From positions 1 through 42,026 of the forward strand of contig QKMY01000050.1 of NCBI GenBank assembly GCA_003242895.1: a stretch of 42,026 bases of DNA, written 5' to 3'. A program made the position numbers and the translations under genes. Of this stretch, positions 1 to 42,026 are shown in pieces. The stretch's first letter is position 1. Each line of letters opens with the position of its first letter. The DNA comes from Candidatus Margulisiibacteriota bacterium. Its GTDB lineage: Bacteria > Margulisbacteria > Riflemargulisbacteria > GWF2-39-127. The notes under the pieces were generated by a model. It searched no databases, had not been told where the DNA came from, and saw only the letters and a program-made list of their open reading frames with translations.

Positions 1-104
1 TATAATATAGGGACTTCTCTTGTTAAATGTTTAGTCTATAGATCAATGCAATATTTGCCGATCTGACTAACCATTCTGAAACGTATTATACGAGGAGAAA
101 ACCC

Positions 105-1781
105 ATGAAATACTCAGGAGCCGAAATAACAATCAAATTACTAGAACAACAAGGGATTACTACAATTGCCGGAATCCCTGGAGGAACAAACCTGCCACTA
201 TACAATGCATTATATAAAAGCAGTATTCGGCATATACTTGCGCGACACGAACAAGGTGCCGGGTATATTGCACAAGGAATTGCCCGGTCATCAGGGAAAA
301 CAGCAGTTTGCTTTGCTACATCCGGACCAGGAGCAACAAATCTTCTGACCGCTATTGCTGATGCAAAACTGGATTCTATACCGATAATCGGCATCACAGG
401 GCAAGTTCCGACCTCACTTATCGGTACCGATGCTTTCCAGGAAGTAGATACCTACGGACTTACTTTACCGATCACCAAGCATAACTTTCTGGTCAGATCA
501 GTAAGCGAACTGCTGACGACAATCCCTGAGGCCTTCGAAATCGCCCAAGCCGATCGGCCAGGGCCCGTGGTTATCGATATTCCCAAAGATGTTCAAATGT
601 CAGAAATCGAGATTAATGGCTGGCCAAGTATTTCCTGCGAAAAGAAGCAAAAGTCTATAGACTCCCCTAAGCTTGAACAGATAGCAACAATGATTAACGA
701 ATCCAAACGTCCAATTCTTTATATAGGTGGAGGCATAATTCATTCCAGTGCCCATAAAAATCTTTTAGAATTTGCTAATAAAAATTCTATACCTGTAACC
801 TGTACACTTATGGGACTGGGAGCCTTTCCGGCAGACAATTCGCTATACCTTGGCATGCTTGGTATGCACGGCGCACGTCATACTAACTACCTTGTCAAAG
901 AGACCGATCTGCTTCTGGCCTTTGGGGTTAGATTTGATGACAGAGCTACTGGAAATATCAAAAAATTCTGTCCCGAAGCGAACATTATCCATATCGATAT
1001 CGATCAGTCGGAAATTAACAAAATCAAAGAAACAACACACTCCCTTACAGGAGATATCGATGCCACGATCCAATCCTTGTTACCACTTGTTCACAATGAT
1101 CGCCGTCACGAATGGATATCCTATGTCGAAAAAATTAAAAATAGAACTCCGGTTAAATTACCACCTGAAGCAGACGAATTCCACCCGATAAATATAATCA
1201 AAACTATAGGTAATTTAGCAGAGAGGGACTCTATCATAGTAACTGACGTCGGACAGCATCAAATGTGGGTAGCTCAAACGTATCCCTTCAAGGCTCCCCG
1301 TACCCTGCTCACTTCCGGAGGTCTTGGAACAATGGGATTCGGATTACCAACCGCCATCGGTGCTGCCCTGGCTAATCCCGAAAAGCGCATTATCTGCTTC
1401 AGCGGTGATGGATCCATTCTCATGAATATCCAGGAACTAGCGACACTCGCTGATCACAACCTTAATGTAACAGTGATCATTATGAATAACGGACACTTGG
1501 GACTTGTCCGCCAGCAACAGGAATTATTCTATGAAAAAAATTATATTGCATCAAAATTCCTGTCAAATCCGGATTTTATTACCATTGGTCGTGGATTTGG
1601 CATAAAAGGTTATGATTTAAAAGGTTGCCATGATTTGAGAAAGATTTTTGCGCAATCACTCATCGAACCAGGTCCATGTATAGTAAACGCACCAATACAT
1701 TACTCAGAAAATGTTATGCCGATGGTTCCTCCGGGCGCCGGAAATCATGAAATGATCGGAGGTGAAAGTTATGACTGCTAA
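105..1781 (+). CDS. ilvB: Acetohydroxyacid (acetolactate) synthase large subunit, isozyme I type
   Basis: Thiamine-diphosphate enzyme that condenses two pyruvates to acetolactate, or pyruvate with 2-ketobutyrate, in valine, leucine and isoleucine synthesis. At 558 residues it has the family length. The catalytic Glu is E49 (in RHEQGA); the ThDP/Mg motif starts GDGS at 434-437 and ends NN at 461-462. Where most isozymes carry a Trp that favours 2-ketobutyrate, this one has Gln (VRQQQELFYE), as does E. coli IlvB but not IlvI or IlvG. The start ATG has an AGGAG at 93-97. A TATAAT at positions 1-6 may be the -10 box of its promoter, but the -35 lies outside the window. The 3' end overlaps ilvN by 11 bases, so the subunits are translationally coupled. 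Assignment is secure. Confidence 0.96.
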   Translation: MKYSGAEITIKLLEQQGITTIAGIPGGTNLPLYNALYKSSIRHILARHEQGAGYIAQGIARSSGKTAVCFATSGPGATNLLTAIADAKLDSIPIIGITGQVPTSLIGTDAFQEVDTYGLTLPITKHNFLVRSVSELLTTIPEAFEIAQADRPGPVVIDIPKDVQMSEIEINGWPSISCEKKQKSIDSPKLEQIATMINESKRPILYIGGGIIHSSAHKNLLEFANKNSIPVTCTLMGLGAFPADNSLYLGMLGMHGARHTNYLVKETDLLLAFGVRFDDRATGNIKKFCPEANIIHIDIDQSEINKIKETTHSLTGDIDATIQSLLPLVHNDRRHEWISYVEKIKNRTPVKLPPEADEFHPINIIKTIGNLAERDSIIVTDVGQHQMWVAQTYPFKAPRTLLTSGGLGTMGFGLPTAIGAALANPEKRIICFSGDGSILMNIQELATLADHNLNVTVIIMNNGHLGLVRQQQELFYEKNYIASKFLSNPDFITIGRGFGIKGYDLKGCHDLRKIFAQSLIEPGPCIVNAPIHYSENVMPMVPPGAGNHEMIGGESYDC

Positions 1782-2061
1782 TATTATTATCGAATTAACT
1801 GTCCAGAATCATGCCGGGGTCCTGTCGCATATCACCGGATTGTTCTCCAGACGTGCCTTCAACCTCGAAGGAATTTTATGCGGTCCGGTCGGGGATGGAA
1901 CAACAAGCAAACTGTACCTGTTGGTAAACAAAGATGCACGGCTCGACCAAATCGTAAACCATCTGAAAAAACTCTACGATGTTATCGAAGTATTGTTAAG
2001 GGAAGATTCCGACAATACCCTGCTCAATCAGCTATTTAAATTATTAACTAGCGAAAAGTAG
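1771..2061 (+). CDS. ilvN: Acetohydroxyacid synthase small (regulatory) subunit, IlvN type
   Basis: Single ACT-domain regulatory subunit of 96 residues, the length of E. coli IlvN and far shorter than IlvH (about 160). The ACT core reads ELTVQNHAGVLSHITGLF, followed by RRAFNLEGILC, very close to E. coli IlvN as I remember it. In E. coli this subunit gives valine feedback inhibition and activates IlvB; the same role is inferred here. A GTG at 1762 would extend the frame by three codons, but the ATG at 1771 has a GGAGGT at 1758-1763 with ideal spacing and is preferred. It lies inside the ilvB 3' end, and a strong hairpin follows ten bases after its stop. Confidence 0.94.
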   Translation: MTANIIIELTVQNHAGVLSHITGLFSRRAFNLEGILCGPVGDGTTSKLYLLVNKDARLDQIVNHLKKLYDVIEVLLREDSDNTLLNQLFKLLTSEK

Positions 2062-2070
2062 ATTATTGTT

Positions 2071-2105
2071 CCATCTGTAGCTCTTAGTATTTGAGCTACA
2101 GATGG
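2071..2105 (+). terminator. Hairpin terminator after ilvBN
   Basis: A perfect 13-bp inverted repeat (CCATCTGTAGCTC at 2071-2083, its complement at 2093-2105) encloses a 9-base loop, ten bases past the ilvN stop. The tract after it (TTATAGG) is poor in T, so intrinsic termination may be weak, but placement and stability fit the end of the ilvBN transcript. Confidence 0.65.
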
Positions 2106-2245
2106 TTATAGGAAAGTGGTAAAGTCTATATCCCCATCATCCGTCAACAGGTAAAAATCCGGGTTATAAATTATTGAAAGCGGGAGCAGTGTACTCCAAC
2201 TTCTCCAATTAACTCAAAGAACTTTTTGATTTATTGAAATACGCA

Positions 2246-2273
2246 TTGTCCGGACAAGATAATCATATATAAT
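2246..2273 (+). promoter_or_regulatory. Putative prmA promoter with a palindrome over the -35 box
   Basis: TTGTCC at 2246-2251 and TATAAT at 2268-2273 are 16 bases apart, a plausible sigma-70 promoter 45 bases before prmA. The -35 box is the left half of a perfect 12-bp palindrome, TTGTCCGGACAA (2246-2257), placed where a repressor dimer could block polymerase. No regulator is recognised. Confidence 0.4.
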
Positions 2274-2317
2274 AATTATGCTAATTAATACTTTATAAGA
2301 AAATAGAGGTACATATA

Positions 2318-3184
2318 ATGTCAGAATTCTATACCGTTACCATTGAGCTTAACCATAGTTTCGAAGAACAAGTGAGTTCCATCCTGGATTTGATATCACC
2401 GGAATCCTACGCATACGAATCTCCCTTTCAGAAAGACCGGACATTGGACAGCAGATTCTGTCTCTATTTCGATTCGGAAGAAAAAGCCCGGCAAACAAAA
2501 AAAATCCTTAGCCCATTACTAGAACCTATTTCCCCGGAGATGATACTCACAATAGCAGAAGGTGACGATGCCGACTGGCAAAACGAATGGAAAAAATTCT
2601 TTCAGCCAATACCAATCGGCGAAAAACTCATAATACTCCCTGCCTGGGAAGAAGTCGATGCTCCTCTGGACAAAGCCGTTGTACTGATCGACCCGGGAAT
2701 GGCTTTCGGTAATGGTGGTCACGCCACGACAAAAGGCTGTCTCGTCTTTCTCGAAAAACTCATCGAACCGAATATGACCATTCTCGATTTTGGCACTGGA
2801 TCTGGCATCCTCGCCATTGCGGCACACAAGCTCGGTGCAAATTATGTCGATGCGATTGATAATGATTCTGTAGCGATTGAAATCGCAGCGAAGAACTGTC
2901 AACAAAATAGGTGTGAAGATTCCATTCATCTGATGGTCGGAGAATCTGGCATAATTCCGTCCAGACATTATGACCTTATCGTTGCAAACATCACTGCTGA
3001 TGTGATTATGGAGCATTTCGATAAGCTTATCGACCAGCAGCCAAAACTCCGCCATCTGATCCTCTCAGGCATCATCAAGCATAAGAAACCTGCACTAGAC
3101 GAATATCTTGCCCAACGAAACATCCACCCATCGGAACTATGGCATGAAAACGGCTGGTTCACATACCTCATTAAAACAAGTTAG
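2318..3184 (+). CDS. prmA: Ribosomal protein L11 methyltransferase
   Basis: SAM-dependent enzyme that trimethylates ribosomal protein L11. The 288 residues match the family (about 290). Visible are an N-terminal alpha/beta substrate-binding part; the PrmA hallmark around DPGMAFGNGGHATT (from D125); SAM motif I DFGTGSG at 157-163; an acidic ribose-binding loop (AIDND); and the VANI motif from V222, which stands for the catalytic-loop NPP-like motif. The family usually reads GTGTHPTT where this protein has GNGGHATT. A GAGG at 2305-2308 precedes the ATG. It is a single-gene unit between the ilvBN hairpin and the Lon-like gene. Confidence 0.93.
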   Translation: MSEFYTVTIELNHSFEEQVSSILDLISPESYAYESPFQKDRTLDSRFCLYFDSEEKARQTKKILSPLLEPISPEMILTIAEGDDADWQNEWKKFFQPIPIGEKLIILPAWEEVDAPLDKAVVLIDPGMAFGNGGHATTKGCLVFLEKLIEPNMTILDFGTGSGILAIAAHKLGANYVDAIDNDSVAIEIAAKNCQQNRCEDSIHLMVGESGIIPSRHYDLIVANITADVIMEHFDKLIDQQPKLRHLILSGIIKHKKPALDEYLAQRNIHPSELWHENGWFTYLIKTS

Positions 3185-3299
3185 TACTAATATTGCAGAC
3201 AATAAGCTTGGGCTACCTATAGGAAAATAATAATTAATTCCTCTAGCTGTATGCCCCAAGTTATAAAAAAGTATTGCATATAGAGCCCAAAAACCCCGA

Positions 3300-3328
3300 T
3301 TGACAACAATATCATAATTAGCTAAAAG
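3300..3328 (+). promoter_or_regulatory. Putative promoter of the Lon-like protease gene
   Basis: A consensus TTGACA (3300-3305) is followed after 17 bases by TAAAAG (3323-3328), a 4/6 match to the -10 consensus, giving an untranslated leader of roughly 80 bases before the ATG at 3418. Confidence 0.45.
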
Positions 3329-3365
3329 AACATTAATTATGTTTAGAGATTAGATACAATTATTT

Positions 3366-3388
3366 AGTTGTATAAAATTGATACAACT
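3366..3388 (+). promoter_or_regulatory. Inverted repeat in the leader of the Lon-like gene
   Basis: AGTTGTAT (3366-3373) and its exact complement ATACAACT (3381-3388) flank seven bases, 29 bases before the start codon. The A+T-rich dyad lies just downstream of the proposed promoter and could be an operator (it resembles MarR-type sites) or a weak mRNA hairpin. No direct evidence separates these. Confidence 0.35.
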
Positions 3389-3417
3389 TTAAATATTCAC
3401 TAATTGGGGGGATCGAT

Positions 3418-5841
3418 ATGAATCAAGATAATAATAATAATAATAATAAACGCCTGCTACCCCAGGATCTCATTAAGGAATGTGACCCGAATATATTCGG
3501 TTTCGAAACAACTGCTGACACGCAAGGAAATCTGGTAACTATTGGTCAGGACAGGGCACTCAGAGCTATTGACTTTGGCCTAAACATCAAAAATGATAAT
3601 TTCAACATGTACATTTCCGGAACACCAGGAACAGGAAGGGGTACAACGATAATCGACGAAGTCAACAAACTGGCTGCCAGCGAACCGATTCCCCAGGATA
3701 TTTGCTATATCAATAATTTTAGAAATCCTGACGAACCAACGTCCCTGGAACTTTCAGCCGGGATAGGGTGTCAGTTTAAAAAAGACATAGAAAAATTAAT
3801 TGAAAATCTGGGCTCTGAAATTCAACGTGCTTTTACAACAGAACAATACGAAAAAAACAAAGAAAGCATTAAAGACGAACTTGAAAGTGAACGAGCTGAA
3901 ACAGAAACAGGACTTCAGACTTTTGCAAATGAACGAGAAATGGGAATACAAAGGACTTTGACTGATTTAGTAGTTGTGGCACATCACAACGGTCGTCCGA
4001 TGACCCTCGAAGAATATGACAAATTACCTCACGAAAAAAAGGAAGAAATTAACAGAAAAAGAAAAGAAGTTACAGAAAAAATTAATGAATACACAAGTAA
4101 AGTTAGCAGTTTGCAAAGAGAGTATAAGGAAAAAATAGAGGAACTCAATAAGAAGGTAGTATTGGCTGCTACTGGAGAATTACTCAACGAAATTAAAAAT
4201 AAATATCAAAGCTATGAAGAAATTATAAAACATATCGATAACATACAAGATGATATTATTGAAAACCTCGATGTGCTCATAAGAGAAGATGAGGCTCAAG
4301 CTTCTCCATTTTTCTCAGTTCGTGGATCAAAGGAAGACGTTTATAATAAATACCGGGTTAACCTATTAATTGATAACTGTAATACCAAAGGCGCACCGGT
4401 CGTTTTTGAACAGAATCCGACTTACTACAATCTCATCGGATATATCGAATATCGAGTAAGGTTCGGAGCACTCTCCACCGATTTTTCAAAAATAAAAGCT
4501 GGCGCTGTTCATAAGGCAAATGGAGGTTATCTGATTGTAGAAGCCTCTCAGTTATTGCGGGATTACTATGCCTGGGATTCTCTAAAAAAAGTTATGAAAT
4601 ATAAGGAGGTAAAAATAGAGGATATTACACAAAGATACGGGTTTTCCCCGACAACCGGACTCAAGCCTCAAGCTGTGCCGGTCAACGTAAAAGTAATAAT
4701 CATCGGCACGCCCATGATATATCAGCTCTTACATTATTATGACGAAGATTTTGAAAGGCTCTTCAAAGTAAAAGCTGACTTCGACACAGCTACTAAAAAA
4801 ACAGATGACATCCTGCGGCAATATGCTTCCTTCATTTCTCAAAAATGTAACGATGAAAAGCTGACTCCCTTTAGCAAAAACGCGGTTGCTCAAATAATCA
4901 ATTACAGCTCAAGACTTGTTTCTCATCAAGAAAAGCTCAGCACTCGGTTTGCAGATATTGTTGACGTTATGAAGTCCGCAGATTACTGGGGACGAAAAGA
5001 AAACGCCCAGACTATTGAGGAACAACACGTTAAACAAGCTTTAAAAGAAAAAATATACCGGTCAAACATGATAGAAGAAAAAATTCAGGAAATGATCAGG
5101 GAAAACACCATAATGATTGGGGTGGAAGGCACAAAAACCGGTGAAATAAACGGACTATCAGTTCTCAGTGTCGGAGATTATTCCTTTGGTATGCCGTCAC
5201 GCATTACAGCCAATACCTATCTTGGAGACGGAAGTATTCTGAACATTGAACGCGAGGTAAAAATGAGCGGAAAAATTCATTCAAAAGGAATACTCATACT
5301 AAACGGCTACCTTGACCATAAGTATGGACAGGACAAACCATTATCACTCAAAGCAAGCATCTGCTTCGAACAAAGCTACGAAGGGATCGACGGTGATAGC
5401 GCATCAAGTACAGAACTTTACTGTATCCTATCAAGTCTTTCTGACTTGCCGCTTAGGCAGGATATCGCAGTTACAGGATCAGTCAATCAAAAAGGAGAAG
5501 TCCAGGCTATAGGCGGCGCAAACCAGAAAATAGAAGGATTTTTCGAGATTTGTAAAATTAAAGGGCTTTCTGGAAACCAGGGTGTAATGATCCCAGCCGA
5601 AAACATTAAGCATCTAATGCTGAAAGACGAGGTCATTAATGCCGTGAAAGAAAACAAATTCCATATTTATGCGGTACGAACTATCGATGAAGGAATAGAA
5701 ATTCTAACAGGAAAAGAATCCGGGGTAATGCAAGCAGATGGAAGTTATCCGGAAGGATCGGTTAACCAGCTTGTTAACGCGAAGCTGACCAAATACGCAA
5801 TGATTACAAAAAGTTTTGGAAAAGACATAAAAGATAGTTAA
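3418..5841 (+). CDS. Lon-like ATP-dependent protease, AAA_32 (LonB-related) family
   Basis: Soluble AAA+ serine protease of 807 residues, predicted to unfold and degrade damaged proteins. In order: AAA_32-type ATPase with a Walker A-like GTPGTGRGT at 68-76, in which Arg replaces the usual Lys; a long charged coiled-coil insertion at about 130-280; a Walker B-like GGYLIVEA at 369-376; then the C-terminal Lon protease domain with the catalytic Ser-Lys pair, S661 (in DGDSASS) and K704 (in NQKIEGF). Arg in the Walker A loop is, as I recall, common in this subfamily, so it need not mean loss of activity. No membrane segment, unlike archaeal LonB. The ATG follows GGGGGG at 3405-3410. A (AAT)6 run codes six Asn near the N terminus. 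Confidence 0.93.
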   Translation: MNQDNNNNNNKRLLPQDLIKECDPNIFGFETTADTQGNLVTIGQDRALRAIDFGLNIKNDNFNMYISGTPGTGRGTTIIDEVNKLAASEPIPQDICYINNFRNPDEPTSLELSAGIGCQFKKDIEKLIENLGSEIQRAFTTEQYEKNKESIKDELESERAETETGLQTFANEREMGIQRTLTDLVVVAHHNGRPMTLEEYDKLPHEKKEEINRKRKEVTEKINEYTSKVSSLQREYKEKIEELNKKVVLAATGELLNEIKNKYQSYEEIIKHIDNIQDDIIENLDVLIREDEAQASPFFSVRGSKEDVYNKYRVNLLIDNCNTKGAPVVFEQNPTYYNLIGYIEYRVRFGALSTDFSKIKAGAVHKANGGYLIVEASQLLRDYYAWDSLKKVMKYKEVKIEDITQRYGFSPTTGLKPQAVPVNVKVIIIGTPMIYQLLHYYDEDFERLFKVKADFDTATKKTDDILRQYASFISQKCNDEKLTPFSKNAVAQIINYSSRLVSHQEKLSTRFADIVDVMKSADYWGRKENAQTIEEQHVKQALKEKIYRSNMIEEKIQEMIRENTIMIGVEGTKTGEINGLSVLSVGDYSFGMPSRITANTYLGDGSILNIEREVKMSGKIHSKGILILNGYLDHKYGQDKPLSLKASICFEQSYEGIDGDSASSTELYCILSSLSDLPLRQDIAVTGSVNQKGEVQAIGGANQKIEGFFEICKIKGLSGNQGVMIPAENIKHLMLKDEVINAVKENKFHIYAVRTIDEGIEILTGKESGVMQADGSYPEGSVNQLVNAKLTKYAMITKSFGKDIKDS
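3428..3449 (+). repeat. AAT trinucleotide repeat inside the Lon-like gene
   Basis: Six in-frame AAT codons (3430-3447), extended by one base step on either side, give an Asn tract at residues 5-10. Slippage in units of three would change only the number of Asn residues. Confidence 0.8.
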
Positions 5842-6052
5842 ACTGAGATCCATCGTCACAACAAATGCCTCAAGGTAACCTTCTTGATGAAGGTCAAAAG
5901 AATACTGCCGGCAATTTTAATTACGGACAAAATACTTGCCTAATCAAACCGGCTCAGATATCATAAATGAAGGGATATTTCGGAAGAATATCTCCCATCG
6001 CTGATGATCGAAATTTCACCGATTAATTAATTCTAATTTCTTGAGGTCACCT

Positions 6053-7630
6053 ATGAACAATAAGATTCCATTCTCTTCGCGGTTAATGATATTCGCATTC
6101 TATTTGTTTTCTCTGATGACAATTATCAATTCTTCCCCAACTTTTTCAATGGATAATGAGGATATCAATTTCGCATTAACCTCAGGTGTTAGCTATTCAC
6201 AGAAAAAAATAGAAACTCTCGACGGACCGGTAATTGCCAACATCCTTACAATTGATCTAAAGAATCCGAATATTTCCGTCAAATCTGCCCTGGGTAGAGA
6301 TTTTGTTGTGGCTGACGAATACTATAAAGGCAGAGAAAAGCTCGGTGATCTGGCAAGAAGAAAGAACGCTATTGCAGCAATTAACGCCGACTATTTCAGT
6401 ACTGACGGGGATCCTCTGGGCTTTATGGTCCGCGATGGCGAGCTAATAAGTGAGAGTATGTCCAACAGGGTTGCGTTAGGAATAACCGCGGATGGCCGTA
6501 TCAAGTTCTCACGAATAGCAACTTCCGGAACGCTAATTGCCAGTGATCAATCTTCATGTCGTCTCGATGGCATTAACCGGATGCTTCCGCCGAATGGTAT
6601 CGTTATACTTACCCCGGCGTATGGTACGAAACCTATTGTAAACGAACCGGTGTTATTGATGCTCGTGGGAGACATTAACCTTCCGGTAACGTTAGGGAAA
6701 GAACTGCAAGGAACAATTAAGTATATTGGATTTTCTGATACCATTAATACTATACCGCAAAATAGCATTGTCCTCGCTGGTAAAGGGCGCGGTGCAAAAT
6801 GGTTAATAACACATTTGCATGAAGGAGATGGCATAAGATTCCACTACGACGCCAAAACGGTAGCAGCTAATTATCCACGGCCTATGCTCATTACCGATTC
6901 AGTGATAGATCCTCCCACCGATAATATTAAAGATGACTGGTCAGATGTCATCCAATCAATCAGCGGAGGTCCATGGCTCGTAAAAAATGGAAGTACACTT
7001 ATAGACGGAAAAGACCAGGGCTTCAACGAGAATTCTTTCGTTAACGCGAAACATCCCCGCACAGCTATAGGAGTTAACAGCAATGGCGAACTCTTAATTG
7101 TGACAGTAGACGGCCGAAAAAAATATAGCGTCGGACTAAGCTTAAAGGAGCTTGCCGAGTACCTGATACAACTTGGCGCAGTTGAAGCTATCAATCTTGA
7201 TGGTGGCGGATCAACATCAATGGTCGTTAAAGGACTATACGTAAACGGTCCCAGCGAAAACTCCCCTCGACCGATAGCCAATGCCTTGCTGGTTTTCGAC
7301 AAATCATATTATACTAAGTATCTTTCTAATGACAGCTTCATACCTGATCCGGTCAATCTGCAAATCGGAGAAAATACCCCGTTGACTTTAAGGAACGCAA
7401 CAGATAAATCAATACCGCTTTGGGGAAGTTATGATGGAAACATATTTATTGACCAGCGCGGAACAGTATATGCCGATCAATTCTGTGGAGGAAATATAGC
7501 AGCTATCACAGCAAACAACCACTATAAATATCAATATTTTGTATTTTCAAACCAGACTAATGCTATCCCAAAAAGTATACCGGCATCATCCACGCCCAAC
7601 ATTGCAACTTCACTCTATAACGATAACTAA
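6053..7630 (+). CDS. Exported phosphodiester glycosidase (NAGPA-domain) protein
   Basis: Protein of 525 residues with an N-terminal export signal (positive start, hydrophobic stretch about 10-28), then a NAGPA domain (phosphodiester glycosidase, PF09992 type) over roughly residues 40-420. Diagnostic stretches are NADYFS, HPRTAIGV, TVDGR and the catalytic-region motif NLDGGGSTSM (381-390). Bacterial members remove sugar phosphodiesters from envelope or exported polymers; the substrate here is unknown. The last ~100 residues (after RPIANAL and FDKS) form a separate region I do not recognise, perhaps a beta-sandwich. A TTG at 6041 opens the frame, but the ATG at 6053 with GAGGT five bases upstream is the better start. 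The gene is followed after 14 bases by ogt, probably by co-transcription only. Confidence 0.82.
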   Translation: MNNKIPFSSRLMIFAFYLFSLMTIINSSPTFSMDNEDINFALTSGVSYSQKKIETLDGPVIANILTIDLKNPNISVKSALGRDFVVADEYYKGREKLGDLARRKNAIAAINADYFSTDGDPLGFMVRDGELISESMSNRVALGITADGRIKFSRIATSGTLIASDQSSCRLDGINRMLPPNGIVILTPAYGTKPIVNEPVLLMLVGDINLPVTLGKELQGTIKYIGFSDTINTIPQNSIVLAGKGRGAKWLITHLHEGDGIRFHYDAKTVAANYPRPMLITDSVIDPPTDNIKDDWSDVIQSISGGPWLVKNGSTLIDGKDQGFNENSFVNAKHPRTAIGVNSNGELLIVTVDGRKKYSVGLSLKELAEYLIQLGAVEAINLDGGGSTSMVVKGLYVNGPSENSPRPIANALLVFDKSYYTKYLSNDSFIPDPVNLQIGENTPLTLRNATDKSIPLWGSYDGNIFIDQRGTVYADQFCGGNIAAITANNHYKYQYFVFSNQTNAIPKSIPASSTPNIATSLYNDN

Positions 7631-7644
7631 AAATTTTAGCAATT

Positions 7645-8151
7645 ATGAAAACAACCATTTATTACAATTATTCTAATTTACCACCACTGGGAAATATTTG
7701 TCTCGCAGGAACAAATGACCTCCTCTACAAGATCGCTTTGGGAAATAACGCAAATGAAGACGTACAATACTGGTTAAGTTATAATATTTCTGAGCCTGAT
7801 ATCATATTCTCTGACAAATATGGAACACCTTTCTTTGACCAATTAAAAAAGTATTTCGATCACGAGCTCAAACAACCAGAGTATCCATATTTTCTCGAAA
7901 TGCCTCCGTTTACCCAAAAAGTTCTCCAGGCTGTTGCAAGCATTCCATATGGACAGACTCGAACATACGGAGAGATAGCGCTGATGGCGGATAGTCCAAG
8001 AGCCAGTCGAGCCGTTGGAAATGCCTGTCATGCCAATCCTCTCCCGCTTCTTATACCCTGTCATAGAGTAATTTCACAGAAAGATATCGGAGGGTTCGCG
8101 CCAGGTATCGGATACAAAAAAACGCTTCTGCAGCTTGAAGCCGGCCATTAG
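7645..8151 (+). CDS. ogt: Methylated-DNA-protein-cysteine methyltransferase
   Basis: Suicide DNA-repair protein that moves the alkyl group from O6-alkylguanine to its own cysteine. The acceptor is C139 in IPCHRVI; upstream are the helix-turn-helix with GQTRTYGEIA and the arginine-finger helix RAVGNA. The 168 residues fit Ogt/AGT, with a divergent N-terminal ribonuclease-like domain (about 1-85). No Shine-Dalgarno is visible before the ATG, so translation may depend on coupling to the gene 14 bases upstream. Its stop lies only ten bases from the stop of the convergent metallo-hydrolase. Gene name is by family; Ada-C is excluded by the lack of an AraC domain. Confidence 0.92.
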   Translation: MKTTIYYNYSNLPPLGNICLAGTNDLLYKIALGNNANEDVQYWLSYNISEPDIIFSDKYGTPFFDQLKKYFDHELKQPEYPYFLEMPPFTQKVLQAVASIPYGQTRTYGEIALMADSPRASRAVGNACHANPLPLLIPCHRVISQKDIGGFAPGIGYKKTLLQLEAGH

Positions 8152-8161
8152 AAAAAGAAGG

Positions 8162-9013
8162 CTATTTGACGTGGAATATTTCGCTAGGCACGTCATAGGG
8201 AGCAGTAGTCACATTAATCTCACTATAACCTTTTGACTGTAATTTGCATTTAATGACGTTACTCGCCAGTTCATGACAATTGCAATCTCTGGATAAATGA
8301 GCAAGATGAATATGTTTAGTGCGCCTAAGATGCGGCTCCGGGTGAATAAGCTTAACAAGTGCATCAGCTGCCTGATCGTTAGAAAGATGACCGGTATCAC
8401 TAAGGTTTCGCTTTATTAGTCCGGCAGGTCGACTCGATATAAGCTGTTGTCCGACATCATGATTTGCCTCGATGACGTAAAGGTCACAGTTATAGTATGG
8501 TTCTATCAAATGATGAGGAAAACACCCGATATCGGTAGCAAACCCGACAGTTCTTGTAGTTCCTTTGTCAGTATAGGTAAGCTTAAAACAGGTATGCTCC
8601 CCGGCATGGTCAATTCCACTTAACAACCAGCCTCCATGAGGAAAAGGATAGGAATCGACACTAATATCGTCAAAGCGAATAGTCTTTCCGTCATAAAAAT
8701 TGATTTTTCCCATCAACGCCGCTATACCCTGAAATTCTTTTCTCCGCAAAAGAGCAATCGAAGTACGTTTACTACAAAATATTGGAATATCTGTTTTAGA
8801 AATAAAGAGAGGAAGTCCCTTCACGTGATCAGAATGGGCATGAGTTATCAACACTGCTGACAAGCTTTCCAGGGGTATCTGGATTTCATTGAGAGCCTCT
8901 TTGATTCGACGGAAACTTATTCCGGCATCGATTAGTATTCTAGTTTTTCTGGTAAACACCAGTGCAGCATTCCCTCGACTGCTACTAGCCAATGTCTTTA
9001 CAAAGAATCCCAT
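8162..9013 (-). CDS. WalJ/YycJ-like metallo-beta-lactamase-fold hydrolase
   Basis: Cytosolic MBL-fold protein of 283 residues. The dinuclear metal motif HAHSDH is at 58-63; further ligand regions are FPHGG, the ATDIG Asp, the EANHD segment and GHLSNDQA. The start (LASSSRGNAALV, then ILIDAGIS) and layout match WalJ/YycJ, a family often placed near the WalKR two-component genes and proposed to act in cell-wall or DNA-replication coordination, possibly as an exonuclease. No WalKR partner is in this window. The ATG follows GAGGGTAGG closely. Family assignment is firm; substrate is unknown. Confidence 0.85.
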   Translation of the reverse strand: MGFFVKTLASSSRGNAALVFTRKTRILIDAGISFRRIKEALNEIQIPLESLSAVLITHAHSDHVKGLPLFISKTDIPIFCSKRTSIALLRRKEFQGIAALMGKINFYDGKTIRFDDISVDSYPFPHGGWLLSGIDHAGEHTCFKLTYTDKGTTRTVGFATDIGCFPHHLIEPYYNCDLYVIEANHDVGQQLISSRPAGLIKRNLSDTGHLSNDQAADALVKLIHPEPHLRRTKHIHLAHLSRDCNCHELASNVIKCKLQSKGYSEINVTTAPYDVPSEIFHVK

Positions 9014-9157
9014 CCTACCCTCGCTCTAATAAGAAATTATTATGAAGATATTTACAGACTACGCCATTAAGCTACCATATCGTTTTATTTTGTGTCAATG
9101 GAAACAAATATGCGCCCACATGGACGCTTACAAAAAAAATTGATATCTATAGATAAT

Positions 9158-10093
9158 TTATGATAGGAAGTAACTGTCTTTAATACTCTGGTTAAAAGCT
9201 GTCAGACTTTCAGTGGAAGAATTAACCATCCAATTCGCTTCTTTATCGATATTAAATAAGGTTACAATTTTTATTTTATTCATTGATTTGATTGTTTGGA
9301 ATGCATCTATAACCCATTCTGCTTTATTTCCACCCAGTTCTGCAGTTCCCATGCTCCCGATCATTATAGGCTTTTTAGGATAAGAACTATTCAGGTCATT
9401 ATAAGTTTCACCGAACAGATCGCCAAAACTACGCCACTCAGACGCCGCATTCTGGGTAGGCCCAAAATTAAGCCCGTCAATAGCAATCCAGTCTACATAA
9501 TCGTTACCCGGATAATAGTTATGGTAATCATACATAGGATTATCCATTGCCAGATCGCCGGTAACTTCAGGACTCCACACCCACGTGACATTATGAGCAC
9601 CTTCTTGGTCAAACAATGATCTGATATGTCTGAATGCAGCAACATACCGGGAAGGATCGTTGAAATTATGAGTTCCGTCCCATGGATACCAGAAACCGTT
9701 CATTTCCTGTGCCCATCTTAAAAAAAGAGGCTTACCATAGGTTTTAATATCTTGTGCAAAACTAACGAGATACTCGTCATACTTTCCGATAGCTATTTTA
9801 TCAAGCGTATATTTTGTTGATGAGCGCTCAAAATCCCATGGCTCCCAGGTAAGATGAGGAATAGCGCCGGCAGCGTTAACTTCATTACACCAATGTATTG
9901 GAAATTCACTGAGTTTCCCATCTTTTTCCCAGCTTAAATAGGTAACATAGACCGATATATTTTTGCCGAGTAATTGATTAAAGGACGTCATCTCTGCAAC
10001 TGACGCAAAATATTGTTGTTTCTCAGGTAGTTTGGGACTTATAAAAGCTCCCAAATAACATCCTTGATAATTTCCTTGGAAGATATCTGTCAT
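9158..10093 (-). CDS. GH26-fold (beta-mannanase/lichenase-like) protein lacking the nucleophile
   Basis: TIM-barrel protein of 311 residues resembling glycoside hydrolase family 26. The acid/base Glu is kept (E130 in FLRWAQEMNG), although the His that usually precedes it in HEMNG is Gln. Near the C terminus the family motif MIAE, whose Glu is the nucleophile, reads MIGS (PIMIGSMGTAELGG), so the nucleophile is replaced by S247; codon AGC, read from 9353-9355. The downstream AELGGNKAEW still aligns, so this is a substitution and not misalignment. There is no signal peptide, which is unusual for GH26. A good AGAGGA precedes the ATG. It may be a polysaccharide-binding or regulatory pseudo-enzyme. 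Substrate class unknown. Confidence 0.82.
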   Translation of the reverse strand: MTDIFQGNYQGCYLGAFISPKLPEKQQYFASVAEMTSFNQLLGKNISVYVTYLSWEKDGKLSEFPIHWCNEVNAAGAIPHLTWEPWDFERSSTKYTLDKIAIGKYDEYLVSFAQDIKTYGKPLFLRWAQEMNGFWYPWDGTHNFNDPSRYVAAFRHIRSLFDQEGAHNVTWVWSPEVTGDLAMDNPMYDYHNYYPGNDYVDWIAIDGLNFGPTQNAASEWRSFGDLFGETYNDLNSSYPKKPIMIGSMGTAELGGNKAEWVIDAFQTIKSMNKIKIVTLFNIDKEANWMVNSSTESLTAFNQSIKDSYFLS

Positions 10094-10121
10094 AGTAAAT
10101 TCCTCTTGATAGAATATATTA

Positions 10122-10150
10122 ATTATAGCATTAACATCTTAAAATAATAA
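10122..10150 (-). promoter_or_regulatory. Putative promoter of the GH26-like gene
   Basis: On the minus strand TTATTA (10150-10145) and a perfect TATAAT (10127-10122) are 17 bases apart, about 30 bases before the start codon. The -35 match is only 3/6. Confidence 0.4.
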
Positions 10151-10258
10151 AGTATAATAAAATTGTTTTTTTGTATTAATACAGCGATTTGATGCTTCTC
10201 AAAAACTATTTTGAATTATTCCCACAAAACTTGTTTCTAAAACATAATCTGAATTCCA

Positions 10259-10288
10259 CTGACGTAATAGGGGGAACTTAATATAATA
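10259..10288 (+). promoter_or_regulatory. Putative promoter of the tlyA-recN operon
   Basis: CTGACG (10259-10264) and a perfect TATAAT (10283-10288) are 18 bases apart. This would give a leader of about 140 bases before tlyA. A second -10-like TACAAT lies at 10312-10317. Confidence 0.4.
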
Positions 10289-10437
10289 TTATAAATTATA
10301 ACTAAATAGTGTACAATAGGCATAACAATTACAAACCTGCCGATCTAAGTTTGGAATATAAAGATAGTAAGGATGCCCCTTGATTATCAGGTTTTTTGTT
10401 TCACAGTCTATTACCAAACTTTGATCAGAAGATTATT

Positions 10438-11247
10438 ATGAATAAAAAAGTTAGAATTGATCATTTACTCGTTGAAAAAGAACTATTCCCGACTAAGCAT
10501 AAAGCCCAAGCAGCTATCATGTCAGGAAAAATCTTTGTCGACAATAAAAGGATAGATAAATGCGGTACCTTTGTTAAGCCTTCGTCCCCAATCGAGATAA
10601 CGAAACCGGAATTAACCTACGTAGGAAGAGGCGGCGAAAAGCTGGAAAAGGCTATTCTTACTTTTAACATTGATGTCAGCAGGAAGTCAGCAGCAGATAT
10701 CGGAGCCTCAACGGGAGGTTTCAGCGACTGCTTACTCCATAACGGATGCGCACTCGTTTATGCGATCGATGTGGGCTACGGACAACTTGATATGGCAATT
10801 CGAAAAGACCATCGGGTCATTCCGATCGAACGTACAAATGCCAGACACCTTACCTGGGAAACCTTTCGGGAAATTTCCCTCAAAGCAATAAAAAGCGAAA
10901 TTAAACAAGGGAAAAATTTAGAAATAACCGAACCAGAGCCTGTTGACCTCATTGTCATGGACGTCTCTTTTATTTCTATCCTAAAAATACTTGAAGCGCT
11001 CAAGAATATAATGAAGCCTGAAGCCGACATTGTATCACTCGTCAAACCGCAATTCGAAGCCACCAAAGAACAAGTTGGAAAAGGCGGAGTCATCACTGAC
11101 CCAAAGGTTCATGGTGAAGTACTTGAGAGAGTAATTAACGGAGCAAAAGAACAAGGATTTGAAACAATTAACTGGTGTGAATCGCCAATTAAAGGTGCTA
11201 CCGGCAATAAAGAATTCTTCGTTCATTTAAGGCTCAATCAATCTTAA
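10438..11247 (+). CDS. tlyA: TlyA family rRNA 2'-O-methyltransferase
   Basis: Protein of 269 residues with an N-terminal S4 RNA-binding domain (RIDHLLVEKE through KRIDKCG, about 5-60), the YVGRGGEKLEKA linker, and an FtsJ/RrmJ-like methyltransferase with SAM motif DIGASTGGFSDCLL from D87. Relatives 2'-O-methylate 16S and/or 23S rRNA and some are called hemolysins for historical reasons. An in-frame TTG at 10396 would add 14 residues; the ATG at 10438 gives the family length and start, though its ribosome-binding site (AGAAG) is weak. It opens a plus-strand operon with the tlyA-nadK-recN order familiar from Firmicutes and other phyla. Confidence 0.93.
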   Translation: MNKKVRIDHLLVEKELFPTKHKAQAAIMSGKIFVDNKRIDKCGTFVKPSSPIEITKPELTYVGRGGEKLEKAILTFNIDVSRKSAADIGASTGGFSDCLLHNGCALVYAIDVGYGQLDMAIRKDHRVIPIERTNARHLTWETFREISLKAIKSEIKQGKNLEITEPEPVDLIVMDVSFISILKILEALKNIMKPEADIVSLVKPQFEATKEQVGKGGVITDPKVHGEVLERVINGAKEQGFETINWCESPIKGATGNKEFFVHLRLNQS

Positions 11248-11321
11248 TTTTAATCTACAGGTAACAACAGCGCTGTTCAAGCTGCCAGGCAACGGAGTTT
11301 AATATCGCTAGGATACTAATC

Positions 11322-11786
11322 ATGGATAAGCTTTCGATCAATATCAATTTAACTATATTAATAATACTTTGTACTGTCATAGTATGTATTATCTACGTCA
11401 CTGCCAAACTAAGGTCATTAATTCGGTCACACAAATTTTCCCGGCAGAAAATATTATCGCAAAAAGCAGAGATTGCCGGAGCACAGTTGTTACAGGATAA
11501 AGGCTTTGAAGTGGTAGAATATCAGTCTGCCAAAAATATATCTATACATGTAAACAATACTGAACATTCATACCGGATTTGCGCAGATTTCCTCGTCCAG
11601 AAAGATGAGTACCGGTTTGTTGCTGAGATTAAGAACGGTCTGCAAAATGCAGACATCAGCAATATTCAAACACGCAGGCAATTGCTAGAGTACTATCTTG
11701 CTTATGATGTTGATGGTATACTGCTCGTTGATATGCTTAACAGAAATATTAGTTTGATCCAATTTGATTTCGATGCAGATTCTTAA
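11322..11786 (+). CDS. Membrane-anchored PD-(D/E)XK nuclease-like protein
   Basis: Protein of 154 residues. One hydrophobic segment at about 8-26 is followed by basic residues, so the rest probably faces the cytoplasm. The soluble part has the layout of a PD-(D/E)XK nuclease core: an amphipathic helix with E50, a strand ending in D89 (CADFLV), a strand with E102-x-K104 (VAEIKNG), and a helix with R118, R119 and Q120 before the last strand (GILLVDM). Family and substrate are not recognised; distant kinship to Mrr, NERD or Holliday-junction-resolvase-like domains is possible. It sits between tlyA and a methyltransferase and overlaps the latter's likely start. Function in recombination or DNA quality control is only suggested by recN in the same operon. 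Confidence 0.68.
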   Translation: MDKLSININLTILIILCTVIVCIIYVTAKLRSLIRSHKFSRQKILSQKAEIAGAQLLQDKGFEVVEYQSAKNISIHVNNTEHSYRICADFLVQKDEYRFVAEIKNGLQNADISNIQTRRQLLEYYLAYDVDGILLVDMLNRNISLIQFDFDADS

Positions 11787-12444
11787 CCGTATATATTCAT
11801 TATTTATAGGTTCAAGGATCATGCTATATACAGCATGTATACAGACCATCGATTGCATTTACGTACTACTCATAAAACCCAAATTTGTCATATACAAAAC
11901 ACTCAGCCTGATTATTGCAATTTTCACCATTCCTTTACTTTGGAGCAAAGAGAAAGATATTGAGACAAACCCTGCATTCACGTACGGTTCAACGCCGGTT
12001 TTTTCAGCGTATAATATCCTTAAACAAGCTGGTGCCAAATCCGGCATGACATTCCTTGACCTTGGATCCGGACGGGGAAATCTGGTATTCGTCGCAGCAT
12101 TAGGGTTTGAAATGAACAGTATCGGGATCGAGATTCAGAATCGGCATTATCGCATATCAAAATTCATTTATAATCTTATGAAAAATTCTAAAGTTACCCT
12201 ATTAAAGGAAAACTTTCTTACAAGCAAACTTCCAAATGCTGATATAATATTCATTTCAAATACCTGTTTTCCATCTTTTACGGAAATTCTCTTGACAAAA
12301 AAATTAGAAAACTTAAAAATAGATACGATACTATTATCAATGTCGGCACCATTACTATCAGAGAAAATTAAGACACAAGCAGTCAGAACATATCTCTTTT
12401 CATGGGGAAAAGGTACAGTTTATTTTCAAAGGATAGTCTCATGA
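11773..12444 (+). CDS. Membrane-anchored class I SAM-dependent methyltransferase
   Basis: Rossmann-fold methyltransferase of 223 residues behind one or two hydrophobic stretches (about 17-31 and 38-53). SAM motif I is LDLGSGRGN, with D96, and an acidic GIEI follows as motif II. The preceding YGSTP segment resembles the YGETP of DOT1-like bacterial methyltransferases. Substrate unknown. The start is uncertain: ATG 11773 overlaps the previous gene by 14 bases and has no Shine-Dalgarno; ATG 11821 is outside the overlap but its AAGGA is too close. The stop codon overlaps the nadK start as ATGA (12441-12444), so the two are translationally coupled. Confidence 0.75.
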   Translation: MQILNRIYSLFIGSRIMLYTACIQTIDCIYVLLIKPKFVIYKTLSLIIAIFTIPLLWSKEKDIETNPAFTYGSTPVFSAYNILKQAGAKSGMTFLDLGSGRGNLVFVAALGFEMNSIGIEIQNRHYRISKFIYNLMKNSKVTLLKENFLTSKLPNADIIFISNTCFPSFTEILLTKKLENLKIDTILLSMSAPLLSEKIKTQAVRTYLFSWGKGTVYFQRIVS

Positions 12445-13277
12445 ATACGATAGCCATATTTTTTAACAACCAGAAAGAAAAAGCTACACAGGCAGCTGAA
12501 ACGCTTCAAACATGGCTTGAAGAAAATAACTACAAATATATTATTGAAAACGTTACAGCAACAAGCGATAATCGCATAAAAAAAGCAGACTTGATTATAT
12601 CCCTTGGTGGTGACGGTACTACACTAAGGGCAGCTAGACTTAGCAGTCAGTACAACATCCCGATATTGGGAGTTTCCCTGGGCACATTAGGATTCTTAGC
12701 TGAAGTAAGTGTTGATAAGCTCACTGAGGCGATTACCAACATTGCAAATGATAATTACACGATAGATGAGAGATCCATGCTCGTTCTCAAAATATTAGAA
12801 AACGGAAAAGAAATCGAGAACGCTTTTGCGCTAAACGAAGTCGTCGTAACTTCTACCCGGACAAGGATGGTCATGCTGGATGTATTCGTCTCAAACAATT
12901 ATGTTACCTCCTATTCCGCAGATGGATTAATTATCTCAACACCGACAGGGTCAACTGCCTATAACTTGTCTGCGGGAGGGCCAATTCTTTCTCCAAAGCT
13001 GGACGCAACTATTATTACGCCTATCTGCGCTCATTCCCTTAATCTAAGATCACTAGTTGTATCTGGGAATGATGAGGTTATAATAAGACCTAGCAACCCT
13101 TACCATTTTAGTTCTGCATTAGTCTCACTCGATGGGCAAAAAGATATTAATTTGACGGAATGCAACTATTTATCGATAAAAAAAGCCAAGAAGACCGTCA
13201 AATTTATTAGATTTGCTGATTTTTGCTTTTTTGAAGCATTACGATCAAAACTTAAATGGAGCGGCAAAGCACATTAA
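12441..13277 (+). CDS. nadK: NAD kinase
   Basis: Makes NADP from NAD and ATP (or polyphosphate). The 278 residues carry the invariant GGDGT at 56-60, GVSLGTLGFL, the LNEVVV stretch, and the NAD-binding glycine-rich region from SADGLIISTPTGSTAY to SAGGP. The frame is open further upstream, but the ATG at 12441 has AAAGGA nine bases before it and gives the standard N terminus. It overlaps both neighbours: ATGA with the methyltransferase and TAATG with recN. Confidence 0.96.
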   Translation: MNTIAIFFNNQKEKATQAAETLQTWLEENNYKYIIENVTATSDNRIKKADLIISLGGDGTTLRAARLSSQYNIPILGVSLGTLGFLAEVSVDKLTEAITNIANDNYTIDERSMLVLKILENGKEIENAFALNEVVVTSTRTRMVMLDVFVSNNYVTSYSADGLIISTPTGSTAYNLSAGGPILSPKLDATIITPICAHSLNLRSLVVSGNDEVIIRPSNPYHFSSALVSLDGQKDINLTECNYLSIKKAKKTVKFIRFADFCFFEALRSKLKWSGKAH

Positions 13278-14971
13278 TGCTACAACAATTAATAATTAAT
13301 AACTATAAGCTTATCGACTCACTCCATATTGATTTCAATAATGGGTTAACCATCCTCACCGGAGAAACAGGTGCCGGAAAATCGATCCTGCTCGATGCAA
13401 TCAAACTAATACTTGGCGACAGAGGCTCTCCAAGTTTAATTAAGAACAACGAAAGCCCGCTAATTGTTGAAGCACAGTTTTCCACAATTAATAAAGAGGT
13501 CATCACTCTACTGGGAACTTATGATATTGAAACAGAAAATAACGAGCTGCATATTTACAGAAAAATCGACAAAGATGGAAAAAATGTTATCCGCATCAAC
13601 GGACTCCCGGTCAATGTTAAAATACTCAAAGAAATCGGGGAGAACCTTATCGATTTATGCAGTCAGCACCAGCACCAATCATTGTTCTCAAAAAGTAACC
13701 ATAAGCTTATCCTTGATAACTTCGGAGGACATGAAATCGCATCCCTCAAAGCAGCAGTGGAACAAGAACGCACGCAATATATAATACTAAAAAACAAATA
13801 CAATGATCTTAACAATAACCTTCAAAATATCGAAAAAGAAAAAGGGTTCATAACCTATCAGATCAACGAAATCGAAGAAGCCGGTCTAAAACCGGATGAA
13901 GAAAATTACCTTATTTTAGAAAAGCAGAAACTTGAAAATGCAACCACTCTCTCACAGGAAAGTTCACAAGCCTTAAAAAAACTTTCCGATACAGATGAGT
14001 ATATAAGAAAATCATTGAGTCACCTTGTAACCTTATCCAAAATTGATGAGAATATAACTTCGGCAAAAAGCCTCTTAGAAACTGCAGTATATTCTATTGA
14101 AGAAGTAATCAGAGATCTCAGTGATTATAACGAAAAAATAGAGTACTCTCCAGAAGCACTCATTGAAATCGATGACCGGCTGTTTCTCATTAATAAACTT
14201 AAAAGAAAGTACGGTCCTCTATTTTCTGATGTTATGAATACCTACAATCAATTAAAAAGTGATTACGAAAAGTTTACGCTCCCTGAAAACGACCTTGATT
14301 ACCTGGTTGCCGAACTTAGCAAATTAGAAGCGTCCCTGGCAAAACATGCAACAGAACTCTCCACACAACGAAAAAAGGTTGCAGTCGATATTGAGAAGCT
14401 AATTACCCACGAATTAGATAATCTCATGCTCCAGCATTCGACATTTTCTGTTTCTATAATGCACCAGGATGATGAAGACGGTATCAATGTTGGAAGCAGA
14501 AAAACAAAACTCTATCCTGATGGAATCGATGATATCGAATTTCTCTTTAGCGCTAACCCCGGGACTCCGCCAGGAGAATTAAAAGACATCGTTTCAGGTG
14601 GGGAGCTATCAAGAGTAATGCTTGCTTTAAAAACTATTTTCATTAAATCAGGTACAACACCAACAATAATCTTTGATGAAATTGATACTGGCGTTTCAGG
14701 GAACGCAGCAGCTAAAATAGCCCAGAAAATAAAAGAACTATCACGTAATTTCCAAGTCATTTGTGTCACTCATTTAGCAATTATCGCAGCTCAGGGCAAT
14801 ACGCATATATTAGTAAATAAGCTCATCGAAAAAGATCATACAGTTGTAACAACTGAAGTCCTTGAGGAGAAAAACCGGGAAGAAGAAATCGCCAGGCTCC
14901 TTGGCGGCACACAATTATCGATTACCTTCAAACACGCACAGGAATTACTAAAAAGCGTAGAAAACTACTAA
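13277..14971 (+). CDS. recN: DNA repair protein RecN
   Basis: SMC-like ATPase of double-strand-break repair, 564 residues. Walker A GETGAGKS at 29-36; SQHQHQ stretch after the first lobe; a coiled-coil arm over about 160-375; ABC signature VSGGELSR at 439-446; Walker B IIFDEIDTG with D467-E468; and the His-switch VTHL. The start chosen is the ATG at 13277, which shares its A with the nadK stop (TAATG) and begins MLQQLIINNY as the family does. An ATG at 13256 would add seven unrelated residues. Confidence 0.95.
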   Translation: MLQQLIINNYKLIDSLHIDFNNGLTILTGETGAGKSILLDAIKLILGDRGSPSLIKNNESPLIVEAQFSTINKEVITLLGTYDIETENNELHIYRKIDKDGKNVIRINGLPVNVKILKEIGENLIDLCSQHQHQSLFSKSNHKLILDNFGGHEIASLKAAVEQERTQYIILKNKYNDLNNNLQNIEKEKGFITYQINEIEEAGLKPDEENYLILEKQKLENATTLSQESSQALKKLSDTDEYIRKSLSHLVTLSKIDENITSAKSLLETAVYSIEEVIRDLSDYNEKIEYSPEALIEIDDRLFLINKLKRKYGPLFSDVMNTYNQLKSDYEKFTLPENDLDYLVAELSKLEASLAKHATELSTQRKKVAVDIEKLITHELDNLMLQHSTFSVSIMHQDDEDGINVGSRKTKLYPDGIDDIEFLFSANPGTPPGELKDIVSGGELSRVMLALKTIFIKSGTTPTIIFDEIDTGVSGNAAAKIAQKIKELSRNFQVICVTHLAIIAAQGNTHILVNKLIEKDHTVVTTEVLEEKNREEEIARLLGGTQLSITFKHAQELLKSVENY

Positions 14972-14975
14972 TCCC

Positions 14976-15947
14976 ATGAAAAGCATCTGGAATAATTTGT
15001 CTGAAGAAAACATCCTCAATACCGTAGAAGCATTAACTTCCATCCCATTGAACAACTTATGCCTCCAACGAAATAGCTACATAAATCGGGTCTATGAGCT
15101 GGAAAAACAAGATCCCAGGGAAAGGCTCATCGTAAAATTTTATAGACCTAATCGATGGACAAAGACTATGATCCTCGAAGAACATAGGTTTGTACAAGAA
15201 CTTGCGATCAAGGATATTCCGGTCATTCCGCCCTTGATAATCGAAGATAAGACTCTTTTTTCATTTAATAACATTCCGTTTACTATTTTCCCAAAAAAAG
15301 GTGGAAGAGCACTGGACGAGCTCGACGATGAAACCTGGATCGCACTCGGAAGACTGATTGCACGCATCCATGTTAGCGGGGCCCAACACAAAAAATCAAC
15401 TCGTATTACCTGGCGACCATCTGAAGCTACCCAACGCCATCTGGCAATATTACTAGCCCATCCCCATATTCCTGAAGATTTTGTTAATCCGCTAAAAACG
15501 ATGACAGAATTGTTTATTAAAAAAGCCGATCCGTTATTCAACAAACAAGATTTCATTCTTCTGCATGGAGATTGCCACAAAGGGAATCTTATCCATAGAC
15601 CAGGAGAAGGAACTTATATTCTTGATTTCGATGATATGTGTTTTGGCCCTCCGATACAGGATCTATGGATGCTCCTCTCAGGACCAATAGAACATGCTCG
15701 TCAAGAATTCAATTTAATCTTAGAAGGATATGAAATGTTTCGCGCTTTTCCTTATCAATCCGTTAAAATTGTTCCTTCTCTCCGGGCTATGAGAATCATC
15801 CACTTTGCCTCCTGGTGTGCAATCCAAAGCAGCGATCCTGACTTTAATCACCACTTCCCGGAATGGGGTACCCCGAGATATTGGAATGGACTCATAAGAG
15901 ATCTGCAATCCATAGTGTATTCTGATCTAGAGCAACCAAACATTTAA
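14976..15947 (+). CDS. srkA: SrkA/YihE-like stress-response kinase (APH fold)
   Basis: Aminoglycoside-phosphotransferase-fold protein kinase of 323 residues (E. coli SrkA has 328). The nucleotide-binding lobe includes VKFYRPNRWT and EEHRFVQEL; IFPKKGGRA is typical of SrkA. The catalytic loop is HGDCHKGN (197-204, catalytic D199) and the metal-binding LDFDD is at 216-220, followed by GPPIQDLWML. In E. coli the kinase counters programmed death under envelope and other stress; the role here is inferred from similarity. It starts five bases after recN without a visible Shine-Dalgarno, so it is probably coupled to it. Confidence 0.87.
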   Translation: MKSIWNNLSEENILNTVEALTSIPLNNLCLQRNSYINRVYELEKQDPRERLIVKFYRPNRWTKTMILEEHRFVQELAIKDIPVIPPLIIEDKTLFSFNNIPFTIFPKKGGRALDELDDETWIALGRLIARIHVSGAQHKKSTRITWRPSEATQRHLAILLAHPHIPEDFVNPLKTMTELFIKKADPLFNKQDFILLHGDCHKGNLIHRPGEGTYILDFDDMCFGPPIQDLWMLLSGPIEHARQEFNLILEGYEMFRAFPYQSVKIVPSLRAMRIIHFASWCAIQSSDPDFNHHFPEWGTPRYWNGLIRDLQSIVYSDLEQPNI

Positions 15948-16170
15948 CCCGGATAGCCTTCTATTAATTCCCTGTGTAATCATAATGCACATCTGCTTTC
16001 TTTTCATTCAATCAACCTGTTAAGGTACTTTTTGAGTAATCATGATCACATGTTTACCAGACCTGATTTCCGGGTATACTCTGACTAACCTAATAAATAC
16101 GATTGATTATTACAATAAAATGAAAAAAAAGTTAATACCTTCACATATTAGACAAGAGATGGAGAAATCT

Positions 16171-16923
16171 ATGTCATATTGCTTGACCCCCCATTCCCGT
16201 ATCAATAACAGAGGCAAATCCGGCACCGAAGAAATGCACATACCACTTTTTGACGTTAACGGATTTGAAAGGGACTTGCCCAGGCTGTATCTTAAATCAA
16301 CTTCACTTGATGAACTGATAAACAATTTCCAGCTTTTTTATGATACCTATTTCTATCCGGCATCACTGATCAGTCTGGTCCTGATAGATGACCATAATCA
16401 ACCCGCACAGGTGTTTAATGCCAAAACTTTTACAGACCGTTCAAGGGATCTTGAAGACTGGCAGCTCGATAATCCAAGCAGTATTGCCAGCCATGCCATT
16501 TTTCATACAGACCCGGGGACCATTTATAATTTTATTGATGCCAGCAGTGAACGCGTCAATGGTTTTTTTCAAATTCCAGCTGATTTTTTCTCAAAAACCG
16601 CCTCTAGAATAGTGGATATTGGCTCAATGCTTAAAAATTGCACCGTCAGATATTCGGATATGCCGAGCATAACTGACTACAACCTGCTTCGTAAGGAAAT
16701 GTCTGAGTTTATAGACACCCAGGTTTGTTCTGCAATTATAGCTTCTCTTTGGAATGACAAAAAACTTTATGGTGGAATTCTAATAGGCACTGACATTTAC
16801 CACCTATATACCAGGCAAAAATCCGCCATATTGGGTCCAGAACACCTTATGTTCCTACAGCTGACTTTACAGCACCTTGCAATTTCTCTCGCTAACATCA
16901 AAAGTTTGAGTAGGGGAAAATAA
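16171..16923 (+). CDS. GAF-like sensory protein, partner of the downstream GGDEF gene
   Basis: Protein of 250 residues with no membrane segment or signal. From about residue 60 the pattern resembles a GAF domain: helix (FQLFYDTYFY), strand (SLISLVLIDDHNQ), a variable middle, then a late strand pair around IIASLWNDKKLYGGILIG and a closing helix (LQLTLQHLAISLANI). This is a fold-level guess. The open frame extends to an ATG at 16042, but the ATG at 16171 has GGAG six bases upstream and is preferred; the longer form of 293 residues cannot be excluded. Its stop directly abuts the start of the tandem-GGDEF gene (TAA then ATG), so both are surely one operon. It may sense a small ligand and control that partner. 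Confidence 0.55.
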   Translation: MSYCLTPHSRINNRGKSGTEEMHIPLFDVNGFERDLPRLYLKSTSLDELINNFQLFYDTYFYPASLISLVLIDDHNQPAQVFNAKTFTDRSRDLEDWQLDNPSSIASHAIFHTDPGTIYNFIDASSERVNGFFQIPADFFSKTASRIVDIGSMLKNCTVRYSDMPSITDYNLLRKEMSEFIDTQVCSAIIASLWNDKKLYGGILIGTDIYHLYTRQKSAILGPEHLMFLQLTLQHLAISLANIKSLSRGK

Positions 16924-19164
16924 ATGCAGTTAGAACAAAAAATTATAGCAACAAAAGATAACGTAAACTTTAAAATGTCTGCGGCAGTATATTTTGCAAT
17001 GGCTACCGGGCACCCTAATCAAATAATGGAACTGATGCTCCCAAAAGAATTTAGCCCGTCAAATATCAAAAACTACCAGAACTCGATTAATAACAACGAG
17101 CTGCCCTATATTGTATCCAATGCAAAGAACATAAATGTAATTGCTTTGGATATGGATTTTATGGGCAAGGCAAACCATATTGATGCAATAGGCGCTGAAA
17201 AAGTTAAATACAATATTTTGGAAGGTCTTCATAATAAATTCGGCGGGTCTATAATGTTTGCCCAGACCAGTGCCAAGTTCTACGCAATCGTCAGTCTGGA
17301 TAAACTTCCAGAGCATATCAAGGCTCAGATAACACTATCAGCCGACATTAATAAGGTTATAACACAAGGTGTTAATGAAGTTTTAGGTAACAAAACCGTA
17401 TTTAATTATTCAGATAAAGAAGGCCGTAACAAAAACATGGCTAATGAGCTTCAAATCCCATTACTTGAGCTTAATCATGCCGCGGTCAGCACACCGGAAC
17501 AAGGCAAAAATCCAATTGAATTTCTTGATAAATTGATGAAAGAAGCCAAACTTAGCCAACAGGGTGCAAAAACAGTTAACATTAAAGTCCAACCTCAAGA
17601 TATCAACTCATTCACAGAACCTTACCGTATTGACCTAAGAGTTAAACACAACATTGCTGAACATTTGGAGACGTTTAAAGAAGCACTGCAAAATGCAGAA
17701 CAAATGTTACCAACGGAATTTGAACAAAAAAAATATGAAGGGTTTACTAACGATACAAGAGAAGTTCTTCGTAATTATAACCTTTCTAAATGGACTCAGT
17801 TCAAATTCAACAACGACGAAACATTAGTTTATAACAAACAAGCAGTAATTAAGCTTTTAGACACCCTTAACGCTCTTACCCAGACTAAACTTAAAGATGC
17901 TTTAACAATGGAGCAATTAACTCCAGACCAAAAAAAAGATATCATGAATGATCTCAAAAAAGTTGATGGGACCGAACTTAGCTCAGCAGCAAAAACTGTC
18001 TTGGGCAAATATACCTATATGATCACAGCAGACGGAGCTGCCATAGGCGCACAGAATTATTCACTGGGCTGGAACAATACTGACAAATTGAATTACACCT
18101 TGGTATGCCAACAAATGAATGAAAGGCTGAAAACACTGGGATTTGAAAAAGTAATTGTTGCTGTCACCGGTGGAGATGAATTCTGCTTCCTGGGAATATC
18201 AAAAGAGATTCAATCTCCCGAAACCAGAAAAAAAATGGAGCTGGAACTAGCGAGAGTCTACGGAGAAGTACTTTCCAATATTAAATCTTCCATGATAACG
18301 GTTACAAAGGAGGATATTGTCCATTCACTACACCCAAACACCGCTATAGCAAATAAGATGTGGGAAATTAATTGCGAATATGCAAAAAAATATGCACAAA
18401 GACACAATATCCCTCTTTCAGATCTGCTCCATGACAATTCTATCACTATGAATTCCGGCGCATTCCCAATTCCATATAATAAATGCTACATAAATACCGA
18501 TGCTTTTAATAGTAATGATCATGGGAAAGAGCTGTTAGGAATTTTACAAAAATACGGTCTGGTACCGGAAAACCCCACCGGTATTTATGAATTAAAGGTT
18601 AATTTATCCAAAGAAGAAGTTCCGACGGAATTATTGGACCTATTATTAGCTACAGGTATTATTCGTGTCCGTCAAGGAGTTGACGGATCAGCGTCAGTGA
18701 ACGGGGAAAACCCAGAGGGATTTGGAACCGCACAGCGTCTAGCCGATGGCGATAATTATACCCAGATAGCCAAAGCCAGAGGACGAAGTGTTTTGCGGCA
18801 GGATATAGAAAATGCTATCGACAATAAAAAAGCCACATTAGATTATATAATCAGCACATATTTCAAGCCTACAGCAAACAGCGATATTATCCTGATCAAA
18901 GATCGCAATCATGGCAATACAATTAATAGTATTATCAATGATGATAAACTAAAAGGGATGATAACTAAAAGCCAATTAGATAAACTGGTTCAATCATTAA
19001 GGAAATCATCAAGTATTATCACCCAGCAGGAATTAAATGCATCAGAAAGCAATAACGGCAGTACTGAACATGATAAACAGGGAATGACTCCAAATAGCAT
19101 CCCGAACCTTCAAGCTATCCTCTCAAAATATCGGGACTACTTCAAACTGAGCTTCAATGGATAA
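16924..19164 (+). CDS. Soluble tandem-GGDEF protein (one degenerate, one apparently intact domain)
   Basis: Protein of 746 residues without membrane segments. The first GGDEF-like domain (about 70-150) keeps D76 and N84 at the spacing of the PleD metal and base ligands, but the signature is TSAKF (115-119) and the next Asp is K93, so it should be inactive. The second (about 360-460) has D370, N378, D387 and a full GGDEF at 416-420, matching PleD D327, N335, D344 and the active loop; diguanylate cyclase activity is plausible. No RxxD inhibitory site precedes GGDEF. The remaining ~280 residues are unrecognised. AGGGG precedes the ATG. The gene abuts the GAF-like gene and ends before a hairpin at 19275-19299. 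Confidence 0.7.
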   Translation: MQLEQKIIATKDNVNFKMSAAVYFAMATGHPNQIMELMLPKEFSPSNIKNYQNSINNNELPYIVSNAKNINVIALDMDFMGKANHIDAIGAEKVKYNILEGLHNKFGGSIMFAQTSAKFYAIVSLDKLPEHIKAQITLSADINKVITQGVNEVLGNKTVFNYSDKEGRNKNMANELQIPLLELNHAAVSTPEQGKNPIEFLDKLMKEAKLSQQGAKTVNIKVQPQDINSFTEPYRIDLRVKHNIAEHLETFKEALQNAEQMLPTEFEQKKYEGFTNDTREVLRNYNLSKWTQFKFNNDETLVYNKQAVIKLLDTLNALTQTKLKDALTMEQLTPDQKKDIMNDLKKVDGTELSSAAKTVLGKYTYMITADGAAIGAQNYSLGWNNTDKLNYTLVCQQMNERLKTLGFEKVIVAVTGGDEFCFLGISKEIQSPETRKKMELELARVYGEVLSNIKSSMITVTKEDIVHSLHPNTAIANKMWEINCEYAKKYAQRHNIPLSDLLHDNSITMNSGAFPIPYNKCYINTDAFNSNDHGKELLGILQKYGLVPENPTGIYELKVNLSKEEVPTELLDLLLATGIIRVRQGVDGSASVNGENPEGFGTAQRLADGDNYTQIAKARGRSVLRQDIENAIDNKKATLDYIISTYFKPTANSDIILIKDRNHGNTINSIINDDKLKGMITKSQLDKLVQSLRKSSSIITQQELNASESNNGSTEHDKQGMTPNSIPNLQAILSKYRDYFKLSFNG

Positions 19165-19274
19165 AATAAACACACAGATTATGCACGTTCTAACATAAAA
19201 ATCTTTTCATAGTCATCAGGATTTTTCTGAGCTTGTTCAAGGGCTTACACGCAACTTGTTCTATGATGGCGCAA

Positions 19275-19299
19275 ACCTCAGCCATGATTGGGCTGAGGT
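19275..19299 (+). terminator. Hairpin between the GGDEF gene and tRNA-Glu, possibly bidirectional
   Basis: ACCTCAGCC (19275-19283) and its exact complement GGCTGAGGT (19291-19299) form a 9-bp stem with a 7-base loop between converging transcripts. Neither side has a full T tract (CGTTTCT on the plus side), so it is a likely but imperfect terminator. Confidence 0.45.
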
Positions 19300-19336
19300 C
19301 GTTTCTATACTGCTTAAAATTGGTGAAAGTGGTGAC

Positions 19337-19411
19337 TGGTACTCCCACGGGGAATCGAACCCCGATTACCGGCTTGAAAAGCCGATGTCCTAACCGTTAG
19401 ACGATGGGAGC
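19337..19411 (-). tRNA. tRNA-Glu (anticodon UUC)
   Basis: A complete 75-base cloverleaf reads on the minus strand. Acceptor GCTCCCA pairs with TGGGAGT (a G1-U72 wobble at the end); D arm GTCT/GGAC; anticodon stem TCGGC/GCCGG with loop TTTTCAA, anticodon UUC; T arm CGGGG-TTCGATT-CCCCG; discriminator A; and an encoded CCA at 19339-19337. Confidence 0.97.
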
Positions 19412-19427
19412 ATTAAGGACGAGTATT

Positions 19428-19456
19428 ATATTATCATATCAACAAAAAACTGACAA
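19428..19456 (-). promoter_or_regulatory. Putative promoter of tRNA-Glu
   Basis: On the minus strand TTGTCA (19456-19451) and TAATAT (19433-19428) are 17 bases apart. They lie between the fba stop and the tRNA 5' end, about 17 bases ahead of the mature 5' end. Confidence 0.4.
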
Positions 19457-19462
19457 TACTTT

Positions 19463-20464
19463 TTATGCTCTTCCTGCACTTCCAAGTACATTGGTATTTT
19501 TAGCTACAATTAATTTTCTAAGTTCATCCCTTGCAGGTCCAAGATATTTCCTAGGATCGAACTCTTTTGGGTTTGTAGCAAAAACTTCTCGTATTTTTGC
19601 AGTAACAACAAGTCTTCCATCGCTATCAATATTAATCTTACAAACTGCAGAGGTCGCTGCCTTCCTTAACTGTTCCTCAGGAATACCGACAGCAGCTTCA
19701 AGGTTTCCACCAAATTTGTTAATCATGTCAACATATGCGGGAACGACAGAGCTTGCTCCATGTAATACTATTGGAAAACCTGGAATTCTTTTCTCGATTT
19801 CTTCTAAGATATCAAAACGAAGTGGAGGTGGAACGAGTATCCCTTCCGCATTTCGAGTGCACTGTTCAGGCTTGAACTTGTAAGCTCCATGAGAAGTACC
19901 GATGGAAATAGCAAGAGAATCAACTCCAGTACGTTTTACGAAGTCTTCTACTTCTGATGGCTGAGTATATATTGACTGCGCAGCAACAACATCATCCTCG
20001 ATACCGGAAAGCACCCCTAGTTCACCTTCTACAGTTACATCATGAGAATGAGCATATTCCACTACTTTCTTGGTTAATGCAACATTCTCTTCGTATGAAT
20101 GATGAGAACCATCGATCATTACTGAGGAAAAACCGCTATCAATACAGGATTTACATAACTCAAAGGTATCCCCATGATCTAAATGCAAAGCAACAGGAAT
20201 ATTGGACCCTATTTCTTTTGCCATCTCGACCGAACCCATCGCCATATATCGAAGCAGGGTTTCATTTGCGTATTTCCTTGCACCGCTCGAAACCTGCATA
20301 ATAACCGGAGACTTAGAATCAACACAACCCATAATTATGGCTTGGAGTTGTTCCATATTGTTGAAGTTGTATGCAGGAATTGCATATTTCCCTTCCATAG
20401 CCTTTTTGAACATATCTTTTGTATTAACTAGTCCTAATTCTTTGTAACTTACACTCTTCCCCAT
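19463..20464 (-). CDS. fba: Fructose-bisphosphate aldolase, class II
   Basis: Zinc-dependent glycolytic and gluconeogenic aldolase (fructose-1,6-bisphosphate to glyceraldehyde-3-phosphate and dihydroxyacetone phosphate), 333 residues. Zinc and catalytic regions are visible: HLDHGD with the catalytic Asp, IDGSHHSYEEN, EGELG, GTSHGAY and the phosphate-binding VLHGASS, followed by a conserved KINIDSDGR. The length and the C-terminal YLGPARDEL fit the class IIB group. The ATG has AAGGAGA seven bases upstream. Read leftwards it comes after tpiA, with 147 bases between them and its own likely promoter. Confidence 0.96.
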   Translation of the reverse strand: MGKSVSYKELGLVNTKDMFKKAMEGKYAIPAYNFNNMEQLQAIIMGCVDSKSPVIMQVSSGARKYANETLLRYMAMGSVEMAKEIGSNIPVALHLDHGDTFELCKSCIDSGFSSVMIDGSHHSYEENVALTKKVVEYAHSHDVTVEGELGVLSGIEDDVVAAQSIYTQPSEVEDFVKRTGVDSLAISIGTSHGAYKFKPEQCTRNAEGILVPPPLRFDILEEIEKRIPGFPIVLHGASSVVPAYVDMINKFGGNLEAAVGIPEEQLRKAATSAVCKINIDSDGRLVVTAKIREVFATNPKEFDPRKYLGPARDELRKLIVAKNTNVLGSAGRA

Positions 20465-20514
20465 ATCATTCTCCTTTATAGATTAAATTGTTAACAACCA
20501 GTATAATTAACTAT

Positions 20515-20542
20515 CTTATAGAAATCATATTCTTAGTGTTAA
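20515..20542 (-). promoter_or_regulatory. Putative fba promoter
   Basis: On the minus strand TTAACA (20542-20537) and TATAAG (20520-20515) are 16 bases apart, each 5/6 to consensus, about 50 bases before the fba start. A 10-bp palindrome, TTGTTAACAA (20488-20497), lies in the leader. Confidence 0.5.
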
Positions 20543-20611
20543 CCTTAATAATTATTAACGAAATTATTCAAACTAATATTACCTTATTCCAGCTACCATT
20601 GGCAATATACG

Positions 20612-21367
20612 TTATTTTGCACCATTTATTATTCCAACAAAATCTTCAACCTTGAGGCTTGCTCCGCCAACAAGAGCGCCATCAATATCTGGCAATGAAA
20701 GAAGCCCTTCAGCATTATCAGGTTTTACGCTTCCCCCATATTGTATGATTACTCCATCTGCGATTTCAGCATTATACATGGACTTAATTTTTGATCGGAT
20801 ATAAGCATGAGTTTCCTGAGCCTGCTCATTAGTCGCAACTTTACCAGTACCAATAGCCCAGACCGGTTCATAGGCAATAACAATTTTTTTCATATCATCC
20901 GCACTTATATCGGCTAATCCACCGGTTAACTGTGTATCAAGAACAGTAAATGTTTTATTGTTTTCTCGCTCTTCCAATGTCTCGCCAATACATACTATCG
21001 GTTTCAACCCTTTTTTCAGCGCCTGTTTTAGTCTCAGGTTCACGGTCTCATCAGTTTCGCCAAAGTATTGTCGTCGTTCACTGTGTCCAATGATTACAAA
21101 TTCGACACCGGAAGATAACAACATATCAGCAGAAATCTCACCAGTGAATGCACCGGAATCTTTCCAATAAAGGTTTTGCGCCCCTAATTTAAGCGCAGAT
21201 CCGGAAACCGCCTTCTTTGCAGATTCCAGACATACAAACGTTGGACAAATAACGATATCACAATTTTCAGTTCCAGTTAGCTTTCCTTTAATACCGTTAA
21301 TAAGTTCGACGGCCTCATCAATCGTCTTATTCATCTTCCAATTACCTGCTATCATAATTTTTCTCAT
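20612..21367 (-). CDS. tpiA: Triose-phosphate isomerase
   Basis: Interconverts dihydroxyacetone phosphate and glyceraldehyde-3-phosphate; 251 residues, full length. Active-site residues are all present: N9 and K11 (GNWKMN), H95 (IGHSERR), E167 (AYEPVWAIGTG), and the phosphate loop region YGGSVKP and GALVGGAS. An AAGGAAGGG stretch precedes the ATG. It begins 33 bases after the stop of the pyrophosphatase-like gene and is probably co-transcribed with it. Confidence 0.97.
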   Translation of the reverse strand: MRKIMIAGNWKMNKTIDEAVELINGIKGKLTGTENCDIVICPTFVCLESAKKAVSGSALKLGAQNLYWKDSGAFTGEISADMLLSSGVEFVIIGHSERRQYFGETDETVNLRLKQALKKGLKPIVCIGETLEERENNKTFTVLDTQLTGGLADISADDMKKIVIAYEPVWAIGTGKVATNEQAQETHAYIRSKIKSMYNAEIADGVIIQYGGSVKPDNAEGLLSLPDIDGALVGGASLKVEDFVGIINGAK

Positions 21368-21400
21368 AGTTATCCCTTCCTTTTAAATATTTATTATTAT

Positions 21401-23419
21401 TTATCCAAATAATGGAGAAATTATCAAAGAAAAAACAAACATTACTTTAATAAGCACATCAATAGATGGCGCGATGGCATCTTTAATCGGTGTACCCAAC
21501 ATACTTGCTATCGTAGAAGATTGGTATGTAGGAGTTCCGACACCGCCAAAATTGCCTGCTTCAATATACTTTTTAACGTTATAGAGCAATCCGCCTGTAT
21601 TCGTAAAAATGATCACAAGAAGCAACCCGGATACTAACGATCCCAACAGAAACACAAAAAGCATAGCTTTACCATAGACTAACCCAATGACCAAGGGAAA
21701 CAACAAGGAAAACGCAGAAGGAGCAAAAGTATAGACTTGAGCTTTCCTTAAAACGTTCTTTACAAGACTCTTTATATCGGGAGTTGTCTTATTCTCCATT
21801 AAATACGGTATATTTTTTAATTGACCGTATGATTGCTGATATGCCTTGATCGAAGTAGCATTAATTCCTTTTATTATAAAGTATGCAAACAAGTATGGAA
21901 CGAGTGCGCCGATTATTACAAATACGGCAACATAATCATATCTCATTGAAAAAGAATCTTTTAATTGTAATCCCAAAACCAACAGAATTATAAGTGATGA
22001 TAAGAAGGATATAATAGAAGAATACCCCAGGCTGACACTATGTGTTGTATCACCAAAACTATCCAGCTTATTGTATTCCCTTACGAGCTCATTAGAGGAC
22101 TGTCCCATTGAATTCAAAACTTTAGCGTTGTTAATTATAGCTGAATAGACATGCCCTGCAATAATGGTCCCCACAATTGACAGCATCCCGACCCCGGACA
22201 AACCGATTGCAAAAGTACCTCCAACCATATTAGCCAGATAGATAACGATCCCTATAGATATGATCGGAATAAACATACTTTTCATTCCAACACGAAACCC
22301 GCCTAGAATTGTGTTAACCGGACTATATTGTGATTTTTCTGCAATATCTTTAACCGGTGCATTAGCACTTGAACCATAATATTCAGAGACAATACTAACT
22401 ATTATTGCACCGATTAAACCCAGAATAACCGACCAGAACACGGAGTACTGATTATTAATTGATATCTTAGTAAGTATTTGCAGCGGGTACATATAATTAA
22501 CAAGAAAAACCGTTGCCGCGGTTATAATTATAGTTAAATACATTCCCCAGATTATTTTCTGCAGCGGTGTATATGAAAACTGCACAAGACTAAAAGCTAT
22601 GCCCAAAATTACAGCAAGAATCCCAACACCAAAAAGAATAAATGGGTAATTGATTAACTGTTGAGAAAGAGGCTTCGAAATCTGTTTAAGGGTCGAAAAC
22701 TGATTAATGACCATTATCGTACCGATAAGAGAAAAAAGATAAGACATTATCATCGATGATATCCGACCACCAACAGAAACAGTACATACCGAGACTCGTT
22801 CACCCCAAACAGAAGGATTTCGTTCGTCATTTTCTTTTAATTTATCTGACTCTTTTTTTACAATTTGCGATCCGATTTCAAAGGCTTTTGAAAAAATCCC
22901 ACCATTGATTTGAGAAAAAACTGCGACCAGACTGCTGCCTAACGCGTAGTGTACCAGGAAGTCTACACCGAAAACACTATAAATGAACAAAACGCCTAGA
23001 AAACTTAAGCAAACAGACATAATGCCAACAGTTGCAGCCCCCATGAAAGCTTGATTGAAAATAGTTTTTCCAACCTGCTGCATAATCATTTTTTTCTGTG
23101 TGTTTAAAGTAATAAATGTAGCTAAATATATAACAAGAGCAGTAATAATGATACCAGCAATAAAAGCAAACGGAACTTGCCAGGAAATGCTATTATAAAA
23201 GCCATAGTAAATGCTTGTGAGTAGCAGAGCAAAAAAAATGCAATAATAGGAAAAAGAATAAACTTGCCAGGTATGGTAAACATTTATTCCGTCTCTTATT
23301 AATTCTATTTTATTTAAGAGTGAAACATTTCGTGAATAAGGTTTTGTGCTTGAGAAATAAAAGTAAGCAGCGACAGCCAAACCAATCAGACAACAAGTAA
23401 GTGAAAAAATAATTACCAT
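21401..23419 (-). CDS. Membrane pyrophosphatase (H+-PPase) homologue without catalytic residues
   Basis: Integral membrane protein of 672 residues with about 15-16 hydrophobic helices and the overall order of ion-pumping pyrophosphatases. Framework pieces remain: GSSLVAVFSQINGGIFSKA at 161-179, RNPSV at 200-204, NNA at 430-432, LDSFGDTT at 452-459, TPIKD at 643-647 and VLIK at 655-658. The PPi/Mg ligands do not. Against Vigna numbering: D253 is E181, D257 is Q185, D279 is E207, D283 is V211, D287 is S215, D507 is N430, K541 is L464, D723 is S639 and D727 is T643. The gating acids D294 and E301 are S222 and F229. K730/D731 (K646/D647) and K742 (K658) survive. The frame is intact, with GGAGGAA before the ATG and its own good promoter. 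Known PPi hydrolysis and pumping should be lost; true role unknown. Confidence 0.85.
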   Translation of the reverse strand: MVIIFSLTCCLIGLAVAAYFYFSSTKPYSRNVSLLNKIELIRDGINVYHTWQVYSFSYYCIFFALLLTSIYYGFYNSISWQVPFAFIAGIIITALVIYLATFITLNTQKKMIMQQVGKTIFNQAFMGAATVGIMSVCLSFLGVLFIYSVFGVDFLVHYALGSSLVAVFSQINGGIFSKAFEIGSQIVKKESDKLKENDERNPSVWGERVSVCTVSVGGRISSMIMSYLFSLIGTIMVINQFSTLKQISKPLSQQLINYPFILFGVGILAVILGIAFSLVQFSYTPLQKIIWGMYLTIIITAATVFLVNYMYPLQILTKISINNQYSVFWSVILGLIGAIIVSIVSEYYGSSANAPVKDIAEKSQYSPVNTILGGFRVGMKSMFIPIISIGIVIYLANMVGGTFAIGLSGVGMLSIVGTIIAGHVYSAIINNAKVLNSMGQSSNELVREYNKLDSFGDTTHSVSLGYSSIISFLSSLIILLVLGLQLKDSFSMRYDYVAVFVIIGALVPYLFAYFIIKGINATSIKAYQQSYGQLKNIPYLMENKTTPDIKSLVKNVLRKAQVYTFAPSAFSLLFPLVIGLVYGKAMLFVFLLGSLVSGLLLVIIFTNTGGLLYNVKKYIEAGNFGGVGTPTYQSSTIASMLGTPIKDAIAPSIDVLIKVMFVFSLIISPLFG

Positions 23420-23448
23420 TTATTCCTCCAATTTGTGGAACAGTAAAA

Positions 23449-23478
23449 CTTATAACATATGAACTAAATTACCGTCAA
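23449..23478 (-). promoter_or_regulatory. Promoter of the pyrophosphatase-like gene
   Basis: On the minus strand TTGACG (23478-23473) and TATAAG (23454-23449), each 5/6 to consensus, are 18 bases apart, about 30 bases before the start codon and just past the groEL terminator. Confidence 0.6.
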
Positions 23479-23502
23479 GAATAAAGAAAAAACCACTCAC
23501 AA

Positions 23503-23530
23503 AGAAAATCCCCACCCGAAGGTGGGGATT
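23503..23530 (-). terminator. Rho-independent terminator of groESL
   Basis: Read on the minus strand, a 10-bp stem (AATCCCCACC and complement) closes a TTCG tetraloop and is followed by TTTTCTTT. It lies 24 bases after the groEL stop. Confidence 0.9.
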
Positions 23531-23554
23531 ATTAAAATTAATCAGGGGGATGCT

Positions 23555-25210
23555 TTACATCATACCGCCCATTCCACCCATGCCACCTGGCATGCCGCCC
23601 ATTCCAGCTTCACCCATAGATGACTTTTCATCTGGTTTTTCAGCTATTAACACTTCAGTCGTTAATAACATAGCAGCAATACTTGCAGCATTTTGAAGAG
23701 CAGAACGTGTAACCTTCACAGGATCCACAATTCCAACGCTCTCCATATCGACATACTCAAATGTTTGAGCATTAAAACCGATTCCAGGCTTTTCATTTTT
23801 GAGTCTTTCTATAACGACAGATCCTTCATAACCTGCGTTATTTACAATCTGCTTCAAAGGAGCTTCTAGTGATTTTCTAACGATTGAAGCACCGATCTTT
23901 TCATCACCTGTTAAGGTTTCTTCAAGCTTTTCAATCGCAGGGATCACATTCACAAGAGTTACACCGCCTCCAGGAACAATACCTTCTTCAACAGCAGCTC
24001 TTGTTGCTGATAAAGCATCTTCGATTCTGTGTTTCTTCTCTTTAAGTTCTGTTTCAGTTGCTGCCCCTGCTTTAATAACTGCAACACCGCCAGCTAATTT
24101 AGCAAGTCTTTCCTGAAGCTTTTCTTTATCATAATCGGAATCAGATAGCTGTATTTCATTTTTAATCTGAGCGATTCTCTTTTGCAATTCATCTTTCGAA
24201 CCGGCCCCTTCTACGATTGTGGTTAACTCTTTAGTAATTTTTACTTTTTTTGCTCTGCCTAAGCTTTGAAGTTCTACGCTTTCAAGGGTAAGCCCTTTAT
24301 CTTCAGTGACCACGATTCCTCCGGTAAGAATTGCAAGGTCCTCAAGCATTTCTTTCCTTCTATCGCCAAATCCTGGAGCTTTTACTGCAACACAGTTAAT
24401 TGTTCCGCGTAGTTTATTAACAACGATAGTTGCTAAAGCTTCGCCTTCAACATCTTCTGCAATTATTAGCAAAGGTGCTCCGGTTTGAACAACTTTTTCA
24501 AGAACTGGAAGAAGATCTTTGATATTCGAAATCTTCTTGTCAGTGAGTAGAATTAAAGCATTATCAAGAATTGCTTCCATTCTGTCTCTATCGGTAATCA
24601 TGTAAGGAGATGCATATCCTTTGTCAAATTGCATACCTTCAACGATTTCAAGTGAAGTCTCAATACCTTTTGATTCTTCTACAGTGATAACCCCGTCTTT
24701 TCCAACTTTGTCCATTGCATCAGCAATGAGTTTACCGATGGTTTCGTCATTGTTAGCTGATATTGCAGCTACCTGAGCAATTGATTCTTTGCTTTCCACT
24801 TGTTTTGCTACTTTTTTGATCTCTTTGACTGCTTCTTCTACAGCTTTTTCTATTCCTTTTTTAATTGCCATTGGATGAGCGCCCGATACAACATATTTAA
24901 GTCCCTGTTTGAATATTGCCTGACCTAAAATTGTAGCAGTTGTTGTTCCATCTCCGGCAACATCATTAGTTTTTGAAGCTACTTCTTTAAGTAGTTGAGC
25001 TCCCATGTTTTCAAACGGATCTTCGAGTTCTATCTCTTTCGCGATAGTTACTCCGTCATTCGTTATTGTTGGTGAACCCCATTTTTTTTCGATAACAACA
25101 TTGTGGCCACGTGGCCCAAGTGTGATTTTTACAGCATCAGCAACTTTACTGACACCAGCTTCTAAAGCACGCCATGCATTTTCATCAAATATTATTTGTT
25201 TTGCTGCCAT
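23555..25210 (-). CDS. groEL: Chaperonin GroEL (Hsp60)
   Basis: ATP-dependent folding chaperonin of 551 residues. Visible are the N-terminal [10 protein letters not shown], the ATP-binding [10 protein letters not shown], the apical-domain [14 protein letters not shown], the GGGVTLV stretch and the usual Gly-Met-rich tail ([14 protein letters not shown]). Ribosome-binding site AAGGAGGG precedes the ATG. It lies 42 bases after groES under the same CIRCE-controlled promoter and ends at a strong terminator. Confidence 0.99.
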
Positions 25211-25252
25211 TACTATCTACCCTCCTTGAGATTTTCTTTTTGGTATAAACAA

Positions 25253-25534
25253 TTATTTCTTAGCTAAAATATCTCTTTCATTCAAAACTATATAATCCTT
25301 ACCTTCGATAACAACTTCAGTCCCGCCGTATTTTGCATAAAGTACAACGTCCCCTTCAGCTACATCAACCGGTATTCTTTGGCCTTCATCAGTTACTCTA
25401 CCTGGTCCGACTGCTACTACTTTGCCTTCTTGCGGCTTCTCTTTAGCGCTATCAGGAAGTACAATACCTCCTTTTGTTATTTTCTCTGCTTCTACTGGTT
25501 GAATAACAACTCTATCTCCTAAAGGTTTAATCAT
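25253..25534 (-). CDS. groES: Co-chaperonin GroES (Hsp10)
   Basis: Lid of the GroEL chamber, 93 residues, starting [13 protein letters not shown] and containing the mobile loop with [12 protein letters not shown] and the ending VLNERDILA. The open frame reaches a TTG at 25555, but that region is the Shine-Dalgarno itself (GGAGGG), so the ATG at 25534 is the start. First gene of the groESL operon behind CIRCE. Confidence 0.98.
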
Positions 25535-25585
25535 AAAAACATTCCCTCCTTTCAAAATTATGAATACAAACTTGATCCACTATCT

Positions 25586-25612
25586 TTAGCACTCTCACAA
25601 TTAGAGTGCTAA
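25586..25612 (-). promoter_or_regulatory. CIRCE operator (HrcA-binding site)
   Basis: A perfect TTAGCACTC-N9-GAGTGCTAA, 52 bases before groES and just downstream of the proposed promoter. This is the standard binding site of the heat-shock repressor HrcA; hrcA itself is not in the window. Confidence 0.97.
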
Positions 25613-25621
25613 CAGGAAATA

Positions 25622-25650
25622 ATACTACAATGAACTAGCCTTTTCATCAA
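25622..25650 (-). promoter_or_regulatory. Promoter of groESL
   Basis: On the minus strand TTGATG (25650-25645) and TAGTAT (25627-25622) are 17 bases apart. CIRCE begins nine bases further on, so repressor binding would cover the transcription start. Confidence 0.6.
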
Positions 25651-25954
25651 TAGGCAATTTTTAAATTTATAGGAACATACAGGATATTTACTCCGAAGAC
25701 GAATATTTATCAATAAATATGTCAAATTTATCTCTCTATTTCTTTGTTATTCTCTTATATTCTTAAAACTATATTTTATAAAAAGACAAAATTATCCCTT
25801 AATTACCATGAAACACCTTAACTACCCTTTTAGAAAAAAAATTAAATAATATCAAATAAATTAAATCTTAGACACATCTATGGAAAAGCTTATCAGATAA
25901 CAACGAAAGTTATTAATCCGATTATCTTTTGGGATCTTTTTGTTGGTAGTAACA
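25651..25954. other. A+T-rich intergenic stretch between groES and the next gene
   Basis: Beyond the groESL promoter these roughly 300 bases are very A+T-rich and show no gene, RNA or clear repeat. Transcripts from the right end at the hairpin 25955-25993; nothing else is supported. Confidence 0.5.
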
Positions 25955-25993
25955 TACAAAAAAACATGGCTCTCGAAAAAAGAAACCATGTTT
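25955..25993 (-). terminator. Terminator of the unknown gene at 26025
   Basis: Read on the minus strand, AAACATGG (25993-25986) and CCATGTTT (25969-25962) pair around a 16-base loop and run directly into a T tract, 30 bases after the stop at 26025. Confidence 0.65.
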
Positions 25994-26024
25994 AAATAAA
26001 GTATATTATAAAGGGAAATATTTC

Positions 26025-26612
26025 TTAAGCGACACTATTATTGGAGTCAGAGTTTTCATCGCCTTCAGGAGATAATCCTAATGCTTGATTAAGAATTTTG
26101 CTGAGCTCACGAGCCATAACTTTTGGAACTTTAATAGTAAAAAACTCTTCGGCTTCGCTTTTTGCTTCATCTTTTAGCCAATGATTTTTTTCTGACATAT
26201 ATTTAAAGGCAGACTTATTAACTTTTCTTGCTACTTTCCCTGTGCTTTTCGATATGGCTTTTCTCATATCTTCAATTATGTCTTTCTCGTTTTTAATTAT
26301 TTCTTCGCTATTATCAACCATTTCAGAGGTATCAACATCACTTGCAATGCTATCCTCTTCAACTTTATTTTTTTTGTCAGATTCTTTTTTCAGTATAGTA
26401 CCGACTTCTACTGCAGATGCAATTAGCAAGCCTTGGGTTGATTCCATTTCCGGCACGTTTTTTATAGTTGAGTTATTGAGTAAGGTCTTATCGTCTAAAA
26501 TAGCCCCCTCAGCTTGAGGTAAATCTTTTTCCAGTAACTGATCGTTTTTTTTATTGAATCTATCATAATTATTATAATTAACACCAAAAGAATTCATAGG
26601 ACCTGTCTGCAT
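26025..26612 (-). CDS. Unknown charged protein
   Basis: Protein of 195 residues that I do not recognise. It begins MQTGPMNSFGVN, is Asn-rich at first, and has a long acidic middle (about 75-120, many Glu, Asp and Lys). A helical, basic-then-acidic C-terminal half follows (KVARKVNKSAFKYM, later KVMARELSKILNQAL), with an acidic Ser/Asn tail. There is no signal peptide or membrane segment. The frame is open five codons further, but the ATG at 26612 has GAGGAGG six bases upstream. It is a monocistronic gene with its own terminator. Coding status is supported by the ribosome-binding site and terminator, not by homology. Confidence 0.65.
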   Translation of the reverse strand: MQTGPMNSFGVNYNNYDRFNKKNDQLLEKDLPQAEGAILDDKTLLNNSTIKNVPEMESTQGLLIASAVEVGTILKKESDKKNKVEEDSIASDVDTSEMVDNSEEIIKNEKDIIEDMRKAISKSTGKVARKVNKSAFKYMSEKNHWLKDEAKSEAEEFFTIKVPKVMARELSKILNQALGLSPEGDENSDSNNSVA

Positions 26613-26717
26613 AATAATCCTCCTCAATTTAAAAACTCCCGATAGTAGTATTGTTCCATCAATAAGCTGATTCTAAACATATTGTTTTCTTATTGAAAAA
26701 AGATTAATTATTTGAGG

Positions 26718-27332
26718 TTAAGCGTGATCAGTATATAATTTTTTTCTGATAATCCTTGTTGGTACAATATTGGGCTGTAATAATGATAAAACTTCGTTTG
26801 GCCGGATATTGATCTCATTCCCTGCTTTTACCTCGAAATTAATTGACTCCGGGGAAAAACTGCAATGATAAAGATATTCTTTTAAATCTATTTCCCTGGT
26901 CTTTTTCTTTGACTTTTTTTGATATATTAATGTATTTTGAGAAAGCATACTATTTAAATAGCTGCCGTCAACTTCGTCACGGTAATAAGCGACGTATGCC
27001 GCAGCAGTAATTTGAGTACTCAAGGAACTAGATTCGATATCAAGAAAACATTTAATAATAGAAATTCCAGTCGGGAGCGCTTGATTTAATTTTGACTTTA
27101 TAGTTTCAGGCGAAATATGAGCAGAGAGCTCTAACGATGCTAATTCGAGCTCCCCTTCAATACTTACAGGCAGAGGCAAAGCAAAAGACATCTTAATCCT
27201 TGGATTAAACCCGGCAGAATATTGCAAAGGAAGATCTGAGCGTCTGAGTGCCCGTTCAAATGTCCGCATCAAGTCCAGATGAGAAATGTAACGCACTTCA
27301 TAACCTTTAGAAAAAACCAAATTGTACTTCAT
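26718..27332 (-). CDS. Radical SAM-linked protein, DUF2344/TIGR03936 family
   Basis: Protein of 204 residues beginning MKYNLVFSKGYEVRYISHLD, the hallmark N terminus of the TIGR03936 (DUF2344) family, followed by RTFERALRRSDLPLQYSAGFNP and SFALPLPV. Family members accompany, or are fused to, TIGR03960 radical SAM proteins; the pair's reaction is unknown. Here its ATG shares one base with the stop of the radical SAM gene (TAATG), with GGAG upstream, so the two are translationally coupled. An earlier in-frame start is less likely. Confidence 0.88.
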   Translation of the reverse strand: MKYNLVFSKGYEVRYISHLDLMRTFERALRRSDLPLQYSAGFNPRIKMSFALPLPVSIEGELELASLELSAHISPETIKSKLNQALPTGISIIKCFLDIESSSLSTQITAAAYVAYYRDEVDGSYLNSMLSQNTLIYQKKSKKKTREIDLKEYLYHCSFSPESINFEVKAGNEINIRPNEVLSLLQPNIVPTRIIRKKLYTDHA

Positions 27333-29143
27333 TAACATACTCCGCATTTCTTACAATTTTGACTGCAAATATCCGTTGTTTCACCACGTGATGATTTCTG
27401 TGACTCATTGGCAAGGTGTTTTTTGCTCACTCCTGAACTTATGTGCTCCCATGGCAATATCTCATCGAGGCCTCGTTCCCTATGGGCGTAGAACGAATAA
27501 TCAATACCTGATTCTTGAAAGGCTTTTGTCCAATTATTAAAATCAAAATGCTCTCGCCAGGCATCAAACTTGCATCCAAGTTTAAAGGCCTTTTCGATTA
27601 CTTTGGCTAACCGACGATCGCCTCTTGCTAATATTCCTTCAAAAACACTCGTATGAACTTCATGATATTTAAAATCAATTCTCGGATGCCGTAGTTCATT
27701 CTTCAGGATTTTCACTTTACGCCATATTTCGTCTTCGGTAATCATAGCAGCCCACTGAAATGGCGTATGGCTTTTTGGAACAAAAAAAGATACATTAACA
27801 ACGATTCGCTTTAACTTATGACCGGGAATCGTTTTCGAGACATCGATAATCTTACGCGCCAACAGACCGATATCATATATGTCATCATCGGTTTCAAATG
27901 GAAGACCAATCATGAAATATAACTTAACTGCTTCTACTCCAACAGAAAAAATAGTACGCACTGCCTGAAGAATTTCTTCTTCCGATAGATTCTTATTAAT
28001 AATATCCCGTAGTCTCTGACTTCCGGCTTCCGGAGCAATCGTAAATCCGGTTTTTCGGATCATCGTTAACTGCGTTGAAAGGCTTTTGCTAAGATTATCA
28101 GCACGAAGCGAAGGAAGAGAAAGCGAAACTTTTTTATTGTCCAGATAACGGGTAAGCTTCACTGCAGCCTCATCTATCGCACTGTAATCAGAACTCGATA
28201 AGGAAATAAGAGATAACTCTTCATATCCGGTATTACTCACGAGCTGCTTTGCATATGGAATAACCGCATCAATCGATCTTTCTCTTACAGGTCTTGACGT
28301 ATAGCCCGCCTGACAAAACCTGCATCCCCGGCTACAGCCCCTCATTATCTCAACAATAGCTCTATCGTGTACAACCTCTACAAAGGGAACTATAGGATTA
28401 CAAGGATAATTAATGAGGTCCATATTTTCGATATATGTCCGTACTACCTGTTTGCCAGCATTCTCATTGATCGGTTCTATTTCCGAAATTAAACCAGCCT
28501 CATCATATGATACGTTATAAAATGATGGAACATATATTCCGTCATATTTCGCTAATGCTTCCAGAATTTCATGTTTCGATTTATTTAATTTTTTTAATTC
28601 ATTATAGGTCGAGACAATCTTAACAAAAATCTCTTCCCCCTCTCCTATCACAAAAAAATCAAAAAAATCAGCAATCGGCTCAGGGTTAAAAGAACAGGCT
28701 CCTCCCCCGAAAATAATCGGGTACGTATCATCTCTATCTTTGGAATAGAATGGGATATTTGAAAGTTCCAGAATATTTAAAACATTAGTATAAATCAATT
28801 CTGTCTGCAGGGTTATTGCCAGAAAATCAAAATCCCCGACTGCCCGCTTGGATTCGAGAGAGAATAATGGGATATTCTCATCTCTAAGAAGTTTTTCGCA
28901 ATCAGCCGCGGGTGAATAAACTCGTTCCATCAATGCGTAATCTAAAGAATTAACAATATGATAGAATATTTGAATTGCCAAATTAGCAGTTCCGATTTCG
29001 TAGAGATCAGGATAGCTTATGGCAAGTTTCACGTCAGTTATATCCCAATCTTTGTGGATACTATTCAGTTCATTATTATTATAACGCGCAGGCTTTTCCA
29101 CAAAAGGAAAAACTTTTTGTTCCAACTTTTCATTTAAAGACAT
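27332..29143 (-). CDS. TIGR03960 family radical SAM protein
   Basis: Protein of 603 residues. An N-terminal cobalamin-binding-like region (about 30-230, with SYPDLYEIG and GGGACSFNPEPIADFFDFFVIGEGE split over 145-175) is followed by the radical SAM core with its 4Fe-4S ligands C270, C274 and C277 (RGCSRGCRFCQAGY). The tail ends in a second Cys cluster, C593, C597, C600 and C603, that may hold another iron-sulfur cluster. The substrate is unknown for the family; proximity in other genomes to RNase G and ribosomal genes suggests RNA or ribosome modification, but that is inference. It starts three bases after the PorV-like gene with only a weak ribosome-binding site. Confidence 0.9.
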   Translation of the reverse strand: MSLNEKLEQKVFPFVEKPARYNNNELNSIHKDWDITDVKLAISYPDLYEIGTANLAIQIFYHIVNSLDYALMERVYSPAADCEKLLRDENIPLFSLESKRAVGDFDFLAITLQTELIYTNVLNILELSNIPFYSKDRDDTYPIIFGGGACSFNPEPIADFFDFFVIGEGEEIFVKIVSTYNELKKLNKSKHEILEALAKYDGIYVPSFYNVSYDEAGLISEIEPINENAGKQVVRTYIENMDLINYPCNPIVPFVEVVHDRAIVEIMRGCSRGCRFCQAGYTSRPVRERSIDAVIPYAKQLVSNTGYEELSLISLSSSDYSAIDEAAVKLTRYLDNKKVSLSLPSLRADNLSKSLSTQLTMIRKTGFTIAPEAGSQRLRDIINKNLSEEEILQAVRTIFSVGVEAVKLYFMIGLPFETDDDIYDIGLLARKIIDVSKTIPGHKLKRIVVNVSFFVPKSHTPFQWAAMITEDEIWRKVKILKNELRHPRIDFKYHEVHTSVFEGILARGDRRLAKVIEKAFKLGCKFDAWREHFDFNNWTKAFQESGIDYSFYAHRERGLDEILPWEHISSGVSKKHLANESQKSSRGETTDICSQNCKKCGVC

Positions 29144-29146
29144 TGA

Positions 29147-30361
29147 TTATTTCTTTCTGATTATTAATTTGGAGGTTGTTTGACTTATATTTTTATTTTT
29201 CTCTTGAGCTCTAGCATAAAGGATATTGTTTCCATTATCAAGAGGTATTTGAGCTTCCCATTTTCCAAAATCATCGGCACTAACGCGATCAACCAGAACT
29301 TCATTCCGGTATATTGAAATAGTAGCGTTGTCCTGTGCTCTGCCGGATAAAGTATAAAAGGGTTCATCGGTTATAATATAAGGCTTGTTTGTGTCCAAGG
29401 TAGGTCTGAATGATTCGCCGCCATGGTAAAAAGAAACTGAAAAATAATGATTATAAGCCGCACCGGGTAACGCAGATAAGTCATCATTATACTCAAAGGC
29501 ATAATCCAACACTACATTGTCAAAATCAAAGCCGCTCAGCTTGTCAAAGTTGATACCCATACCAAGCATATACGACTTATCTGCAATTCCTGCCTTAAGC
29601 AGATATTTATCAATAAATGTATAGCTTGTGCCAAAATAGTTTTTATCCTTTTCAAAATCGCCAAAAATTTTCCATGAAGGAGCAATGCTATACGAAGCGC
29701 CAAACCTGTAACGCGATTCAACAACCTCTTCCTCGTTACTTCCGGTCCATTTTAATTTGGATTTGATGATATTAAAACCTACCAATCCGACATCAAGATC
29801 ATCGAATACAAAACGAGGAATAATGAGTCCCCCATTTACTCCATACCCAAAACGTTGATTGCCATCTACAAACTGATTAATTACTTTTAATCCGGCTCCC
29901 AAATAGACCCTTCTTAATATAGTTTCATTGAGCGCAGTTGCCAGACTAATCATAAAAGATCGTTCGCCACTGCTAAAACTAGTTCCAGTCTTGAATATTC
30001 TATTTTCTTCAGCAGAAAAATCAGTTTCAGGAATACCATCCATTGAATAACCGGAATATCCTAAGCCGATAACAAAATTATTATATGGAATTGTCCCTCC
30101 CAATACGTAATACTGATAATTAGAGAGATAGTTCGAATACATCGTCGTTAACTCTAGGCCCTTAATACTTCCAATAGCTGCAGGATTAGCATAGATGCCA
30201 AATATATCTCCGATATCTGAGGTATAGGTCTTCCCCTTTGCAATATTAGATGCCCCTATAATAATCTTGTTTACATCCGGCAATTCTTCTCGCGGACAGG
30301 CCACTACATTGTTCATACTCAAAACACAAATAACGATTAATAAAGAAGTTAACTTTTTCAC
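29147..30361 (-). CDS. PorV/UPF0164-like outer-membrane beta-barrel with Ig-like C-terminal domain
   Basis: Protein of 404 residues. A signal peptide (about 1-21, ending near VVAC) is followed by a region typical of PorV/UPF0164 barrels: IFGIYANPAAIG, then alternating strands of a roughly 14-strand FadL-like barrel to about residue 320. The last 80 residues (TNKPYIITDE onward) form a compact Ig-like beta-sandwich with GKWEAQIPLDNGNN, resembling bacterial Ig repeats. PorV is the shuttle of type IX secretion in Bacteroidetes, but UPF0164 members occur where no such system is known. GTG start with AAGGTGA upstream; 13 bases after the giant surface protein gene, with which it must be co-expressed. 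Confidence 0.75.
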   Translation of the reverse strand: MKKLTSLLIVICVLSMNNVVACPREELPDVNKIIIGASNIAKGKTYTSDIGDIFGIYANPAAIGSIKGLELTTMYSNYLSNYQYYVLGGTIPYNNFVIGLGYSGYSMDGIPETDFSAEENRIFKTGTSFSSGERSFMISLATALNETILRRVYLGAGLKVINQFVDGNQRFGYGVNGGLIIPRFVFDDLDVGLVGFNIIKSKLKWTGSNEEEVVESRYRFGASYSIAPSWKIFGDFEKDKNYFGTSYTFIDKYLLKAGIADKSYMLGMGINFDKLSGFDFDNVVLDYAFEYNDDLSALPGAAYNHYFSVSFYHGGESFRPTLDTNKPYIITDEPFYTLSGRAQDNATISIYRNEVLVDRVSADDFGKWEAQIPLDNGNNILYARAQEKNKNISQTTSKLIIRKK

Positions 30362-30374
30362 TCAATATCACCTT

Positions 30375-33300
30375 TTACCATACTGCCAATTTCGTCTTTA
30401 TCTTGGATTTTATATCTGAACCATTTTCAGCAATTGCATATAAAAGATAAGCACCGGAAGGAATTGAACGATTTGCGCCAACTAATCCATCGTAATCAAT
30501 AATATTATATCCATAATTAAGGTTATTAACAGTTTTTTCCCAGATGACACCGCCAACTGCATTAACTATATAGAACGTCACATTTGCAGGTGAAAGAAGC
30601 GTAAAGCCTATCTTCAATTTAGTTCCGGCCCCAGAATGATAAGGATTCGGGTATACAAGCAAATTACTTATTTTTGGATCAGCATTAGAACCATTACTCA
30701 CAAGAAAGCTAAAATTAAAATCATCTAACTGATTACCGGCGGTATCTTTAACTTTTAGCTGCAGTATCCCATCCTTATTCCCGATAGTAGAAATAGTTAA
30801 GATCCCTGTTGTTTCAGAATATAAAAAATAATTCGTACTGGTCGTATCGTGATTTAGTTCTTCACCATTCAGGATAACTTTAATCAAATTCCCATTAATA
30901 GCTTTACCATTATCATTAAATTCTATCTGTAACGAAGAATCATGAAATAAGACTGATTTATCAAAGACTTGAGTGAGAACACCATTAACCAGGCTTTTTA
31001 TGATTTTAATATAGGCAGGATACGCATAATGTATATCTAGCGGTACCGTAGTATTCCAATGAAAAGCAGTATTTGATGCGGCAGTTAAGGCCCCAACATT
31101 ATCTTTGTGTCTAGTTATTGTGGAATTAAGCGTTATTACACTGGAGTAATATTTGCAGAAGGCATCGATGATTACATTTCCAGCGGTACGTATTTTAGTA
31201 GTGCTTATCTGGAACGATACGGTAGTCGAACTACCGGCATTCAAACTTAAAGGAGCAAATGTGGGAGAGGCCGCATACTCGTAAGAAATATCCTGTCCGG
31301 AAATGCTATCCTTATAAAAAACCGGACCAGCCTCATTTATTGTAACAGAAAAAGTGTTATTGTTTTCGATACCGATATTCACATAGTAACTGTGAGAGTT
31401 ATCAATAACATTTGCAGAAGAATAGACATTTGTAATCTTAACTTTATTATCGATAACGGCAAGTTGAATCGGGCTCTGCGGCCGCGGAAAAATCCCTGAT
31501 GGAAGAACAAAGCTACTTCCGCTTGAAACAACACTATCTACTTGAAAGTTCATATTTGACTGAGAATCACTCCCAAGCCCAACCACGACAAAATAACGGG
31601 TAGGAATATTAGCTTTTAGATTAACACTCGGCAGATTAGTTTTTAGCGTGCTATCGAACTTAATTATCGAGCCTTCCAAAATATCATTTGCATCAAGGAC
31701 ATTGTTGCCATTATCCCGATATAATTTGATGTAAGTAATCCCTTTATTATTATCATAAAAAGCATTCTGATTACTTAACAACTTAACTGCGACATTATTT
31801 AAATCTGATTTGCTTTCCAAAGTATACGCAATTAACGGTACTGAATCAGACAATTCAAAAACTTTAGCCGGTGCTATTGATTCAATCTCACTGATAGCTA
31901 TATTGGTATACTTAACAGGGATAGAAATATTATAGGTATCTTGTTCTCCGCTTAAAAAAACATCCTGGTTTATATAATTCGTTGTTGCCCTCGCATCCTT
32001 GATATTAGCAGCCACATCGGAAGACGATGACGGAGCAACAGAAATATCATCACCTAATGAATAAACAAGAAAAAACCGTTCCTGCTTTTCTAATTCATCA
32101 TCACCATTTGTAGAAGAATAATTTGTTGTCGGGATAAAAAGGTTAAGTCCGGTAACATTAACTCTGTTTGGTAAATTAGATTCACCGTGAACATTCTTTG
32201 TCCCTAATTCCCATGCCGTTATCAATTCTTCATTATTTGGACCATTGAAGAAATAATCTCTATCTGTATCTCTATAGAGACTGACAAGGGTTACACCGTT
32301 TTTTTGATTTTTTTCTGTGACATAAGGAATACTACCTGAATTTGCAAAGGTTAACTCACTCAATGCCAAAGATATTTCCTGGCCGGAAAGACTAAATCTT
32401 GCAACCGGAAAATCATTATCTCCAGCCCCGATATTTCCTGGGGAAAGGATTGAGACAAATTCATCCAATCGCAGACCACCGAGCTTTGCGGCATACCGAC
32501 TATCATCAGGCTGTACAGGTAGCTGCCCGATCATGCTGACATCGAGTCCACTGGCAACTCCAAGGACTGACAGTGATTTGATTTGAAAAAAAATCTTTTT
32601 CCCGTCACCGATACTCGTCTTATTGCCTATATCATAAACAACAAAAAAATTCCGGGTTACACCTTTATCCAGTGTCCCAAAAAGCCCAGTGATTTCAATT
32701 GTTGAAGCATTATTAATAATATTGCCATTATCGCCACTTTCTGTACCCGCGATCGGTATATACGCGTCTCCATTACTTTCGTCAGCCTCAAAAACCCCTA
32801 TATTAGGACCATTGTCTTCGTAAAAATAGATTTTATTTATACCGTCATTAGTCTTATCTTTATCAAAGTTATTTCCATCATTATAGATTTTAAGCTTAAA
32901 ATCTCCGGTAAAACTCTCACCTCTCGGTTTAATGCTCAGATATGCATAAGGCACCTTCGATTGATTAGGAATTACGATCTTGGGCGTATATGATTTATCA
33001 AGCGCCACTTCAATGCCGGATATAGCAAATTGTTTCTCCGGAGGATTGCCGATATTAACGGTATTTCCCTGAGAATCCTGAATAGCTGTTAATTTAAAAT
33101 TGGCAGTTGACTCTAGTGTGGCATTATTAGCGACAGTATAATAAAAATAAAAAGTCTTTTTATCACCTACTTCAACAAAGGCTATATCTCCAAAAGAAGT
33201 GAAGGTACAGCTATTGGCAGGATTAGCATCAAAAGACGTAGAACTAAGAGGCGTGAGGGCTCCGTTATCAACCTGATACTCTAGCTCTACCTTTGAAATT

Positions 33301-33539
33301 CCAGACGAACTAAAAGCAACAGAGCCATTATTTGTAATTGTAATTGAAGATATTTTAGCATCCTCAAGCGTCCCTTCCAGTGTAAACGTATAAACCAATG
33401 CCTTTTGATAGCCTCGGGGAAGCGCATTACTTGCTGTTGCAAAGCCACTAAAATTAGCGCTGACAGTATCAGCGTTTACAGAGAAATGCGCGAATGTAAA
33501 AAATACAAATAATAATGAAAATAATTTGATATAACGCAT
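30375..33539 (-). CDS. Large exported repeat protein with FlgD-like C-terminal domain
   Basis: Protein of 1054 residues. Signal peptide 1-23 (ends VNADT). The main part contains at least four diverged beta-rich repeats, each with an aromatic-rich strand: KTFYFYYTVANN at 128, RNFFVVYDIGNK at 296, RFFLVYSLGDD at 488 and RYFVVVGLGSD at 648. Between them are Asp/Asn-rich loops (FYEDNGPN, LYRDTDRD, LYRDNGNNVLDANDI) that could bind calcium. The last 96 residues (959-1054, VYPNPYHSGAG, then IIDYDG, PSGAYLLY) are a FlgD Ig-like/T9SS-sorting-like domain. It is probably a surface or secreted adhesin or stalk protein; the partner gene codes the PorV-like barrel. No enzyme motif was seen. Confidence 0.75.
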   Translation of the reverse strand: MRYIKLFSLLFVFFTFAHFSVNADTVSANFSGFATASNALPRGYQKALVYTFTLEGTLEDAKISSITITNNGSVAFSSSGISKVELEYQVDNGALTPLSSTSFDANPANSCTFTSFGDIAFVEVGDKKTFYFYYTVANNATLESTANFKLTAIQDSQGNTVNIGNPPEKQFAISGIEVALDKSYTPKIVIPNQSKVPYAYLSIKPRGESFTGDFKLKIYNDGNNFDKDKTNDGINKIYFYEDNGPNIGVFEADESNGDAYIPIAGTESGDNGNIINNASTIEITGLFGTLDKGVTRNFFVVYDIGNKTSIGDGKKIFFQIKSLSVLGVASGLDVSMIGQLPVQPDDSRYAAKLGGLRLDEFVSILSPGNIGAGDNDFPVARFSLSGQEISLALSELTFANSGSIPYVTEKNQKNGVTLVSLYRDTDRDYFFNGPNNEELITAWELGTKNVHGESNLPNRVNVTGLNLFIPTTNYSSTNGDDELEKQERFFLVYSLGDDISVAPSSSSDVAANIKDARATTNYINQDVFLSGEQDTYNISIPVKYTNIAISEIESIAPAKVFELSDSVPLIAYTLESKSDLNNVAVKLLSNQNAFYDNNKGITYIKLYRDNGNNVLDANDILEGSIIKFDSTLKTNLPSVNLKANIPTRYFVVVGLGSDSQSNMNFQVDSVVSSGSSFVLPSGIFPRPQSPIQLAVIDNKVKITNVYSSANVIDNSHSYYVNIGIENNNTFSVTINEAGPVFYKDSISGQDISYEYAASPTFAPLSLNAGSSTTVSFQISTTKIRTAGNVIIDAFCKYYSSVITLNSTITRHKDNVGALTAASNTAFHWNTTVPLDIHYAYPAYIKIIKSLVNGVLTQVFDKSVLFHDSSLQIEFNDNGKAINGNLIKVILNGEELNHDTTSTNYFLYSETTGILTISTIGNKDGILQLKVKDTAGNQLDDFNFSFLVSNGSNADPKISNLLVYPNPYHSGAGTKLKIGFTLLSPANVTFYIVNAVGGVIWEKTVNNLNYGYNIIDYDGLVGANRSIPSGAYLLYAIAENGSDIKSKIKTKLAVW

Positions 33540-33960
33540 ATTATTACCTTTTATAATTATACATAATTTAGAATTGTCTTAATTTTTAAATTTCATCAAA
33601 AGATATCAATTTGGAGGCATGTAAATTTTATTATATCATAGAGTATTCTCATTTAACATATCATTATTGGGTTAGCGATGCGATATGTCAGTTATTAATC
33701 AGCAAAAACGCTGCACTATTGCGAACGGTTGCAAAAGAAAGAAAAATCACAGAGAATAAAGCCAATTATTGTCCGATAGAAAGCTCTACCCAGTTAGATT
33801 AGCAATCACTAAAAAAAATATTGCAAAATATCTAAAGTAATCATACAATTCAGTGTGGATTTATGAATAAATTTTGTGTATTTCTTATCTACGTCCGACA
33901 TGGTTTAACTCAGCAGATATTTGCTAGAATATTTGACTATTAAAAAGGAGTTTTTTTCTT
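33540..33960. other. Divergent intergenic region between the surface-protein operon and the ROK kinase
   Basis: 421 A+T-rich bases. The left part holds the leader of the minus-strand surface-protein gene, with a TATAAT on the minus strand at 33561-33556 lacking a good -35. The right part holds the ROK promoter at 33821-33849. A 63-codon TTG-started frame at 33611-33802 is probably not a gene. No repeats or RNA were recognised. Confidence 0.55.
33821..33849 (+). promoter_or_regulatory. Putative promoter of the ROK-hisHA operon
   Basis: TTGCAA (33821-33826) and TACAAT (33844-33849) are 17 bases apart, about 110 bases before the ROK start codon. Confidence 0.45.
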
Positions 33961-34932
33961 ATGACAGATAAATATATTGTTGGAGTAGACCTTGGTGGCA
34001 CAAAAATTGCGACTGCGGTAGCGACAAAAGAAGGAAAAGTACTAAATCAACTAAACATCCCAACTCTTGCTGAAAAAGGACCGGATGTTGTTATTTCAAG
34101 AATAGTTAATTCTATCGAAAATCTCCTCTCTGACCTTAAGATTGAAAAAAGCCAGATCAGTTCTCTTTGTATCGGAGTTCCGGGTCATGTAAACGCTGAG
34201 AAAGGCAAAGTCTATAAAGCTCCGAATCTAGCAGATTGGAATAATATACCACTTAAGAAAATACTAAAAACCCATTTTGATACAAATATTATTATTGAAA
34301 ATGACGCAAACGCAGCAGCTTTAGGAGAGTTCAAACTGGGCGCAGGCAAAGGCAGCTCCAATATGTTTTTTATTACAATAAGTACAGGCGTCGGAGCAGG
34401 AATTATTCTAAATAACAAACTCTATCATGGTTCTAACAATAGCGCAGGTGAAGTAGGTCATATGACCTTCAATCCCGAGGGACCAAGATGCGGATGCGGA
34501 AATACAGGCTGCTTTGAGGCGTATGCATCCGGTCCGGCCATGGCAGCCAGGGCTATCGGCAAATTAAAAAAATCAGCAAAGCTAACGGCCGAAGCCAAAA
34601 TTCTGATTGATCTGGTTGATGGCGAACTTGATAAAATAGACGCAAAAACTTTAAGCGAAGCAGCAAAAAAAGGAGATAAGTTTTCTTTAGAGCAGATAAA
34701 AGAGAATGCTTATTATATTGGGATTGGCCTTGTGAACATTATTAATATACTCGATCCGGAATTAATCGTTATAGGCGGCGGCGTATCACAAATAGGTGAA
34801 ATACTTTTTGATGAAATCAGGAATGCTATAAATAAACGTTGTACGATGAATGTTGATAGCATTGCTCCAGTTGTACCGGCACAACTAGGGACCGATGCAG
34901 GAATCCTGGGCGCTATTTCATTAGGGATGTAA
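33961..34932 (+). CDS. ROK family sugar kinase, probably glucokinase
   Basis: Cytosolic ATP-dependent kinase of 323 residues. The ATP phosphate loop is GVDLGGTKIA at the N terminus. The catalytic Asp lies in IIENDANAAALGE, and STGVGAGII and HNN-like NNSAGEVGHM follow. The ROK zinc site is formed by the His of GHM and the Cys cluster CGCGNTGC, then FEAYASGPA. Glucokinase is the likely activity because the ROK zinc motif and ASG are typical of bacterial glucokinases, but N-acetylmannosamine or other hexose kinases cannot be excluded. AAAAAGGAG lies ten bases before the ATG. hisH follows after 42 bases, an association without obvious metabolic logic. Confidence 0.88.
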   Translation: MTDKYIVGVDLGGTKIATAVATKEGKVLNQLNIPTLAEKGPDVVISRIVNSIENLLSDLKIEKSQISSLCIGVPGHVNAEKGKVYKAPNLADWNNIPLKKILKTHFDTNIIIENDANAAALGEFKLGAGKGSSNMFFITISTGVGAGIILNNKLYHGSNNSAGEVGHMTFNPEGPRCGCGNTGCFEAYASGPAMAARAIGKLKKSAKLTAEAKILIDLVDGELDKIDAKTLSEAAKKGDKFSLEQIKENAYYIGIGLVNIINILDPELIVIGGGVSQIGEILFDEIRNAINKRCTMNVDSIAPVVPAQLGTDAGILGAISLGM

Positions 34933-34974
34933 CATACGGATAAAAATGGAGCGATTAATTAATAAAGGAAGCCG

Positions 34975-35607
34975 ATGAACAAAAACTATATAGCAATAAT
35001 TGATTATGGGATGGGAAACCTGAGAAGTGTATACAAAGCATTAGAAATCCTGGGGCATCCGGCTATAATAACCGACTCCCCTGAAATAATAGAAAAGTCA
35101 TCTGGGATCATACTCCCTGGAGTTGGAGCTTTTGGTGCTCTTATGGACAATATGAAAACCAAAGGATTAATAAAACCGCTCCTTGAACAAATCGAAGCTG
35201 GCAAGCAATATCTTGGCATATGCGTAGGGTTGCAGATCTTATTTGAAAAAGGCTATGAAAAAGGAACTCACCAGGGCCTGGGAATTTTTCCCGGGGATGT
35301 CATACACTTCCACAATTTGCCAGCAAACCTTAAAGTGCCGCACATGGGCTGGAATTCAGTATCACTCAAAAAAGATAATAAACTTTTTTGTGGAATACAA
35401 AATGAGGACATGTTCTATTTCGTCCATTCATACCATGCGGCAACATCCAATGAAGATATCATTTCAGCAACAACTAATTACGGCTATGAGTTTGTATCAG
35501 GTGTGCATCATGACAACATTCACGGAATACAGTTTCATCCTGAGAAAAGCGGGCGGCTAGGGCAGAGAATCCTCAACAATTTCGCTATTAACTGTTTAAT
35601 GGGGTAA
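34975..35607 (+). CDS. hisH: Imidazole glycerol phosphate synthase, glutamine amidotransferase subunit
   Basis: Supplies ammonia from glutamine to HisF in histidine synthesis. The 210 residues carry the class I amidotransferase triad: C83 (LGICVGLQ), H188 and E190 (GIQFHPEKS), plus IIDYGMGNLRSV at the N terminus and the HMGWN stretch. AAAGGA precedes the ATG. The cyclase partner HisF is not in this window. Confidence 0.96.
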   Translation: MNKNYIAIIDYGMGNLRSVYKALEILGHPAIITDSPEIIEKSSGIILPGVGAFGALMDNMKTKGLIKPLLEQIEAGKQYLGICVGLQILFEKGYEKGTHQGLGIFPGDVIHFHNLPANLKVPHMGWNSVSLKKDNKLFCGIQNEDMFYFVHSYHAATSNEDIISATTNYGYEFVSGVHHDNIHGIQFHPEKSGRLGQRILNNFAINCLMG

Positions 35608-35680
35608 ATAAGAAATGGTTTGCCCGCTCTTTAAAAAAAATAGTATCGATGAAATTAAGAGTACTGAAGGGACCAAAATT

Positions 35681-36412
35681 ATGAATGACTTCGAAATTAT
35701 TCCGGCGATAGACCTCCTAGATGGCAAATGTGTTCGCCTGATCCAAGGGGATTACGAAAAAAAAACGGTATTTGATAATAACCCGGTAAGTGTCGCGCAA
35801 AAATGGGAAAATCAAGGTGCGACAAGAATTCATATCGTCGATCTTGACGGTGCAAAAGCAGGTCATCCTGCTAACACGGAAATTATAAAAAAAATAGCTA
35901 ACAGCATCAATATACCAGTCCAGGTCGGAGGCGGTATCCGAACAAGAGAAGACATAACAAAAACACTAGATGCCGGGGCTCAAAGAGTAATTCTGGGAAC
36001 ATCACTTATCAAAGACCCGAAATTTGCAAAAAAAGCACTCGAAGAATTCAGCAAGCAGATTATCATAGGTCTCGACACTAGAGACGGAAAAATATCCATT
36101 TCAGGATGGACAGACATTACGACAATAAGCGCCCTCCAGGTAGCGCAAACCATGGAAAAATATGGCGCCCAACGAATCATATATACTGACATAGCCAAAG
36201 ACGGCATGTTGAGCGGTCCTAATTATGAAGCGTTACAAGATCTCGCGCAGCGGCTCTCAATCAAAGTGATCGCTTCCGGTGGAGTAGCCACGATTGAACA
36301 TATCACAGCGCTTACCAAACTTAATTTGGATAATCTCGAAGGCTGTATAGTGGGAAAAGCCCTTTATACTAACCAGCTCTCGTTACCTGATGCACTTGCA
36401 AGCGTACGCTAA
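35681..36412 (+). CDS. hisA: ProFAR isomerase (HisA)
   Basis: TIM-barrel isomerase of histidine synthesis, 243 residues. The catalytic pair is D11 (IIPAIDLLDGKCVRL) and D132 (LDTRDGK); phosphate loops are VGGGIR and ASGGVA. The open frame reaches a start at 35615, but the ATG at 35681, preceded by GAAGGGA, gives the normal length and N terminus, leaving 73 bases after hisH. HisA is preferred over HisF because of the LDTRDGKISISGW segment. No other his gene follows; the next gene is convergent after 26 bases. Confidence 0.95.
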   Translation: MNDFEIIPAIDLLDGKCVRLIQGDYEKKTVFDNNPVSVAQKWENQGATRIHIVDLDGAKAGHPANTEIIKKIANSINIPVQVGGGIRTREDITKTLDAGAQRVILGTSLIKDPKFAKKALEEFSKQIIIGLDTRDGKISISGWTDITTISALQVAQTMEKYGAQRIIYTDIAKDGMLSGPNYEALQDLAQRLSIKVIASGGVATIEHITALTKLNLDNLEGCIVGKALYTNQLSLPDALASVR

Positions 36413-36438
36413 CCGTCTTATTAAATTTGCCAGCTTTT

Positions 36439-37227
36439 TTAATAATCGATAAGAGTAGTAATTGTCGGATGCTTGCTGCAAATCGGACAATTCCTATTTC
36501 TAGGTACTGAAGCGGACCGGAATCTCATGTCGAGCGCATCAAAAGTCATCAAGGTGTTCGTGAGTAGTTTTCCAACTCCGAGAACATACTTCAAAGCCTC
36601 AGTAGCCTGAATTGTACCGAGCATTCCGGCGATTGGCCCGAGAACGCCGGATTCCCTGCAATTAAGTACCGCATCAGGTAACGGTGGATGCAGGAAGACA
36701 CACCGGTAACAGGTTGTCTCTCCCGGAAGCACTGTCATTGTCTGTCCCTGGAACTGGAGAATACCGCCATGCGAATAAGGCTTTCCTGCGAGAACACAAG
36801 CATCGTTTATAAGGAACTTTGAAGGGAAATTATCTGTCCCATCAATGATAAAATCATATTCATTTATAACATCGATAATGTTACTGGAAGTTACTCTAGT
36901 ATTATATTTTATAACCTTAACATCAGGATTAATTGCCTTGATTGTCTCTTCTGCCGAATCTACTTTTGATCTTCCTATATCAGTAGTTGAATGTATTATC
37001 TGACGATGTAAGTTCGAACAATCGACAACGTCGCCATCAACAATCCCTAACGTTCCAACACCAGCCGCTGCCAGATACATCGCGATAGGAGAACCGAGCC
37101 CGCCAGTCCCAATAATCAATATCTTGGACGCCAATATCGTTTTCTGACCTTTTACCCCGACATTTGGCAATAAGATATGCCTGCGATAACGTTCTAATTG
37201 CTCGTCACTTAAACCTACATCGACCAT
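36439..37227 (-). CDS. E1-like sulfur-carrier adenylyltransferase (MoeB/ThiF/HcyF family)
   Basis: ATP-dependent enzyme that adenylates the C-terminal Gly of a ubiquitin-like sulfur carrier; 262 residues. Motifs: RYRRHILLP; nucleotide loop GTGGLGSPIA; NLHRQ; IDGTDNF; NCRESGVLGP; and a zinc site from CYRC and CPIC. The start chosen is the ATG at 37227, which has GGAGG five bases upstream; the frame is open to a TTG at 37269 with other Met codons between. It is probably co-transcribed with metY, which ends 59 bases upstream. MoeB, ThiF and HcyF cannot be told apart by motifs; the metY neighbour favours a HcyF-like role. No carrier protein or JAMM protease was found nearby. Confidence 0.85.
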   Translation of the reverse strand: MVDVGLSDEQLERYRRHILLPNVGVKGQKTILASKILIIGTGGLGSPIAMYLAAAGVGTLGIVDGDVVDCSNLHRQIIHSTTDIGRSKVDSAEETIKAINPDVKVIKYNTRVTSSNIIDVINEYDFIIDGTDNFPSKFLINDACVLAGKPYSHGGILQFQGQTMTVLPGETTCYRCVFLHPPLPDAVLNCRESGVLGPIAGMLGTIQATEALKYVLGVGKLLTNTLMTFDALDMRFRSASVPRNRNCPICSKHPTITTLIDY

Positions 37228-37286
37228 AACTGCCTCCATCATTACTTCAATAAGCCCCATAAATATCAAATACTTTAATTATCTTC

Positions 37287-38516
37287 TTAGCAAAGAGCTT
37301 GACCTATATCGTAAATAATGTCTTCACGATCTTCAATTCCGATAGATAAGCGAATAACCTTATCATCAATACCCAAAAGTTTCTTTTCTTCATCGGAACA
37401 ATCAACATAGATAGTTGAATGTGGATGTATTGCCAGAGATGCATTATCACCAAGATTTGTGGCACGCTTAATAATAGTTAGTTTATTCAAAAATTTGAAG
37501 CATGCATCTTTACTATCAAGCTCAAAAGTAAAAACAGCGCCAAATAATCCTCGGAATTGCCTCTTCGCCAGTTCGTGGAAGGGTGATGACGTGAGTCCTG
37601 GATAATTTACACGGTTAACCTGCTCATGTGACTCAAGGTATCGCGCAACATCAAAAGCATTATTGCAACAGCGTTCAACTCTGAGCGATAAAGTTTCCAG
37701 ACCAATACTTTGCAAAAAAGCACTCTGTGGAGATAAACAGGATCCCAGGTCTTTATATATCTCCTTCCTTAATTTGGAAATAAAGGCCCATTCCTTTAGC
37801 TGACAGAATTTTCCAAGGCCTTGGTATTTCGTCCAATTATAGGTCCCTAGATCAACTATGACTCCGCCGATACTGGTAGCGCCGCCGGAGATGAACTTAG
37901 TACTGGAATGGATTACAACATCAACGCCATAATTTTTAGCTTGAAATAAGTATGGCGAGGTAAGAGAGCTATCCGCTATGACAACAAGATTATTGGCATG
38001 TGCGATATCCGCAATAGCCTGAATATCCGGAATATTCATTTTAGGATTAGCTATAGTTTCAAAAAAAATAACTTTTGTTTTCTCATCGATCAAAGCTTTG
38101 ATGCTATCAAGGTCATTGATATCAACAAAACTGGTAGTGATCCCAAGTCGCGGCAAAGTATTCTTAAGCAACGAATATGTTCCCGCAAAAAGTCCGTTTG
38201 AGGCAATAATCTTGTCGCCTTGCTGGAGTAAAGCAAAAAAAGTATTGGTAATAGCAGCCATACCTGAAGCAACAGCAATCGAAGCGAATCCGTCCTCAAG
38301 CGCAGTCATCTTCAGCTCAAACGCTTCAACAGTGGGATTAGTTACTCGAGTATAAGCGTGTGCCTGTTTCTGACCTCTAAATACAGCTTCTATTTCTTCT
38401 GCGCTCTCGAATGCATACGCTGCGCTTGCATATATCGGATATTTAATAGAATTATGAATATCCTTCTTATTTATTTTTCCATGGACCGCTTTCGTATTAA
38501 AATTCAGTTCTTTCAT
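37287..38516 (-). CDS. metY: O-acetylhomoserine sulfhydrylase-like PLP enzyme
   Basis: Gamma-family PLP enzyme of 409 residues that likely makes homocysteine (or methionine) from O-acetylhomoserine and a sulfur donor. Visible are HAYTRVTNPTVEAFE, the cofactor-stacking ASGMAA region, FETIANPKM, DSSLTSPYL and the PLP lysine in HSSTKFISG. The segment KEIYKDLGSCLSPQSAFL followed by GLETLSLR is typical of MetY, as opposed to cystathionine synthase or lyase. GGAG lies seven bases before the ATG. The downstream E1-like gene suggests a thiocarboxylate carrier might supply the sulfur. A structured leader lies just upstream. Confidence 0.86.
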   Translation of the reverse strand: MKELNFNTKAVHGKINKKDIHNSIKYPIYASAAYAFESAEEIEAVFRGQKQAHAYTRVTNPTVEAFELKMTALEDGFASIAVASGMAAITNTFFALLQQGDKIIASNGLFAGTYSLLKNTLPRLGITTSFVDINDLDSIKALIDEKTKVIFFETIANPKMNIPDIQAIADIAHANNLVVIADSSLTSPYLFQAKNYGVDVVIHSSTKFISGGATSIGGVIVDLGTYNWTKYQGLGKFCQLKEWAFISKLRKEIYKDLGSCLSPQSAFLQSIGLETLSLRVERCCNNAFDVARYLESHEQVNRVNYPGLTSSPFHELAKRQFRGLFGAVFTFELDSKDACFKFLNKLTIIKRATNLGDNASLAIHPHSTIYVDCSDEEKKLLGIDDKVIRLSIGIEDREDIIYDIGQALC

Positions 38517-38539
38517 ATATCGCTCCGTTTAGTAATAGT

Positions 38540-38612
38540 AGTACATTATTCGAAAGCCCCCGGTCATAAAGTACAAGAACTCTATTTGGTCACTTTGTTT
38601 TATTAATGTACT
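38540..38612 (-). promoter_or_regulatory. Possible structured RNA leader of metY
   Basis: AGTACATTA (38540-38548) and its exact complement (38604-38612) can pair in a metY leader transcript. A weaker inner AAAGT/ACTTT pair and a G-rich CCGGGGGC sit inside, 24 bases before the start codon. It does not match the SAM-I, SAM-II or SAH riboswitch patterns as I know them. Confidence 0.3.
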
Positions 38613-38702
38613 CGAAAAAGCATTCTTGATTATAATAAATATTGGTCCAATAAAGTCACAATTCCATACTATCCCCACCCATTTTGTATGCTATGCCAAT
38701 AT

Positions 38703-38735
38703 AATACATCACCGGGAATTTCCCATCAATGTATT
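38703..38735. repeat. Nested inverted repeat between metY and pdxA
   Basis: Outer arms AATACAT (38703-38709) and ATGTATT (38729-38735) enclose inner arms GGGAA (38714-38718) and TTCCC (38720-38724). In a divergent promoter region this is more likely an operator than a terminator. No regulator is known. Confidence 0.4.
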
Positions 38736-38868
38736 AAAAGCCATCTTCAAAAAAAAACCTAAAAACAGTTATTATATTTCTGAGTAACTTTTATGCTTAA
38801 ACATATCAACCATGCAAAATAGAACGAATCATGATAAAATGATCTAAAATTAAGGAATAGAGAGTATT

Positions 38869-39870
38869 ATGACTCAAGCTTCATCGAAAAAAATTATTGG
38901 AATAACTATGGGCGACGGCGCTGGAATTGGTCCGGAGGTCATCGTCAAAACCTTTAACCGGGCAGATACCTTCAAAGACTGTATTCCTGTTGTTATTGGC
39001 GATTACCAGGTAATCGAGAAGGCAATTGATAAATTCCTCCGCGTACCAATTGCTGTTCATAGTGTAAAATCGATTTATGATATTTCCCAAAAACCTTACG
39101 TTCTCAACATCCTCGATCTTGAGAACCTGAAGAACTCTTCCATAGTTTTTGGTCAGATCAACTCCGAAACTGGAAAAGCTTCGGTAGAATACGTCATCAA
39201 AGCGATTGAACTTGCCTTAGCAGGTGATATTGACGCCATTGTAACTGCACCGATATCAAAGTACGCAATCCAAAAAGCCGGGTTTAAATATGACGGGCAT
39301 ACAGAGATCCTTGCCGAGAAAACAAAGACAGCCAATTACGCAATGGCCTTCTTCTCCGAAAAAATCAACGTGACCCTCGTCACGACGCATATTCCTTTAA
39401 TCAAAGTAGCGGAACAGATAAACAAAAATCTGCTATTCGATAAAATATATCTCGCATACAACGCATTATTGAACCTTGGGATCAAAACCCCCAAAATTGC
39501 AGTTGCAGGCTTGAACCCGCATGCCGGAGAAAGTGGCCTTTTCGGAAAAGAAGAAGAGGAAAGTATTGTACCGGCAATAAAACAGGCACAGCATCTCGGC
39601 ATCAAAATTTCCGGTCCTTTTCCAGCCGACACCTTGTTCACTGCCAATAATCTCAAATATTATGATATGTTTATTGCAATGTACCATGATCAGGGATTAA
39701 TACCCGTCAAAATGCTCGCCTTTGACAGTGCAGTCAATGTAACCTTAGGACTTCCAATCATCAGGACTTCTGTCGATCATGGAACGGCCTTCGATATAGC
39801 AGGAAAAGGCATTGCCAATCCGTCAAGCATGATAGAAGCACTCAAATTGGCAACACGGTTTAAAAAGTAG
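38869..39870 (+). CDS. pdxA: 4-hydroxythreonine-4-phosphate dehydrogenase
   Basis: NAD-dependent enzyme of pyridoxal phosphate synthesis (DXP-dependent route), 333 residues. Motifs: TMGDGAGIGPEV at the N terminus; the metal ligands H144 (DGHTE), H218 (LNPHAGE) and H273 (YHDQGL), matching the three metal His of E. coli PdxA; then SVDHGTAFDIAGKG. The paralogue PdxA2 acts on other four-carbon acid phosphates, but the immediate rsmA neighbour repeats the pdxA-ksgA order of E. coli and favours true PdxA. The ribosome-binding site AGAGAG is modest. Confidence 0.93.
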   Translation: MTQASSKKIIGITMGDGAGIGPEVIVKTFNRADTFKDCIPVVIGDYQVIEKAIDKFLRVPIAVHSVKSIYDISQKPYVLNILDLENLKNSSIVFGQINSETGKASVEYVIKAIELALAGDIDAIVTAPISKYAIQKAGFKYDGHTEILAEKTKTANYAMAFFSEKINVTLVTTHIPLIKVAEQINKNLLFDKIYLAYNALLNLGIKTPKIAVAGLNPHAGESGLFGKEEEESIVPAIKQAQHLGIKISGPFPADTLFTANNLKYYDMFIAMYHDQGLIPVKMLAFDSAVNVTLGLPIIRTSVDHGTAFDIAGKGIANPSSMIEALKLATRFKK

Positions 39871-39876
39871 ATAACT

Positions 39877-40683
39877 ATGGCATTCGCAAAAAAACGATAT
39901 GGTCAAAATTTTTTAATAGATAAAAATATTTTAAAGAAAATTGTCACTTCAGCAAAAATATCGCCACAAGAACATGTCATAGAGATTGGTACCGGGAGAG
40001 GCGCCCTAACAAGAGAGATTGATAAATTTGCCCATTCCGTAATCAGTTACGAAATTGATAAAGATGTTTATTCCGAAAACAAAATCAGGCTTGTACCGGA
40101 GCTCAGGAATACGACACTTATCGAAGGTGACTTCATGTTGTTGCCGTTCCCAATCCCTGAGGAAGACATAAAGTTCAAAGTTATCGCAAATATACCTTAC
40201 TATATTACCACGCCAATTATAGAAAAATTAATTGACCATAAAGACAAGGTTTCCGACATCTATCTCATGGTTCAAAAAGAGGTAGCAGATAGATTGGTAG
40301 CCTCCCCTGGCAATAAAACTTATGGCTCGTTCACAATTTTCGCCGACTACCATTTCGAAGTAAAAAAACTATTTAACGTGAGCAGAAATTGTTTCAGGCC
40401 AGTGCCTAATGTCGAGTCAGCTTTCATCCAATTAACTCCCCGTTCTTTGCCGAAAGTCAAAGTCGCCGATGAAACTCTTTTTTTTGACCTCGTCCATGCA
40501 TCTTTCTGGGGAAGACGAAAAACTATACTCACCGCCGTCAAAAATTATCAAAAAACCGGCAAATTAGCTGAGATTTTTAAGCGGGCCTTGGAAGCTTATG
40601 ATATTTCTCCGACAATTAGAGGTGAACGGCTTTCTGTTAAAGAATTCGGAATGCTCGCGAACTATATTTCCCAAAATCAATGA
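39877..40683 (+). CDS. rsmA: 16S rRNA dimethyladenosine transferase (KsgA)
   Basis: Dimethylates the two adjacent adenosines in helix 45 of 16S rRNA during small-subunit maturation; 268 residues. Motifs: KKRYGQNFLIDKNIL; SAM motif IEIGTGRGALT; and the catalytic NIPYYITTPI; then FRPVPNVESAF and the C-terminal helical domain. It starts six bases after pdxA without a clear Shine-Dalgarno, so coupling is likely. Confidence 0.96.
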   Translation: MAFAKKRYGQNFLIDKNILKKIVTSAKISPQEHVIEIGTGRGALTREIDKFAHSVISYEIDKDVYSENKIRLVPELRNTTLIEGDFMLLPFPIPEEDIKFKVIANIPYYITTPIIEKLIDHKDKVSDIYLMVQKEVADRLVASPGNKTYGSFTIFADYHFEVKKLFNVSRNCFRPVPNVESAFIQLTPRSLPKVKVADETLFFDLVHASFWGRRKTILTAVKNYQKTGKLAEIFKRALEAYDISPTIRGERLSVKEFGMLANYISQNQ

Positions 40684-40730
40684 CAGTGTAGTATCAATCT
40701 ACTATATTGCAACACTTCAAAATTCACGGA

Positions 40731-41684
40731 TCAGTCTCGCTCCCTTTTGACTTCATTGAACATATCATCTACTTGTTTAAGCAGATGATTAAACAATTCC
40801 GTTTTTTTCTCATTCGTCCAGGTAAGCGAAGCCCCTAACTTCAACGCCATTTTAAAATAACTGATATCCAGCTGAGCAGCAACGGATTTCATCGTTGACT
40901 CATCAGCCCAGCCCTTTGCCTTAACATCTGATAAAGTTTTATCCAATTCAGCAAATTTATCATCTGGCAGCCCTTTTAATGCTTTTTTGAAGCCTTGCAA
41001 TTCTGAATCACTGAATTCCTTATCTTTTATATCGGCATCATTGGTGCCGGGAGGTACAGGATCAACGACAGAAGGCGCTTCTTTTTTCTTATCGTCTGTT
41101 CTAGCTGGTGATTGTGAAAAAAAGTTAACTATGGACCCTATAACACCATCACCCCACGAAATAGCTTTACGTACAAAGTCAGTTACAGGCTTCAATGTGC
41201 TTGCCAGAGTACCTAGAACTGGAGCAACTTTCGATTTTATCTGACCCCAAAGTTTATCAAGGGCCGGTTTGACAACCGGGCTGTTAAGAATGAAAGTGAA
41301 AGGTAAAAACATGGCTCGGAGAGCACCTTTTATATACGATGGTTTTGTTGTTTCTTCAGGCTTTTTGGGTTTAGGTTCAGAGGTTGTAATTTGCACTTTA
41401 ATAGAAGCCGTTTCGTTAATTATAGCCGAGGAGGCATTTTCAGCTTTTGCACAAAATTCATCGACATCCACTGCGGAAATATTAAATGGCCTCCGGTAAT
41501 AATCCAACATAGACACAATATCCTGCTTATTTATCTGACAAGGGACATTCGCAGTGTCTTTCTTTTCGGATTTTGCTGATACATTTTTCTCAATTTCATC
41601 ACCTTGTCCGGCTGCTTTGCAATTATAAAGCAACATATTCTTACAAGAGTTATAAGCTCCGCTAATTGTACTCAGGATAAACAC
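40731..41684 (-). CDS. Unknown protein with hydrophobic central region
   Basis: Protein of up to 317 residues that I do not recognise. A Cys-containing N terminus (about 1-60) lacks a clear signal peptide. A Lys/Pro/Glu-rich linker (SEPKPKKPEETTKPS) precedes a hydrophobic, helix-rich section with FLPFTFILNSPVV and several Lys-spaced amphipathic helices to about residue 190. A second charged linker is followed by a helical C-terminal domain (about 215-317). It might associate with membranes. The start is uncertain: the GTG at 41684 has AGGGG directly against it, too close to be ideal, and the next Met is residue 17 without a ribosome-binding site. It converges on rsmA, 47 bases away. Confidence 0.6.
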   Translation of the reverse strand: MFILSTISGAYNSCKNMLLYNCKAAGQGDEIEKNVSAKSEKKDTANVPCQINKQDIVSMLDYYRRPFNISAVDVDEFCAKAENASSAIINETASIKVQITTSEPKPKKPEETTKPSYIKGALRAMFLPFTFILNSPVVKPALDKLWGQIKSKVAPVLGTLASTLKPVTDFVRKAISWGDGVIGSIVNFFSQSPARTDDKKKEAPSVVDPVPPGTNDADIKDKEFSDSELQGFKKALKGLPDDKFAELDKTLSDVKAKGWADESTMKSVAAQLDISYFKMALKLGASLTWTNEKKTELFNHLLKQVDDMFNEVKRERD

Positions 41685-42026
41685 CCCCTGCTAATTATTT
41701 TATTGATTATATTTATTATTCCTCATCTAACAGGTTTTGAAACAATTTCCCTGCATTACATTTCTTATCGGGATTTATGGAAAATAATTTGCATTTTTAT
41801 TTTTAAATGTTCCGATATTTTTGCTAAGTGGAAATTTTAAAAGGAATTTCAAGTAAATTCATAATTCATATTTATAGAAGAAATGGCGTGTCAAATCAAA
41901 TTAAAACCTGACCGAAAATAGCAATCCAGCAGTTCTAATTATGAGTTTTAGCGCTGATAAACATTGAGTTCAGGCAATAAAGTATCCCTATTGGGATGAT
42001 TATAATAGGGACGAGTCGCTCCCTAT
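41685..42026. other. Terminal non-coding region with overlapping inverted repeats
   Basis: 342 A+T-rich bases with no convincing gene. At the right edge TCCCTAT (41985-41991), ATAGGGA (42005-42011) and TCCCTAT again (42020-42026) can form two mutually exclusive hairpins. ATCCC/GGGAT (41984-41997) is a third option, and a TATAAT lies at 42001-42006. This may be the promoter or leader of a gene beyond the window. Confidence 0.45.

Follow-up and report, generated by a model that had tools for sequence, protein, structure and literature searches.

The window (the whole stretch of DNA analysed, 42,026 nucleotides) exhibits two adjoining ORFs, here called P1 and P2. We consider it likely that P2 carries one genuine, very diverged GGDEF domain, because it combines the GGDEF catalytic motif, the expected residue spacing, an hhalign profile match above all controls and weak NCBIfam matches to c-di-GMP enzymes. 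We further propose, with about even confidence, that P2 acts in the cytosol as a much diverged GGDEF diguanylate cyclase, which an insert, its N-terminal part and P1 would regulate. The gene pair and the hairpin that follows it are:

16171..16923, plus strand: P1, 250 aa, soluble, family not recognised
16924..19164, plus strand: P2, 746 aa, soluble orphan with a diverged GGDEF domain
19275..19299, plus strand: terminator-like hairpin after P2

The gene pair, its genome and the search for relatives

Both ORFs (16042/16171-16923 and 16924-19164) lie on the plus strand, with an APH-type kinase gene on one side and, on the other, a gene for tRNA-Glu (19337-19411, minus strand). The genes abut as originally predicted, the TAA of P1 (16921-16923) being directly followed by the ATG of P2 (16924), and each is preceded by its own ribosome-binding site. 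The P1 ORF is open already from an ATG at 16042; the start at 16171 adopted in the original prediction has the better ribosome site and is reasonable, since a GGAG lies 7 nt upstream. An AGGGGA is found upstream of the P2 start. The predicted lack of a membrane segment also holds, with no 19-residue Kyte-Doolittle window above 1.15 in P1 or P2. The GC content and codon use of the pair are ordinary for the neighbouring genes of the window, which speaks against a horizontal acquisition; the absence of a PADLOC match argues against an anti-phage (CBASS/CRISPR-type) cyclase. Other proteins of the window also lack a Pfam match: a 1054-aa and a 404-aa protein (30375-33539 and 29147-30361, minus strand) adjoining radical-SAM and DUF2344 genes, a 317-aa protein (40731-41684, minus strand) and a 154-aa protein (11322-11786, plus strand).

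The window corresponds to a whole contig (C50) of the assembly, which is 3.35 Mb in size and 100% complete. No other genome of its family was among those searched. At 3.35 Mb it is larger than any listed genome from the same class and phylum, which span 0.8-2.8 Mb, and thus may be rich in lineage-specific genes.

P1 had zero matches in Pfam, NCBIfam, PHROGs and PADLOC. P2 had none above cut-off in the same four libraries and no similar sequence in the PDB. The Pfam GGDEF model (PF00990), for which P2 is below the family cut-off, misses it even at an E-value of 10, and detects a single protein in the whole genome, L004 on contig C4. No relative of P1 or P2 was detected among 95 genomes, and none of the catalytic part of P2 among 383 genomes. 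No homologue of P2 was detected in GTDB contigs, viral contigs, phages and plasmids, nor one of P1 in GTDB contigs, and the genome itself holds no paralogue of P2. With no library family and no homologue in the collections searched, P2 is an orphan protein. Four of the best weak matches from these searches were rejected as due to chance: L003 sits within a DNA polymerase IV gene, L069 within an electron-transfer flavoprotein alpha subunit, and L070 and L071 within unrelated GC-rich and phage-like stretches. L072 is a further weak match (E-value = 0.037). Matches of DUF1840 and MCM_C to the P2 C-terminus are under their cut-offs.

The probable GGDEF domain of P2

The segment assigned to the core of the domain contains the following features:

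18007..18276, plus strand: GGDEF domain core, residues 362-451, with predicted metal ligand D370 and guanine contacts N378 and D387
18169..18183, plus strand: GGDEF motif, residues 416-420, with predicted metal ligands D418/E419

D370, N378, D387 and the GGDEF string at 416-420 are found exactly where the original prediction had placed them. P2 thereby shares with canonical GGDEF cyclases (PF00990; DgcR, PleD) the arrangement D-x7-N-x8-D...GGDEF at canonical spacing; the gap between D387 and the GG pair is 29 residues, real domains having 23-30. A string of the form GG[DE]E[FLIMVY] by itself occurs in 0.5% of shuffled P2 sequences, and the full motif D-x7-N-x8-D-(18-36)-GG[DE]EF in none of 200,000. 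In DgcR, N182 and D191 contact the guanine, D174, E217 and E218 bind the metals, K289 and R293 hold the gamma-phosphate, and K179 is positioned above the alpha-phosphate (PMC8041772). The DgcR spacings map onto D370, N378, D387, D418 and E419 of P2.

A profile search had been suggested as a check on the domain. We built a profile from 29 GGDEF domains belonging to this phylum, and hhalign places its best match in P2 (score 28.9) at the GGDEF string, on residues 366-423 against profile columns 37-87, which begin with the metal-aspartate strand and extend as far as the GGDEF hairpin. Across 250 shuffled P2 sequences the score never exceeded 24.1, and for the fragment 340-640 no shuffle out of 150 does as well. 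When 96 natural ORFs are ranked by this score, P2 follows directly after three true GGDEF proteins (about 300); the best of about 90 unrelated ORFs, HisA, remains below it at 24.8. The second GGDEF domain, described from the start as apparently intact, is thus supported both by motif spacing and by a match exceeding shuffled and natural controls. In HMMER, the local profile reaches no more than about 5 bits on residues 340-470, a value equalled by 13-18 of 3000 shuffles. The GGDEF segment further exhibits weak matches to two NCBIfam models of c-di-GMP phosphodiesterases, GepA (E-value = 0.0029) and DibA (E-value = 0.063); in our reading both represent GGDEF-EAL proteins, and the matches fall in their GGDEF portion.

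The lack of any library match, the modest profile scores and the frequency of the short string by itself would be in keeping with a coincidental GGDEF string within an unrelated fold. Yet no control equals P2 in either the combined motif or the profile score, and an AlphaFold2 model computed without alignment (pLDDT 36.2, low confidence) puts the motif in a predicted strand-turn-strand. We therefore regard coincidence as improbable and favour a genuine GGDEF domain.

Two further parts of the domain are proposed beyond the hairpin, and a third feature ahead of the core:

18277..18654, plus strand: unmatched excess of about 127 residues, residues 452-577, from the helix after the GGDEF hairpin to the C-terminal strand-helix
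18655..18792, plus strand: residues 578-623, proposed to complete the GGDEF domain at its C-terminal side, with strand IIRVRQGV and D610..K617..G620 R621
17896..17907, plus strand: possible DxLT motif, D325-A-L-T328, 45 residues before D370

The domain probably continues past the hairpin. A strand-like IIRVRQGV (579-586) stands where the last GGDEF strand belongs. It is followed by K617 and R621, four residues apart like K289 and R293 of DgcR and like the K/R pair near the end of canonical cyclases generally, with D610 seven residues before the lysine. This C-terminal match was found by eye and after the fact, and its profile score is about 0 bits; the motif D-x6-K-x2-G-[RK] arises in 1% of shuffled P2 tails. 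If D610, K617 and R621 represent the C-terminal phosphate-binding helix, the domain contains an insert of about 127 residues: E419 and K617 are 198 residues apart, as against 65-94 in 15 ordinary domains and 71 in DgcR. The final 280 or so residues, originally described as unrecognised, indeed match no family above cut-off, but much of this stretch is probably the insert together with the end of the GGDEF domain.

P2 departs from DgcR and PleD in several respects: it is below Pfam detection, has no recognised input domain and would carry the intradomain insert of about 127 residues. It also lacks the active-site "FK" lysine, the position of DgcR K179 being occupied by G375. Its possible DxLT motif precedes D370 by 45 residues, about ten too many, ordinary domains having 35-37 here; such a motif has a 2% chance of arising at random. 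An I-site is missing as well; in line with the original prediction of no RxxD inhibitory site by the GGDEF motif, the only RxxD of P2 is at 605-608. Its solubility is shared with the Rec-GGDEF enzymes.

The main rival to an active cyclase is a catalytically dead GGDEF fold serving as a GTP-sensing switch or scaffold through D370, N378 and D387. P2 would be dead because the FK lysine is lost, with G375 in its place, and because the domain is interrupted by the large insert; its remoteness from all known GGDEF domains points the same way. However, all metal, guanine and gamma-phosphate contacts appear to be kept, which is unusual in a dead copy, and we hold this alternative to be unlikely.

The N-terminal part of P2 and its partner P1

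17119..17589, plus strand: residues 66-222, a possible first GGDEF-like domain of degenerate type, with D76, N84, E92 and TSAKF 115-119

TSAKF is present at 115-119, 301 residues ahead of GGDEF, as initially described. Residues 66-125 look like the beginning of a GGDEF domain, with D76, N84, E92 and TSAKF as a hairpin-like element, and the second-best hhalign site in P2 (59-85) falls at the start of this proposed domain. For the first-domain fragment, 8 of 150 shuffles score equally well, and a search for an RxxD I-site in residues 66-222 found none. The original assignment of a degenerate first GGDEF domain thus does not rise above shuffled sequences, and we retain the label as a plausible guess. 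PopA and SgmT, degenerate GGDEF receptors, bind c-di-GMP via an intact RxxD I-site (PMC3509222). The possible first domain of P2 likewise lacks the active-site acids, but has no such site.

The description of P1 as GAF-like fared similarly. Beside the absence of a library match, 23 of 150 shuffles do as well as P1 against a GAF_2 profile made from 30 domains. Its two best GAF_2 pieces are collinear with the start and end of GAF, and P1 would form a pair of beta hairpins and a helix at its C-terminus, which is compatible with a putative GAF-type sensor. Its AlphaFold2 model computed without alignment has a pLDDT of 36.6. The GAF-like label is a plausible guess.

Predicted catalysis and c-di-GMP setting

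As an active cyclase, each of two P2 molecules would bind one GTP in the domain spanning 362-623, with D370, D418 and E419 holding magnesium, N378 and D387 reading the guanine, and K617 and R621 holding the gamma-phosphate. Synthesis of c-di-GMP requires two GTP-loaded GGDEF domains to meet (PMC7825114). A head-to-head encounter of two loaded P2 domains would accordingly yield c-di-GMP, the insert, the N-terminal part and P1 setting when the catalytic domains can meet. Such a homodimer would act without product inhibition at an I-site.

The Hypr GGDEF enzymes (GacA) share with P2 the GGDEF motif and the D at its third place. In Hypr enzymes a Ser/Thr replaces the guanine-reading Asp, whereas an Asp there confers specificity for GTP and can occur together with a GGDEF motif (PMC6456294). 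P2 has Asp387 where Hypr enzymes have Ser/Thr. Use of GTP, rather than of mixed GTP/ATP, is therefore predicted.

The absence of EAL, HD-GYP and PilZ genes from the window, noted originally, is borne out among the window proteins scanned. The genome has no PilZ, no EAL above cut-off and no c-di-GMP-I riboswitch. Two response regulators match HD_5, but a reading of their sequences shows that the HD residues are missing. On contig C53, the near-duplicate HD_5 (HD-GYP-like) response regulators L036 (1078-2220) and L037 (1081-2226) enclose a related REC-HDOD-like gene, and a sigma-54-type regulator and a PAS kinase adjoin. L004 (contig C4, 601-2187) is the sole ordinary GGDEF protein of the genome: 528 aa with a GGEEI motif and the I-site RKTD. 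Its GGDEF-type domain follows, as in P2, a long N-terminal region without Pfam match (about 300 residues in L004). It differs from P2 in its strong Pfam match (E-value = 2.7e-23) and in the lack of a large insert in the matched part. The genome also encodes three MshEN domains, a family of which some members bind c-di-GMP. The ordinary GGDEF protein and the MshEN domains make c-di-GMP production in the source organism possible; a removal route is not evident.

This setting bears on whether P2 makes another product (cGAMP, or a linear or larger oligonucleotide) for a private pathway. The genome without EAL above cut-off, PilZ or c-di-GMP-I riboswitch, its degenerate HD-GYP-type regulators and the unusual active site of P2 would fit such a product. 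On the other side, Asp387 predicts GTP specificity (PMC6456294), and the genome does hold an ordinary GGDEF protein with the I-site RKTD and three MshEN domains. We consider another product very improbable and retain c-di-GMP as the predicted product of P2. A bolder proposal would make P1-P2 a self-contained signalling pair and P2 a new GGDEF branch, its catalytic domain split by a regulatory insert of about 127 residues and perhaps forming another product, in a lineage almost without recognised c-di-GMP turnover genes; taken as a whole, we find it rather improbable.

Were P2 inactive, it would add another orphan to the proteins of a lineage that has received little study. If it is active, there are GGDEF enzymes far too diverged for the profiles with which c-di-GMP genes are counted, and the GGDEF catalytic domain can accommodate a large insertion. 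Counts for genomes that seem poor in c-di-GMP signalling may then be too low.
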